Position numbers and translations under genes: made by a program
In this document: piece after piece, positions 1 to 64,000 of the stretch
How the letters are laid out: each line of letters starts with the position of its first letter
How positions within the stretch are numbered: the stretch's first letter is position 1
Source of the DNA: Archangium violaceum
GTDB lineage: Bacteria; Myxococcota; Myxococcia; Myxococcales; Myxococcaceae
DNA length: 64,000 nt
Direction of reading: 5' to 3'
Assembly: GCF_016887565.1 (NCBI RefSeq)
Contig: NZ_CP069396.1
Span: 3,933,001 to 3,997,000, forward strand
The notes under the pieces: generated by a model
Databases searched by the model: none
What the model was told of the DNA's origin: nothing
What the model saw: only the letters and a program-made list of their open reading frames with translations

Positions 1-104
1 CCATCCCCGCTCTCCGCCAGCACGGTGACGTCCGGGAGGGACTCCAGCAGGGCCCGCAGCCCCGCCCTCACCAGCTTGTGGTCATCCGCCAGCAGTACGC
101 GCAC
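1..104 (-). CDS. NarL/FixJ-type response regulator, N-terminal fragment (cut by window edge)
   Basis: Reading the minus strand from a GTG at 104 gives VRVLLADDHKLVRAGLRALL, the start of a receiver domain. It has the acidic DD pair and the DHKLVRAG pattern typical of NarL/FixJ response regulators, which have a LuxR-type DNA-binding C-terminus. About 34 residues are visible; the phosphoacceptor Asp and the output domain lie beyond the left edge. The start overlaps the last 23 bases of the upstream sensor kinase, so the two are translationally coupled and this is almost certainly its cognate regulator. The output domain is inferred from family and context, not seen. Confidence 0.8.
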   Translation of the reverse strand, partial: MRVLLADDHKLVRAGLRALLESLPDVTVLAESGD

Positions 105-3100
105 GATGCTCCTCCTCTTCGGCGAGTGGCACCTCGGCCACGACACTCGTCCCCTCGCCGGGCCGGGACGTCACCTCGAAGCGGCCCCCCAGGTCCCTCA
201 CCCGCTCCTGCATGCCGAACAGCCCGAAGCCCCGGGAGGCGCCACCCGCGAGTACCGATTCGGGCGCGAAGCCCTTGCCGTCGTCGCGCACCTCCAACCG
301 GACGGCCTCTCCGGCCGGCTCCAGCCGGACGTCGATGTGCCGCGCGCCCGCGTGGCGCAGGGCGTTGGTGACCGCTTCCTGGATGACCCGGAACAGGACG
401 ATGTCCCGCTCCGCCCCGAGCACTGGCAGATCCGGGGCCGCGTCGAAGCCGATTCCGACGCCACCGCGCTGCCGCACGCCGCGCAGATAGCCCTCCAGGG
501 CGGGCACGAGGCCGATCTCGTCGAGCATCGGCGGACGGAGGTCGATGGAGAGAGCCCTCACCTGGCCGATGAGCCGGTCCACCAGGGAGATCGTCTCGGC
601 GAGGCGGTCCATGCCCGGGCCGGCGGCTCGCCCCGCGGCGGCCACGAGGCCCAGGTTGATCTTCACGGCGGTGAGCGCCTGGCCGAACTCGTCGTGCAGC
701 TCCTGGGCGAGGTGCTTGCGCTCCTGCTCCTTCGCCGCCTCCAGCCGCATCGTCAGGCGGCGCAGGCGCGCGAAGGCCTCCCGCAGGCCGTCACGGCTGG
801 TGCGGGCCTCCGCCAGCGCCTGCTCCCGCTCGGCCTGGAGCTCGCGGAGCGCCCGGTTGCGCCGCTGCAGATCCCTCGTCCTCCAGCCCAGGCCCGCGAC
901 CACTCCGAGCATGAGCAGCACCAGGGCGCCGAAGTGGACCTCGCCACGCCGCCAGAAGGGTGGGGTGACCCTCAGGGCGAGCGGGCGCGTCTCGCCCCAG
1001 TCACGACCCGGAGCACGCCCACGGATGCTCAGCTGGTAGTCTCCGGGCGGCAGCGCGTGGAAGGTGAGCTGGCTGCGCGACCCGAGCGGCAGCCAGGCGC
1101 CGTCGGCCGTGAGCCGGTAGGCGTACTCCGCGTCGCCCCGGCTGAAGTCGAGGACGGCGAACTCCAGCGAGAAGGGCTGCGCCCAGGGCACCTCCAGGGA
1201 GGTCAGCTCCCACACGGGACGATCGGGGCGTGCCTCCATCCCCTCGATGGAGGTGATGATGAGGGGAGGAGTGGGGCCCCGTTGGGGACGGACGGAAGGG
1301 TCCAGCGCGACGACGCCCTTCCGGGTTCCCCAGTAGAGCCGCCCACCGTCCAGCGCCACGGCCTTGGCGTTGAAGACCACCGTCGGCAGCCCGTCGGACG
1401 CGGCGTAGCTCTCGAAGTGCCCCGACGCCTCGTCGAAGCGCGAGAGCCCCGCTCTCGTCGACACCCAGAGCGCCCCGTCCGGCGAGCGCGCGAGCGCCAC
1501 CACGTGGTCGTCGATGAGGCCCTCGCCGCGCGTCCAGCGCGCCACGTCCGGGATTCCCCCTCCCGCGTCGGGCACGACGCGCTGGAGCCCCCCACCCACG
1601 GTGCCAATCCACACCGCTCCGGACGGGTCCTCCAGCAGCGCGCCGACGTGGTGGTGACTGAGCCCCGGCGAGCCGCCCGGGGAGAGGCGCGTGCACTCGA
1701 GGGTCTCTTCCTCCACCGTGCAGAAACCCGCCCCGCCCGAGCGCGTGCCCACCCAGAGCCGCCCGCGGCGGTCCTCCATCAACACCGTGACGAAGTCGTC
1801 GGGGATCGAGCGCGGGTCCGCGGCGGAGTGACGGAAGACGACGAAGTCATCGGTCTCCGGCTGGTAGCGGTAGAGGCCGCCCCCTCCAGAGCCAAGCCAC
1901 ACGCGCCCCCGGGAGTCCTGGAGCAGCGAGTAGACGAAGCCCGGCGCCCGGCCTTCTCCCTCGCCCAGTCCCCGCCGGTAGAACCGGAAGTCGCCGGTGG
2001 CCGGGTCGAAGCGCCATGAGCCGTCGGAGACCCCGGCCCAGATGGTGCCCTCGCGGGTGCGCAGCAGGGAGAGGACGCCGTTGACCTGCTCGCCCTTGGA
2101 GGCGGGCACGACCAGCGGCTCCACCACGCCCGTGGCCACCGTCAGCGTCGCCACTCCGTCGCCGTAGTTGCCCAGGAGCAGGCGCCCGTCGCCATCGGGC
2201 AGCACCGCGTAGATGTCCCCCAGCGCCAGGGCGCCCGCTCCTTCCGGGTCCACCGTGTCGACGCGCTGGAGGACGGGTGGATGGAGGGAGGCCCGGACGA
2301 GCCCCGCGCCGAAGGTGCCGACGAACAGTCCCCGCTGTGCGTCCAGCGCCAGCGCTCCCTGGTCGATGTACTGCGCACCCGCTCCCCGCAGGGGCGTCTC
2401 CTCCGCGGTCATCCGTCCGGTCGCCGTGTCCAGGCGGTACAGGCCCTGGCCATAGGTTCCAATCCAGAGCGTCCCTTCTCCATCCGGCTCCAGCTCGGTG
2501 ACATTGATGAGCGTGTCGGAGAGCGCCACGCGGCGCAGGTGCCCGGCGCCGGGTTCCCACCGGTAGAGGCCGTCCCGCGCGCCGACCCAGAGCCCTCCCG
2601 CCTCGTCCGGCGCGAGGCTGAAGATGTCCTGGGCCGCGCGCCCACCGGTCTCGGCGGGAACCCGCTCGAAGGAGGACTCGCCCGCGCGCCGCCGGAACAG
2701 GCCCCGGCCCACGGTGCCGGCCCAGAGCGTCCCGGAGCCCTCGCGGTGCAGCGTCATGACGAACTCGTCCCCGCCACCGGGCAGCAGCGGTGTCCGCGAG
2801 GCTCGGCCGGTCCCGGGGTCCAGCAGGCTGAGCCCGGAAGCCGTTCCCACCCACAGCTGGCCACCCTCGGCGTCCGCGAGCGCGAAGACTCCGCCATCGT
2901 CGATGCTCGCCGGGTTCGCGGGGTCGTGGCGGAAGTGCTGGAACGACCAGCGCGCCCGGTCGAGCAGGTTCAGTCCCCCCGTGTTCGTGCCGATCCACAG
3001 CCGGCCCAGCGCGTCCTCATGGACGGTCCTCACGGCGCTGCTCGTCAGGGACTCGGGGTGACCCACCTCGTGCTGGAACTTGCGGAAGCGCTGGCCGTCA

Positions 3101-3306
3101 TGGAGGTAGAGCGCTTCCCTCGTTCCAATCCACAGCAGCCCCACCCGGTCGCGGAACACCTCGGTGATGATCTCGGCCTCGAAGGAGCGGGAGACGCCCA
3201 CCTCGCGGAAGTCGAGCCGCGGCGCACCTGACGACGCGCCCGTCAACAGCAGCAGGAGCAGGGTGCTCCCGAGGACTCTGACCACACCGCGCGACACATC
3301 GGACAC
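82..3306 (-). CDS. Two-component-regulator-propeller sensor histidine kinase
   Basis: About 1074 residues. A signal segment is followed by many repeats of the LWIGT type (two-component regulator propeller blades, roughly residues 30-690). A Y_Y_Y-type beta-sandwich follows, then a membrane segment near 790-815, a coiled coil, a HisKA_3 dimerisation domain with ELHDEFGQ (phospho-His near 870), and a HATPase with DDGKGF and GFGLFGMQER. The long periplasmic propeller suggests ligand sensing across the inner membrane, followed by phosphorylation of the overlapping NarL-type regulator. I chose the GTG at 3306 because it places a hydrophobic signal (VLGSTLLLLLLTGASSG) near the N-terminus. A longer reading from 3420 adds 38 residues of non-signal sequence. 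No strong ribosome-binding site is visible at either start. The ligand cannot be predicted. Confidence 0.88.
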   Translation of the reverse strand: MSDVSRGVVRVLGSTLLLLLLTGASSGAPRLDFREVGVSRSFEAEIITEVFRDRVGLLWIGTREALYLHDGQRFRKFQHEVGHPESLTSSAVRTVHEDALGRLWIGTNTGGLNLLDRARWSFQHFRHDPANPASIDDGGVFALADAEGGQLWVGTASGLSLLDPGTGRASRTPLLPGGGDEFVMTLHREGSGTLWAGTVGRGLFRRRAGESSFERVPAETGGRAAQDIFSLAPDEAGGLWVGARDGLYRWEPGAGHLRRVALSDTLINVTELEPDGEGTLWIGTYGQGLYRLDTATGRMTAEETPLRGAGAQYIDQGALALDAQRGLFVGTFGAGLVRASLHPPVLQRVDTVDPEGAGALALGDIYAVLPDGDGRLLLGNYGDGVATLTVATGVVEPLVVPASKGEQVNGVLSLLRTREGTIWAGVSDGSWRFDPATGDFRFYRRGLGEGEGRAPGFVYSLLQDSRGRVWLGSGGGGLYRYQPETDDFVVFRHSAADPRSIPDDFVTVLMEDRRGRLWVGTRSGGAGFCTVEEETLECTRLSPGGSPGLSHHHVGALLEDPSGAVWIGTVGGGLQRVVPDAGGGIPDVARWTRGEGLIDDHVVALARSPDGALWVSTRAGLSRFDEASGHFESYAASDGLPTVVFNAKAVALDGGRLYWGTRKGVVALDPSVRPQRGPTPPLIITSIEGMEARPDRPVWELTSLEVPWAQPFSLEFAVLDFSRGDAEYAYRLTADGAWLPLGSRSQLTFHALPPGDYQLSIRGRAPGRDWGETRPLALRVTPPFWRRGEVHFGALVLLMLGVVAGLGWRTRDLQRRNRALRELQAEREQALAEARTSRDGLREAFARLRRLTMRLEAAKEQERKHLAQELHDEFGQALTAVKINLGLVAAAGRAAGPGMDRLAETISLVDRLIGQVRALSIDLRPPMLDEIGLVPALEGYLRGVRQRGGVGIGFDAAPDLPVLGAERDIVLFRVIQEAVTNALRHAGARHIDVRLEPAGEAVRLEVRDDGKGFAPESVLAGGASRGFGLFGMQERVRDLGGRFEVTSRPGEGTSVVAEVPLAEEEEHRARTAGG

Positions 3307-3452
3307 CCGTGGAAACGTACCAGCAGTCCCACTGGCATGCGCCCGGTGGACAGGGGCGCGCTGCGGCATCCATATCCCACCTGGAGGGTGACCCCCTCCG
3401 GGAGTACCTGGATTCCGCACCTGGGGTCCGAGTGGTGTAGAACAAGGGGTCG

Positions 3453-5057
<1,605 letters not shown>

Positions 5058-5069
5058 TGGCTTCGCGGC

Positions 5070-6590
5070 TCACAGCTCGTCGAGGAACTCGTCGTTGTAC
5101 GTGTAGCGGCTCAGCCGCTTGACGAGCGCCTCCATGGCCTCCACCGGCTTCACCGCGAAGAGCATCTGGCGCATCTTCTTCACCTTCTCGTACTCCTTGA
5201 GGGTGAAGAGCTTCTCCTCCTTGCGCGTGCCCGACTGGCCGATGTTGATCGCCGGGAAGATGCGCTTCTCCGCCAGGAACCGGTCCAGCGTCACCTCGGA
5301 GTTACCGGTGCCCTTGAACTCCTCGAAGATGACCTCGTCCATGCGGCTGCCCGTGTCGATGAGCGCCGTGCCCACGATGGTCAGGCTGCCGGCCTCCTCG
5401 GTGGCTCGCGCCGCGCCGAAGATGCGCTTGGGCCGCTCCAGCGCTCGGCTGTCCACGCCGCCCGACAGCGTCCGGCCCGAGTTGTCCACTTCCTTGTTGT
5501 AGGCGCGCGCCAGTCGCGTGATGGAGTCCAGGAGGATCATCACGTCCTTGCCGCTCTCCACCAGCCGCCGCGCCCGCTCCAGCGCCAGCTCGGCCACCTT
5601 CAGGTGGTCGCCCGTCGGCCGGTCCGAGCTCGAGGCCAGCACCTCGGCCTTGATGCTGCGGCGCATGTCCGTCACTTCCTCGGGGCGCTCGTCGATGAGC
5701 AGCACCATGAGGTGGATTTCCGGGTGGTTGGACACCACCGCCTGGGCAATCCGCTGCAGCATGATCGTCTTGCCCGTCTTCGGCGGCGCCACGATGAGCG
5801 CGCGCTGACCCTTGCCGATGGGGGCGATCAGGTCCATCACCCGCGTCACCATCTCGCGGTGGCCGTTCTCCAGCTTGATGCGCTCCACCGGGTCCACCGA
5901 CGTCAGGTCGGCGAAGTGCGGCAGGCGGCCCACCTGCTCCAGCGGGCGGCCATCTACCTGCTCCACGCGCTGGATGAGGCCCTTGTTGCCCTTCGTCTGC
6001 GCGAGCGCGTTGATGTACTGGCCCGGGCGCAGCCGCAGCTTCTGCACCAGGTTCTTCGGAAGCTCCGCGTCGTCCGGCGAGGGCAGCAGGTTGCGCTTGA
6101 GCTGCCGCAGGTAGGCGTTGGGGCCCTTCACCTCGGTGTCGAGCACGCCCTCCACCGGCGCCAGCGAGGGCTGGGGTGCCGGCTGATGCTGCCGCGGCTG
6201 TCCACCCTGATGGACCGGGTGGCCACCCTGTTGTCCGCCCTGCGGCTGTTGCTGCTGGGCCATCCGCTGCTGGTGCTGCTGCAGCTCCTGGGGCGTCAGG
6301 AACACCTGCTGTTGCTGACCGTCCGGACCGGGCACCAGGCGGTAGGCCTGTCCTTCCGGGGTGAAGTGCACCTGTGCACCCCGGCGGCGGCGGCGGCGAC
6401 GGCGGCGGCGGCCTCCACCCTGGCCGGGCGGGCCTCCACCGGGCTGTCCCGGCGCGGGCGCCGAGCCCTCGCCGTCATCGGGGCCCTCGTCGCCCTCGTC
6501 GTCACCATCATCCACGTCCGGCGGCGCCTCGGCACGGGCGGCCATGGGGGACGGGAGGTCTCGGGGATCGCGGTTATCGGTTTCGCTCAT
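5070..6590 (-). CDS. rho: Transcription termination factor Rho with atypical N-terminus
   Basis: 506 residues. The C-terminal ~300 are a clear Rho hexameric RNA helicase: Walker A APPKTGKT near 267-274, Walker B LMVLLIDERPEEV, ITRLARAYN, and the R-loop region FLAEKRIFPAI. The N-terminus is not standard. It has an acidic Gly/Pro stretch, ten consecutive Arg (61-70), and a Gln/His/Gly-rich segment (about 93-140) where the usual N-terminal helix bundle would be. The following OB-fold region aligns in outline (LPSPDD..., LRLRPGQ), but the usual GFGFLR RNA-contact motif reads PNAYLR. It could be the housekeeping Rho or a second copy; the window cannot tell. A short GC hairpin lies in its leader. 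Confidence 0.92.
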   Translation of the reverse strand: MSETDNRDPRDLPSPMAARAEAPPDVDDGDDEGDEGPDDGEGSAPAPGQPGGGPPGQGGGRRRRRRRRRRGAQVHFTPEGQAYRLVPGPDGQQQQVFLTPQELQQHQQRMAQQQQPQGGQQGGHPVHQGGQPRQHQPAPQPSLAPVEGVLDTEVKGPNAYLRQLKRNLLPSPDDAELPKNLVQKLRLRPGQYINALAQTKGNKGLIQRVEQVDGRPLEQVGRLPHFADLTSVDPVERIKLENGHREMVTRVMDLIAPIGKGQRALIVAPPKTGKTIMLQRIAQAVVSNHPEIHLMVLLIDERPEEVTDMRRSIKAEVLASSSDRPTGDHLKVAELALERARRLVESGKDVMILLDSITRLARAYNKEVDNSGRTLSGGVDSRALERPKRIFGAARATEEAGSLTIVGTALIDTGSRMDEVIFEEFKGTGNSEVTLDRFLAEKRIFPAINIGQSGTRKEEKLFTLKEYEKVKKMRQMLFAVKPVEAMEALVKRLSRYTYNDEFLDEL

Positions 6591-6611
6591 GGTCTACGGG
6601 AAGTTGCGGTG

Positions 6612-6626
6612 CCCCCTGTGAGGGGG
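6612..6626 (-). promoter_or_regulatory. Small hairpin in the rho leader
   Basis: Arms CCCCC and GGGGG with a five-base loop lie 22 bases upstream of the rho start. In several bacteria rho mRNA is controlled in its leader, so a structure here could matter. The stem is short, and such stems are common by chance in GC-rich DNA. Confidence 0.25.
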
Positions 6627-6846
6627 TCCCCCGGCGGGAGCCGCGCGGAGTCGATGACTGTGGGACAGAAGCCCGGCGCGGGGTCCTCGGGAAGGCCCTC
6701 GCGTTGGCGCGAGCCACCCGCCGACCGAACCGCCGGCTCCTGGAGCGTCCCGGCGGCTCGAGGCCGACCGGAAAGCGCCATACAACACTAACAGAGGACA
6801 CGCCCGGAGCCCTGAGAATTTCGCGTTTCGGTGTCCTCCTTGTGGC

Positions 6847-9330
6847 TCAACGGACAGTCAGGGTGAAGGGTTGGGAGGCCTTCAGTCCTGGCTCCATCAT
6901 TCCCGGAGAATCCAGACCCGTCTCCCGGATGAGCCCTCGCACGCCCGGTGGGAGGGCGGGCTCGGGGGCGGGGAGGAGGTCCGCCAGCACCCCTGGCTCT
7001 CCGCCCATGGAGGACAGCAACCCGCGAGCCTCACCCAGCACCACCAGGTCCAGCTCCTCCCCGTCGGGCACCCCCGCCCGCTTGCGCGCCGACGCCACCG
7101 CCTCCACGAAGCCGCCCAGGGAGTCCACCAGCCCCCGCTCCTTCGCCGCCGCGCCGGACCACACCCGCCCGCGCGCCAGGGTGTCCACCCGCGCCTTCTC
7201 CAGGCTCCGCGAGGCGGCCACCTGGGTGATGAAGTCGTCGTAGGCCGAGTCCACCCAGGCCTGCACCGCCTTCCGTTCCTCCTCCGTCCAGGGCCTCCAG
7301 GAGCTGAGCAGATCGGCCATGGGCGCGCGGGTGAGGGTCTCCTGGTTCACCCCCAGCTTGTCACCCAGCAGGCCGCGCAGCGCGGGCTTCAGGAAGAAGA
7401 CGCCGATGCTTCCCGTCAACGTGGTGGGGGCCGCCCAGAGCTCATCGGCGCCCATGGCGGCGTAGTAGCCGCCCGAGGCCGCCACGTCCCCCATGGAGGC
7501 GATGACGGGCTTGGCCTTCTTCGCCTCCAGCACCGCCCGGTACATCAGCTCCGAGGCCAGCACGTCGCCTCCGCCCGAGTCCACCCGCACCACGATGGCC
7601 ACCACGGAGGGGTCCTTCCGGGCCCGCTCCAGCGCGAGCGCCACCGTCTCCGCCCCGGCGATGGCCTCGCCTCCCAGCGGCGAGCCGCGGCTCTTTCCCC
7701 CGGAGATGTTGCCCAGGACGGGCACCACGGCGATGCGGCGGCGGCCACTCCAGCGCAGCTCCCGCTCGTTGCGCGGCGAGTAGGTCGGGTCGTAGCGGGC
7801 CCCGGGCGCCAGGGCCTCCAGCTTCGCGTTCAGCTCCTCGGGGAGCAGCACCCCGTCGATCAACCCCAGCTCCTTCGCGCGGGCGGCGGTGAGGATGCCC
7901 GCCTTCCAGGACTCCCGCAGACGCTCGGGAGGGATGTTGCGCGTCTTCGCCACCTGCATCTCGTAGTAGCCCGTCTGGGTGTCCAGGTAGGCCTCGATCG
8001 TCTCGCGCTGCGCGGGACTCAGGTCGCGGCGGGTGAGCTGCTCGGGGGCCGTCTTGTAGTCGCCCACGCGCGCCACGTCCCAGGTGACGCCCAGCTTCTC
8101 CATCGTCCCGCCCAGGTAGGTGACGCTGGCGGACAGTCCGTTGACGAGCAGCGAGGAGCCGGGCAGCGCGTACACCTCGTCCGCGGCCGAGCCCACGAAG
8201 TAGGCCGTGTCATCCACGCTGTAGAGCACCGCCATCACCCGCTTGCCAGCGGCGCGCAGCCTCAGCACCGCCTGGCGCAGCTCCTCCGCCTTGGCCCAGC
8301 TCACGTCCGGCAGACCCGACACCTTCAGCAGCACGCCCTTGAGCCGCGGATCCTTCGCGGCCTCGTCCATCCACTTCAGCAGCTGGATGTACGGGTCGGA
8401 TCCGGTGATGCCGAGCAGCGACAGTCCGGGGTTCCCCCGGGCGCTCAGCCGGTCATCCAGGTCCAACATCGCCACCGAGCCCGCGTCGAGGCGCACGGCC
8501 GGGTACTTCTGGCCGGAGAGGCGCACCGCCACCACATGGTCCAGCCCGTCCCGCTCCGAGCCTCCGGCCGCGTAGGTGACGCCGAAGTTCGAGGTATCGA
8601 GCGTCAGGGCGACCTGCAGCGCCAGCGAGCGATCCGTACCGAGCCCCTGCGAGAGGCCCGCTCCCAGGCGCACACCGGAGACGAGGTGGCCCAGCACCGT
8701 ATAGGTGAGGCGCCCATTTTCCCAGTCGCCTTCCCGGGCGAGGTAGTCCGCGCTCAGCGTCAGGTTCTCGCCGAGGGGGCGCAGGCCCACGGCCAGGTTG
8801 TAGCGGCGGGGCAGGGAGTAGGGCCCCTCCTCGGGAGCGCTCACGTCCTTCACCACCAGGCCCACGGAGAGGAAGCGCGTGGGGCGGACGGTGAGGCCCA
8901 GGTCGAAGCTGGAGAGCCAGTCCAGCGCGTCGTCGCGCGAGGAGTACCCGTTGTAGGCCGCGCCGAGCGACAGCTTCTCCCCGCCGAGCGCCAGGCCGAG
9001 GGACGTCTTCCGGTAGTCCGGCAGCCCCCGCCCGCGCATCCACTCCATGCTGAAGCCAGCGCCCAGGCCGCCCAGCAGCGTGCTGCCGAGGTACAGCCCA
9101 TCACCCAGCTGGTCGTGCGCGAGGTCGCGCTCGTGCAGGTAGTACAGCTGGGCGGGGCCCACGTAGCGCAGGCCGGCGGGGTTGACGGTGAGGGCCGTGG
9201 CCTCGTCCACCAGCGCGGCGGAGGTGGGGGGCAACGTCACCCCGCGGGGGGGCGTGGCCGGCTGGAGGACGAGCGCCGGCTGTGCGAGCGCGAGACCGGG
9301 CAGCAGCAACAGGGAGAGGAGGGCACGCAT
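6847..9330 (-). CDS. sppA: SppA-type signal peptide peptidase fused to N-terminal beta-barrel-like domain
   Basis: 827 residues. An N-terminal signal peptide (MRALLSLLLLPGLALA) leads into about 230 residues of alternating beta-strand-like sequence with a DEATALTVNPAGL motif, which resembles UPF0164/PorV-type outer-membrane proteins. From about 270 it is a double-domain (67K-type) SppA. The catalytic Lys lies in GDYKTAPEQ (Lys426) and the nucleophile in DVAASGGYY (Ser619), 193 residues apart; E. coli SppA has Lys209 and Ser409. SppA normally cleaves leftover signal peptides at the periplasmic face of the inner membrane. Fusion to a barrel-like module points to an envelope or outer-membrane location instead. 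It stands alone between rho and the PEGA genes. Protease assignment is firm; the barrel is inferred from sequence pattern. Confidence 0.88.
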   Translation of the reverse strand: MRALLSLLLLPGLALAQPALVLQPATPPRGVTLPPTSAALVDEATALTVNPAGLRYVGPAQLYYLHERDLAHDQLGDGLYLGSTLLGGLGAGFSMEWMRGRGLPDYRKTSLGLALGGEKLSLGAAYNGYSSRDDALDWLSSFDLGLTVRPTRFLSVGLVVKDVSAPEEGPYSLPRRYNLAVGLRPLGENLTLSADYLAREGDWENGRLTYTVLGHLVSGVRLGAGLSQGLGTDRSLALQVALTLDTSNFGVTYAAGGSERDGLDHVVAVRLSGQKYPAVRLDAGSVAMLDLDDRLSARGNPGLSLLGITGSDPYIQLLKWMDEAAKDPRLKGVLLKVSGLPDVSWAKAEELRQAVLRLRAAGKRVMAVLYSVDDTAYFVGSAADEVYALPGSSLLVNGLSASVTYLGGTMEKLGVTWDVARVGDYKTAPEQLTRRDLSPAQRETIEAYLDTQTGYYEMQVAKTRNIPPERLRESWKAGILTAARAKELGLIDGVLLPEELNAKLEALAPGARYDPTYSPRNERELRWSGRRRIAVVPVLGNISGGKSRGSPLGGEAIAGAETVALALERARKDPSVVAIVVRVDSGGGDVLASELMYRAVLEAKKAKPVIASMGDVAASGGYYAAMGADELWAAPTTLTGSIGVFFLKPALRGLLGDKLGVNQETLTRAPMADLLSSWRPWTEEERKAVQAWVDSAYDDFITQVAASRSLEKARVDTLARGRVWSGAAAKERGLVDSLGGFVEAVASARKRAGVPDGEELDLVVLGEARGLLSSMGGEPGVLADLLPAPEPALPPGVRGLIRETGLDSPGMMEPGLKASQPFTLTVR

Positions 9331-9377
9331 GGCCCTCGGACTCTAGGCCCCGCGCTCCGGTGCACAAGCGCCGTGTC

Positions 9378-10598
9378 TCACCAATCTTCGGTTCCGTTCA
9401 CTCCCTCCAGCGGATCCCCCTTCTTGGACTTCTTCTCCTGGATGCGCCGCTTGCCGCCGCGATCCTCGCCGTTCCACTCGTCCGTGCCGTGGGCGTTCTC
9501 CAGCGGATCCGACGACTTCACCACCTTCTCCCCGCCGCCCTCGGCATTGTTCACCAGGTGATTCACCAGGCGGTTGACCTCCGACTTGAGCTGGCCGAAC
9601 TCGTCGCCCTGCAGCACCACGCGCTTGCTGCCGAGCCGCTTGCCGGTGCGCATCTCGAACAGGCCCAGCACCAGCTCCGTGGTGTTGTTGTCCGGCATGT
9701 CGCGCACGGTGCCCACCAGCCCCTGCTCCAGCCCGAGCGACTTGCCCATCCCCGCCACCGACGGGTTGGAGACATTGCCCCCACGCATCACCTCGGAGGC
9801 CACGCCGTCCAGCTTCGTGTCATAGGCCTTGTAGGCGTCCGTCGGCTGAAGCGCGGTGCTCGCCTCCACGTCGTCCGGGCTCACCTCGAGGATCTGCCCG
9901 TACTGGCGGAAGCCGGGCCGCTCCAGGCGCAGCAGGTGCTTGCCCACCGACAGCGTCGACACCGTCACCGGGGTGTAGCCCTTGAACTCGTTGTCGATGA
10001 AGACGCGCGCGCCGGCCGGACGGGACTTCACCGTCGCCCCACCGCGCAGCGCCGCGTTGACGCCCGTGGCCACCTGCAACCGCAGCGCGATGAGATCCCT
10101 GCTGAAGCGCTTGGTGTCCATCTCGTAGGTGGGGTTGAGCGCCATCAAGTCCAGCAGCGCCAGCTTCGCCTCCTCCGCGTCGCCGCGCAGGTGCATCACC
10201 GCTGCGTAGAGCGCGGTGGCGTCGCACAGCGGGTTGCAGGAAGCCGTCATCGCGCCGGCGGCCTTCTGCAGCTCCTTGAGGGTGGCGCGTATCTTGCGCT
10301 CGGCGTCCTCGTAGTCCTTCTTCTCGAAGGCCTCGAGGCTCTCCTTGTAGCCCTGCTCGCCGCGCTTGAGGGCGGTCTGCGCCTCCTCGTCCGGGGGCAT
10401 GCCGAAGAGCTCCTCGGGCTTGCGCACGGTGTAGCCCTGGAACTGGCCCAGGGCTTCGTTCATGTAGTTCTCCAACCGCGGTCCGCTCGATTCGGCCGTG
10501 GGATCCATGGGAACGATGAGCGAGGAGATGCGGCGCGGGCCGGGGGGCGGAGCCGCCAACGCCAGGGTGGGGAGGAGCAGGAGCGCAAGGGCTTTCAT
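9378..10598 (-). CDS. Exported PEGA-domain protein
   Basis: 406 residues starting MKALALLLLPTLALAAPP, a clear signal peptide; a TTG start 30 bases upstream is possible but less likely. Residues ~60-180 are helical and rich in charged residues, TPR-like. A PEGA domain (about 190-245) follows, with SRPAGARVFIDNEFKG and TPVTV. PEGA domains are small beta-sandwich modules of surface or periplasmic proteins. The tail is very polar and carries two related short motifs, DPLENAHGTDEW and DPLEGVNGTEDW. The gene lies 23 bp after another PEGA protein gene on the same strand, so the two probably form an operon. No enzymatic motif is seen. Confidence 0.8.
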   Translation of the reverse strand: MKALALLLLPTLALAAPPPGPRRISSLIVPMDPTAESSGPRLENYMNEALGQFQGYTVRKPEELFGMPPDEEAQTALKRGEQGYKESLEAFEKKDYEDAERKIRATLKELQKAAGAMTASCNPLCDATALYAAVMHLRGDAEEAKLALLDLMALNPTYEMDTKRFSRDLIALRLQVATGVNAALRGGATVKSRPAGARVFIDNEFKGYTPVTVSTLSVGKHLLRLERPGFRQYGQILEVSPDDVEASTALQPTDAYKAYDTKLDGVASEVMRGGNVSNPSVAGMGKSLGLEQGLVGTVRDMPDNNTTELVLGLFEMRTGKRLGSKRVVLQGDEFGQLKSEVNRLVNHLVNNAEGGGEKVVKSSDPLENAHGTDEWNGEDRGGKRRIQEKKSKKGDPLEGVNGTEDW

Positions 10599-10621
10599 TC
10601 GATGGACCTCGGAAAGGAACG

Positions 10622-12049
10622 CTACCAACCGGCGCCGGGGTTCCCCAGCCGTGGTCCCAGCAGCTTGGGCTGGGGTTGGGTGGCCAGGAGGATGCTCGCG
10701 GTGGTGGCCGCGGCCACTCCACCCACCGTGGCCCAGAACCAGGGCTTCTTCACGACGGGCGGCAGTGCGATCGCGATGGGCAGCCGGGAGGAGGGCAGCA
10801 CCTGCTTGCCCGTGACGAAGTCATGCACCCGGGCCACGGCCTCCTGGCCGCGGGCCTCTCCGGGCTTCAGCACCACGCCGTGCAGGCGGTTGGCGAGCTG
10901 GAGGTCCCACGCGTGCAGCGCGGTCACGAGCCCCTCGCGCTCCTGCTTCACCACCGCGAGCACCACATAGCGGGCGCCGAGCCGCTCGCCGAGCTGTGAC
11001 ACCTCGGGCGGGAGCTTGTCGGTGACGAGCGTCGGAGACCTGGACGCGTTGACGGCGAGATCCTGCACCGCGGACAGGCTGGGCGTGGGCTCCAGCGTGG
11101 GCCGCAGCTCGGCGCGCTTGGAGGACTCCACCACCTGGAAGGTGCCGAAGGGCAGATGACCGGGGAGGGTGAGCACGACCTGGTGCGCGCCGGGCGCGAG
11201 CTCCACGTCCTTCAGCGGCGTGGTGCCCACGCTCTCTCCGTGCAGCAGTACCTGCGCGCCCGCCGGGAGGGAGTCGATGGCGAGCGCGCCCCGCGGCTGG
11301 CGCGAGAGGCCCACCTTCGCGGCGTTGAAGGCCTCGTGCACGTCCTGACCGAAGAACTCGGTCTCGGGCTGGACGGTGGGGGAGGCGAGCAGCGCCTGGG
11401 TGAAGGACTCCTGGGCCCCGGCGGCGTCCCCGTTGAGCATCCGCGAGGCGCCCAGGAAGATGTGGACGCGAGCCAGCCGCTCCGGCTTCGTGTCCACCGC
11501 GTATCGCCGGTAGAAGGCGGCCGCCTCGGAGAACTTCTTCGCCGCGGCCTCCGTGTCGAGGTTGTCGTAGAGGCCCTTGCCCTCGTCGAAGAGGGCATCC
11601 CCCTGCTTGAGGGAGATGGGCGGCGGGGGCGGGAAGAGGGGCGCGAAGTCCACCAGCTGCACGTCCGGCCAGGCGCCGAGCGCGCCGCGCAGGTCGGTCT
11701 CGATGCGGGAGGCGGTCTCGGTGGTGCCCCGGTCCGCGGGGACGGCCAGCACCGCGACACGGCCGGCCCAGGCGGGGGGCGGGAGCTGCTGCTCCTGGGG
11801 CGCGGGGGCGGGCTCGGAGGGCTCGGCCGGGGGGTTCTGGGGCGCCTGGGCCTGCTCGGGAGCCTCCACCGGAGTCTCGGCCGGGGCGGGCGTGGGCTCC
11901 GGAGCGGGGGTGCTCTGCTCGGCGGGCGGTGTCTTCTTCGACTTGCGGGACGAAGCGGCAGCGCCACCAGGGGCGGCTGCCTCCGACACACTAGGGGCGG
12001 CACCCAGCAGGAGCGCCAGCGAGAGGGCGAGGGGGGTCTTCAGATGCAC
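10622..12049 (-). CDS. Exported PEGA-domain protein with Pro/Ala-rich linker and C-terminal membrane segment
   Basis: 475 residues from GTG at 12049, which begins a good signal peptide (VHLKTPLALSLALLLGAAP). A long Pro/Glu/Ala linker (about 30-95) could span the periplasm. A mixed region with TPR-like helices follows, then a PEGA domain with LPAGAQVLLHGESVGTTPL (about 245-300). Near the C-terminus is a hydrophobic stretch (FWATVGGVAAATTASILLA) that may anchor the protein. Together with the following PEGA gene it looks like a two-gene envelope module. The function is not recognised; a role in envelope organisation is a guess from the domain type. Confidence 0.75.
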   Translation of the reverse strand: MHLKTPLALSLALLLGAAPSVSEAAAPGGAAASSRKSKKTPPAEQSTPAPEPTPAPAETPVEAPEQAQAPQNPPAEPSEPAPAPQEQQLPPPAWAGRVAVLAVPADRGTTETASRIETDLRGALGAWPDVQLVDFAPLFPPPPPISLKQGDALFDEGKGLYDNLDTEAAAKKFSEAAAFYRRYAVDTKPERLARVHIFLGASRMLNGDAAGAQESFTQALLASPTVQPETEFFGQDVHEAFNAAKVGLSRQPRGALAIDSLPAGAQVLLHGESVGTTPLKDVELAPGAHQVVLTLPGHLPFGTFQVVESSKRAELRPTLEPTPSLSAVQDLAVNASRSPTLVTDKLPPEVSQLGERLGARYVVLAVVKQEREGLVTALHAWDLQLANRLHGVVLKPGEARGQEAVARVHDFVTGKQVLPSSRLPIAIALPPVVKKPWFWATVGGVAAATTASILLATQPQPKLLGPRLGNPGAGW

Positions 12050-12150
12050 GGAGCGGGATGCTAGCCGAGCCGGGGGGCCGCGCACCATGCCCCGCGAGCT
12101 GCCGGGGGGCGGTCCGGGAGGGCCCGGTACCCCGCCCCCGGCGGCGGGTC

Positions 12151-14088
<1,938 letters not shown>

Positions 14089-14100
14089 GACAGTCTCCGG

Positions 14101-16491
<2,391 letters not shown>

Positions 16492-16747
16492 GTGTTCAGG
16501 TCAGGACCGTTCGTATCCCTATGGAACGCGGGGCGCGGCTCGCGCACTCCGCACCCGGCCCAGCAAATGATGGGTCGGCGGAAGTAGCACGGCCCTCCGT
16601 CAAAGGGAACAAAATCGAGGGTTTGCACAGCCTCGGGCGTGGGGTTCCTATACATCCGTTCAGTGTCCGGGGCTACGAAATCAATCATCCAAGGGCTTGA
16701 AAAATGGGGCCATTCCGCTTGCCTGCCTGGGTTGGGACCGGGACGAC

Positions 16748-16846
16748 GGGTAGGGGCGGAACGGACGGGGGGTAGGGGGGCAATGCCTACCAGGAGGGTA
16801 GACAGGCCGGGGGTGGGTAGGGGCCTGTTTGTCCTGACGGGTAGGG
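16748..16846. repeat. Cluster of GGGTAGG-type motifs upstream of parC
   Basis: The 517-bp gap between parC and the next gene (16492-17008) contains no convincing gene. In its middle are GGGTAGGGG at 16748-16756, a GGTAGGGG within a longer G-run at 16771-16778, GGGTAG at 16796-16801, GGGTAGGGG at 16815-16823 and GGGTAGGG at 16839-16846. An inverted CCTACC lies at 16786-16791. Spacing of the TA steps is irregular (about 19-26 bp). The G-runs would allow G-quadruplex folding on the plus strand. The parC mRNA would read CCTACCC. Whether it is an operator array, a structural element or low-complexity drift is unknown. Confidence 0.45.
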
Positions 16847-17008
16847 CGGAGGGGGCATCGCGGTACGGCATGGACCCGGGTCCGAGGGCCATTGGCGGAT
16901 ATTGGATCGGGGGTCTGACATGACTCGCGCGGTTCGCTTCCCGGCGTGCAGGGCTACCTGGGAAGCGTGGGCTCGGTGGCGTTTCCCCTCCGCCTGATTG
17001 CTCTCGGT

Positions 17009-17689
17009 CTACTTGCTCTCGGTGCCGACGCGCTTGCCGCCCTGCTGTGCCGTTCCCCAGCTCCCACCGCGCCGGAAGATCATCACCTTGCCGCTGCTGG
17101 CACTCCCACTGAGCATGCCGGGGATGGAGGCCTGGATCGCCTTGCTGCCGGGTGGGTGGTAGACGACGCGCACCTTGCGGCCCGAGGGCAGGTTGCTCGT
17201 GGCGTCGATGAGCAGGAAGACCGTGTTCCCCTCGATGTGGATGCGATCGGGATCTCGCCGGTGATCCAGCTCGGTGAGCAGCTCGCCGTCATCCAGGGTG
17301 CGCGAATCGTCCGACAGGCGCCGCACCTTCACGCGCAGGTAGCCGTCCGAGCTCGTGCCGGAGAGGTCTCTCGTGCCCTGGATGACGAGGGCCAGGTCCG
17401 CGCCGTTCTCGGGTGCCTTGTCGGAGAGCTTCAGGCCCGACTGCGTGTTCGAGTCCGTGTCGAGCAGCACGGTGGCGCTGGCACAGCGGCTGCCACACTC
17501 CTGCCCGAAGGGGGGTTTGTCGAAGCGCAGCCGCAGCGCGAAGTCACTGCCCTGGGGTCCTACCGTTGCCTCCACCACCACGGGGCGCTCCTCGTCCGGT
17601 GGAGGGGTGTAGCGGAAGGTGGCCCGGTCCTTGGCCATGGCGCTCGTGGCGAGCAGGGTGAGAGCCAGGGGGAGCAGCGGGGTCTTCAA
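17009..17689 (-). CDS. Exported protein of unknown function
   Basis: 226 residues from TTG at 17689, chosen because GAGGAGG sits seven bases upstream and the protein then begins with a clean signal peptide (LKTPLLPLALTLLATSAMA). The mature part has strand-like segments, a nearby Cys pair (GQECGSRCASA) that could form a disulfide, and patterns such as LLDTDSNTQSG and IEGNTVFLLIDA that suggest a beta-sandwich. No catalytic motif is seen. It is divergent from the metallo-beta-lactamase-fold gene (137 bp between starts). The long upstream extension in the same frame (to 17872) is not needed and overlaps that neighbour's start. Confidence 0.7.
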   Translation of the reverse strand: MKTPLLPLALTLLATSAMAKDRATFRYTPPPDEERPVVVEATVGPQGSDFALRLRFDKPPFGQECGSRCASATVLLDTDSNTQSGLKLSDKAPENGADLALVIQGTRDLSGTSSDGYLRVKVRRLSDDSRTLDDGELLTELDHRRDPDRIHIEGNTVFLLIDATSNLPSGRKVRVVYHPPGSKAIQASIPGMLSGSASSGKVMIFRRGGSWGTAQQGGKRVGTESK

Positions 17690-17825
17690 GCGGGGGCCTC
17701 CTCGGCACGGGGGGAAGGGTCCACATTCAAATGCGAAGCGGTGTCCCGTCTCAAGAGCGCTCCTCTTCCCGCGCGCGGGGCATAGAGTGGACACCGTGGG
17801 GCGGAGGCCCGCCCGGAGGATGCCG

Positions 17826-18485
17826 ATGCAATCCCTGTACGTGCGCCAGTTGAAGCTCGGGCCGATGGACAACTTCGTCTACCTGGTGGGCCCCAAGGAC
17901 TCGCCGGAGGTGTTGGTCGTGGACCCGGCGTGGGACGTGCCCGCCATCGAGAAGGCCCTCGAGCAGGATGGCAAGCGCCTGGTGGGCGCCTTCGTCTCGC
18001 ACTGCCACGGCGACCACACCAACGGGCTGCCGGAATTGCTCTCGCGTCACGACGTGCCGGTGTACGCGCAGCGCGCCGAGGTCGACTTCTCGGAGGACCT
18101 GCGCAAGCTGGCGGGAGGCGCGATGCGACCCCTGGGCCCGGGGGATGCCCTCACGGTGGGCGGACGCGGCTTCCAGGCGTTGCACACCCCGGGGCACACG
18201 CCGGGCTCGCACTGCCTGCTGGCGCAGGACGCGCTGGTGTCGGGCGACACCGTCTTCATCAACGGCTGCGGGCGGTGCGACATGCGCGGAGGCGACCCGG
18301 AGGCGATGTACCGCTCGCTGTCGCAGGTGCTGCTGAAGGTGCCGGACAGCACGCGGCTCTTCCCCGGGCACGACTACGCGGACGTGCCGGTGGCGGCCAT
18401 GAGCGACGTGCGCCAGCACAACCCGTACTTCGCCTTCCCGGACGTGGCCTCCTTCGTGGCCTACCGGATGCGTCCGAGGCGCTGA
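17826..18485 (+). CDS. Metallo-beta-lactamase-fold hydrolase (glyoxalase II-like)
   Basis: 219 residues, starting at ATG 17826 with GGAGG six bases upstream (17815-17819); an ATG at 17820 is too close to that site. The metal-binding signature SHCHGDHTNG (near 60) is followed by HTPGHTPGSH (near 123-132), the bridging Asp in SGDTVF, and GHDY near the C-terminus. This is a dinuclear-site MBL enzyme of the glyoxalase II/ETHE1 neighbourhood, cytoplasmic with no signal. Substrates in this group include S-lactoylglutathione and glutathione persulfide. The sequence does not decide between these, so the substrate is left open. The stop lies 24 bp inside the end of the convergent M50-like gene. Confidence 0.85.
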   Translation: MQSLYVRQLKLGPMDNFVYLVGPKDSPEVLVVDPAWDVPAIEKALEQDGKRLVGAFVSHCHGDHTNGLPELLSRHDVPVYAQRAEVDFSEDLRKLAGGAMRPLGPGDALTVGGRGFQALHTPGHTPGSHCLLAQDALVSGDTVFINGCGRCDMRGGDPEAMYRSLSQVLLKVPDSTRLFPGHDYADVPVAAMSDVRQHNPYFAFPDVASFVAYRMRPRR

Positions 18486-19198
18486 GGCCCGTAGCCCATG
18501 TTCTCCGGGGGCGCGGCGCGCAGCGACCAGCGGGCGAAGAGGCCCAGCAGCGCGAGCGAGACGAAAGACCAGAGCGCGGCCCAGGCCCAGGAAGGCACGG
18601 GGGTGAGGTGGGCGAGCAGGGTCGCGTCGCTGGCGGAGCCCACGGCGCCGTGCAACAGGTCCGAGCGCAGATCGAAGGCCACGTAGAGCGCGGTGAAGGC
18701 GGCGAGGAAGAGGTTGAGCATGTCCACGCCGCCGTCCGGGAGGTACTTCGCCGCGAGCGCCAGCACGAGCGCGGTGCCCAGGCAGAAGGCCAGGGTGAAG
18801 CTGTCGCCGGCGTAGAGGACGCCCATCACCGCGAGCCACAGGCACGCCGCGCCGAGCACGAGGCGGCGCAGCCGGAAGCGGAAGGTGGCCAGCAGCAGGA
18901 AGGCCCCAGCGAGCGCGCTGCCCACATAGCCGGCGGAGTAGACGGCCACCTGGGCCATCATCCCGGAGGGCAGCCGGGACAGACAGGCTCCGGACTCATT
19001 GGCGGCGAGGGTGATGCGGTCCACGGCGCCCCCGGTGAGCAGGGTGGCGAGTGCGTGACCGCTCTCGTGCATCATCACCACCAGCAGCTTCAGGGGCCAC
19101 AGGGCGGGCGAGTCCCAGAAGTACCAGCCCGTGCCCAGGAGCACGAGGAGAAGGGCCACCCGGCCGAAATCCAGCTTTGCGCCGCTCGAGGTCTGCAT
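18461..19198 (-). CDS. M50-like membrane metalloprotease
   Basis: 245 residues from ATG at 19198. About six hydrophobic helices are present. The second carries MMHESGHALATLLTGG, an HExxH zinc site inside the membrane as in the M50B/site-2-protease-like group. A later DGGVDMLNLF segment may hold the third ligand. Members of this group are intramembrane proteases, but many plain M50B proteins have no known substrate. A longer frame upstream to 19408 reads through a REP-like repeat and is not coding. The gene is divergent from the S46 peptidase and overlaps the convergent MBL-fold gene by 25 bp. Confidence 0.75.
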   Translation of the reverse strand: MQTSSGAKLDFGRVALLLVLLGTGWYFWDSPALWPLKLLVVMMHESGHALATLLTGGAVDRITLAANESGACLSRLPSGMMAQVAVYSAGYVGSALAGAFLLLATFRFRLRRLVLGAACLWLAVMGVLYAGDSFTLAFCLGTALVLALAAKYLPDGGVDMLNLFLAAFTALYVAFDLRSDLLHGAVGSASDATLLAHLTPVPSWAWAALWSFVSLALLGLFARWSLRAAPPENMGYGPQRLGRIR

Positions 19199-19294
19199 GC
19201 GGGGCCCACAACACGTCCCCACATGGCTTGTTCCCCGGGACTCCTCCCGCTCCCTGGCAAGCCCGTGGGGTGAACGAGCGAGACTCCGTGTATG

Positions 19295-19329
19295 CCCCCT
19301 CTCCCTCTGGGAGAGGGCTGGGGTGAGGG
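19295..19329. repeat. REP-like palindromic repeat, copy 1
   Basis: Perfect 9-bp arms CCCTCTCCC (19297-19305) and GGGAGAGGG (19309-19317) with a 3-base loop, followed by the flank GGGGTGAGGG. The same arms and flank recur at 22259-22291. This type of palindrome is scattered widely between genes in many proteobacterial and myxobacterial genomes. Here it sits between divergent M50-like and S46 peptidase genes. Confidence 0.7.
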
Positions 19330-19406
19330 TATGTACCCCTCTCCTGGTCTCCCTGGCCACCCGAGACCATCGCCAGCGGAGCCGAGACGAGATAGGGAAG
19401 GGCTCC

Positions 19407-21578
19407 ATGAAGAAGACGCTCCTGCTCCTCTCGCTCGTGGCTGCCCCGGCGCTGGCCGGGGAGGGAAAGTGGACCCCTCAGCAGGTCCTCGAGCTCGACC
19501 CGGCGTGGTTGAAGGCCCAGGGTCTCCAGGTATCGCCGAAGCGGCTGTGGGATCCCAAGCGGGGCACCGGCCTGCTGGCGGGCGCGGTGAACGTGGGCGG
19601 CTGCACGGGCGCCTTCATCGCCGAATCGGGCCTGGTCATCACCAACCACCACTGTGCCTTCTCCATCATCCAGGAGCACAGCACGCCGCAGCGCGACCTC
19701 CTCACCCAGGGCTTCCTGGCGAAGGGCCGCGAGGAGGAGCTGCCGGGCAAGGGCGCGCGCGTGCAGGTGCCGCGCAGCTTCACGGACGTGACGAAGGAGA
19801 TGCTGGCGGCGGTGCCGGAGGGGGCGGATGACCTCTCGCGGCAGAAGTCGCTGGAGCGCAAGGACAAGGAGCTGGTCGCCGCGTGCGAGAAGCGCCCGGC
19901 CACGCGCTGCAAGGTGGCCAGCTTCGACGGCGGGCTGCGGTACGTGCTGATCGACTCGGTGGAGCTGGCGGACGTGCGGCTGGTGTACGCGCCGCCGCGC
20001 GCGGTGGGCGAGTACGGCGGAGAGGTGGACAACTGGATGTGGCCGCGTCACACCGGTGACTTCGCCATCATCCGCGCGTACGTGGCGCCGGACGGCTCGG
20101 CGGCGCAGTACAACGCCCAGAACGTGCCCTACAAGGCGGAGTTCTTCTTCCCGCTGGCCACCGAGGGCGTGAAGCCGGATGACTTCGTGATGGTGCTGGG
20201 CTACCCCGGGACCACCTTCCGCGCGCTGCTGGCGGATGAGATGGCCGAGCGCCAGGCGCGCTACTACCCGCGCCTCATCGACGTGTACGGCGAGCTCATC
20301 CGCATCCTCGAGGAGGAGGGCGCGAAGGACCCCGCGGGGAAGATCGCCGTGGCCTCCAACCTCAAGAGCATGCACAACCGCTACAAGAACGCGGGCGGAC
20401 AGCTCGCGGGCCTCAAGCGCGGGTCCCTGGTGGAGAAGCAGCGGGCGGCCGAGGCGGCGGTGGTGGCGTGGGCGGAGAAGCGCAAGGAGTCCGCGGGTGC
20501 GTTGAAGGCGCGCACGGAGCTGCTGGCGCAGCAGGCCGAGAAGGCGAAGACGTTCGAGCGCGAGTTCCTGCTCGACGTGCTGAAGGCCTCGGTGAAGGGG
20601 CCGTCGCTGGCGGTGACGCTGGTGCGGCTGTCGCAGGAGCGGGCGAAGCCGGACCTCGAGCGCAAGCCCGAGTTCATGGACCGGGAGCTGCCGCGGCTGA
20701 AGGACAGGCTGGAGCGCGAGCAGAAGAACTTCTTCGCGCCGGCGGACAAGCGGATGTTCCTCGCGCTGGTGCGGCGGGCCCAGACGCTCGGTGAGAGCGA
20801 GCGCATCGCGGCGGTGGACAAGCTCTTCGGCCGGACGTACGCGGAGAAGGAGGTGTCCGCGAAGATCGACGCCCTCTATACCGCCTCGAAGGTGCTGGAC
20901 CTGACGGAGCGGCAGAAGATGTCGGGCGAGACGGAGGCGCAGCTGCGGGCGCGGAAGGATCCGCTGCTGGACTTTGGCTTCGACCTGGCGGCGGAGGTGG
21001 TGGCGCTGGACGAGCTGAGGGATCGGCGTGCTGGGGCGAGCGCGCGGCTGTTCCCCGAGTGGCGCCGGGCGGTGTTGGCGCAAGCGGGCAAGCCGGTGGC
21101 GCCGGACGCCAACAGCACGCTGCGGGTGACGTTCGCGAAGGTGAAGGGCTACTCGCCCCGCGACGGAGCCTTCTACACGCCGCAGACGACCCTGGCGGGC
21201 GTGATGGAGAAGCACACGGGCGAGGAGCCCTTCGACGTGCCGGACAAGGTGGCCGCCGCGGCCGAGGCGAAGCGCTACGGGCCGTGGGTGGACGCGCGGT
21301 TGAAGGACGTGCCGGTGAACTTCCTCGCGGACGCGGACACCACGGGGGGCAACTCGGGCAGCCCCACGGTGAACGGCAAGGGACAGTTGGTGGGCGTCAA
21401 TTTCGACCGCGTGTGGGAGAACGTGTCGAACGACTTCGGCTACAACCCGGACGTAGCGCGCAACGTGAACGTGGACGTGCGCTACGTGCTGTGGCTGTTG
21501 GATCAGGTGGAGGACGCGGACGCGCTGCTTCGCGAGCTGGGCATCCGCAAGGGCCCCAAGGCCCAGGAGCGCCGCTGA
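19407..21578 (+). CDS. S46-family dipeptidyl peptidase
   Basis: 723 residues, the usual size for S46 (DPP7/DPP11). A signal peptide (MKKTLLLLSLVAAPALAG) directs it to the periplasm. The chymotrypsin-like first half holds the catalytic His in VITNHHCAF, and the Ser lies in TTGGNSGSPT near residue 650. Between them is the long helical insert that caps the active site. S46 enzymes remove dipeptides from the N-terminus of peptides, so it likely helps the cell feed on protein. The start is ATG 19407 after an AGGGAAGGG site; the open frame upstream reads through the REP-like repeat. The stop overlaps the start of the next gene (TGATG). Confidence 0.9.
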   Translation: MKKTLLLLSLVAAPALAGEGKWTPQQVLELDPAWLKAQGLQVSPKRLWDPKRGTGLLAGAVNVGGCTGAFIAESGLVITNHHCAFSIIQEHSTPQRDLLTQGFLAKGREEELPGKGARVQVPRSFTDVTKEMLAAVPEGADDLSRQKSLERKDKELVAACEKRPATRCKVASFDGGLRYVLIDSVELADVRLVYAPPRAVGEYGGEVDNWMWPRHTGDFAIIRAYVAPDGSAAQYNAQNVPYKAEFFFPLATEGVKPDDFVMVLGYPGTTFRALLADEMAERQARYYPRLIDVYGELIRILEEEGAKDPAGKIAVASNLKSMHNRYKNAGGQLAGLKRGSLVEKQRAAEAAVVAWAEKRKESAGALKARTELLAQQAEKAKTFEREFLLDVLKASVKGPSLAVTLVRLSQERAKPDLERKPEFMDRELPRLKDRLEREQKNFFAPADKRMFLALVRRAQTLGESERIAAVDKLFGRTYAEKEVSAKIDALYTASKVLDLTERQKMSGETEAQLRARKDPLLDFGFDLAAEVVALDELRDRRAGASARLFPEWRRAVLAQAGKPVAPDANSTLRVTFAKVKGYSPRDGAFYTPQTTLAGVMEKHTGEEPFDVPDKVAAAAEAKRYGPWVDARLKDVPVNFLADADTTGGNSGSPTVNGKGQLVGVNFDRVWENVSNDFGYNPDVARNVNVDVRYVLWLLDQVEDADALLRELGIRKGPKAQERR

Positions 21579-22246
21579 TGTCGGACGGAACCGAGGGTGG
21601 ACCGCCGCCGCTGCCGGTCTTCGGACCGGAGGAGAAGGTGTGCGGCAACTGCAAGCTGTGGGCGGCGCACTCGGTGGATCACCGGGGCTGGGTGGGCCAC
21701 TGCCGGTTGCAGGCGGAGCGGGGGCTGTTCCCGCCCTCGGCTCCGCTGTGCAACAAGTTCCTGGCGCGAGGCGTGGCGGCGAAGGCGGCCGAGGAGGCGT
21801 CGCGCCGCGAACGCTCCGCGCGGAGCGTGGCACCGGTGGTGCGGCGGCGGGAGCGGGACCCGAACGAAGTGGTGGACCTGGAAGGGCTGGAGCTGAACAT
21901 GACGCGCGCGGAGCTGATGGAGCTGATCCGGGAGGCGGTGGGCGAGGGCGGTGAGGCGCCGCCCCTGGCCAACAAGTGGGAGGGCGGCACCCTCAAACTG
22001 GTGCCCGGGAAGACGGACGTGCAGGGGCGGGACATCCCCATCGACGCCTTCTTCCACAAGATCGTGATGGTGCGCGACAAGCTGCGGGTGATGGAGCAGA
22101 AGCTCAACGCACACCCGAAGCTGACGGACGCCGAGAAGGTGGAGATGCAGAGCTACATCACACGCATCTACGGCTCGTTGACGAGCTTCAACCTGCTCTT
22201 CCGCGACAAGGAAGATCACTTCGTGGGGTCGAAGTCGGAAGACTGA
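21578..22246 (+). CDS. Four-Cys protein of unknown function
   Basis: 222 residues. The N-terminus contains CGNCKLW, GHC and LCNKF, four cysteines over about 40 residues that could bind zinc or an iron-sulfur cluster. An Arg/Glu-rich linker follows, and then a helical C-terminus with MTRAELMELIREAV and a conserved-looking KLTDAEKVEMQSYI. It has no signal peptide, so it is probably cytoplasmic. It overlaps the S46 peptidase stop by one base (TGATG), which indicates translational coupling. A cytoplasmic four-Cys protein coupled to an exported peptidase is not an obvious functional pair. I do not recognise the family. Confidence 0.75.
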   Translation: MSDGTEGGPPPLPVFGPEEKVCGNCKLWAAHSVDHRGWVGHCRLQAERGLFPPSAPLCNKFLARGVAAKAAEEASRRERSARSVAPVVRRRERDPNEVVDLEGLELNMTRAELMELIREAVGEGGEAPPLANKWEGGTLKLVPGKTDVQGRDIPIDAFFHKIVMVRDKLRVMEQKLNAHPKLTDAEKVEMQSYITRIYGSLTSFNLLFRDKEDHFVGSKSED

Positions 22247-22257
22247 TGAGTCCCCAT

Positions 22258-22292
22258 CCCCTCTCCCTTCGGGAGAGGGACGGGGTGAGGGT
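22258..22292. repeat. REP-like palindromic repeat, copy 2
   Basis: Arms CCCTCTCCC (22259-22267) and GGGAGAGGG (22271-22279) around TTC, followed by CGGGGTGAGGG, matching copy 1 apart from the loop and two flank bases. It lies between the convergent four-Cys and ECF sigma genes and may also act as a transcription end point. Confidence 0.7.
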
Positions 22293-22339
22293 AACGGAGT
22301 CCTCGGATTGCATCCCACCGTGCCCGAGGCGTTACACCC

Positions 22340-22849
22340 TCACGGCTCCAGGCCGCGGTCCTTCATTTCAGCCTGGGCGCGCAGACGGCCGCGGTGCAAG
22401 GCGCTCTTCACGGTGCCTTCAGGGATGCGCAGCATGGAAGCGATCTCCGGGTAGCTGTAGCCGCGCATTTCCCGCAGCCACAGGACCTGACGCTGCTGCT
22501 CATTCACCTTGGCCAGAGCCTCTTCGAAGTGCCGCTGCATCTCCGTGCCCACGGCCTGGTTCTCGGGCGAGGCGGGGGCCTCGGGCTCGTGCTGCAGCCG
22601 CTCGCGGCGCTTGCGGGCACGCAGCCAGTTGATGCTGCTGTTCACCATCACACGATGCAACCACGTGGAACACGACGAACGACCGTCAAAACCCGTGGGG
22701 CGCTGAGCCAAGCGGGTGAAGACGTCCTGCACCACATCCTCTGCGTCGTCCGCGTCGCCCACGATGCGGCGTGCGATGGCCAGTGCCCGTGTGCGGTACT
22801 GGCGGTACAGCTCGGCGAAGGGAGGAAGGGCGATGACCGCGGCATCCAT
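22340..22849 (-). CDS. ECF-type RNA polymerase sigma factor
   Basis: 169 residues. Region 2 reads RYRTRALAIARRIVG and DAEDVVQDVFTRL; region 4 reads VLWLREMRGYSYPEIA and IPEGTVKSALHRGR, a standard sigma-70 group 4 layout. The start ATG 22849 has AGGAGG eight bases upstream. No anti-sigma factor gene adjoins it, so its control is not evident. The gene following its start, 116 bp upstream on the same strand, is the FHA/sigma-54 activator. A longer frame upstream of 22849 is not supported by a site. Confidence 0.92.
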   Translation of the reverse strand: MDAAVIALPPFAELYRQYRTRALAIARRIVGDADDAEDVVQDVFTRLAQRPTGFDGRSSCSTWLHRVMVNSSINWLRARKRRERLQHEPEAPASPENQAVGTEMQRHFEEALAKVNEQQRQVLWLREMRGYSYPEIASMLRIPEGTVKSALHRGRLRAQAEMKDRGLEP

Positions 22850-22965
22850 GGTGTATGCCTCCTGGACACCCTCATCGGGTGTCTGGAAGCTGGAACGCAC
22901 GGGCCTCGAAAAGGATCTAATCGCCCCTGGCGCCGCCCGAAACCGGATTTCCCCGGCTCGGGGTG

Positions 22966-24597
<1,632 letters not shown>

Positions 24598-24670
24598 CGA
24601 GCCTCCCTGAAAAGTCGTGGGGCTCTCCTAACCCGTGGCGTGTCCCTCACGCAACTCCCAGACATGATTT

Positions 24671-26062
24671 TCAGGGTAGGGTGATTTTCTCCAACCAGGA
24701 GAGTAACCACCCGACCTCGTCACGTGCGCGTGCTTCCTCCATCTCTTCTCGCAAGGAGGGGAGGGGCCACCGCTCGAGCGCGGCCTTGTCCGAGGCCACC
24801 GCGGCGGCGCTCAGCTCGTCCTGGCGTGCATGGGTTTCCGCCTGGCCGCAGTGGTCTCTCAGGTCATCGGCGCCGGCGTCCATCAGCAGCGTGCCTACCG
24901 AGGTCTCCAGGTAGCTGGAGGTCTCGGTGAGGCGACTGCCGATGCGCCAGAGCATGCGTCCCATCCATCGGCGTTCATCCTCGGAGAGCCGCTCACGGGT
25001 GGCCTCGGCTCGCCGGAGCAGGAGGAGTGCGCTGCTGATGCCGGTGGCTCGCTCCACGACCAGGGATGCGCGAGCGCTGGGGGTCGAGAGCCCTGCCTCT
25101 CGCAAGTGGTCTCGTGCCTGTTGGAAGGTCCACGTGTGGGAGCTCCTCGTCCAGACGGAGAGGACCGAGAGCTCATCGAGCGCGGTGAGTTCTTGCGGGG
25201 TGAGCGGGGATTTTGCCTCGGTGCCTGCCAGGAGCAACAACAAGCGAGGCTGCATGGATGGGGCGGAGACCTCCACGAGCCGGGCAAGCCGCTGGCGAAG
25301 TATGGGGAGGGCCTCCTGTCGGAGCGCCGCTGGAAGCGAGTCCTGACCCAGCATCTCGGATGCCGCCGTGAGCAGAGCGGGCTCCTCCAGTGTGGGGACC
25401 TGTTCGAGCAACCAACGGGCGCGCTCCTCGGAGAGTTGGAGGGATGCGAGTGCGAGGGTGAGTCGGATGGGAGAAGAGGAGGTTCGGCGCCAGACTGCTT
25501 CCTCTTCGTTGGGATTGTAGGGAGAAAGGAAGTCCGCGTCTGGCAGCAAGGAGCCCTGCCGCAAGTTGGGGCGGCCCAACTCCATCCAGGCCTCGCGGAA
25601 TGCTCGCTCCCAACCTGACGAGGGCGCCTGCTGGCGTGACACCCACAGCTTCTCCAGGAGTTTCGGCTCCGGACGTTCCGGGGCTACGGCTCTCAATCGG
25701 GCGATGACCTCCCGAGCCTCTGGAAGGTTGTTTTCTTCCAGTGCGATGCACGAGAGGACGAGGAGTGCTGGCGCATCGTTGGGTGCGTCCGCCAATGACG
25801 CCAGGATTTCCTTCCTGGCGAGTTCCACGTTGCCCGAAACCAGGGCCTGGGCGGCGTGCTGGGAGGGAGTTGGGGTCCGGTGAGGGGTGCGCACCAGGGC
25901 ACGCTGCTCCCGTGCGGACTGGGCATTTCGGAAGCTCCAGACACCCGTGATGGCGGCCAGCGGGATCATGAGACCGCAGGCCCAGAGCAACTTCCGGCGA
26001 GCGGCGCGCTCTCCATTGAGGTCGGGGGTGAAGCCCTGTGAGGGCGGCGTGCGGTCCTTCAT
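24671..26062 (-). CDS. Membrane-anchored TPR-like protein of unknown function
   Basis: 463 residues. A short basic N-terminus is followed by one membrane helix (LLWACGLMIPLAAITGVWSF, about 24-43). Alpha-helical, Leu/Ala-rich repeats of TPR character follow (about 70-140 clearest: GNVELARKEILASLADAPND), then a long helical region with no recognised motif. It probably faces the periplasm. Codon use is visibly less GC-biased than in the flanking genes, which fits accessory or recently acquired DNA shared with the next two genes. It is divergent from the lipoprotein gene at 26306. Confidence 0.65.
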   Translation of the reverse strand: MKDRTPPSQGFTPDLNGERAARRKLLWACGLMIPLAAITGVWSFRNAQSAREQRALVRTPHRTPTPSQHAAQALVSGNVELARKEILASLADAPNDAPALLVLSCIALEENNLPEAREVIARLRAVAPERPEPKLLEKLWVSRQQAPSSGWERAFREAWMELGRPNLRQGSLLPDADFLSPYNPNEEEAVWRRTSSSPIRLTLALASLQLSEERARWLLEQVPTLEEPALLTAASEMLGQDSLPAALRQEALPILRQRLARLVEVSAPSMQPRLLLLLAGTEAKSPLTPQELTALDELSVLSVWTRSSHTWTFQQARDHLREAGLSTPSARASLVVERATGISSALLLLRRAEATRERLSEDERRWMGRMLWRIGSRLTETSSYLETSVGTLLMDAGADDLRDHCGQAETHARQDELSAAAVASDKAALERWPLPSLREEMEEARARDEVGWLLSWLEKITLP

Positions 26063-26305
26063 CGTGCGCGACCTCCCGTCGAGTCATCAGGAGTTCAACC
26101 CGCGCTGAGGAGCCTTCCAAGGCAACCAGAGGTGAGCCGTGTTCTTGACCAACACTTCAGCCGAAGAACCTGGTTCCTGATGTCGATAAACGCACGGCTG
26201 ACGATCTCCCAGTGACTCATTCAATGGAGAGTGACGAACGAGTCTCCGAGAATTGCTGCCGATGCTTCGGGCTACGTATGCCTGAGCCGTCTCCAGGGAG
26301 GGTGC

Positions 26306-26638
26306 ATGCAACGCTCGAGGAACATCGGTGCTGCGCGCTTCTTTTGGTTTCGCTCGGTTGCTACCGTTGCCGTGATTCTGACTACAGGGTGCTCGGAATC
26401 AGGCGAGGTTCCTGGTCGTGGTGGAGGAGATTCCTCCGAGCAGTGTCCCGCGCCGCTTTCCCACAAGGAAATCAAGGAGCGTTGTAGCGAGGGCTTCACG
26501 AAGTGCCTTGGTTCGCGGATTCAAAGCATCCCCAGTGGGACGGCAGGTCACAGCCTGTGTCACGTCTGTCAGGATGAGTGCATGCAGAATCAGGGCGAGT
26601 GGCCGGACTTTCTCGATGATGGAAGACCCTGCCGGTGA
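26306..26638 (+). CDS. Small Cys-rich lipoprotein
   Basis: 110 residues from ATG 26306, with GGGAGG a few bases upstream. A hydrophobic signal ends in the lipobox ILTTGC, giving a lipid-anchored protein of about 83 residues. The mature part has six further Cys (EQC, ERC, TKC, SLCHVCQDEC with the last near PCR), probably disulfide-bonded in the periplasm. It is unlike any family I can name. The next gene starts on the last base of its stop, so the two form a unit. Base use is unlike the flanking core genes. Confidence 0.65.
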   Translation: MQRSRNIGAARFFWFRSVATVAVILTTGCSESGEVPGRGGGDSSEQCPAPLSHKEIKERCSEGFTKCLGSRIQSIPSGTAGHSLCHVCQDECMQNQGEWPDFLDDGRPCR

Positions 26639-27126
26639 TGCTGTCCAAGAGCTCGGAGCGTCGGTTCGAAGAAGTGGCACGGGCAATCGATCAACTGCTC
26701 GTGACAACCTTCAATGATGCCTTCGAGGTGCTCGAACCCAAGCTCGAGGCACTGGAGAGGCAGCTGTTGCTTTCTGTGGTGAAGACGGACTTCGAGCGGT
26801 GTGAGGTGAGACGGCGCATTGCCGAGACGCTCTTCACCGAGGCTTTTGGGCGGAATTGCCCATGGCCTGTCTTCGAGCGCACCTTGCGGCGCATCCAACG
26901 TTTGGGCTACTCCCATTCAGAGCGCCGTTACCACGTCGCATGTCTCTACGCGCAATGGTGTCGCTGGCACCCGGAACACGATGACCGCGAGGCCCGCCGG
27001 ATGTTGGACGAGGCCGAGCAGCGCATTCGTCGGCTCCCTCGCGACCACTGGCGTCGCAAGGGCTTGTTGAAGAAACTTTCGCAGCTCCGGGCCCGGACCG
27101 GTTTCCAGTCCGGGCCGGGTGCCTAG
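26638..27126 (+). CDS. Basic alpha-helical protein of unknown function
   Basis: 162 residues from ATG 26638, which overlaps the lipoprotein stop by one base (TGATG); a GTG at 26635 is also possible. The sequence is helical and Arg/Glu-rich (RRFEEVARAIDQLL, DDREARRMLDEAEQRIRRL) with no signal, so cytoplasmic. No family recognised. The tight coupling to a small lipoprotein suggests shared expression. Its last bases overlap the convergent gspN stop by four. Low-GC codon use matches the two preceding genes. Confidence 0.6.
   Translation: MLSKSSERRFEEVARAIDQLLVTTFNDAFEVLEPKLEALERQLLLSVVKTDFERCEVRRRIAETLFTEAFGRNCPWPVFERTLRRIQRLGYSHSERRYHVACLYAQWCRWHPEHDDREARRMLDEAEQRIRRLPRDHWRRKGLLKKLSQLRARTGFQSGPGA
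27090..27116. terminator. Perfect hairpin at the convergent 3' ends of the accessory unit and gsp operon
   Basis: Nine-bp arms GGCCCGGAC (27090-27098) and GTCCGGGCC (27108-27116) with a nine-base loop, inside the last codons of the plus-strand gene and just past the gspN stop. It could stop transcription from both sides. No T-run follows in either direction, so it is a weak call. Confidence 0.35.
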
Positions 27127-28109
27127 CGCATCTGCGGGCGCGGCGGACCGAAGTTGGGCCGGTTGAAGAAGCCGGACAGGTGCGCCACGCGGAACTTCGG
27201 ATCCGTCTTGTCCGTGGGCAGCATGGACAGGCCCGCGCCCAGCAGACCCAGCCGCTTCACGAACTCCGGCTCGGCGCGCAGCTTGAAGTCCATGTCCGGC
27301 TGGCTCACGTCCAGCCGCTGGCCCAGCTTCACCGTGCCCGACCCCTGCACCTCCAGGTCCTCGCTCTTGGCCTGCAGCGCCTCCACGGTGGCCAGACCCT
27401 TCTCGATGCGGATGCGCCCTTCGATGTCCCCCAGGGCGATCTTCGGCAGGTCCATCGGCGTGGGCTGACCGTACATGGGCACGGTGATGGTGCCGCCCTG
27501 AATCAGCAGCTCCTTCGTGTCCAGCGTGAGCTGGCCGTTGGCCTGGCTCAGGTCCGGCTGGCCTCGCGTCTTCGGCAGGGTGAGCGTGAGCGAGCCATTC
27601 AGCTTGCCCGTCAGGTCCATCCCGCTGAAGCCCTTGAGGTTGCCCTTCGAGGTGTCCAGGTCCGACAGCTTCACCACCGCTTGCACGTCACCCAGCCCAC
27701 CCACGTTGCCGCTGACGCTGCCGCCCATCAGGTCCAGGTGGAAGGCCACTCCCAGCGGCAGCAGCGCGGGCCGCACCGCCACGGAGTCCAGGGTGAGCGG
27801 CTCGCCCAGCTCCTCGGGGCCGGGCAGCATGCTCGCGCCGCTGGCGAGCATGCTGTGCAACTCGGGCGTCATCCCGTTGGGCACCTTGCTGATGCGCACG
27901 TTGGTGGCCGTCAGCCCCCGCAGCCCCGGCCGCAGCGAGCCGATGCGCAGCGCGTACCCCGCGTCCGCCGCCGCGTCCACGGCGCGCCGCCGCAGCGTGT
28001 CGTACGGGAAGGTGATGAACAAGCACACGAAGAAGGCCACGAGCGAGAACGCCCCGTAGCCCAGGCCGAGTTTCCAGCGGGCGGTCTTGATCTCTGCAGC
28101 CATGGTCAT
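27123..28109 (-). CDS. gspN: Type II secretion system protein N
   Basis: 328 residues from ATG 28109, which overlaps the gspM stop as ATGA. A single N-terminal membrane helix (LGYGAFSLVAFFVCLFITFPY) is followed by a periplasmic beta-rich part with GKLNGSLTLTL and GRIRIEKGLATVEAL, as in the GspN/AsmA-like fold. GspN is an optional T2SS inner-membrane component of unclear role, and it is typical of deltaproteobacterial and myxobacterial operons. Last gene of the operon. Confidence 0.82.
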   Translation of the reverse strand: MTMAAEIKTARWKLGLGYGAFSLVAFFVCLFITFPYDTLRRRAVDAAADAGYALRIGSLRPGLRGLTATNVRISKVPNGMTPELHSMLASGASMLPGPEELGEPLTLDSVAVRPALLPLGVAFHLDLMGGSVSGNVGGLGDVQAVVKLSDLDTSKGNLKGFSGMDLTGKLNGSLTLTLPKTRGQPDLSQANGQLTLDTKELLIQGGTITVPMYGQPTPMDLPKIALGDIEGRIRIEKGLATVEALQAKSEDLEVQGSGTVKLGQRLDVSQPDMDFKLRAEPEFVKRLGLLGAGLSMLPTDKTDPKFRVAHLSGFFNRPNFGPPRPQMR

Positions 28110-28663
28110 TGCTTCAGCTTGTAGGTGGCGACGGTCGTCCACGCCGTCAGGTTCTCGGAGGCGGCGTGCGGCTCCAGGCGCAGGCTCTTCACCTTCACCA
28201 CGCCCGGCCCGCTCTCCACCGACGACAGGAAGTCGTGCAGCTTGCGCAGGTCCACGTCGGTGAACGTCAGCTCCACCGAGCTCTCGATGATCTGCCCGTC
28301 ACCGATGCCCACGTCGTTCTTGGGCGTCATGTTGGGCACCGTCAGTCCGGCCCGGGTGGCCTTGTCTTCGATGTAGCTCATCAGCCGTACGTTGCTGGCG
28401 GTGAGCTGCTGCTCGATGGCCTGCCGCGCCTGGGTGGCCTGCTGGTAGCTGGCCGCCAGCGTCTGGACCTCGCGCAGCTTGGCCATCTTCTGCTCCGTGC
28501 GCTTGCGGTAGCTGTCCGCGCTGTTCGAGAAGGAGAACAGGATGACGAACAGCACGAAGACCAGCACCGCGCCTCCGGTCGCCATCACCATCCGGCGCTC
28601 CCGGATGCTCAACCGCTCGAACCAGGTGCGGGCCTCGTTGAGGAGTCCTCGAATCTTTTCCAT
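28106..28663 (-). CDS. gspM: Type II secretion system protein M
   Basis: 185 residues from ATG 28663, two bases after the gspL stop. A short cytoplasmic N-terminus leads into a membrane helix (GGAVLVFVLFVILFSFS, about 30-48), then a coiled coil and a small ferredoxin-like periplasmic domain. GspM pairs with GspL in the inner-membrane platform. The start chosen gives the usual GspM N-terminus; an in-frame extension to 28699 overlaps gspL. Confidence 0.85.
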   Translation of the reverse strand: MEKIRGLLNEARTWFERLSIRERRMVMATGGAVLVFVLFVILFSFSNSADSYRKRTEQKMAKLREVQTLAASYQQATQARQAIEQQLTASNVRLMSYIEDKATRAGLTVPNMTPKNDVGIGDGQIIESSVELTFTDVDLRKLHDFLSSVESGPGVVKVKSLRLEPHAASENLTAWTTVATYKLKQ

Positions 28664-28665
28664 GT

Positions 28666-30264
28666 CTAGCTCTCCCCTCCCTGGACCTGCTCGGGGCACT
28701 GCACCTGGATGTCCAGGCGGAACGTCACCTTGTTGCCGTCCCGGGTCTTCTCCACCTTGCCCTCCTTCACTTCCTTGAAGCAGCGGTGGCCCTTGAGGGC
28801 GGAGGCGATGGTGTCGATCTGCTTGGAGCTGTCCGTCTCCCCGCGCACGCTGATGCGCTCGAGGTCGATGTCGATGCGGTCGAACGTCACCTGCACGTCC
28901 GCCGGCACCCGCTGCGTCATCTCCGCCAGCAGGTTGACGGCCGACAGCTTCGGCAGCGCCGCGGCGGGGCTCTCCACGCCCTTGAGCCGGTTGAGCGCGA
29001 GGTCATAGTTCTTCTCGCACGCGCCGAGGATGTTCTTGGTGACGGTGCACAGCACCTCGTCCACCTGGGCCTCGCGCCGCGCCAGCACCGAGTTGCGCAC
29101 CACGCCGCTGGCGATGAGCAGCAGCAGCAGGGTGGCGGCGAACGAGGCGAGCAGTCCCAGCTTGTCCTTCACGTAGTCGTAGTCGCCCTTGAAGGCGAAC
29201 TCGCCTCGGCGCAGGTTGAAGCGAGGCGCCCTGGCGCCCGTGGCCTGTCCGCGCAGCGCGAGCGAGTACGCCTGCATCACCGCCGGCTGCTCCGTGGCGG
29301 GCACCACGGTGGAGACCTCCTGCGGCAGCGCCAGTACGCGCGTGGGCAGCCCCAGGTCCTTGCCCAGCTGCTCGGCCAGACCCGGCATGCGCGCGGTGCC
29401 GCCGCACAGCAGCACGGCGCCCACCTGACGGCGGGTGCGCGCGGTGAAGGACTTGAAGGACGGACGCAGCTCGCGCAGCACCGGCTGCAGGCCGCGCACG
29501 AAGGCCGCCGCGGCGCGCTCCCCATCCGGCCCCTGGGCCTGGGCCGCGCTCGCCAGCGCTCCGTGCGACTCCTTCCAGTGGTGCGCCTCCGGCAGCGGCG
29601 TCTGGAACTCGGCGGCCAGCGCGCGGTCGAGGCCCTGTCCACCACCGGAGAAGGTACGCGCGAACTCCACGCCCAACCCGGGCCGGCCAATGGCCAGCGT
29701 CGTGCGCTCGTGGCCGATGTCCACGATGGCCACCGTCTCCGAGTCCAGGTCCGCCAGGAGGCTCGCCTGCTGCAGCAGCAGGTTCTGGTAGGTGATGCCC
29801 GGGTGCGTCACCACGCGCGGGTCCACCCCCGCCTCGTTCAGCACTCCCAGCAGCGTCGCGAGCTCCTCGCGGCGCACCACGCCCACCAGCAGCTCGCTGC
29901 CCTTGTCCTTCACCTGCGTGGCCACCTGGTAGTCGAAGACGGCCTCGCCCAGGTCGAACGGAATCTGGCTCTCCACCTCGAAGGGGATGGTGGCTTCGAT
30001 CCGCTTGGGGTCGGTGAAGGGCAGGGAGAGCTGGTGCGTGGCCAGCGACTGACCGGGCAGCGACACCACCACCTGATCGGCGTGCTGCAGCTCCGGGTTC
30101 GCCAGCAGCTCGCGCAGGGCCGCGCGCAGCGTCTCCTGACGGTCACCCTCGGGGGCGCGGCGCACCTCGGCCCAGGCCTTCACGGCCGAGCTTCGCGTGT
30201 TCGCGTCGAGCAGCAACCCCTTCACGGAGTGGCTGCCCAGGTCCAGACCAAGAATCCGGGCCAT
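28666..30264 (-). CDS. gspL: Type II secretion system protein L, PilM-like
   Basis: 532 residues, longer than common GspL (about 400). The cytoplasmic half is an actin-like fold that looks closer to PilM: GLDLGSHSVKGLLLD, AIVDIGHERTTLAI and LLCGGTARMPGL resemble the phosphate and adenosine motifs of actin-like ATPases. A membrane helix near 370-390 (LLASFAATLLLLLIASGVV) precedes a periplasmic PilN-like domain. So one chain combines PilM-like and PilN-like parts. It links the GspE ATPase to GspM and GspF. The start is four bases from the gspK stop. Confidence 0.87.
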   Translation of the reverse strand: MARILGLDLGSHSVKGLLLDANTRSSAVKAWAEVRRAPEGDRQETLRAALRELLANPELQHADQVVVSLPGQSLATHQLSLPFTDPKRIEATIPFEVESQIPFDLGEAVFDYQVATQVKDKGSELLVGVVRREELATLLGVLNEAGVDPRVVTHPGITYQNLLLQQASLLADLDSETVAIVDIGHERTTLAIGRPGLGVEFARTFSGGGQGLDRALAAEFQTPLPEAHHWKESHGALASAAQAQGPDGERAAAAFVRGLQPVLRELRPSFKSFTARTRRQVGAVLLCGGTARMPGLAEQLGKDLGLPTRVLALPQEVSTVVPATEQPAVMQAYSLALRGQATGARAPRFNLRRGEFAFKGDYDYVKDKLGLLASFAATLLLLLIASGVVRNSVLARREAQVDEVLCTVTKNILGACEKNYDLALNRLKGVESPAAALPKLSAVNLLAEMTQRVPADVQVTFDRIDIDLERISVRGETDSSKQIDTIASALKGHRCFKEVKEGKVEKTRDGNKVTFRLDIQVQCPEQVQGGES

Positions 30265-30267
30265 TCG

Positions 30268-31623
30268 TTATTCCTCTCTCCAATACAGGAGCTTGCCAAG
30301 TCCGTCGTCGAGCTTGATCACGGCGCTGATGGTCTTCTGGACCGAGCCCGCTTCTCCGACGGACTTGATGCTGAAAGTGGTGCTCTTGTCGCCGAGCAGG
30401 CGGTTGCCGGCCACGTTCGCCTTGAGCGTCGGGTTGACGGCGATGCCCGCGCCCTCGATGGCCGTCACGAAGTCCGCCACGCTCGTGCCGAAGAAGCTGA
30501 AGGCACGCGCCGCGCGGATGCGGCTGATGAGCTCCTGGACGAAGACAGGATCCTTCAGCCGCGGGTCCGGCCGCGCCGGGTCCGCCGCCGACAGGATGGC
30601 CATGTACATCATCAGCGGGTCATCCGTGTTGACGTTGGGCTTGGAGTTGACGTCCGGGTACACCGTGAGCCGGTCCCGGAAGGCGGCCATGAAGCGGTCG
30701 TTCACCCCATGCACCCGGTACAGCTCGTCCATGCTGTCGAAGCGCGCGTTCTTCGGCTGGTAGCGCGGCTCGTAGCGGCTGTAGGGCCCGCCCTCGTCCG
30801 AGAAGCCACTGGAGAGCGGATTGACGGGATCGTTGAGGTTGATGGCCGACTGCACCTGATCCTCGTCCACCCAGTCCTTGAGGGCGATGACCACGTCCTG
30901 CGGCGAGACGCGCACGCCGTTGGCGTCTTCGCGCGAGAACAGGAACTCGAAGCGCTTGTCCCCGAGCAGGTCCATCAACCGCATGGCGGTGGGGAGCGCA
31001 TCACCGCTGCCCGCGTTGAGGCGGTGCAGGTTGAGCTTCTCCTCCTCGTCGGAGATGGTGGCCAGGAAGCAGCCACTGAAGCCGCCGAAGGAGCGCCTCT
31101 CCGGCCCCAGCGCGAGCTCGGTTTCCGCCTTCTCGTCGTCCTCGTGGAGCGCGGGCCGATCGGAAACCTCCTCGCTCGCGCCCTCGCCCTCCGCGCCACC
31201 GCCCGCCACCATGCCCTTGAGCATGTGGCAGTCCACGCGCGCCAGCTTCCACAGCTGGATGTTGAGCGAGGATGCCGGCTGCTGGCCGCCGGGCGGCGTG
31301 GTGCCGCCACCGAGCAGGCTGCCGGCGATGGCCCCGAGATTCGGGATGGGCGTCTGGTCCACCTGCTTCTGGAAGCGCAGCAGCAGGCGCGAGAGCGCCA
31401 CACCGGAGCGCGCCATGTACGTGGCCTGAAGCTCGTCGCGCTGGTTGGACGCCAGCTGGAGGTCCACGCGCGTGTTGTAGGCGAACTCCGTGGCCACGAC
31501 GGTCAGCAGGGTGATGGCGACCACCGCGATGATGAGCGCCACGCCGCGCTGACGGCGGTGCTTGCGGGCATCTCGGCGGGGAGCGTCCACCCGCCGGGCC
31601 TTCTCGTGCTCGGGGCTCGTCAT
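30268..31623 (-). CDS. gspK: Type II secretion minor pseudopilin K
   Basis: 451 residues. Leader and prepilin site RRQRGVALIIAVVAITLL; like other GspK proteins it lacks the Glu at position 5 of the mature form. The large globular domain follows, with a Gly/Glu-rich insert near 140-165. GspK caps the pseudopilus tip together with GspI and GspJ. It is preceded by gspJ with a two-base gap and followed by gspL. Confidence 0.88.
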   Translation of the reverse strand: MTSPEHEKARRVDAPRRDARKHRRQRGVALIIAVVAITLLTVVATEFAYNTRVDLQLASNQRDELQATYMARSGVALSRLLLRFQKQVDQTPIPNLGAIAGSLLGGGTTPPGGQQPASSLNIQLWKLARVDCHMLKGMVAGGGAEGEGASEEVSDRPALHEDDEKAETELALGPERRSFGGFSGCFLATISDEEEKLNLHRLNAGSGDALPTAMRLMDLLGDKRFEFLFSREDANGVRVSPQDVVIALKDWVDEDQVQSAINLNDPVNPLSSGFSDEGGPYSRYEPRYQPKNARFDSMDELYRVHGVNDRFMAAFRDRLTVYPDVNSKPNVNTDDPLMMYMAILSAADPARPDPRLKDPVFVQELISRIRAARAFSFFGTSVADFVTAIEGAGIAVNPTLKANVAGNRLLGDKSTTFSIKSVGEAGSVQKTISAVIKLDDGLGKLLYWREE

Positions 31624-31625
31624 GG

Positions 31626-32297
31626 TCAGTACCTGGGCAGCTCCGTGTTGAGCATCACACGGGTCTGGGTGGTGTAGCGGACTTCCTTGTTGTCATCGTC
31701 GAGCGCCACCACGGTGATGCGCACGCGCGTGGGCAGCTTGGACTTCTGATCCACCCGGCGGGTGTCCCACTCGTCCACCCACTCCTTGCGGTCGGAGTCC
31801 CAGTACGAGAATTCGAGCTTCTTCACGCCCTCGAAGAGGACATCCGTCGTTCCGCCGCGATCCATCCGGTCCTCAACATTCGGATTCTCGCGTCGCATCA
31901 GGTCCTGACGGTTGCCGGCCCCTCGTTCCGAGGACGACTGGAGGGAGTACTCCACGATCGCCTGGTCGGACTCCTTGGCGTCCGTGTACATGCGCTGGTG
32001 CGCGAAGGTGGTGAAGAGCAGCCGGTCCTCGTCTCCCACGAAGTTGGTGGGCCGGTCGTTCTGGTCGCGGTAGCGCCGGGCGTCGTAGCGGTCGCTCACG
32101 AAGGCGGAGCCGATCTCCCGCGCCATGCGGTTCATGGCCACCCGCACCTCGCGGTAGTGGTCGGCCTCTCCCTCGACCACTTCCTTGGCGTGGAAGCCCG
32201 TCTGGAAGGCCATGGCCACCATCGCGCCCATGAGGGCGGTGATGGCCACGGCGATCATGACCTCCATCAGCGTGAAGCCACGCATCGAGCGCCTCAT
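31626..32297 (-). CDS. gspJ: Type II secretion minor pseudopilin J
   Basis: 223 residues from ATG 32297, overlapping the gspI stop by four bases (ATGA). Prepilin cleavage site RGFTLMEVMIAVAIT at the N-terminus, then a beta-rich globular part. GspJ forms the pseudopilus tip with GspI and GspK. The open frame running upstream to 32867 is a shadow of gspI. Confidence 0.88.
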   Translation of the reverse strand: MRRSMRGFTLMEVMIAVAITALMGAMVAMAFQTGFHAKEVVEGEADHYREVRVAMNRMAREIGSAFVSDRYDARRYRDQNDRPTNFVGDEDRLLFTTFAHQRMYTDAKESDQAIVEYSLQSSSERGAGNRQDLMRRENPNVEDRMDRGGTTDVLFEGVKKLEFSYWDSDRKEWVDEWDTRRVDQKSKLPTRVRITVVALDDDNKEVRYTTQTRVMLNTELPRY

Positions 32298-33124
32298 CGC
32301 GTCACTCCTCCGCCGGGAACCACGCCGCCGCCACCGTTGCGCTGCTGGAGCCAGTCGCTGCGCTTCATCAAGGGCTGACCGCTCGTCGGGTCCACCATCT
32401 GGCCGTTGGGGCCGGGCACGGGGTTGGGCACGATCTGGCCGGAGGCCGGGTTCACCCACTGGTTGTTCACGCTGTCGGGCTGCCTGCCCTGCTGCGGCGT
32501 GAAGGCGCTGCTGCCGTTGCGGTCCGAGCCGGGGCCCAGCGACACCACGTGCGTGACGACGTCCAGGCTCTCCACCTGCGTGCCCTCGCGCCAGTAGACG
32601 GTGAGGTGCACCTCGCGCACCGTCTGGGTGATCTGCTGCACCATCTGGGTGAACATGGGCTGGGCCATGCCCATCGCGGCGCCCGCCATGGGGTTGGCGG
32701 TGGTCTGCGAGGAGCCGCCCTTGTCGTCCTTGCCCCCGCTCCCGCCGAACATGGAGGCCAGGCCGCTCAGGTCCCCGCCCTCGCCGATGGGCAGGTTGAA
32801 GATGGCGCCGATGAGCTGATCCGGCGTCACACCCTCGGTGTTCGGGGCGATGATCTTCGCCCGCCACTTGAAGTTGTCCCAGCCCTCCTGGGAGAAGTCG
32901 CCGGACTCCTCCTTGTCGTCGTTGGAGAAGCCGTCGTCGTAGAGCTGCTGCTCCAGGTCCGTCATCTTCGAGCGGGCCAGGAGCGTGGCCACGGTGAGCT
33001 TCTTGGCGTAGGCGTGGTTGGCCACCGCGCCGGAGTTGATGTCGAAGATGGCCATGAGCGCCAACGCCAGGATGGCGAGCGCCACCACCGTCTCCAACAG
33101 GGTGAAGCCACGGGTGCGTCTCAT
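32294..33124 (-). CDS. gspI: Type II secretion minor pseudopilin I, enlarged
   Basis: 276 residues, about twice the usual GspI. Prepilin site TRGFTLLETVVALAIL at the very start, then a normal pseudopilin fold interrupted by a Gly/Ser/Asp/Met-rich insert (about 120-160). The C-terminal tail (about 205-276) is Pro/Gly/Asn-rich, with repeats of the NPASGQ and DPTSGQ kind. GspI nucleates the tip complex. The start overlaps the gspH stop by four bases. Confidence 0.85.
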   Translation of the reverse strand: MRRTRGFTLLETVVALAILALALMAIFDINSGAVANHAYAKKLTVATLLARSKMTDLEQQLYDDGFSNDDKEESGDFSQEGWDNFKWRAKIIAPNTEGVTPDQLIGAIFNLPIGEGGDLSGLASMFGGSGGKDDKGGSSQTTANPMAGAAMGMAQPMFTQMVQQITQTVREVHLTVYWREGTQVESLDVVTHVVSLGPGSDRNGSSAFTPQQGRQPDSVNNQWVNPASGQIVPNPVPGPNGQMVDPTSGQPLMKRSDWLQQRNGGGGVVPGGGVTR

Positions 33125-33843
33125 GACCGAGGCACCTCCAGAGCCTCGCCCACGATCTCGACCTTGCCGGTCAGGGGCGAGACGGCGAGCGTCCAGACGT
33201 TGTCACCCTGGCGCACGTAGACCTGGGCCTTCTCCGTGTAGCCCTGGGGGAAGAAGTAGAGGTAGGCGACACCCTTCTCGACGGTCTCGCGCTGGTGGCG
33301 CGTCCACACGGAGACGGTGACGCCCGAGGGCAGCTCGCGCGGTTTGATCTCCTCGGCCGTGAAGGCGGAGAAGCGGGCGGCGTTCTCCACGCGGCCCTCC
33401 TCCTGCGCGAGGATCTCATCCAGGCCGGGCTCGTCATCGCTGTCACGCGCGTAGTTGCGGCGCGTGTCGGAGCGGCTCTGGTTGCGCTTCGCGTCCTCCT
33501 GCTCGCGCGCCTCGTCGCGCAGCATCGTGTCCCGGTCTCGCGCGGTGGTGACGTTCCCCGCGGCGCACTCGGCGCGGTAGCGCGTGGGCCCCTCTTCCTC
33601 GGCCTTCGGATCCGCCAGCTCGAAGACGAGCCGGCACGTCTTCCCGGAGAGCGCGGCGGTGTCGTACAGCGAGCGGATGGTGCCGGCCAGCTCGGCGGCG
33701 GACGCCTTGGCCTTGGCGCCGGTGATGGAGCCGATGGACAGGGTGACGGCGGCGAAGAGCACCGCGGCGATGCCCAGCGAGATGGACACCTCGATGAGGG
33801 TGAAGCCGCGCTCCCGCGCCCTGCTGCGTGCGAGCCCGCTCAT
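33121..33843 (-). CDS. gspH: Type II secretion minor pseudopilin H
   Basis: 240 residues. Prepilin site ERGFTLIEVSISLGIA, then a beta-rich globular domain interrupted by a highly charged segment (about 85-150, DEAREQEDAKRNQSR). GspH is the adaptor between the pseudopilus shaft and tip. Its start overlaps the stop of the GspG-like gene by four bases. Longer than the usual ~170 because of the charged insert. Confidence 0.85.
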   Translation of the reverse strand: MSGLARSRARERGFTLIEVSISLGIAAVLFAAVTLSIGSITGAKAKASAAELAGTIRSLYDTAALSGKTCRLVFELADPKAEEEGPTRYRAECAAGNVTTARDRDTMLRDEAREQEDAKRNQSRSDTRRNYARDSDDEPGLDEILAQEEGRVENAARFSAFTAEEIKPRELPSGVTVSVWTRHQRETVEKGVAYLYFFPQGYTEKAQVYVRQGDNVWTLAVSPLTGKVEIVGEALEVPRS

Positions 33844-34325
33844 GGCTGACCTCCCCGTGCCGCCTCCTGCTGCTGCTCGGGCGTGCCCAGGATGGCGTTG
33901 TTCAGCACGCCACCGCTGATGAGATCCGCGTCGTCACCGGAACCGCCGGGCAGGCCGTCGGCGCCATAGGACATGACGTAACCCTTCCCGCCGTCCATCC
34001 GGTACTGGTACGGGCGTCCCCAGGGATCCACGGGCATCTCCTTCAGCAAGCCCACCTGGACGAGGGGATAGAAGTTCTCCGCCTGGGAGGGGAAGCGGCC
34101 GGTGATGCGGTGGAAGGACTTGAAGTAGCCCTCCAGGCCGCGGATCTCCGCGCGCGTCTGACGCTGCAGCGGGCTGAGCGTCGAGTCGAAGGTGAGGCTG
34201 GCGATGCCGAAGGCGCCCGCCGTGGCCACGAGGATGACCCCGCCGACGAGGAGCCGTCCCACGCGGGACGGGCGCACCGTCGCTTCGGCCTGCTGCTGCG
34301 TGGGAGCGTGCTCTGGGGTCGTCAT
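33840..34325 (-). CDS. GspG-like T2SS protein without prepilin leader
   Basis: 161 residues. The C-terminal part closely resembles the GspG globular domain: GRFPSQAENFYPLV, MPVDPWGRPYQYR, MSYGADGLPGG and GDDADLIS, including the Asp-rich calcium loop. The N-terminus, however, is a polar ~23-residue segment followed by a membrane helix (LLVGGVILVATAGAFGIASL). It has no G/FTLxE prepilin-peptidase site. It therefore looks like a GspG paralogue that stays in the inner membrane. It sits between gspG and gspH, with 22 bp to gspG, and overlaps gspH by four bases. Confidence 0.75.
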   Translation of the reverse strand: MTTPEHAPTQQQAEATVRPSRVGRLLVGGVILVATAGAFGIASLTFDSTLSPLQRQTRAEIRGLEGYFKSFHRITGRFPSQAENFYPLVQVGLLKEMPVDPWGRPYQYRMDGGKGYVMSYGADGLPGGSGDDADLISGGVLNNAILGTPEQQQEAARGGQP

Positions 34326-34347
34326 GGGGTCCTCTCGCGTTTCCTTG

Positions 34348-34764
34348 CTACTTCTGGGCCGCGCCGTCGCGCGAGGAGATGTCCGCGTCGGGACCCTCGC
34401 CGCCCTGCGTGCCGTCGGCGCCGTAGGAGATGATGACGGGCTTGCCGCCCTCGTTCATGTACACGTACTCGTGGCCCCAGGGGTCGGTGGGCACGCGCTC
34501 CAGGTTGTTCGTGTCCACCAGCGCCTTCAGGCCGGTGCCCGTGTCGGGGAACTTGCCCTTCTTCGTGTAGTAGAGCTTGAGGGCCTGCTGGATGTTGCCG
34601 ATGTCCAGCCGGGCCGTGTCCTGCTTGGCCTCGTCCAGCTTCGGAATCACCGCCACGCCCACCGCGGCCATGATGAGACCCAGGATGGTGATCACCACCA
34701 TGATCTCGATGAGGGTCATGCCGCGCTGGCGGCGGCGCTGCTGCTGGGTCTTCTTGTCGCTCAT
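34348..34764 (-). CDS. gspG: Type II secretion major pseudopilin G
   Basis: 138 residues from ATG 34764, preceded by AGGAAAG. Prepilin site RQRGMTLIEIMVVITILGLI, then the shaft subunit fold with GKFPDTGTGLKALV, VPTDPWGHEYVY and the calcium loop SYGADGTQGGEGPDADI. GspG polymerises into the pseudopilus that pushes substrates through the secretin. It lies directly downstream of the 49-residue ORF. Confidence 0.92.
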   Translation of the reverse strand: MSDKKTQQQRRRQRGMTLIEIMVVITILGLIMAAVGVAVIPKLDEAKQDTARLDIGNIQQALKLYYTKKGKFPDTGTGLKALVDTNNLERVPTDPWGHEYVYMNEGGKPVIISYGADGTQGGEGPDADISSRDGAAQK

Positions 34765-34790
34765 GTCTTTCCTCATGTTGTCAAAATGTC

Positions 34791-34940
34791 CTAGGGCTGA
34801 GTCGCGCTGCTGGTGGCCGCCGTGCCGGCCTCGGAGTTGGAGGAGTACAGCGCCACCCCCACGGTCAGCAGCGTCGCCGTCAGGGCGAGCAGCGCCGCCA
34901 GGGTGACGCGCTGGATCCACCGGTCGAGCGAGTCGTTCAT
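34791..34940 (-). CDS. 49-residue single-pass membrane peptide within the gsp operon
   Basis: ATG at 34940 with GGAGG seven bases upstream; stop TAG at 34793-34791. The peptide starts MNDSLDRWIQRV, continues into a hydrophobic helix (TLAALLALTATLLTVGVALY) and ends with a polar SSNSEAGTAATSSATQP tail, so it is a bitopic inner-membrane peptide. It fills the gap between gspF (13 bp upstream) and gspG (26 bp downstream). No known Gsp protein matches. It may be a small structural or regulatory subunit of the secretion machine. Confidence 0.65.
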   Translation of the reverse strand: MNDSLDRWIQRVTLAALLALTATLLTVGVALYSSNSEAGTAATSSATQP

Positions 34941-34953
34941 CGTGAAGCCTCCG

Positions 34954-36210
34954 TCACCGGATGGCCGAGTTCACCTGCAGAATCGGCATCAGGACCGAGA
35001 AGGCCACGAATGCAATGATTACGCCCATGAACACGGTGAGGATGGGCTCGAGCATGGAGGTGAGGGCGCCGATGCGCACGTTCACCTGGTTCTCGTAGCT
35101 GTCCGCCACCGACAACAGCATGTCCTCCAGCTGGCCGGAGCGCTCGCCAATGGAGACCATGTGGTAGACGAGCGGCGGGAACTCGCCCGAGCGCTTGAGG
35201 GGCGCGGCGATGCTCTCGCCCTCCCGGACGGCGTCGCGGGCCTTCTCCACCACGTCGGACAGCACCGAGTTGGTCACCACCGCCTTGGTGATGTCCATGG
35301 CCGTCAGCAGGGGCACGCCGCTCTTGAGGAGCGTGGCGAGCGTGCGGGCGAAGCGCGAGATGGCCAGCAGGCGCAGCAGGCTGCCGAAGATGGGCGCCTT
35401 GAGGGCGAAGCGGTCCCACACCGGCCGGCCCTTCGGGCTGCGGAAGTACGTCATCAGCGAGAAGACGATGAGGCCGACGAGCGGGAAGAGGATGAACCAC
35501 CAGTCGCGCAGGAAGTTGCTGCCCCAGATGAGGATGCGGGTGGTGATGGGCAGGGTGGCCTTCATCGTGGTGAAGATCTTCGTGACCTTCGGGATGACGA
35601 CCACCATCAGCATGGTGAGGATGCCCGCGCCCACCAGCATCATGATGGCGGGGTAGGTCATCGTGCCGATGATCTTCTGCTGCAGCTTGGACTGGCTCTC
35701 GGTGAAGTCCGCCAGGCGCAGGAGCACCGTGTCCAGCGCGCCCGAGTGCTCGCCGGCGCGAATCATGTTCACGTAGAGCGCGCCGAACACCTTCTGGTGC
35801 ACCGCGAGCGCGTCCGCCAGGGACGAGCCCTCGTTCACCCGGCTCTTCACCTCGGAGAGGATGAGCTTGAGCTTCTCCTTCTCCACCTGGTCCACCAGCG
35901 CGCTGAGCGACTCCACCAGGGTGACGCCCGCGCCCAGCAGGGTGGCGAGCTGGCGGGTGGTGATGGCGATGTCGTCGGTGGTGATGCGACCGCGCGCCAT
36001 CTTGCCGAAGTTCACCTCGCGGTCGGCCTGGGCCGCGTTGGCGCCCTTGCGCACGCCGGCACGGCCGCCCTCGGCCTGACCGATGACCTCCGTCAGGAAC
36101 TTGCCGTCCTTGCGCAGCTGGGAGCGCAGCGTCTTGGGCGAATCCGCCTCAAGCATTCCACGGATGGATTTTCCGGCCTGATCAAGGGCCTTGTACTCGA
36201 AGACTGGCAT
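34954..36210 (-). CDS. gspF: Type II secretion inner-membrane platform protein F
   Basis: 418 residues with the standard GspF layout: two cytoplasmic helical domains (TRQLATLLGAGVTLVESLSAL and the repeat SRFARTLATLLKSGVPLLTAMD) and three membrane helices, the last at the C-terminus. It forms the base of the pseudopilus and contacts GspE and GspL. It follows gspE after 66 bp that contain a hairpin with a T-run. Confidence 0.93.
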   Translation of the reverse strand: MPVFEYKALDQAGKSIRGMLEADSPKTLRSQLRKDGKFLTEVIGQAEGGRAGVRKGANAAQADREVNFGKMARGRITTDDIAITTRQLATLLGAGVTLVESLSALVDQVEKEKLKLILSEVKSRVNEGSSLADALAVHQKVFGALYVNMIRAGEHSGALDTVLLRLADFTESQSKLQQKIIGTMTYPAIMMLVGAGILTMLMVVVIPKVTKIFTTMKATLPITTRILIWGSNFLRDWWFILFPLVGLIVFSLMTYFRSPKGRPVWDRFALKAPIFGSLLRLLAISRFARTLATLLKSGVPLLTAMDITKAVVTNSVLSDVVEKARDAVREGESIAAPLKRSGEFPPLVYHMVSIGERSGQLEDMLLSVADSYENQVNVRIGALTSMLEPILTVFMGVIIAFVAFSVLMPILQVNSAIR

Positions 36211-36224
36211 GGTGGCTCGCGCAG

Positions 36225-36274
36225 TAAAACCACACCCCGCGCCACTCCCTTCCGGGAGGGCCGGGGCGGGTGTG
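36225..36274 (-). terminator. Hairpin with T-run between gspE and gspF
   Basis: Read on the minus strand, arms CACACCC (36274-36268) and GGGTGTG (36237-36231) enclose a further CTCCC/GGGAG stem, and the sequence ends in GGTTTTAC. The shape is that of an intrinsic terminator. In the middle of an operon it could be an attenuator that lowers expression of gspF and later genes relative to gspC-D-E, or an mRNA processing signal. Confidence 0.45.
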
Positions 36275-36276
36275 CT

Positions 36277-38070
36277 TTAGAGATCCTCCTGGGTGATGCT
36301 GAGGACCTCGGCGATGGTGGTCTCTCCCAGGGCGATCTTGCGTGCGCCGTCGTCCAGCAGCGTCTTCATGCCGCTGGCCACGGCGGCCTTCTTGATGGTG
36401 GAGGCGTCCACGTTCTTGAGGGCCAGCTGGCGCACGGTCTCGTCCACGAGCAGCAGCTCGTAGATACCGGTGCGGCCGCGGTAGCCGTTCTGGCCGCAGG
36501 AGGGGCAGCCGGTGGCCCTGTAGATCTTCTCCACCCCGTAGCGCTCCTTGAGCGTCGCGCGGGTGAGGGTGATCTCCTTGAGCTCCTCGTCGGTGGGCGT
36601 GTACTGCACCCGGCAGTCCGGGCACACGCGGCGCACCAGGCGCTGGGCGAGGATGGCCGTGAGCGAGGAGGCCACGAGGAAGGGCTCCACGCCCATGTCC
36701 ACCAGACGGGTGACGGCGCTGGCCGCGTCGTTGGTGTGCACCGTGGAGAACACCAGGTGGCCCGTCAGCGACGCCTGGATGGCGATCTCCGCCGTCTCCT
36801 TGTCGCGGATTTCGCCCACCATGATGACGTCCGGGTCCTGACGCAGGAAGGAGCGCAGGCCCTGGGCGAAGGTGAGGCCGATCTTCGGGCTGATGGCCAT
36901 CTGGCCGATGCCCTTGAGCTGGTACTCGACCGGGTCCTCGACGGTGAGGATGTTGAGGTCCGGGGTGTTGATGCGCGAGAGCGCGCCGTAGAGCGTGGTC
37001 GTCTTGCCGCTACCGGTGGGGCCCGTCACCAGGACGATGCCGTGCGGGCGGCGGATGACGTGCTCCATGCCCTCGAGCGTGTGGGCCGCCATGCCCAGCT
37101 CGGTCAGGTCCAAGAGCGTGGTGTTCTTGTCCAGCAAGCGCATGACGATGCGCTCGCCGAAGGTGGTGGGGATGGTGGACAGACGGATGTCGATGTCGCG
37201 GCCGGCCAGCTTGATGCGGATGCGGCCGTCCTGCGGCAGGCGCTTCTCCGCGATGTTCAGCTGCCCCATCACCTTCACGCGGCTGACGATGGCGCTCTGG
37301 TAGCGCTTGGGCGGCTTGATGATCTCCTGCAGCACGCCGTCCACGCGGAAGCGCACCATGAGCTCGCGCTCCATGGGCTCGATGTGGATGTCGCTGGCGC
37401 GCTCCTTGGCGGCGCGGAAGAGCACGGAGTTGACGAGCCGGATGATGGGCGCCTCGTCGCTCTCCGCGTCGAGGATGTCCTTGGGCTCGTCCAGCTCGTG
37501 GGCGAGCGAGTCCAGGTCCGTCGCCTCCAGCTCGTCCACCAGCTGTTCGGCCTCGTTGGTGGCGCGGTCATAGACGCTGTTGATGGCGTCCACGATGGTG
37601 GAGGCGAGCGCGATGCGCGGGTGGACGTTCTGCCCCAGCAGCATCCGCGCATGGTCCAGCACGGTGGTGTCCAGCGGATCCGCCACGGCCAGGGCCACCG
37701 CGTCCCCGTCCACGGACAGGGGGAGGATGCGCGCCTGCTTGGCGAAGTTGATGGGCACCCGCTTGATGAGCTCCGCGTCCACCTCCTCGAGGAAGATGCG
37801 CGCCAGGTAGGGCAGGTCCAGCTGGAGGCCGAGCGCCTTGGCCACGTCCTCCTCGCCGAGGGCCTTGATGCCCACCAGGATCTCCCCCAGCCGGCCGCCC
37901 TTCTCGGCCTGGAGCTGGAGCGCCTCCTGGAGCTTCTCCTCGGAGAGGCCACAGGTGTGGCGGAGGATCTCCCCCAGCGGTCGGCCGCACAGGTAGGCGG
38001 GACCGTGGGCGACGACCTGGGTGGCGGTGTCGGCGGGCTTGGCGAGCGGGGCGTCAGCGAGCAGGCTCAT
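36277..38070 (-). CDS. gspE: Type II secretion ATPase E
   Basis: 597 residues. An N-terminal domain (about 30-150) precedes the RecA-like ATPase with Walker A GPTGSGKTTTLYG (near 350), Asp box, Walker B MVGEIRDKETAEIA and His box. The four-Cys zinc module is at about 478-530 (VCPDC, CPSCG). It powers pseudopilus assembly at the cytoplasmic side of the inner membrane. Its start is three bases after gspD stops. Confidence 0.94.
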   Translation of the reverse strand: MSLLADAPLAKPADTATQVVAHGPAYLCGRPLGEILRHTCGLSEEKLQEALQLQAEKGGRLGEILVGIKALGEEDVAKALGLQLDLPYLARIFLEEVDAELIKRVPINFAKQARILPLSVDGDAVALAVADPLDTTVLDHARMLLGQNVHPRIALASTIVDAINSVYDRATNEAEQLVDELEATDLDSLAHELDEPKDILDAESDEAPIIRLVNSVLFRAAKERASDIHIEPMERELMVRFRVDGVLQEIIKPPKRYQSAIVSRVKVMGQLNIAEKRLPQDGRIRIKLAGRDIDIRLSTIPTTFGERIVMRLLDKNTTLLDLTELGMAAHTLEGMEHVIRRPHGIVLVTGPTGSGKTTTLYGALSRINTPDLNILTVEDPVEYQLKGIGQMAISPKIGLTFAQGLRSFLRQDPDVIMVGEIRDKETAEIAIQASLTGHLVFSTVHTNDAASAVTRLVDMGVEPFLVASSLTAILAQRLVRRVCPDCRVQYTPTDEELKEITLTRATLKERYGVEKIYRATGCPSCGQNGYRGRTGIYELLLVDETVRQLALKNVDASTIKKAAVASGMKTLLDDGARKIALGETTIAEVLSITQEDL

Positions 38071-38073
38071 GGT

Positions 38074-40617
38074 CTATCTCTCGTTCCCCGAATCCGGCTG
38101 GATGCGCAGACGCTCCTGATCCTCCGCGGGAGGCGCAGGCGGAGGTTGTACGGGGGGCTCCTCCGACGGCACTGGGGATACGGAACCCTCCTGCGGGGGC
38201 GGGACTTCCCCGGCCCGGGTGGGCGCCGAGCCGGCGGACGAGGGGCCGGCGGGAGCCTGGGAGCCCTCGGGCCGGATGACGCGCTCGCCCGGCAGACCGG
38301 GGCCGCCGTTCTCCACCTTGCTCTGCTCGGTGTACAGCACCTGGCGCATGCGGCTCAGCGGTCCGGCCTTGCGGGTGAAGTCCACCGGCACGTCGTAGCC
38401 GGCCACCTGCCCGTAGAACTGCTCCACGAACTGCTGCCGCTCGGCCATCTTGCGCTCGAAGATGCGCCGGAAGTCCGACTGCTCGCGGATGATGTAGGGC
38501 GTGAGGAAGAGCAGCAGGTTCGTCTTCGTCTTGCGCGTGGTGGTGTCCCGGAAGAGGTGGCCGAGCAGGGGCACGTCACCCAGGATGGGCACCTTGACGA
38601 CGGACTCGATGGTGCGGTCCTGCATGATGCCGCCGATGACCACCGTCTCCTGATCCTTCGCCACCACCGTCGTCTTGGCGCTGCGCTTGGAGGTGGTGGG
38701 ACCGAGCACCTGATCCGTCGAGGCGATCTCCTCGGTCTGCTCGGTGATGGTCATGCGGATGAAGTCGCTCTCGTTGATCTGCGGCTTGACGGTGAGCTTG
38801 AGCTCCACGTTCTGGCGGGTGATGGGGGCGTAGAGGCTGCCCAGGCCGCCCAGGGCGCCCAGCAGCGAGGAGGAGACGCCGCCGGCGGTGCCCGTGGTGC
38901 CGATGCCGGTGCCCAGCGAGGTGGGCGTGAAGCCCGACTGGAAGGGCACGTTCTGGCCCACGGTGATCTCCGCCTCCTCGTTGTCGCTGGTGAGGATGTG
39001 CGGGGTGGAGAGCACGTTGGCATCCGAGCTCTGCTGCATGGCCTGCAGCACCACGCCGAAGGCGGGGATGTCGATGCCCAGGTTCTTCAGCTCGGGGATG
39101 ACGGGGCCCTGGATGCCGGCGAGGAAGCCGCCGAAGCTGGCCAGGCTCGCCAGCGAGAAGGAGGGGGGCGTGCCGCTGGTGCTGTACTTGGTGCCGACGA
39201 TGCCCGAGCCCTGGCCGAGCGGCGTGCTCAACGAGTAGCCGGTGTGGAGGTTGAGGCCGAAGCGGTTGCTGCGGTCCAGGTTGACCTCCATGATGACCGC
39301 CTCGACGAACACCTGGCGGCGCGGCTTGTCCAGCTGCCGGATGACCCGGACGAGGCTGCGGTAGTCGCTCTGGCTGGCGATGATGACGAGCGAGTTGGTG
39401 CCCTTGTCCGCGGAGATCTTCACCTCACCGGCGAAGAGCTCGGCGGCGCTGGTGCCGCCACGGGGAGCGCCCGGGGTGGGCGGGGCCGGGATGGGGTTGC
39501 GAGGCCGGGTGGTGCTGCCCTGCGACAGCGTCTGCAGCGTGCTGGCCATCTCCTCCGCGTTGGCGTTCTCCAGCGGGTAGACGTTGATGCGCTCGGTGCC
39601 GGCGGTGGGGATGTCCAGCTCGCGCACCAGGCTCTGGATGCGCTCGAAGGCGGCGGGGCTGGCCACGACGATGAGCTTGTTGGTGCGCTCGTCGGGGATG
39701 ATCTGCGAGAAGGTCACCGGGCCGTTGGCCGAGCCCTCGGCGCCGCCGGGAGGGGGCACGCCCTCCATTCCGGGCGCGGGCTGACCGGGCATCACCGCGG
39801 GGGCACCCCGCTGGCCGGGGCGGCCACCGCCACCACTCTTCTGCTCGAAGAGCTTCTGCACCGTGCCGGCGACGTCCTGGGCGGTGGCGTACTGCACCGG
39901 GATGATGCGCACCTCGTCACTGGCCGCGCGCGAGTCGAGCTGGTCGATGAGACGCTCGAGCCGGTGCACGTTGGAGCCCACGTCGTTGATGATGATGATG
40001 TCCGGCGGGTACGGGATGGTGTCGCCGTCCTTGGACACCAGCTGCTGCAGCACGCCGCGGAGGGGCTCCACCTCCACGTTCTTGATGCGGAACAGCTTGG
40101 TGATCATCTGCTCGTTGGTGGTGTAGCTCGCGTCCGGATCCACCAGCGTGGGGATGGGGTTCTGCTTGGCGGCGCGCTTGTCGACGATCTTCAGGAAGCG
40201 CCCGTGCTGGTAGACGGACAGGCCGTTGGCGTCGAGCGCCGCGAGGAAGGCGGCGTAGAACTGGTCCGCGTCCACCTCCACCCGCCCGTTCTCCGGACCG
40301 ATGATGGAGATCTTCCCGCGCACGTTCTCCGGGAGGATGAAGGTGCGGCAGGTGGCGTCCGACACCGTCTGCACCAGCTTCTCGATGTCCACCTTGTCGA
40401 AGTAGATGCCGTAGCGGGCGCGGCGACGCACCTCCTCGCACGTGGGCGTGGGCCGCACGGTGGCGGCGCCGGCCTCGGGGCCGTTGGCGTTCTGCGGGGA
40501 GATCTGCCGATCGCCCGTATCTCCGGCGGGAGGCGGGCCAGGGCGGCGCTGCGCCAGCGCGGGCATGCTGCTCAGCCCGAGGCACAGCAGGAGCAACCAG
40601 GACGGAAGCGTCTTCAT
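38074..40617 (-). CDS. gspD: Type II secretion secretin D
   Basis: 847 residues. Signal peptide MKTLPSWLLLLCLGLSSMPALA, then N0-N3 ring domains (N1-N3 recognisable by EVRIIPVQYATA, ERINVYPLENANAEEM and IIASQSDYRSLVRVIRQLDKPRRQVFVEAVIMEV). The secretin barrel contains QNVPFQSG and VPILGDVPLLGHLF. A Pro/Glu-rich tail (about 790-847) may replace the usual pilotin-binding domain. It forms the outer-membrane channel. Starts 26 bp after gspC. Confidence 0.93.
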   Translation of the reverse strand: MKTLPSWLLLLCLGLSSMPALAQRRPGPPPAGDTGDRQISPQNANGPEAGAATVRPTPTCEEVRRRARYGIYFDKVDIEKLVQTVSDATCRTFILPENVRGKISIIGPENGRVEVDADQFYAAFLAALDANGLSVYQHGRFLKIVDKRAAKQNPIPTLVDPDASYTTNEQMITKLFRIKNVEVEPLRGVLQQLVSKDGDTIPYPPDIIIINDVGSNVHRLERLIDQLDSRAASDEVRIIPVQYATAQDVAGTVQKLFEQKSGGGGRPGQRGAPAVMPGQPAPGMEGVPPPGGAEGSANGPVTFSQIIPDERTNKLIVVASPAAFERIQSLVRELDIPTAGTERINVYPLENANAEEMASTLQTLSQGSTTRPRNPIPAPPTPGAPRGGTSAAELFAGEVKISADKGTNSLVIIASQSDYRSLVRVIRQLDKPRRQVFVEAVIMEVNLDRSNRFGLNLHTGYSLSTPLGQGSGIVGTKYSTSGTPPSFSLASLASFGGFLAGIQGPVIPELKNLGIDIPAFGVVLQAMQQSSDANVLSTPHILTSDNEEAEITVGQNVPFQSGFTPTSLGTGIGTTGTAGGVSSSLLGALGGLGSLYAPITRQNVELKLTVKPQINESDFIRMTITEQTEEIASTDQVLGPTTSKRSAKTTVVAKDQETVVIGGIMQDRTIESVVKVPILGDVPLLGHLFRDTTTRKTKTNLLLFLTPYIIREQSDFRRIFERKMAERQQFVEQFYGQVAGYDVPVDFTRKAGPLSRMRQVLYTEQSKVENGGPGLPGERVIRPEGSQAPAGPSSAGSAPTRAGEVPPPQEGSVSPVPSEEPPVQPPPAPPAEDQERLRIQPDSGNER

Positions 40618-40643
40618 GGAGGGGCGGGGTACTGCGGGTGGTG

Positions 40644-41555
40644 TTAGCGGATGGTGTAGTTCTTGCGGATGCTCGAGCCATTGCGCTCCAGCTCGATCTC
40701 GATCCGCGAGGCTTCCTTCAGCTTGGTGTAGACCTCGAGGGCCTTCTCCGGGCTGTTGAGCTCGAAGCCGTTGATGCGCTTGATGACGTCGCCGTTCTGG
40801 ACGCCGATCTTCGAGTAGATGGAGTCCGGGCGGATGGAGAAGAGCTTGAAGCCCTGCGCCTGGCCGTCCTTGAAGGCCGGCACGATGCGCGCCTGCATGG
40901 CCACGTCGTTGAGGTTGGCCAGGGTGCGGTCGATCTCCGTGCGAGGCACCTCGTAGTCGTTCTCGCTGAGGGCCTTGATGCCGTTGCCCATGCCGTTGCC
41001 GGGCGGCGGCTGCACGGGCGTGGTGACGGGCGGGGTGTAGGCGGCCACGGGCGCGGCGCCATCCCCGGGCTGGCCGTCGATGAACTCCTTGCGGCCATTG
41101 TTGAGGATGATGACGCGCTCGCGCTCGATGTCGATCACCTCGGCGCCCTGGATGCGGTCACCCACCATGTACGTGGTGGAGCGCTGGTTGTTCATGTCCT
41201 GCACCGAGGCCACCGACCACAGCTTGTCGCTGGCCACCAGGGTGCCCAGCAGCTTCACCCTCAGGCCGCTCTTCACCGGCGCGGCGTCGGGATCCACCAC
41301 GGGGGTGACGGGCTCGCTGACGATGGGGTCGGGCTCGGGCACGGCCACGCCGGTCAGGTCCGACACGCGCTTGAGATCCAGCGACGCCAACATCTCCAGG
41401 GGCTTCGCCTTCTGCGGCGCCGACACCTGGCCCGACGGCAGCGGGGTGAGGGCGGACTCCACGAACAGGTTCACCGTGCGCGCCGCCAGCAGTGCGACGA
41501 GCAGGATGAAGACCAGGTTCACGGTCCAGAAGTACTTGCGGAAGAAGAGTTCCAT
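40644..41555 (-). CDS. gspC: Type II secretion protein C
   Basis: 303 residues from ATG 41555, chosen because it opens with the usual GspC N-terminus MELFFRKYFWTVNL and membrane helix. A 16-residue longer reading from 41603 is possible, with no site visible for either. A Pro/Val linker, the homology region (LGTLVASDKLWSVASVQDM) and a C-terminal PDZ-like domain (IRPDSIYSKIGVQNGDVI) follow. GspC bridges the inner platform to the secretin. First gene of the operon; the 192 bp upstream carry a palindrome ATTCCGGAAT (41654-41663). Confidence 0.88.
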   Translation of the reverse strand: MELFFRKYFWTVNLVFILLVALLAARTVNLFVESALTPLPSGQVSAPQKAKPLEMLASLDLKRVSDLTGVAVPEPDPIVSEPVTPVVDPDAAPVKSGLRVKLLGTLVASDKLWSVASVQDMNNQRSTTYMVGDRIQGAEVIDIERERVIILNNGRKEFIDGQPGDGAAPVAAYTPPVTTPVQPPPGNGMGNGIKALSENDYEVPRTEIDRTLANLNDVAMQARIVPAFKDGQAQGFKLFSIRPDSIYSKIGVQNGDVIKRINGFELNSPEKALEVYTKLKEASRIEIELERNGSSIRKNYTIR

Positions 41556-41747
41556 CACGCGTCCAGAAAAGGCCTGCTCGGGATTGAGCAAGTGGGGTGC
41601 CATCCACGAAGGGGAGCGGGCAACCCGAGCCTTACAGCCAAGTGCTTGAAATCATTCCGGAATAAGCCAGGCCGTCCGGAGCAGGAGTCAGGGCCGCGAC
41701 GGCGTGGGACAAAATGTCAGCGGCCGGGAGGATGGCATGACGGGCTG

Positions 41748-43163
<1,416 letters not shown>

Positions 43164-43184
43164 GGTGCTGGCGCCTTGCAATCC

Positions 43185-44165
43185 CTATTCCTCGTCCTCG
43201 GCCAGCAGGGGGCCACTCATGCGGCCGAGGTCCTCGCGGTTCACCTTGTCCAGGTTGAACCGCCGGGCGCTGGAGATCATCCGGGACACGGTGGGGTCGA
43301 ACTCGGCGGTGCCCTCCTTCTTGAAGCGTAGGAAGTTGATGCGGGCCACGACGAAGTTCTTGAGGTAGGGGCTCTGCAGGCCGCGCTCCTTGAGGGAGGT
43401 CACCACGGAGGCCACGGCGTCATCCAGCTCCAGGAGCTTGTCGGCGCGGGCCTCGCGCACCCGGAGGGCCTCGGCCATGGGCAGTTCCAGGAAGGACTCC
43501 ACCCGCTTGATGAAGGGGTTGTAGGCGCCCCCGGAGAAGCGCGGCCGCTTCTCGTAGGCGGCCCCGAGGGTGAGGAAGGCGGGCTCCTCGAAGAGGTGGG
43601 CGAACTCCGACTCCCGCCCGGCGCGCGCCCCGGTGAGGCCCCGGTGCATGCGGATGACCTCGAGCGAGCGCTCCTTCAGGTTGTGCGCCTTCTCCGTGTT
43701 GAGGGCGAGGATCTGATACGCCACGTCCTCGTCGGGCAGCACCAGGGCCATGATGGACTTGCCGCCCAGCAGCTTCGAGGCCTGGAGCCGGTGGTTGCCG
43801 TTGGGCGTCCAGTACCTGCCCTCCTTGCGGATGGCGATGATGGGATCCAGGAAGCGATCCAACCGCTCCATGGCGCCCGCGAGCCGCTTCACATGGGGCT
43901 CGGAGACGTCGCGCTGGTACGGGGTGGGCTCCACCTTGTCGATGGGGAGGGCGGCGAACACCACCGTGTGCCCGCCCAGGGGGTCCCTGTAGACGCTCAG
44001 CACCTCGCCACCATCCTCCGAGATGCCTTGAATCAGCTCGGGAGACGGCATGTAGGACTCGCTGGCCACCTGCGCGGGGGTGAGACCGCGGGAGGCGGGC
44101 TCGGCCTTCTTGCGGCGGGGCCGACGGGTGGTGGTGGTTGTCTTGCGCGCTGCCTTCGCTGCCAT
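43185..44165 (-). CDS. ParB-like nuclease-domain protein
   Basis: 326 residues. A basic N-terminus (KAARKTTTTTRRPRRKKAE) is followed by a ParB/Srx-like domain with PTPYQRDVSEPHVKRLAGAM and WTPNGNHRLQASKLLG, where GNHR stands at the position of the GERR box of true ParB. The C-terminal half is helical. No helix-turn-helix of the Spo0J type is visible and no parA adjoins. It is therefore unlikely to be the chromosome-partition ParB. ParB-like proteins of this type can bind CTP or nick DNA; neither can be shown here. It leads a two-gene unit with the sigma-54 regulator. Confidence 0.78.
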   Translation of the reverse strand: MAAKAARKTTTTTRRPRRKKAEPASRGLTPAQVASESYMPSPELIQGISEDGGEVLSVYRDPLGGHTVVFAALPIDKVEPTPYQRDVSEPHVKRLAGAMERLDRFLDPIIAIRKEGRYWTPNGNHRLQASKLLGGKSIMALVLPDEDVAYQILALNTEKAHNLKERSLEVIRMHRGLTGARAGRESEFAHLFEEPAFLTLGAAYEKRPRFSGGAYNPFIKRVESFLELPMAEALRVREARADKLLELDDAVASVVTSLKERGLQSPYLKNFVVARINFLRFKKEGTAEFDPTVSRMISSARRFNLDKVNREDLGRMSGPLLAEDEE

Positions 44166-44251
44166 GGACGTCCCCCTCGTCAGGAGGCGGGGACTCTATG
44201 CCAGCCGGGCTTCGGGTCACATCCCGGATTGGGGCCGTCTGTCCTCATGGA

Positions 44252-44273
44252 CCCCTCCCACCTCCGGGGAGGG
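44252..44273 (+). promoter_or_regulatory. Hairpin in the lantibiotic leader
   Basis: Perfect eight-bp arms CCCCTCCC (44252-44259) and GGGGAGGG (44266-44273) lie 22 bases before the precursor start. The GGGGAGGG arm resembles a ribosome-binding sequence, so the stem could hide it or act as an attenuator. Confidence 0.35.
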
Positions 44274-44295
44274 CCTGAACATCGGAGCCACCGCC

Positions 44296-44556
44296 ATGAA
44301 GAAGGAAATGATCGTCCGGGCCTGGAAGGACCCCGCGTTCCGCGCCAGCCTCTCCTCCGAGGAACGCGCCTCCCTCCCCGAGAGCCCCTCTGGAGAGTCC
44401 CTGTCCGAGCTGGATGAGACCGAGTTGCGTCGGATCATCGGCGGGGCGTTGGTGAAGGATACGGGGACCCTCCCCCCGGGTACGGGCTGTACGGACGGCC
44501 GCCTCACCTGCGGTATCATCAACTGCTCGTTCACGAAGGCGGAAGCCGCCATCTGA
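44296..44556 (+). CDS. Mersacidin/lichenicidin-type (class II) lantibiotic precursor, orphan
   Basis: 86 residues. The leader has the family pattern IVRAWKDPAFRASLS, EERASLPESPSG and LDETELRRIIGG, ending in a double glycine at 49-50, the cut site of a LanT-type peptidase. The 36-residue core starts ALVKDTGTLPPGTGC and holds three Cys (65, 72, 77), with Thr and one Ser spread between them. After LanM modification it could form up to three thioether rings. No LanM, LanT or LanC gene is present in the window, so the enzymes must act from elsewhere. It is divergent from the ParB-like gene. This family is common and often unclustered in myxobacteria. The family is judged from the leader pattern, not from a search. 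Confidence 0.82.
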   Translation: MKKEMIVRAWKDPAFRASLSSEERASLPESPSGESLSELDETELRRIIGGALVKDTGTLPPGTGCTDGRLTCGIINCSFTKAEAAI

Positions 44557-44581
44557 GCGCATGAGCGTATACGCACTGGTG

Positions 44582-44606
44582 GGGGCTCGACCTGCCGCCG
44601 AGCCCC
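44582..44606. terminator. Hairpin between the lantibiotic and mbnH 3' ends
   Basis: Eight-bp arms GGGGCTCG (44582-44589) and CGAGCCCC (44599-44606) with a nine-base loop lie between convergent stops; a palindrome GCGTATACGC is at 44565-44574. No T-run, so only a possible bidirectional terminator. Confidence 0.4.
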
Positions 44607-44613
44607 GGCCGTG

Positions 44614-45753
44614 TCACTCGCCACCGAAGGGGTCGCTGAACCTCGGGTCGTTCACGAAGTCCGTGTCGGTGAGGCTCTCCAGGAAGGCGATGAGGTCGGC
44701 GCGCTCCTGGGCGCTGAGCTCGAAGGGGCGCACCAGCGGGTTCTTCAACGGGCTCGCCCGGCCGTCTCCCACGAAGGGGCCGATCGTCACGTCACGCCCA
44801 CCGGCCATGTAGAACTCCAGCACTTCCTCCAAGGTGGCCACGCTGCCGTCGTGCATGTAGGGCGCCGTGAGGGCCACGTTGCGCAGGGCCGGCACGCGGA
44901 AGCGCCCCATGTCGCGCGGGTCGCGGGTGAACTCGAAGAGGCCGGTGTTGTCCCCCGGGTAGCCGCCCTGCCCATCCACGTTGTAGAGGCCCGTGTTCTG
45001 GAAGTCCCGCTGCAGCTGCTTCGTGTCCTTCGAGCGGAAGGAGTTCGTCAAGTGCGGCCCGCTGTGGCAGTGGTAGCACTCGGCGCGCTCGGAGAAGAAC
45101 AGGTCCATGCCCCGCTTCGCGGCGCCGGACAGCGCATCGAGGTCACCCTGAAGGTAGCGGTCATAGGGTGAGCTGCCAGAGATCAACGTGCGCTGGAAGG
45201 ACGCGAGCGCCTTCACGACGTTGTCCTTGCTGACGGGGTCCTCGTCTTCCGGGAAGGCCTCGTGGAACAGGGCGGGGTAGCGCGCGTCCTCGCGCAACCG
45301 TTGGAGCACCTCGTCCAGGTGCCCGTTCACACCCAGCTCCACCGGCACCTCGCCAAAGAGCGGCACCAGCGCCTGCTTCTCCAGCGTGTCGAGCACGGGG
45401 TTGGCCCAGGTGTACGTGGCGAGCCAGGCCACATTGGCCAGGCCCGGAGAGTTGCGCGCCACGTGCTCCCCCGTGGAGCCGGTGGGCGTCGTCTTGCCGT
45501 CGCTGAAGGCCCGCTTCTGCTCGTGGCAGCTCCCGCAGGACATGGTGCCGTTGCCGGACAGGCGCTTGTCGTAGAAGAGGTAGCGGCCCAGCGTCACCTT
45601 CTCCTCGGACATGGGGTTGTCCTCGGGGACGAAGGGCTCCGGGAAGCCCGCGGGCAGTTGCCACGCGTAGGGCTTCGTCTCCGCTCCACAGGCGGCGAGG
45701 AGGAGCACCGCCAGCATCGCGATGCTCCATGCTGAGAGGGGTCGGGATGGCAT
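44614..45753 (-). CDS. mbnH: Di-haem enzyme of the MbnH / MXAN_0977 family
   Basis: 379 residues. Lipoprotein signal with lipobox LLLAACG. Two haem-c sites, CGSCH (near 75) and CYHCH (near 215), in the cytochrome-c-peroxidase/MauG fold, with MHDGSVATLEEVLEFY near the end. Established work on this pair shows that MbnH oxidises a Trp of its MbnP partner to kynurenine, creating a copper site. It starts four bases after mbnP on the same strand, exactly the known pairing. An ordinary bacterial cytochrome-c peroxidase is the alternative; the partner gene argues against it. Confidence 0.85.
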   Translation of the reverse strand: MPSRPLSAWSIAMLAVLLLAACGAETKPYAWQLPAGFPEPFVPEDNPMSEEKVTLGRYLFYDKRLSGNGTMSCGSCHEQKRAFSDGKTTPTGSTGEHVARNSPGLANVAWLATYTWANPVLDTLEKQALVPLFGEVPVELGVNGHLDEVLQRLREDARYPALFHEAFPEDEDPVSKDNVVKALASFQRTLISGSSPYDRYLQGDLDALSGAAKRGMDLFFSERAECYHCHSGPHLTNSFRSKDTKQLQRDFQNTGLYNVDGQGGYPGDNTGLFEFTRDPRDMGRFRVPALRNVALTAPYMHDGSVATLEEVLEFYMAGGRDVTIGPFVGDGRASPLKNPLVRPFELSAQERADLIAFLESLTDTDFVNDPRFSDPFGGE

Positions 45754-45757
45754 GTGC

Positions 45758-46615
45758 TCACCGGACGCGGATGAACGAGGCGGGCACGGTCTGCGCGGTG
45801 CCATCCGCCGCCAGCCCCACCTGCTCGAAGAGCGCCGGGCACTCGGGGTCGGTGGTGGACGACATGCAGCCGGCGACGAAGTCCGTCTTGTGATCGATGG
45901 TGTGATTCAGGTCCGTGTCGGCGTAGAGGGCCGCCAGGTCGAGCGCCACCTGGTTGTGCTCGGGGTTGAAGCCGCTCAGGGCCACCGTCGTCTGGTTGGA
46001 GGCGGCACAGGTATAGCCCTCGACCGTGTTGCCGGTGCAGCCGGACGCGCCCAGATGGAAGAAGAACTTGGGGTTCTTGCTCGTGCTCACGTCCAGGTGC
46101 AGGAACTTGTAGCCGTTCATCCAGCCCCACGACATGGCATCATTATTGAGTGGAGGTGGCGCCGTGGTGCCGTTCAGGTGGTTCAGTTCCTCGGGCACCC
46201 CCACCTTGAACTCCAGGCCTGTGTAGTCATCGAAGTCCGGTGCCTGGCCCACCACCTCGAAGCGCGTCTCCGGGGTGCCGGTTTCACAGGTGCCGGTGCG
46301 GTCCTCGAAGTCGAGCAGCGCGATGGCATCTCGCTGCCACGTCCCGTCCTGCTCCAATGCGAGCGCGTGCTTCTCCCCATTGGCGCGCACGAGCGTGACG
46401 TCCCTCACGTACATCTTGAAGTCGATGAGCCGCACCGTGGAGCCCGTCTTCCCGAGGCTCGGGTAGCTCGCATCGCAGCGCAGCGCCTGCTCGCCCACCT
46501 GGGGGCTGAACCTCACGGAGAACTTCTTTCCGGCGGATTCGCCTCCACAAGCCTGGAGGAGCGAGAGCGTTGAGAGCAGCAGGAGTGGCGGGAGGGGCTT
46601 CTTCGGGACCTTCAT
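45758..46615 (-). CDS. mbnP: MbnP-family (metallo-mystery pair) lipoprotein
   Basis: 285 residues. Lipobox LLQACG after MKVPKKPLPPLLLLSTLS. The mature part has FSVRFSPQVGEQALRC, the conserved Cys set (ALRC, TGTC, GASGC, YTC and GC...PEC) and MSWGWMNGYKFLHLD, whose Trp residues include the likely site of kynurenine formation by MbnH. HTIDHK near the end may add metal ligands. It probably binds copper in the periplasm or outer membrane. First gene of the pair, divergent from the FHA gene across a region with twin palindromes. Confidence 0.85.
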   Translation of the reverse strand: MKVPKKPLPPLLLLSTLSLLQACGGESAGKKFSVRFSPQVGEQALRCDASYPSLGKTGSTVRLIDFKMYVRDVTLVRANGEKHALALEQDGTWQRDAIALLDFEDRTGTCETGTPETRFEVVGQAPDFDDYTGLEFKVGVPEELNHLNGTTAPPPLNNDAMSWGWMNGYKFLHLDVSTSKNPKFFFHLGASGCTGNTVEGYTCAASNQTTVALSGFNPEHNQVALDLAALYADTDLNHTIDHKTDFVAGCMSSTTDPECPALFEQVGLAADGTAQTVPASFIRVR

Positions 46616-46766
46616 CGTGCACCTCGGGGCGTGCTGGATGTCTCCAACTCGGGAAGTGCCGCCAGCGATAGCAGGGGGCGCGCCGTCCTCCTCTGCGGCA
46701 TGGTGTCGCATCGAGGTGTGCTTCGTTGGCTACCGGGTGGACGGGATTCAGGTCTTCCCAGGGCCA

Positions 46767-46784
46767 CTTCCAGTCAACTGGAAG
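46767..46784. promoter_or_regulatory. 18-bp palindrome, operator copy 1
   Basis: CTTCCAGTCAACTGGAAG: perfect eight-bp arms around CA. It is the same element as copy 2, 54 bp away centre to centre, which places both on about the same face of the helix. Confidence 0.6.
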
Positions 46785-46820
46785 TGAAGTGTGATTTATC
46801 TTACATATTGGGTGTTCTTG

Positions 46821-46838
46821 CTTCCGGTCGACTGGAAG
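46821..46838. promoter_or_regulatory. 18-bp palindrome, operator copy 2
   Basis: CTTCCGGTCGACTGGAAG: the same arms as copy 1 with one changed base in the left arm. It and copy 1 enclose the AT-rich core of the region, as expected for a regulator that binds both and loops or covers the promoter. Confidence 0.6.
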
Positions 46839-46924
46839 TCCGCTGGGAAGCCGCCTGCTTCCGGGGGCTTGGACGCGCTTCTGTCACCCCATGCACGTTT
46901 CCCTGGTGGAACTGGCGCTCTAAG

Positions 46925-48958
46925 ATGCCGGGCCGCATGGCCCCTTCCCGCCGCCCGTCCCGCAAGCCCGCTGAGCCGTCCGAGGAGTCCGGTTCGGATC
47001 AGCAGAACACCCGTATCAAGGCCGCCAGCGCGGTCCGCCGCGGCGCTCCCCGCGAGGAGGAGGAGTACGCCGCCGAGGAGGAGAGTGACGAGGGCGACGA
47101 GGGTTCCTACGACGATCCGAGCACCGCCGAGGAATCGATGCCCTCCCTGGACGAGGAGGACGACAACCCGGACGCCACGCGCGCCGGCCCGCCCCTGAAG
47201 TTGGAGATCATCGAGGGCCCGGATCGCGGCCAGCGCAAGCGCTTCAAGAGCGTGCGCATGGTCATCGGGCGCGGGCAGGACTGCGAGCTCACGCTCACCG
47301 ATCAGTCCGTGTCGCGCCGCCACGTGGAGCTGGTGTTCGGCGGTGAGAGCGGCGTGCTGCTGCGCGACCTGGGCAGTGGCAACGGCACCAAGGTGAACGA
47401 CGAGCGCGTGGACGAGCGCAAGCTGGTCCACGAGGACGTCATCAGCCTGGGCCGGACGAAGATCCGCCTCATCGACCAGCAGGAGCTCATCAAGCGGATG
47501 CGCGCCGCCGAGGAGGAGGAGGCGCGCAAGAAGAAGGAGGCCGCCGAGCTCAAGGCCCGCCAGAAGGAGGAGGCCGCGAAGAAGGCCGCCGAGGGCGCAT
47601 CGGCCGAGGGTGCGGCAGCCGCGGGCGCGGCGGCCGAGGGTGGCGAGCCCCAGGGCAACGGCGAGGAGAACAAGAAGACACAGGTCCGCTCCGTCCATGA
47701 CATCCCGCGCCGCAATGCACCCAAACGCCGCATGGGGCTCATGGTGGCGGGAGCGCTGGTGCTCCTCATCGCCCTCCTCGGGGGCGGTGTCCTCTTCCTC
47801 AAGCGGGGCCCGCCGCCCCCGCCGCCTCCCAACCCGAAGGAGGTGCAGGCCCGGTCGCTGATGGATGACGCGCGCAAGGCCTTCCGCGCTGGCAACTACG
47901 AGGAGGCGGTGAAGCTGGCCGAGGAGGCCGAGTCCCTCTTCCCGGGCATCGACGCGGAGGGCTTCCTCCCGGTGGCACGCGCGGAGCTGGCCATCGTGCG
48001 TGCCTTCGCCCAGGTGCGCGCGCTGATGGACGAGAACAAGTTCGACGAGGCACGTGAGCTGCTGGAGCAGACGCCGCACGGCACCGCGCAGCTCACGGAG
48101 GAGATGCGCGAGAAGCTCGAGGCCGAGCTGGAGACGCGCGAGCTCGAGTACCTGGTGAAGCAGGTGGAGGCGGCGCTGGAGGCCCGCGACGTGGAGGGGG
48201 CCCGGGCGCTCATCCAGCGGTTGCCCATGGAGCAGCAGCCGCTCTACCTCGGGAAGCTGGCCGAGCTGGAGAAGCTGCTCGCCCAGGAGGCCGCCGACTC
48301 GCTGGCCAGGGACAAGGCGGCCAGGGCCGCCGCCGCCCGGCGGGCCAAGGAGCAGCGCGAGGCCTTCATCGCCGCCGCCTTCGGCGTGGTGGAGACGCGC
48401 TTCAACGCGAGCGACTTCCCCCGCGCGGTGCTCGAGTGCGACCGGGTCATCGACGCCAACCCCGGTGACAAGGAGATCCGCGAGCGGGCCAAGCTGCTCA
48501 AGAAGCTCATCCCCCAGTTCGCGCGCGTCTACCAGGACGCCCAGCGCAAGGTGCAGCAGAACGCGCTGGAGTCCGCGGCGCGTCCGCTGCGCTCGTCGGC
48601 GGAGCTGTACCGGCAGATCGGCCTCAAGGGCCCCTTCGGCGATATCATCAATGGCCAGCTCGCTGGCTCGTCGGTCGTCGCTGGCAAGGCGGCGCTCGCG
48701 CGCAACGACCTGGCCAACGCCGCCAGCTTCTTCGGCGAGGCGCTGCGCTTGCGCCCGGACGACCCCAAGGCCCAGGAGGGGATGGCCGCCATCCAGGGCA
48801 AGCTGGAGGACCTGTTCAAGCAGGCCTACTTCCAGCGGGACAGGGATCCGGAGGGCTCGGCGCAGAAGTTCCGGTTGATCCTCCAACTGGCGGCCGAGGG
48901 GTCCGAGGTGAAGACCAAGGCGCAGACGCAACTCGAGGCGCTCGAACAGCAGCCGTGA
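46925..48958 (+). CDS. FHA-domain protein with membrane helix and TPR-like C-terminus
   Basis: 677 residues from ATG 46925 (ATG 46937 is an alternative; no clear site). The N-terminal ~85 residues are acidic and disordered. The FHA domain (about 90-180) has VIGRGQDCEL, SVSRRHVEL and GSGNGTKVN, all phosphothreonine-binding residues intact. A Lys/Glu/Ala coiled coil follows, then a membrane helix (LMVAGALVLLIALLGGGVLFL, about 275-295), a Pro run and a long TPR-like periplasmic part. It could carry a Ser/Thr kinase signal across the membrane. The next gene (cyclic-nucleotide-binding) follows after 42 bp on the same strand. Confidence 0.85.
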   Translation: MPGRMAPSRRPSRKPAEPSEESGSDQQNTRIKAASAVRRGAPREEEEYAAEEESDEGDEGSYDDPSTAEESMPSLDEEDDNPDATRAGPPLKLEIIEGPDRGQRKRFKSVRMVIGRGQDCELTLTDQSVSRRHVELVFGGESGVLLRDLGSGNGTKVNDERVDERKLVHEDVISLGRTKIRLIDQQELIKRMRAAEEEEARKKKEAAELKARQKEEAAKKAAEGASAEGAAAAGAAAEGGEPQGNGEENKKTQVRSVHDIPRRNAPKRRMGLMVAGALVLLIALLGGGVLFLKRGPPPPPPPNPKEVQARSLMDDARKAFRAGNYEEAVKLAEEAESLFPGIDAEGFLPVARAELAIVRAFAQVRALMDENKFDEARELLEQTPHGTAQLTEEMREKLEAELETRELEYLVKQVEAALEARDVEGARALIQRLPMEQQPLYLGKLAELEKLLAQEAADSLARDKAARAAAARRAKEQREAFIAAAFGVVETRFNASDFPRAVLECDRVIDANPGDKEIRERAKLLKKLIPQFARVYQDAQRKVQQNALESAARPLRSSAELYRQIGLKGPFGDIINGQLAGSSVVAGKAALARNDLANAASFFGEALRLRPDDPKAQEGMAAIQGKLEDLFKQAYFQRDRDPEGSAQKFRLILQLAAEGSEVKTKAQTQLEALEQQP

Positions 48959-49000
48959 TGGGGTAGGGTCAGCCCCCCAACAGGTTCGTGGAGGAGTGGG

Positions 49001-50338
49001 ATGAACGAGTCATCTTTGCGGGAACTGGGGCTGGACCTCCTGGAGGACCGCCAGTTCGAACGGGCCCTCGCGGTGTTCGCCGAGGCGGTGCGCCGGGTTC
49101 CCGCGGATCACCGCTCGCGGATGATGGCCGCGCGGTGTCTGGTGGAGCTGGGAGAGCGCGAGCGGGCCGTCACGGTCTACCACGCGTGTGCCGAGGGTCT
49201 GCTGCGGCGTGACTACCTGCTGTCCGCCATGGCGGCGTGCAAGCTGGGCCTGGCCCTGGCGCCCCAGGAGAAGCGGCTGCGCGAGACGCTGGTGCGCCTG
49301 CATGCCCGCGCGGCGCGCAACGTGGCCAAACGCGCCTCGGTGCCCCCGCCGCTGCCCCCGGAGACGCTCTATGACGGCAAGGTGGACACGGACCTGATGG
49401 CCCTGTCCGGCGAGGAGCTGAGCGACCGCGCCATCGAGGTGCTCGCCGCGCCGGACCCCGGTGGAGCCGCCAACCCGAACGACCGGCCGCCCCTGCCGCT
49501 CTTCGCGGACCTGGAGCGCGATGCCTTCATCGAGCTGGTCATCCGCATGGGCTACCGCTCCGTCAAGCCCGAGGAGGCGGTGAGCACCGAGGGCGGGACC
49601 CTGGATGGGCTGAACGTCATCGTCGCCGGCAAGGCGGAGGTGACGCGGCGGGTGGAGGGCGAGGATCGGACGCTGGGCTTCCTCGGAGGCGGCTCCATCT
49701 TCGGTGAGCTGTCGCTGCTCACCGGCGCTCCGCCGACGGCCACCGTCACCGCCGTGTCCGACATGGAGGTGTTCGAGCTGCGCCGCGAGCACCTCAACGC
49801 GGTGGCCAAGAACTTCCCCTCGGTGCCGCAGGTGCTGGCCACCTTCGCGCAGAAGCGCATGGAGCGGAACCTGACGGCCACCTCGCCGCTGTTCCAGCCC
49901 ATGCCCGAGTCCGAGCGTGACGCGCTCCTGCAGCGCTTCGCGTTCCGCTCGCTGCAACCCGGGGAGAAGGTGCTCATCGAGGGGGAGCACTCCTCGGGCC
50001 TCTTCCTGGTGCTCGCGGGCGAGCTGGTGGTGCAGAAGGACGATCCCGCCGGCGGCACCGTGCGTCTGGGCGTGCTGCGAGAGGGCGAGGTGGCGGGGGA
50101 GATCTCCCTCCTCACCGGCCTGCGCGCCACGGCCACCGTGGTGTCGCTGCGCAAGACGGCGACGGCCTTCCTCGAGCGCGCCTCCTTCAACGAGCTGGTG
50201 AAGACGTACCCTCACATCAAGAAGTACCTGGAGCAGCTCTCGGATCGCCGGCTGAAGCAGATTGGCGAGGCGCTGCGGCCCTCGGAGATCATCGACGCGG
50301 ACGAGCTGTTGATGGAGAGCGAAGGCACGACGGCCTGA
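49001..50338 (+). CDS. TPR protein with two cyclic-nucleotide-binding domains
   Basis: 445 residues. N-terminal TPR-like repeats (about 5-115: LLEDRQFERALAVFAEAVRRVPAD) are followed by two cNMP-binding domains, about 170-290 (GGGSIFGELSLLTG) and 300-420 (GEVAGEISLLTG). The phosphate-binding cassette of each lacks the usual RAA arginine: the first reads GAPPTAT, the second GLRATAT. Whether either binds cAMP or cGMP is therefore uncertain. There is no helix-turn-helix, so this is not a CRP-type regulator. It is probably a scaffold or effector in the same unit as the FHA gene and the following small membrane protein. Confidence 0.85.
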   Translation: MNESSLRELGLDLLEDRQFERALAVFAEAVRRVPADHRSRMMAARCLVELGERERAVTVYHACAEGLLRRDYLLSAMAACKLGLALAPQEKRLRETLVRLHARAARNVAKRASVPPPLPPETLYDGKVDTDLMALSGEELSDRAIEVLAAPDPGGAANPNDRPPLPLFADLERDAFIELVIRMGYRSVKPEEAVSTEGGTLDGLNVIVAGKAEVTRRVEGEDRTLGFLGGGSIFGELSLLTGAPPTATVTAVSDMEVFELRREHLNAVAKNFPSVPQVLATFAQKRMERNLTATSPLFQPMPESERDALLQRFAFRSLQPGEKVLIEGEHSSGLFLVLAGELVVQKDDPAGGTVRLGVLREGEVAGEISLLTGLRATATVVSLRKTATAFLERASFNELVKTYPHIKKYLEQLSDRRLKQIGEALRPSEIIDADELLMESEGTTA

Positions 50339-50351
50339 GGCCTGGGAGCGG

Positions 50352-50846
50352 ATGATGACGCTGTCGAGAGGGCACGTGCTGGGGTTGGTGCTGGCGCTGC
50401 TGGCCGCGGGGGCGGTGCTGGCCTTGTGGCCCCAGGCGGAGCCCGGGGTGAAGGACGCCATCACGCGCAAGGTGGTGCAGATGACGGCCGCCGCCGAGCG
50501 CAAGGACATGGCCGAGCTGATGGACGGCGTCTCCGACAGCTTCCGCTCGGGCGAGGGATGGAACAAGCAGCAGCTCAAGGGCGTGCTGCTGGGCCAGGTG
50601 CTGCGGGGCAGCTGGGTCCGGGTCTTCGTGCGCGACCTGCATGTCACCGAGGTGAACCCCACGCGCGGTGACGTGCAGGTGAAGATCATCTTCGGCCGCT
50701 CGGAGGCCGAGCAGCTCGAGCAGCTCGCCCAGGACAGTGTGCTGAGCGCCTACCTCATCGAGGGCACCTTCGAGAAGCAGGACGACGGCGAGTGGCGGGT
50801 GGTGCAGGCGAAGCACCGCTCGCTGAGTCCCACCGAGCTCTTCTGA
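50352..50846 (+). CDS. Membrane-anchored small protein of unknown function
   Basis: 164 residues. An N-terminal hydrophobic helix (VLGLVLALLAAGAVLALW) is followed by a ~130-residue domain with helix-then-strand order and a final GEWRVVQAKH strand, the pattern of NTF2/SnoaL-like folds. No catalytic residues are evident. It starts 13 bp after the cyclic-nucleotide-binding gene and converges with the TPR gene at 50851, so it ends the FHA operon. Confidence 0.7.
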   Translation: MMTLSRGHVLGLVLALLAAGAVLALWPQAEPGVKDAITRKVVQMTAAAERKDMAELMDGVSDSFRSGEGWNKQQLKGVLLGQVLRGSWVRVFVRDLHVTEVNPTRGDVQVKIIFGRSEAEQLEQLAQDSVLSAYLIEGTFEKQDDGEWRVVQAKHRSLSPTELF

Positions 50847-50850
50847 GTCT

Positions 50851-52446
50851 CTACTGGAGCAGCGCCTCGGCCTCGGTCCTCCAGGCCTTGGCGATGCTGG
50901 ACTGGCCCGCGTCCACCAGGCGCTTCTCCACGTCCGAGACCTTCTCCTTCAGCGTCTCCCTGGGCATGCCCTGGAGCCGGGAGCGGCTCATCCCGAGGAA
51001 GTAGCTCTGGCAGCCATTGGCGAACTCGCCCTTGGCGAAGAGCAGGTCTCCCAGCGCCTCGTAGGCCTCGGGCATGCTGCCCATGCCGTTCTCCGGCGCC
51101 ACCTCCACCAGCAGCGGCCGGGCGGCGTCATAGTCCTTGCGCGCCATCAGCAGCGACGCCTTCGCGTACTGCGCGCGCGCCATGCTCACGCCCCTCACCG
51201 CCAGGGCCCGGTCATACGCCGTCATCGCGTCGTCCGTGCGCGACAGTGCCTCCAGCACCCGGCCTCGCGCCAGCCAGTAGCGATCGTCCCGCTCCAGCGC
51301 CGCCACCGTCTTGCCCTCGGGCGCCGGCACCTGGACGTCGCGGAAGACGGCCTCGTACCCATCCAGCAACGCCAGCGCGCCCTCGCCATCCCCCGCCTGT
51401 TGCAGCGCTGGCGCACCGTCCAGATAGAGCAGGGGGGCCGTCCGCCGCTTCGCCACCGCCTCCTGGAAGGCCGCGCGAGCCCCCGGATCCTTGTTCAGCG
51501 CCAGCGCCCGCGCGCGGATGAAGAGGGCATGGTGCTCGTCCGGTGACGTGGCGAGCGCCTCCTCCGCGTCCTTCCGGGCCTCGTCCGTGCGCCCCTCGGC
51601 CAGCGCGAGCGCCGCTCGCACCGCACCTGCCCGGGCCTTCAGCGCCGGGGTGAGCTCGGCCTCGCGGGCCTTCATGTCGGACACCGTCTTCGCCGCCTCG
51701 TCCCGTCCCCCGCCCTGGTACAGCCGCGCGAGCGCCAGCGACAGCCGGGCGCGCAGGTGGTCCGGATTGGCCGACGTGGCCTTCTTCAGCGCCTCGGCGG
51801 CCTGGGCGTACATGCCCTCGTCGAGCAGGGCCTCGCCATGGGCCACGGAGTAGCGCGGCTCCCGCCACGCCGTCTCACTGGCCCGCGCGAAGGCCTGCCT
51901 CGCGTCCGACAGCCGCCCGCGCGCCAGCAGCGTCTGGGCCTCGGCGAGCGCCAGCTTGGGGCTCTTGGCGCCCTGCGTCTTCAATTCCTCCAGATACTTC
52001 TCCGCCTCCGTGGCCTTGCCCTCGGCCACCAGCAGCATCGCCCGCGCGCCGTAGCGCTCGCCCGAGCGCGAGTCCAACGCCTCCGCGCGCGCCAGGTGCT
52101 CCCGGGCCCGGGCCTCCGCCTCGGGCTGGCGGTGCTCCAGCCACAGCCGTGTGTTCACCTCGGCCGCCAGCGCCTGGGCGTCCCGCGCGTCCCCGTCCAA
52201 TTGGAAGAGGGCCTCCAGCTCCGCCAGGGCCTTGCTCAGGTCCGCCGGGTTGTCGCGCTGGACCAGCGTCCGCGCCGCCTTCATCCGCGTGTCCACCTGC
52301 TGCCGCACCGAGCCCCGGTGCACCACGTACGCCACCGCGCCCGCCAGCAGCACGGCCACCACTCCCACCTGGAGGAGCGCGCTGGGCAGACTCTCCCGCC
52401 TCCGCCAGTCCCTCTGTCCGCCGTGGTTTCCGTCGGTCGCGGCCAT
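50851..52446 (-). CDS. Membrane-anchored TPR protein
   Basis: 531 residues. A short cytoplasmic N-terminus and one membrane helix (LLQVGVVAVLLAGAVAYVV, about 24-42) are followed by a long run of TPR repeats (for example KALAELEALFQLDG, KATEAEKYLEELKTQG, ALLDEGMYAQAAEALKKA). It probably acts as a periplasmic scaffold. It is divergent from thrB; the palindrome GGAGGCGCCTCC just before its start contains its ribosome-binding site. Confidence 0.8.
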   Translation of the reverse strand: MAATDGNHGGQRDWRRRESLPSALLQVGVVAVLLAGAVAYVVHRGSVRQQVDTRMKAARTLVQRDNPADLSKALAELEALFQLDGDARDAQALAAEVNTRLWLEHRQPEAEARAREHLARAEALDSRSGERYGARAMLLVAEGKATEAEKYLEELKTQGAKSPKLALAEAQTLLARGRLSDARQAFARASETAWREPRYSVAHGEALLDEGMYAQAAEALKKATSANPDHLRARLSLALARLYQGGGRDEAAKTVSDMKAREAELTPALKARAGAVRAALALAEGRTDEARKDAEEALATSPDEHHALFIRARALALNKDPGARAAFQEAVAKRRTAPLLYLDGAPALQQAGDGEGALALLDGYEAVFRDVQVPAPEGKTVAALERDDRYWLARGRVLEALSRTDDAMTAYDRALAVRGVSMARAQYAKASLLMARKDYDAARPLLVEVAPENGMGSMPEAYEALGDLLFAKGEFANGCQSYFLGMSRSRLQGMPRETLKEKVSDVEKRLVDAGQSSIAKAWRTEAEALLQ

Positions 52447-52593
52447 GGAGGCGCCTCCAAAATGAAAATTGGAATGGTTTCAGCTGTTTAGGGGTGAAAC
52501 GATGGGGTCGTCCGTAGATAGGCACGGTGCCCCGGGGTGTCAACGCGGGGGGCCGGCTCGGGGCGGCGGAGTGTGCCGCGGGAGAACATCATC

Positions 52594-53565
52594 ATGGCGC
52601 TCTACACCACGCTGGATGCGGCGGCCTTCGCCCGGCTCTCGGAAGCCTACGGGTTGGGGACCGTGCACGAGTTCACGGGCATTCCCCAGGGCTCCATCAA
52701 CTCCAACTTCCGGTTGGTGACGGCCTCGGGGCGCTACTTCGTGCGGCACACCACGGTGCGCTCGGCGGACGACCTACGCTTCGAGGCGGACCTGCTCTCG
52801 CTGCTCAACGAGTCCCACTGCCCGGCGCCGCGGCTCGTCTCCACGCGCGAGGGCGCGCCCTTCCTGGAGCTGGAGGGAGGCCGGGTGTGCGTCTTCGCGT
52901 GGCTGGTGGGCGAGGAGCTCACGCGCGCGCAGCTCACCACCGAGCACCTGGAGTCGCTGGGAATGGAGCTGGGCAAGCTGCACCGCATCACCCTGTCCTT
53001 CGGGGGCTCGCGCACCAACCCGTACGGCCCGGAGGTGGTGAGCGGCTGGCTGGAGGGGCTTAAGCGCAACCCGGACGCGGAGCTGTCCTCCATCGCTGGC
53101 GAGCTGGAGGGCTACCTGGCGCGGGCCGAGTCGGAGCGCGGAGGGCTGGAGCCGCGCGGTGTCATCCACGCGGACCTCTTCATGGACAACGTGAAGTGGC
53201 TGGGGGACCGGGTGAGCGCGCTCTTCGACTTCGAGATGGCGTGCCGGGACGCGTACGTGCTGGACGTGGCCATCACCCTCAACGCGTGGTGCTTCGACAA
53301 CGGGGCGTACCGGCCGGAGCTGTGCCGGGCGCTGCTGCGCGGCTACCAGGTGGAGCGCGCGCTGCTGCCGGTGGAGCGCGAGCACCTCTTCGGGCACGCG
53401 CTCTTCGGTTCGGTGCGCTACACCGCCAGCCGCATCCGCGACTTCCACCTGTCCGGGCTGCCGCCTGACAAATTGGCACCGAAGGACTTCCGCACCTACC
53501 TGGCCCGGGCCCGGACCCTGGTGCGCCTGGGGTCCGAGGGCCTGCGCGCGCTCGCGGGCGTGTGA
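52594..53565 (+). CDS. thrB: Homoserine kinase (aminoglycoside-phosphotransferase fold)
   Basis: 323 residues from ATG 52594. The APH/choline-kinase fold has a Gly-poor loop GIPQGSINSNFRL, the catalytic HADLFMDNVKW and LFDFEMACRDAYVLDVA. The overall layout and the N-terminal MALYTTLDAAAFARL match the ThrB of alphaproteobacterial and myxobacterial type, which phosphorylates homoserine on the way to threonine and is unrelated to GHMP-type ThrB. No other threonine gene is nearby. A related APH-fold kinase with another substrate is the alternative. Confidence 0.85.
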   Translation: MALYTTLDAAAFARLSEAYGLGTVHEFTGIPQGSINSNFRLVTASGRYFVRHTTVRSADDLRFEADLLSLLNESHCPAPRLVSTREGAPFLELEGGRVCVFAWLVGEELTRAQLTTEHLESLGMELGKLHRITLSFGGSRTNPYGPEVVSGWLEGLKRNPDAELSSIAGELEGYLARAESERGGLEPRGVIHADLFMDNVKWLGDRVSALFDFEMACRDAYVLDVAITLNAWCFDNGAYRPELCRALLRGYQVERALLPVEREHLFGHALFGSVRYTASRIRDFHLSGLPPDKLAPKDFRTYLARARTLVRLGSEGLRALAGV

Positions 53566-53589
53566 GCGCGCACCGCCCGTGTCACCGGC

Positions 53590-54057
53590 TCAGATGCCGG
53601 AGACGATCCGCCACTGGCCGTCTTCCTTCTGGAAGACCATCTGCTCCAGCTCGGAGTCGCGCTGGGACTTCTCGATCAGCCCGGAGGCGCGCCAGCTGAC
53701 GTTCCAGTAGTAGATGACGGTGGCCGCCCCGTCGTTGCGCACGTTCACCGAGCGGATGTCGAGGTCCACCCGGGCCGACTCGAGCTGGGCGAAGAGGGCG
53801 GGGAGCGCCTGGGGCAGGTTGGCGTACGTCAGGTCATCCTGGGGATCCTCGGTGCCGCCATTGTCCCGGAAGGACTTGGAGACGAGCTGTTGGATGGCCT
53901 TGGCATCGCGCGCCTCGATGGCGGAGCGGTAGCGCTCCATCACGTCGAGGATGGCGCGGGAGTCACTGGTGTCGGGGATCTGCGTGCCGGGGATGTTGCG
54001 CGGGCCGCAGGCCACGAGCAGCAGGAGGGCACAGGCAGGGAGCAGACGGACGTTCAT
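53590..54057 (-). CDS. Small lipoprotein with NTF2-like domain
   Basis: 155 residues from ATG 54057. Signal and lipobox LLLLVACG. The mature part reads DVMERYRSAIEARDAKAIQQLVSKSF, then strands ending in WNVSWRASG and DGQWRIVSGI, a clear SnoaL/NTF2-like order. These domains bind small ligands or act as scaffolds. It starts 61 bp after the end of the gluzincin gene, same strand. Confidence 0.75.
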   Translation of the reverse strand: MNVRLLPACALLLLVACGPRNIPGTQIPDTSDSRAILDVMERYRSAIEARDAKAIQQLVSKSFRDNGGTEDPQDDLTYANLPQALPALFAQLESARVDLDIRSVNVRNDGAATVIYYWNVSWRASGLIEKSQRDSELEQMVFQKEDGQWRIVSGI

Positions 54058-54118
54058 GATCGTGGAGTCTCCGTGAAGGGGCAACCGCGCATGGAGAGTT
54101 GCATTCCTCGTGCCGCAT

Positions 54119-56470
54119 CTAGCGGAAAGACTCGCGGGGCACCAGGGGGCCGCCGAAGTGGCCGTCCTCGAAGTCGCAGCGCTCGGCCCATTCCTGGGCC
54201 ACGGCACGGAAGCCGGGGCCGAAGTCGGGGAGTGCCCCCACTTCGTGTCTCACCGCCCCGCAGTCCCCCGCCAGGTAGGCCGCCTGCACCCGGAGGCGGA
54301 GGGCCTCGCGGCGGATGGCCTCGGGCAGCTCCCCCTCCAGGGCCCGGGACAGGTGCGTCAGGGCCAGGGCGGGGGCGTCCACCTGGAGCAGGCGCCGGCC
54401 GAGCAGGTAGTGGAGGTAGGGGTCCTTCGGCGCCGCCTCCAGGCCGTTGGCGAGCCTCAGCAGGCGCAGCTCCTCGCTCCTCTCCCGGAAGTAGGCCTGG
54501 ATGGGGCCGGCGCGGACGTCGGACTCGAGCGCGGCGAGCTTCACCTGGGCGGTGCGTGTCACCTCGGGGCCGGGGGTCAGTGTGAGGACCTGGCCGAGGA
54601 AGGCCCGCGCCTGCTCCTTGTTCCCCCGTCGCGAGGCCACGTCCGACCGGGCCAGGGCCACCTCCGCCTCCAGGGAGGGCTGGCCCTTCACCTGCTCGAA
54701 CAGCGCGGCCAGGACCTGGTCGGCGTCGTCCGGACGCTCCAGCCGCTCCAGCGCGGTGGCCTGGCCCAGCAGGAAGGAGGGCTCCTGCGGTTGGAGGCGG
54801 GCGGCGCGCTGGTACAGCTCGAGCGCCTGCTGCGGATCGCTCGCGAGGTAGTCGCGGGCCTCCTCCTGGAGGAGGGCCACCTCGCGGGCGCACGCGCGGG
54901 AGAAGAGGCTGCCGGTGCGGAAGCGCAGGAAGGCGCGGCTCACCGTGGCCTCGTCCAGTGGCAGCGCGTCGACGTATTGCTCCCACTCGGTGGCGAGCGC
55001 GTCCAGCGGGCGGCCGTAGGCGCCCTCGAAGTCGCCATGGGCGTAGAGGGCGCGCAGCTTCTCCGGGCCGTAGGTGTCGGCGAGGTGGCGCAGGAAGGAG
55101 CCGACGAGGGTGTACGCGCGGGCGGGGGCCGACTGGTAGAAGCCCTCGGGGCCCACCAGCTTGCGGATGTCCGGGGCCAGCTTCTGCCGGCGCATGCCCG
55201 CGGCCCACTCGTGCAGGGTGAGGTCTCCCTGGACGGGGTTGTCCGCGGCCACCGCCAGGCCCTCGATGACGCCCATGAGGGGCCACACGCCCAGCCGGGT
55301 GGTGACGCGGAAGGGGGCGCTGCCCGCGGGGGCCGCCATCACGTGCGCCATTTCGTGCTTGAGGGTGGAGTGGGGGAAGTCGTGCCCCCCGTTGATGTGC
55401 AGCTCCAGGCGCCAGGGCTTGGCGAACTGGGTGCGGCCGGCGCCCACCAGTGCCTGCTTCTCCTCGTCCGAGCGGTACAGCCACACGCGGATGCGGCCCT
55501 CGGGCGCCCCACCGAGGAAGCGCGAGAGCTGGGCGTAGCGGAACTCGAGATCCCTCACCATCCGGTCCACCTCCTCGCGGGGCTCGCCGCGGGGATGGAT
55601 GAGCTGGAAGTGCTCCGTTTCACGCATCCCACCGAGCCGCGCCATGAGGGCCGAGTCCGTCATGCGCAGACCCAGGTCGGTCCCGTGCGCCTCGATGAGG
55701 AGGACGGGGACGAGGGTCAGGCCCAGCACGGCGAGCGCACCGGCGCGGAGGCTCGGGCGGCGCAACCGGGCCTCGGAGACGTCCAGGCAGAGCGCGGTGA
55801 GCGCCCAGACGGCGAGGGCGAGCAGCAGCGTCTCCAGCCGGAACCAGAGGAGGCCGGAGGAGACGGAGAGCGACTCGTCATAGAGGGGGCCGGGCAGGTG
55901 GCCCAGGAAATGGTTGAAGGCGTAGACCTGGGGCCCGAAGACGATGGGCCAGCCGGTGCCCACCCCCGAGAGGAGGACGAGCCCCACGTAGAGCAGGACG
56001 GCCCGGCCCCAGCGGCGGGTGGCGAAGCCGCAGAAGACGCCCACCGCCGAGGCCAGCACCGCCGAGGGGAGGGTGAGCAGGGGGTAGAAACCCACCAGGG
56101 CGAAGGGGTCGCACCGGGTTCCAATCAGCGCGTACAGGGTGGCGGCGAGGAAGGGGGGGACGAGGACGGCCAGGTTGATGAGCAGGGCGGGGGCGAGTGC
56201 CCGCCACACCCATGTCCCCGGGGTGTCCGTGGAAGCCCCGGCGGCAGCCTGGCCGGCGAGCAGGCGGCGCTCCTGATGCACCGCGGCGATGCCCGTTCCT
56301 CCCCCGAGCAGGCCGATGGCGATGGAGAGGGTGAGGCCCAGCTCGAAGCCGGGGACGCCATAGAGGGGAAGCAGCACGAGGGCCGAGCCGCCGACCGCGA
56401 GGGCCCCGGCGAGCACCAGCACCGGGGGGCGCCGGACGAGGTCTGTGGCACGGAAGAGGACTTGCCGCAT
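54119..56470 (-). CDS. Membrane gluzincin-type metalloprotease with TPR tail
   Basis: 783 residues. The N-terminal ~265 carry about six membrane helices. A peptidase domain follows (about 285-520): STLKHEMAHVMAA gives the HExxH zinc site, and GVIEGLAVAAD supplies the third Glu ligand, as in peptidase MA/M48-like gluzincins. The C-terminal ~240 residues are TPR repeats (LALYQRAARLQPQEPSFLLG). The catalytic domain probably faces the periplasm. Substrate unknown. Divergent from the PilZ gene. Confidence 0.82.
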   Translation of the reverse strand: MRQVLFRATDLVRRPPVLVLAGALAVGGSALVLLPLYGVPGFELGLTLSIAIGLLGGGTGIAAVHQERRLLAGQAAAGASTDTPGTWVWRALAPALLINLAVLVPPFLAATLYALIGTRCDPFALVGFYPLLTLPSAVLASAVGVFCGFATRRWGRAVLLYVGLVLLSGVGTGWPIVFGPQVYAFNHFLGHLPGPLYDESLSVSSGLLWFRLETLLLALAVWALTALCLDVSEARLRRPSLRAGALAVLGLTLVPVLLIEAHGTDLGLRMTDSALMARLGGMRETEHFQLIHPRGEPREEVDRMVRDLEFRYAQLSRFLGGAPEGRIRVWLYRSDEEKQALVGAGRTQFAKPWRLELHINGGHDFPHSTLKHEMAHVMAAPAGSAPFRVTTRLGVWPLMGVIEGLAVAADNPVQGDLTLHEWAAGMRRQKLAPDIRKLVGPEGFYQSAPARAYTLVGSFLRHLADTYGPEKLRALYAHGDFEGAYGRPLDALATEWEQYVDALPLDEATVSRAFLRFRTGSLFSRACAREVALLQEEARDYLASDPQQALELYQRAARLQPQEPSFLLGQATALERLERPDDADQVLAALFEQVKGQPSLEAEVALARSDVASRRGNKEQARAFLGQVLTLTPGPEVTRTAQVKLAALESDVRAGPIQAYFRERSEELRLLRLANGLEAAPKDPYLHYLLGRRLLQVDAPALALTHLSRALEGELPEAIRREALRLRVQAAYLAGDCGAVRHEVGALPDFGPGFRAVAQEWAERCDFEDGHFGGPLVPRESFR

Positions 56471-56495
56471 GGCCTTCTCCTATACTCCGCACTGT

Positions 56496-56891
56496 ATGGC
56501 CGAACAGAAGACAGGCTCTGAACACCGCCAACATGCTCGTGCGCCCATCGAGCTGAAGGTGGACTACAAGAAGCTCAACTCGTTCTTCGCCGATTACACG
56601 AAGAACATCTCGAAGGGTGGGACCTTCATCAAGACGAAGAAGCCGCTGCCCATCGGAACGCGCTTCCTGTTCAAGCTGACGGTGCCCCAGCGCGAGGCGC
56701 CCTTCGAACTGCTCGGCGAGGTGGTCTGGTCCAAGGGCGATGCCGAGGAGCCCGGCATGGGCATCCGCTTCATCTACAACGACGAGCGCCAGCGCGGCGA
56801 GTTCGAAGGTGTGGTGGAGCGGCTGATGGCGGACAGCCTGGGGACGCAGCTCACGGAGAAGCTGCTGAACAAGCAGCTGCACCTGGGATGA
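56496..56891 (+). CDS. PilZ-domain protein (Myxococcus-expanded type)
   Basis: 131 residues from ATG 56496. The PilZ pattern is present as HRQHARAPIELKVDY and ISKGGTFIKTKKPLPIGT. The first box reads RxxxR (RQHAR), but the second reads NISKGG instead of D/NxSxxG, so c-di-GMP binding is uncertain. PilZ paralogues of this kind are numerous in Myxococcus and include motility regulators. The start overlaps nothing; the stop overlaps the DUF192 gene by four bases. Confidence 0.82.
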   Translation: MAEQKTGSEHRQHARAPIELKVDYKKLNSFFADYTKNISKGGTFIKTKKPLPIGTRFLFKLTVPQREAPFELLGEVVWSKGDAEEPGMGIRFIYNDERQRGEFEGVVERLMADSLGTQLTEKLLNKQLHLG

Positions 56892-57427
56892 GGGGCCGGG
56901 GGCTGAGGGGACTCTGTGCGGTGCTGCTGCTGGCGGCCTGCGAGGCTCCCGAGGCCAAGGGCAGACCGCCCGCGCCGGCGGGGAGGGTGGTGACGGACGT
57001 GAGCGCGGAGGATTACGTGGGGCCCACGCTGCCGCGAGCGAGGGTGCTGCTCAAGGATGCCTACGGAGGCGTGCACCGGGTGGACGTGGAGGTGGCCGCC
57101 ACGTCCGACACGCGCACGCGCGGGCTGATGTGGCGCAAGGAGCTGGCGGCGGGCAAGGGCATGCTCTTCGTCTTCCCTCGCGACGAGGTGCAGAGCTTCT
57201 GGATGCGCAACACGCTCATCCCGTTGGACATGCTCTTCATCAACGCGGCGGGGCGCATCGTGGGCATCATCGAGAACGCCGAGCCGCGCACGCTCACTCC
57301 GCGCACGGTGGGGGTGCCGGGGCGCTACGTGCTGGAGGTGCCCGGCGGTTGGTGCCAGAAGGTGGGCATCACGCGTGGGAGCTCCGTGGAACTTCAAGGG
57401 TTGGAGTCCATCCAGGTCGTGCCCTGA
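56888..57427 (+). CDS. DUF192-family lipoprotein
   Basis: 179 residues. Lipobox VLLLAACE. The DUF192 signature runs from about 70: TRTRGLMWRKEL, GMLFVFP, SFWMRNTLIPLDMLFI and VPGGWCQKVGI. The fold is a small beta-barrel of unknown role. Its start overlaps the PilZ stop by four bases (ATGA). Confidence 0.85.
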   Translation: MRGRGLRGLCAVLLLAACEAPEAKGRPPAPAGRVVTDVSAEDYVGPTLPRARVLLKDAYGGVHRVDVEVAATSDTRTRGLMWRKELAAGKGMLFVFPRDEVQSFWMRNTLIPLDMLFINAAGRIVGIIENAEPRTLTPRTVGVPGRYVLEVPGGWCQKVGITRGSSVELQGLESIQVVP

Positions 57428-57535
57428 GCGAGCGCCAGGGGGAGCAATTGTGCCGATTGTGTCACGCGCTCCTTGCCTGGAACCCACCCGGCACCGGTAG
57501 CATCCGTCGCCATCACTTCCAATCGTGAGGTCACG

Positions 57536-59494
57536 ATGCAATCGGGTTATTCGTGGTGGGAGCGCCGGATGGGGCGTCTGGTGCTGGCGTCCCTGACCGC
57601 GCTCGCGCTCTCCTCGTGTACAGGGGAGACAGGAGCGGCGGGACCCAAGGGGGACACCGGCGAGCCGGGAGCTCCCGGTCCGGTCGGCAATGTCAAGTCG
57701 CTCAGCTTCACGCCGGTCAATGCCGCGCGCACGGACGCGGAGAAGCGGGCCGTCTACGCCAGCTCCAAGGCGAACGTGAATGGCAAGGACGTCTCCATCC
57801 AGTACGAGACCGTGCTGCGCTCCGGTCAGACCGTGGGCGAGCACGTCTTCGGGCGGATGATCCAGAAGGACGGCAAGCCGGTGAAGAACACGGACGGCTC
57901 GGACTTCATCTCTCCGTCCAATGATTTCTCGGCGCTCATCCAGACGGGCAACAAGATCTTCGAGCTCACCCAGTTCGAGACCACGCCCGCGTCGATGTAC
58001 CTCTCCGAGCTGCGTCAGGATCCGAACGGCAAGCTCACGGTCATCAGCTCCCGGCCGATCGACTTCTCCGGAGTGGAGGGCTACTGGATTCCCTGCGCGG
58101 GCAGCGTGTCTCCGTGGAACACGAACCTGAGCAGCGAGGAGTACCCGTCGGATGCTCGCGCCTTCGAGAAGGCGAGCACGGTGAGCGCGCTCCCCTCGGC
58201 GGATCGGTCGATGCTTCGCTACTGGGGGCTCGATCCGACCACGGCCACCATCGAGGAGGCGAAGGCCGTCTATTCGCCGTACCGCTATGGCTTCGTGGTC
58301 GAGGTCGCGGTGGACGGCTCGGGCACCACCACCGTCAAGAAGCACTACGCGGCGGGCCGGCGCGCGCTCGAGCTCGCCTATGTGATGCCGGATCGCAGGA
58401 CCACCTACCTGAGCGATGACGGCACCAACGACGGCTTCTACATGTTCGTGGCGAAGCGGGAGGGGGACCTGTCCGAGGGCCAGCTCTACGCGGCGCGGTG
58501 GTTCCAGACCACCGCTTCGGGCCAGCCCTCGGGCCGGGCGGACATCTACTGGATTCCGCTGGGCCCCAGCGCGACGAACGCGGAGGTGAAGGCGCTGATC
58601 GACGGTGGCATCAAGTTCTCCGACATCTTCGAGGTCGAGGACCAGAGCGCCGATGGCACCTGCCCGAGCGCGGCCTCCGGGTTCCGCGCCATCAACACCG
58701 AGACCGGCCGCGAGTGCCTGCGGCTGAAGCCCGGTCAGGAGCTGGCGGCCTCCCGCCTGGAGAGCCGCCGTTACGCGGCCTACGTCGGCGCCACCACCGA
58801 GTTCCGCAAGACCGAGGGGATCACGTACAACGTGGCCGCCCACCGGCTCTACGTGTCCTTCAGCGAGCTGAACAACGGGATGATCAGCGACCCGACGAAC
58901 AGGGATCTCGGCGGGCCCAATCACGTCCAGGTCGCCCGCAACGACTGTGGCGCGGTCTACGAGATGGTGGTGTCGCGCAACGCGGACATCGGCAGTGACT
59001 ACGTGGTCGAATCCGCTTCGCCGCTGGTCGAGGGCGTGTGGCTGAAGGCTCCTGGCGCCAGCCTCTACCCGAGCAACAGCCCCTACTACGATCCCACCTT
59101 CACGTCCGTGAACAGCAGCGGCGTCTCCCAACCGGGGATCGCGAACGTGTGCAGCGTGAACGGCATCGCCAATCCCGACAACCTGTCCTTCATCAACGGG
59201 TACAACACGCTGCTCATCGGCGAGGACACCGTCGATGGCCACCAGAACGACATGGTCTGGTCCTACAACATCGTCACGCGTGAGCTGACCCGTATCTTCT
59301 CCGCTCCCTATGGTTCGGAGACGACGGGCGTCTACTTCTACCCGGACATCAACGGCTTCGCGTACATCAAGGCGCAGGTGCAGCACCCCTACGGCGAGTC
59401 CGATGTCGAGAAGCTGGGGGCGGATCCGGCCGAGGCGCGGCGCCTGAGTCAGTCGTACACCGGTTACATCGGCCCGTTCCCGGCGATGAACTGA
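57536..59494 (+). CDS. PhoX/DUF839-like lipoprotein with collagen-like linker
   Basis: 652 residues from ATG 57536. Signal and lipobox ALALSSCTG. Residues ~30-51 are seven Gly-X-Y triplets (GETGAAGPKGDTGEPGAPG then PVG), as in collagen-like bacterial proteins. The rest matches the PhoX/DUF839 layout: SRPIDFSGVEGYWIPCAG, RYWGLDPTTATIEEAKAV, FRKTEGITYNVAAHRLYVSFSE, DNLSFINGYNTLLIGEDT and HQNDMVWSYN. PhoX enzymes are calcium/iron phosphatases of the envelope. The Cys and Glu metal ligands seem present (C in VARNDCG, E in GEDT), but activity is not shown. Confidence 0.83.
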   Translation: MQSGYSWWERRMGRLVLASLTALALSSCTGETGAAGPKGDTGEPGAPGPVGNVKSLSFTPVNAARTDAEKRAVYASSKANVNGKDVSIQYETVLRSGQTVGEHVFGRMIQKDGKPVKNTDGSDFISPSNDFSALIQTGNKIFELTQFETTPASMYLSELRQDPNGKLTVISSRPIDFSGVEGYWIPCAGSVSPWNTNLSSEEYPSDARAFEKASTVSALPSADRSMLRYWGLDPTTATIEEAKAVYSPYRYGFVVEVAVDGSGTTTVKKHYAAGRRALELAYVMPDRRTTYLSDDGTNDGFYMFVAKREGDLSEGQLYAARWFQTTASGQPSGRADIYWIPLGPSATNAEVKALIDGGIKFSDIFEVEDQSADGTCPSAASGFRAINTETGRECLRLKPGQELAASRLESRRYAAYVGATTEFRKTEGITYNVAAHRLYVSFSELNNGMISDPTNRDLGGPNHVQVARNDCGAVYEMVVSRNADIGSDYVVESASPLVEGVWLKAPGASLYPSNSPYYDPTFTSVNSSGVSQPGIANVCSVNGIANPDNLSFINGYNTLLIGEDTVDGHQNDMVWSYNIVTRELTRIFSAPYGSETTGVYFYPDINGFAYIKAQVQHPYGESDVEKLGADPAEARRLSQSYTGYIGPFPAMN

Positions 59495-59500
59495 GCAGCC

Positions 59501-59546
59501 CCGAGGGGCCTTTCCGGGAGGAGTCTCGGGAAGGTCCCTCGGTTTT
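59501..59546 (+). terminator. Rho-independent terminator
   Basis: Arms CCGAGGGGCCTTTCC and GGGAAGGTCCCTCGG with a few G-T pairs, then TTTT, seven bases after the PhoX-like gene. The strongest terminator in the window. Confidence 0.8.
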
Positions 59547-59566
59547 CATCTTCTTGGGAGCAGGAC

Positions 59567-61333
59567 ATGGGCCGCCGGAAGGCGACAGGGGTGGTGCTGG
59601 CAGCGGGGTTGTTCGTGGCTGGAGCGGCCGTGGTGTGGCGTTCGGGCGGTGCGCGTCCTCCGACACCCGCGCCCGCGCCGGTCGACCAGGTACGGGCGGC
59701 ACTCGAGACCGCCATGCCGGAGAACGCGAGGGTGCGCCCCCAGCTCTCGAATCCGGCGGCCTACCTGCCGGCGCAGTGCTACGCGGCCACCCAGGACACC
59801 CCGGGCGGACGGACTCATAACGGCTGCTTCGCGTGTCACCAGACGCCGCGCCCGCCCAACTTCATCGAGGACGACACCGTCCAGACGGTCCTCTCGGTGG
59901 CTCGCTCCGCCGAGGAGAATCGCTGGACGAACGTGCTCCAGCCGCCGCCGCCCGTCGAGATGCCGGACGCCGAGCTGCTGGCCTGGGTGCGGTCGAGCAA
60001 TTACGTGGATGAGCGCGGAGGGCTCCGGCTCGCCGCGGCCCTGGCGCATCCGCCCGCCGCCTGGGACGCGAACGGGAATGGCCAGTGGGAGGGCTACACC
60101 CCGGACTGCTGGTTCCAGCCAGACGCGGAGGGCTTCGATCATTCCCCGGATGGGGCCATGACGGGCTGGCGTTCGTTCGCCTATGCCCCGTTCCCGGGCA
60201 TGTTCTGGCCGACCAACGGGAGCGCGGGAGACGTGTTCATCCGCCTTCCCGAGGCGTTCCGGAAGGATCGGGCCGGGCGCGAGAGCAAGACCGTCTACCG
60301 CATCAATCTCGCCATCCTGGAGGCATTCATCCGCCGGGTGGATGTGCCACTGCCTCCCACGGACGAGCGCGAGCTCGGTTCGGATCTCGATGGAGACGGG
60401 GTGTTGGGGACGGCGAGGCGCGTGGCCTTCGTGTGGCCGCCCAAGCCCGAGCGTCCCTTCGGCTACGTGGGCCAGGCGGCCGGGTTGGATCGTGCGCGGG
60501 AGGGCTGGCCCGCCGCCGGCCTCTACCCGCGAGGCACCGAGTTCCTGCACAGCTTGCGCTACCTCGACGTGGAGGGAGAGCAGGTCCGCATGGCCGCGCG
60601 GATGAAGGAGCTGCGCTACATGCGCAAGACCCGCTGGCTGACGTACAGCGACCTCCAGCTGACGGCCGAGGCGGAGGTCCGGGAGAGGATGAAGCACCCC
60701 GACAAGCTGAAGACGGTGCTCGCGGACGCGGAGCGCGGGGTGGGCACGGGCTCCGGCTGGTTGATGCAGGGCTTCATCGAGGACGCGGGTGGAGCGCTGC
60801 GCCCCCAGAACGTCGAGGAGACCACGGCCTGTATCGGGTGCCATGGCGGCGTGGGCGCGACCACGGACAGCACCTTCAGCTTCGCGCGCAAGCTCGATCC
60901 GCGCTCGGCCTTCCAGGAGGGCTGGTACCACTGGGAGCAGCGGGGGCTGAAGGGCATCCCGGAGCCGAAGCGCGCGGATGGACAGGGCGAGTACGCCCAC
61001 TGGCTCGAGCAGGTGGGGGGAGGGGACGACTACCGGAGCAACGACGAGGTCCAGGCGCGCTTCTTCCAGCCGGACGGGACGCTCAGACCCGACGCGGTGA
61101 AGGCGCTGACGAAGGACATCTCGGTGCTGCTCGTCCCGTCACCGGGCCGGGCGCTCCAGCTAGACCGGGCCACGCTGGCGCTGGTGAAGGCCCAGCGCTT
61201 CGAGCGCGGGCGGGACGTGGTGGTCGGGTCGCCGCCGAAGGTGAAGGCCCGCCTGGAGCAGGATGGGGCGACGGGAATCGTCGAGCCCGTTCTTCCCGGT
61301 TGGGTGGGCCCGAGGAAGACCGCTTCGCGCTGA
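59567..61333 (+). CDS. Exported protein with two c-type haem sites
   Basis: 588 residues. An N-terminal membrane segment (GVVLAAGLFVAGAAVVW) anchors it. Two CXXCH sites, CFACH near 87 and CIGCH near 425, bind haem c. Between them is a calcium-binding-like loop (DLDGDGVLG). It resembles large di-haem periplasmic electron carriers found beside phosphate or redox genes, but no family name is certain. It lies after the terminator of the PhoX-like gene and 54 bp before the nucleotidase gene. Confidence 0.75.
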   Translation: MGRRKATGVVLAAGLFVAGAAVVWRSGGARPPTPAPAPVDQVRAALETAMPENARVRPQLSNPAAYLPAQCYAATQDTPGGRTHNGCFACHQTPRPPNFIEDDTVQTVLSVARSAEENRWTNVLQPPPPVEMPDAELLAWVRSSNYVDERGGLRLAAALAHPPAAWDANGNGQWEGYTPDCWFQPDAEGFDHSPDGAMTGWRSFAYAPFPGMFWPTNGSAGDVFIRLPEAFRKDRAGRESKTVYRINLAILEAFIRRVDVPLPPTDERELGSDLDGDGVLGTARRVAFVWPPKPERPFGYVGQAAGLDRAREGWPAAGLYPRGTEFLHSLRYLDVEGEQVRMAARMKELRYMRKTRWLTYSDLQLTAEAEVRERMKHPDKLKTVLADAERGVGTGSGWLMQGFIEDAGGALRPQNVEETTACIGCHGGVGATTDSTFSFARKLDPRSAFQEGWYHWEQRGLKGIPEPKRADGQGEYAHWLEQVGGGDDYRSNDEVQARFFQPDGTLRPDAVKALTKDISVLLVPSPGRALQLDRATLALVKAQRFERGRDVVVGSPPKVKARLEQDGATGIVEPVLPGWVGPRKTASR

Positions 61334-61387
61334 GATGGGCGGGGTGGTTTCACGCGGACGCGTTTTCAAGTATGCCACTGCGCGTCC

Positions 61388-63112
61388 ATGACCCATTCCC
61401 ACTCTGCCTCTTCGAGTGCGCGGGGACGTTCCCGCGCCTTCAAGTTCCTTGGAGCGCTCGCCTTTGGCTCCCTGCTCATCGCGTATCCCGGCTGCGATCC
61501 CGAGCCGACTCCGGAGCCCCCGCCGATCCGCGTCCAGATCCTGGCCTTCAACGACTTCCACGGCAACCTGGAGGCCCCCACTGGCAGCAACGGTCGCATC
61601 GCGACGACCGGCAGTGATGGTGGCACCGTCGACGTGAACGCCGGCGGCGCGGCCTTCCTCGCCCACCACCTCCAGCAGCTGAGGGCGGAGAACCCGGAGT
61701 ACACGGTGGTCGTTTCGGCGGGTGACCTGATTGGCGCCTCGCCGCTGGTCTCCGGCATCTTCCACGACGAGCCCACCATCGAAGTGATGAACATGATGGG
61801 GTTGGACCTCAACTCCGTGGGCAACCACGAGTTCGACGAGGGCGCCACCGAGCTGCTGCGCATGCAGAATGGCGGCTGCCACCCGGTGGACGGGTGCCTG
61901 GCGAGCACGTCCTTCACGGGCGCGAAGTTCAAGTTCCTCTCGGCCAACGTGTTCACCGACGTGGCCGCCCGGAAGACGCTCCTGCCGGCCTACGACATCC
62001 GCGAGTTCCAGGGCGTGAAGGTCGCCTTCATCGGCATGACGCTGGAGGGGACGCCGCTCATCGTCAGCCCGTCGGGTGTGAAGGGGCTCACCTTCCAGGA
62101 CGAGGCGGACACGGTCAATGCGCTCATCCCCGAGCTGAAGCAGCAGGGCGTGGAGGCCATCGTGGTGATCATCCACGAGGGTGGCGTGCAGCCGGGGCGT
62201 TATGACGATTGCAACGGCATCTCCGGCCCCATCAAGGACATCGTCGAGCGGCTCGATGACGAGGTGGACGTGGTTGCCTCGGGCCACACGCATCAGGCGT
62301 ACAACTGCGTCATCGACGGCAAGCGCGTCACCAGCGCGGCCAGCTATGGCCGGCTCATCACCGACATCGACCTGGTGTTGGATCCCGTCTCCCGTGACGT
62401 GGTGGAGACGACCGCGCGCAACGTCATCGTCACGCGCGACACCGTGCAGCCCACCGTGGACGGGTTCGTCAAGGAGATCGTCAGCAAGGCCGCGCCCCAG
62501 CGGGACAGGATCATCGGCAACACCACCGGTGAGCTGAAGGCCCCCGTGCGGCCGATTCCCGCGGGCTCCTCGGGCGAGTCCACGCTCGGCAACCTCGTCG
62601 CGGACGCGATGCTCGCGGCCACGCGCGACCCGCAGACGGGCGGGGCCGTCATCGCCTTCCAGAACCCGGGCGGCGTGCGCGCGGACATCAACGCCGGTGA
62701 CATCACCTTCGGTGAGGTCTTCTCGGTGCAGCCCTTCGCCAACAACCTGGTGACGCTGACGATCACCGGCGCGCAGATCGACACGCTGCTGGAGCAGCAG
62801 TTCCAGCCGAGCGGCACCTCCGTCCTCCAGGTGTCGCGGGGCTTCTCCTTCTCCTGGTCGGCCTCGGCGCCGCGGGGGAGCAAGGTGGACCCGGCGTCCA
62901 TCACCTTCAATGGCGTGACCATCGACCCGGCGGCGAGCTACCGCGTCACGGTGAACAACTTCATGGCCTCCGGTGGTGACGGCTACGCGGTGCTGACCGA
63001 GGGGAAGGATCCTCTCACGGGGCCGATCGACGTCGACGCGCTCGACGCCTACCTGCGCACCAGCAGCCCGGTGTCCCCGCCGGCGCTGGGCCGCATCACG
63101 CTGCTCCCGTGA
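61388..63112 (+). CDS. 5'-nucleotidase-type metallophosphatase lipoprotein
   Basis: 574 residues. Lipobox IAYPGC after a long N-terminus. The metallophosphatase half has AFNDFHGNL, VVSAGDLIGASP, SVGNHEFDEG and VVASGHTHQAY. The C-terminal 5'-nucleotidase domain has GVRADINAGDITFGEVFSVQPF. This is the UshA-type layout, which removes phosphate from nucleotides or 2',3'-cyclic nucleotides at the cell surface. With the PhoX-like gene it suggests a phosphate-scavenging function here. Confidence 0.9.
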   Translation: MTHSHSASSSARGRSRAFKFLGALAFGSLLIAYPGCDPEPTPEPPPIRVQILAFNDFHGNLEAPTGSNGRIATTGSDGGTVDVNAGGAAFLAHHLQQLRAENPEYTVVVSAGDLIGASPLVSGIFHDEPTIEVMNMMGLDLNSVGNHEFDEGATELLRMQNGGCHPVDGCLASTSFTGAKFKFLSANVFTDVAARKTLLPAYDIREFQGVKVAFIGMTLEGTPLIVSPSGVKGLTFQDEADTVNALIPELKQQGVEAIVVIIHEGGVQPGRYDDCNGISGPIKDIVERLDDEVDVVASGHTHQAYNCVIDGKRVTSAASYGRLITDIDLVLDPVSRDVVETTARNVIVTRDTVQPTVDGFVKEIVSKAAPQRDRIIGNTTGELKAPVRPIPAGSSGESTLGNLVADAMLAATRDPQTGGAVIAFQNPGGVRADINAGDITFGEVFSVQPFANNLVTLTITGAQIDTLLEQQFQPSGTSVLQVSRGFSFSWSASAPRGSKVDPASITFNGVTIDPAASYRVTVNNFMASGGDGYAVLTEGKDPLTGPIDVDALDAYLRTSSPVSPPALGRITLLP

Positions 63113-63120
63113 AGCCACGC

Positions 63121-63150
63121 CTCTCCCCCGAGCCCCGGGCCGGGGGAGAG
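63121..63150. terminator. Strong hairpin after the nucleotidase gene
   Basis: Ten-bp perfect arms CTCTCCCCCG (63121-63130) and CGGGGGAGAG (63141-63150), eight bases past the stop. It resembles the REP-like arms seen at 19297 and 22259. No T-run. Confidence 0.5.
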
Positions 63151-63162
63151 GTGGATTCCGGT

Positions 63163-63190
63163 CGGGACCACGCCTCGGCGCGTGGTCCCG
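63163..63190. promoter_or_regulatory. Perfect 11-bp hairpin upstream of the LytS-type kinase
   Basis: Arms CGGGACCACGC (63163-63173) and GCGTGGTCCCG (63180-63190) with a six-base loop, 23 bases before the kinase start. It could be an operator or a leader structure. Confidence 0.45.
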
Positions 63191-63213
63191 GATTGACTCG
63201 GAGGGCTGGGGGC

Positions 63214-64000
63214 GTGGACGATTCCCGGTGCGTGGACACTGAACGGACATCGCCCCCTCCGATGTGGCGGAACTGGCGCGTGTGGGGACTGGTCTTCGCG
63301 GGGTGGACCCTCTTCTGGCTGCTGGGCGTGGCGCAGTCCTGGATGCAGGTCTGGGCCGACGGTCTTGCCCCGGAGGATATCCGCTGGGTGCTGGGGGACC
63401 TGCTGAGCCTGTGGCTCTGGGCGCTGATGACGCCCTTCCTCTTCGTGTTTTGCGACTCCTTCCCGCTGCTCGGTCCCCGATGGGTGCGCAACCTGGGGGT
63501 CCATCTGGCGCTGTTCGTCGTCATCCTGTTGGGGAAGGTGGAGATCGGAGTCCTGGTCTCTCCATGGCTGGGCGCACCTTCTCCCGTGTCCTTCCTGGTG
63601 CGCACGTCCAGGAGCATCTTCATCACGGTCTTGAGCTACTGCGCCGTGATCGGCGTGGGTCACGCGCTCCGTTTCCACCGCTTGTATGTGGAGCGCCTAG
63701 TGCGCGCCTCGGAGCTGGAGTCCCAGCTGCTGCGCGCCCAGTTCCTGGCGCTGCAGATGCAATTGCGCCCGCACTTCCTCTTCAATGCCCTCAACACCAT
63801 CACGGGCCTCATCCGCACCGGGAACGCGCGAGGCGCCGTCCAGATGACTGCGGGTCTGGCGGACCTGCTGCGCGCGGTGTTGCGCGGCGACGGCACCCAG
63901 GAGGTGCCCCTGCGTCAGGAGCTGGACTTCGTGGAGAGCTACCTGCGCATCGAGCAGCTCCGCTTCCAGGAGCGGCTGCACACCCGAATCCACGTGGACC
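63214..64000 (+). CDS. LytS/YehU-type sensor histidine kinase, N-terminal part (cut by window edge)
   Basis: 262 residues visible. GTG 63214 has GGAGGG eight bases upstream, better placed than the ATG at 63262, which has no site. About four membrane helices (VWGLVFAGWTLFWLLGVAQSW and on) are followed by a coiled coil and the His_kinase motif QMQLRPHFLFNALNTI, where His is the phospho-acceptor. This domain pairs with LytTR-type response regulators, one of which may lie just beyond the edge. The ATPase domain is cut off. Confidence 0.85.
   Translation, partial: MDDSRCVDTERTSPPPMWRNWRVWGLVFAGWTLFWLLGVAQSWMQVWADGLAPEDIRWVLGDLLSLWLWALMTPFLFVFCDSFPLLGPRWVRNLGVHLALFVVILLGKVEIGVLVSPWLGAPSPVSFLVRTSRSIFITVLSYCAVIGVGHALRFHRLYVERLVRASELESQLLRAQFLALQMQLRPHFLFNALNTITGLIRTGNARGAVQMTAGLADLLRAVLRGDGTQEVPLRQELDFVESYLRIEQLRFQERLHTRIHVD

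Follow-up and report, generated by a model that had tools for sequence, protein, structure and literature searches.

A stand-alone class II lanthipeptide precursor gene in Archangium and a candidate synthetase encoded about 4 Mb away

The P1 locus

The window is the entire 64-kb stretch of DNA that was analyzed, and it corresponds to C1:3933001-3997000 of the Archangium genome G000, which consists of 13,213,980 bases in a single contig. The gene of interest, P1, is an open reading frame (ORF) of 86 amino acids plus a stop codon on the forward strand. The features of the locus, in window positions, are as follows.

43185..44165, - strand: left neighbor, a conserved uncharacterized protein without a Pfam match at 1e-5, which marks the syntenic place in relatives
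44284..44287, + strand: GGAG, ribosome-binding-site-like, 8 nt 5' of the ATG (direct reading; identical in sister genome G005)
44296..44556, + strand: P1, stand-alone class II lanthipeptide precursor gene (ORF; TIGR03898, E=2.3e-19)
44296..44445, + strand: leader, residues 1-50, to Gly49-Gly50, the predicted C39 cleavage site (TIGR03898 match at residues 6-50; paralogue nucleotide similarity ends at or near this boundary)
44446..44553, + strand: core, 36 residues, ALVKDTGTLPPGTGCTDGRLTCGIINCSFTKAEAAI; T63, C65, T71 and C72 are invariant in the ten-member core family
44582..44606, + strand: G+C-rich perfect hairpin of 8 bp 3' of P1, terminator-like without a T-run (fold z=-2.57)
44614..45804, - strand: right neighbor, a di-heme cytochrome c peroxidase (CCP_MauG, by Pfam), convergent with P1

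The NCBIfam model TIGR03898, which describes the mersacidin/lichenicidin family of type 2 lantibiotics, matched residues 6-50 of P1 (E=2.3e-19) with a score of 69.1 bits, the cut-off being 23.5. The leader ends at Gly49-Gly50, and the core of 36 residues contains three Cys and seven Ser/Thr residues. A preliminary description of this DNA had proposed a class II precursor with these same features, and the profile score bears it out. The Pfam model for mersacidin (PF16934) gave P1 11.7 bits, far under its cut-off of 27.6. A weak match to a nitrile-hydratase Pfam model was disregarded; Pfam alone was uninformative and the family was set by NCBIfam. No Nif11 model appeared among the P1 matches, which were listed to E=10 for both Pfam and NCBIfam. 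The core also lacks TxTxEC, which is given as the lipid-II motif of mersacidin in PMC7268733, and its sole Glu, E83, lies past the last Cys. The term "mersacidin-type" in the preliminary description is therefore apt for the leader and not for the core, whose counterpart is the core of a precursor located beside the LanM M1 (see below). Judged by its sequence, P1 is a class II lanthipeptide precursor by its leader and is not a mersacidin by its core.

The hairpin located 3' of P1 was also compared with the sister genome G005, where the stem is kept, the loop is changed and the corresponding stretch has z=-3.09. Naming this hairpin a terminator was rejected because it has no T-run.

The Pfam analysis of ten neighboring genes (38,074-52,446) identified T2SS parts, a sigma-54 regulator, the di-heme peroxidase, MbnP, and FHA/TPR and cNMP-binding proteins, and two of the ten had no match. 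MbnP follows the CCP_MauG peroxidase beside P1 (window 44614-46711). CCP_MauG is also present in the Archangium genome G003, which is without P1, and so no link between the peroxidase/MbnP genes and P1 is claimed. The preliminary description had stated that no LanM lies nearby, and this was correct. All four PF13575 (LanM) matches of G000 are located outside the window, the nearest domain being 377,672 bp from P1, and the six C39-peptidase matches of G000 likewise all fall outside the window, which extends only 19.4 kb to the right of P1.

Precursors and LanMs in Archangium and its relatives

The preliminary description had proposed a whole-genome search for LanM and for related precursors, and its reading depended on a LanM being found and on the leader matching the mersacidin-family profile. 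The leader passes that profile, and the profile searches of G000 identified four LanMs (PF13575) and nine TIGR03898 precursors over the cut-off. The precursor counts given here are lower bounds because the first-look candidates were partially scored (for example, 150 of 232 in the G000 search and 65 of 167 for G000 in the survey below); three separate searches of G000 all gave nine precursors above the cut-off. Six of the nine precursors, P1 included, are stand-alone genes whose nearest LanM is 81 kb to 1.3 Mb away (approximately 378 kb for P1). Thus, P1 is an orphan in that it has no LanM in cis, but it is not a lone gene, since it is one of nine related precursors in its genome.

The M1 locus of G000 is complete and contains two HlyD genes, a C39-peptidase ABC transporter, the precursors P2 and P3 and the LanM M1 at 7,971,614, about 4 Mb distant from P1. 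The LanM nearest to P1 is a second one at 4,355,225, which is adjoined by the precursor P9. The LanM-like genes at C1:878754-879881 and C1:3502201-3503343 have no adjoining TIGR03898 precursor. The latter matches the LanC model at positions 2-116 of 350 only, and the usual zinc motif is absent by pattern. No gene was found to recur at P1 when ORFs of at least 100 amino acids were compared among the six orphan loci of G000 and the M1 and M2 loci. The matches between these loci were precursors, antisense frames over precursors or LanM, LanM itself and two others at 33-34% identity (P5/P6 and M2/P4 loci).

Two further observations concern the other precursors of G000. First, C1:11826256-11826294 holds a truncated precursor remnant, in which a leader start like that of orphan 232096 is followed by a Cys-containing sequence without Gly-Gly. 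Secondly, the motif D[AN]CPSALxC, or a close form of it, recurs in otherwise differing orphan cores at C1:4274166, 6671022 and 7323545 and in their relatives in G001, G002, G003 and G005, and it is distinct from the P1 motif. The 4274166-type orphan was found in four Archangium genomes (G000-G003). The sequence CPTxxC forms the end of the beta peptides of two-component lantibiotics. A two-component alpha/beta reading, in which P4, P7 and P8 share D[AN]CPSALxC, recalling CPTxxC, was dropped; P1 has neither D[AN]CPSALxC nor TxTxEC.

The genome of A. lansinium MIWBW (G001) contains one LanM, which is M1-type, and 13 precursors, 12 of which were identified by TIGR03898. Four of these precursors are within 10 kb of the LanM and nine are at 0.55-6.7 Mb. 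Three of the nine distant precursors look damaged: one has no core Cys, one has no N-terminus and one has no ATG at the expected place. Stand-alone LanC-like proteins also occur in A. lansinium but are not LanMs. The single LanM must serve the orphans of this genome if these are class II lanthipeptides.

In the family survey, TIGR03898 precursors were identified in 36 of 96 genomes. A LanM was designated M1-type if it was at least 65% identical to M1, a threshold placed where the identities jump from 58% to 65%. Among the 11 genomes with an M1-type LanM, 36 of 69 precursors were orphans (A. lansinium being counted with its 12 TIGR03898 precursors), and orphans were present in 10 of these genomes. 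Of the 50 precursors in the remaining 25 genomes, four were orphans. The Mann-Whitney comparison of orphans in genomes with and without an M1-type LanM gave p=2.4e-6, a value that ignores the relatedness of the genomes. Some of the M1 genomes are drafts, in which an orphan may simply have been severed from its LanM by a contig end; among the M1 genomes of no more than two contigs (G000, G001, G002, G082 and G083), 19 of 31 precursors were orphans. One M1 genome, G086, which matches Hyalangium versicolor H56D21, is outside Archangium.

Orphans and M1-type LanMs do not always occur together. The draft genome of A. violaceum Cb vi76 (G004; 430 contigs) has an M1-type LanM and no orphan. The four orphans in non-M1 genomes are in G068 and G070 (drafts of 960 and 1240 contigs), G110 and the Archangium genome G003. 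G003 is a single contig, in which an intact-looking M1-type orphan was identified at C1:4665007-4665192 and no M1-type LanM was found. Thus, orphans can outlive M1 or do without it, and the persistence of an orphan is by itself no proof of its use. In genus g26, five genomes whose LanMs share 54-55% identity with M1 contain six precursors and zero orphans, and dispersal is therefore confined to the closest relatives of M1.

The candidate enzyme for P1 and the alternatives

P1 is 68% (residues 1-80) and 64% (residues 1-77) identical to two precursors adjacent to M1, and its core is homologous to the core of one of the two. In an alignment of ten P1-like cores, T63, G64, C65, T71, C72, G73 and I74 are invariant. 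The invariant Thr and Cys residues restrict the ring topology without fixing it, and no topology was therefore assigned. Six of the ten P1-like precursors lie less than 1 kb from an M1-type LanM (one per genome in six genomes), one lies at 5.2 kb and three are orphans. Leader length distinguishes the LanM types. The distance from LP to GG is 20 in all 14 precursors beside M1-type LanMs, in none of the 12 beside other LanMs and in 28 of 29 orphans as counted by script, or 27 of 29 if the GGGG run in G001:11736408 is given its better reading of 18. In a tree of 25 LanMs (25 of the 29 PF13575 matches, four partial ones being omitted), the six M1-type LanMs form one clade with 100/100 support, and all six have the zinc motifs WCHG and LCHG.

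These comparisons point to LanM M1 as the best candidate enzyme for P1. We consider it probable that P1, which stands alone, is functional and supplies a substrate to a class II lanthipeptide pathway with enzyme genes about 4 Mb distant. The preliminary description had suggested that a distant LanM may act in trans, and the M1 locus, the shared leader type and the homologous core make this the explanation that best fits the data. By this route, M1 would bind the conserved leader of P1, dehydrate T63 and T71 and join them to Cys, most likely C65 and C72. The product would contain two (methyl)lanthionine rings, and C77 might remain free. The C39 transporter of the M1 locus would then cut after Gly50 and export the core. 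P1 would thus be one member of a dispersed precursor set with a constant leader cassette and changing cores.

The first alternative is that P1 is a relic, that is, a duplicated precursor that was stranded away from its cluster and is drifting. Decay does occur among related genes: among 29 orphan cores, four retain at most one Cys (three of these have none), one precursor adjacent to M1 has none, one orphan has no N-terminus, one has no ATG at the expected place, and the truncated leader at G000:C1:11826256 is a remnant. However, an orthologue of P1, 86% identical, is present at the same place in the sister genome G005, and the P1 ORF is therefore not a chance one. G005 retains the ATG, the ribosome-binding-site-like sequence, the reading frame, the GG, all three Cys and the invariant Thr residues, as well as the stem of the downstream hairpin, and the sole coding indel between the two genes is one codon. 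Over 86 codons dN is 0.076 and dS is 0.196 (one-sided p=0.02), so that dN is 0.39 of dS. The same one-sided test gave p=0.03 for the leader alone and p=0.25, which is not significant, for the core alone. A relic, which the preliminary description had offered as its other possibility, is thus unlikely for P1, because a sister species retains the gene at the same position and dN between the two copies is below dS, even though some sister orphans look decayed.

The site of P1 was also examined in other relatives. In G003 the two genes that flank P1 are approximately 60 bp apart with no precursor between them, and the gap in the window is 448 bp. No P1-like sequence was found in the roughly 10 kb around the left neighbor in G001, G002, G004, G018, G027 and G032, where the peroxidase does not adjoin. 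An insertion in the G000/G005 line or a loss elsewhere would produce the same pattern.

The second alternative is that P1 is modified in trans by one of the three further LanMs of G000 (4355225, 878754 or 3502201) and not by M1. These enzymes exist, and 4355225 is nearer to P1 than any other LanM, at about 378 kb. However, 4355225 is adjoined by a precursor with a shorter leader (LP-GG of 18) and an unrelated core that is conserved in three genomes. In addition, A. lansinium has 13 precursors although none of these three LanMs was found there, and across the family the orphans track the presence of an M1-type LanM. This alternative is very improbable. It is less likely still that P1 loses its leader and leaves the cell as an unmodified double-glycine peptide without lanthionine rings: P1 has weak matches, below the cut-off, to the Bacteriocin_IIc and ComC double-glycine leaders and G000 has C39 matches besides that of M1, but the class II lanthipeptide leader model matches P1 far more strongly, and the invariant Thr/Cys pattern of the core is the one expected where rings form.

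Leader cassettes and comparison with known systems

The nucleotide identity of paralogous precursors was calculated from 830 pairs. These came from 42 precursors out of 43 rows, the remaining row having no GG in range, and pairs judged by eye to be orthologous were excluded. Mean identity was 0.57-0.77 in the leader segments, 0.32 in the first codon past GG and approximately 0.30 thereafter; the profile is ungapped, which lowers the values deep in the cores but not that of the first codon after GG. Upstream, the final 15 nt ahead of the ATG had an identity of 0.39, and positions beyond 30 nt had approximately 0.28. Paralogue similarity falls to chance at Gly-Gly. Identity is high in the leader and is lost both past GG and upstream, and thus the constant unit consists of the leader and the ribosome-binding site, while the cores differ. 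Some precursor subfamilies share longer 5' stretches of approximately 80 nt. The tandem precursors at G005:C3:277180 and 277893 share 94.6% identity over a stretch that starts about 110 nt upstream and ends 18 nt beyond the Gly-Gly codons. Their cores differ past this shared stretch, and one has no Cys, which makes the pair a fresh case of core change.

We tentatively propose, with somewhat less than even confidence, that Archangium and its relatives contain an independently evolved prochlorosin-like system. One LanM with a CHG site, encoded in a complete export locus, would serve stand-alone precursors that are scattered over the genome and turn over quickly. The mobile unit would be a cassette of about 170 bp, consisting of the ribosome-binding site and the leader, that is set before unrelated DNA. 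New cores would thus be born and die at dispersed sites while the enzyme remains unchanged.

The results are of interest for several reasons. First, mining for precursors beside a LanM misses stand-alone ones like P1, and in the 11 M1-type genomes roughly half of them (36 of 69 precursors) lie away from any LanM found. Secondly, a CCG zinc site has been proposed to contribute to the substrate tolerance of LanMs (PMC10783134), and if M1 accepts the orphan cores, tolerance of many substrates would be possible without a CCG site. Lastly, the gain of new cores by leader cassettes can be studied here in a second lineage that uses another leader family, and in soil bacteria, where the roles of the products are testable.

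Three known systems can be compared with P1. The mersacidin/lichenicidin family shares with P1 a leader that passes the TIGR03898 cut-off and the double-glycine end. It differs in that the P1 core is without TxTxEC and P1 has no LanM or C39 transporter in cis.

The second system is LanII-2B of Archangium violaceum. According to PMC9576775, LanII-2B was produced heterologously from a refactored cluster and has two dehydrations, two ringed Cys and a free third Cys. One LanM and one TIGR03898 precursor (C203:14938) were found in A. violaceum Cb vi76. The core of this precursor has three Cys, the third shifted by one position relative to the rest of the core family. LanII-2B is probably the product of this precursor and its M1-type LanM, as judged from the species, the LanM count and the Cys count. 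LanII-2B comes from the same genus as P1, and its two dehydrations and two ringed Cys agree in number with the pairs of invariant Thr and Cys in the P1 core family. However, LanII-2B comes from a cluster with its own synthetase, whereas P1 is far from any LanM. By analogy with LanII-2B, the P1 core should lose two waters, which would lower its calculated monoisotopic [M+H]+ by 36.02, from 3594.80 for the unmodified core to 3558.78, and further Ser/Thr residues could also react.

The third system is that of the prochlorosins (ProcM) and synechococcins (SyncM) of marine picocyanobacteria, in which one promiscuous LanM serves many precursors with a conserved leader and variable cores, and many of the precursor genes are distant (PMC7268733 and PMC10783134). 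Among the matches listed from the open-access literature, no titles or abstract openings reported dispersed precursors in myxobacteria. The P1 set is like the prochlorosins in its constant leader and changing cores and in having precursors far from a single LanM, as for the nine of 13 in A. lansinium that lie more than 500 kb away. The ProcM and SyncM systems have Nif11-type leaders and CCG-motif LanMs, with up to 83 precursors in one Synechococcus strain (PMC10783134). Unlike these, the P1 set has TIGR03898 leaders and the six M1-clade LanMs of the tree have CHG sites, and the Archangium sets are smaller, with 1-14 precursors found per genome. Thus, the arrangement of P1 resembles that of the prochlorosins, but P1 is not a member of that system.
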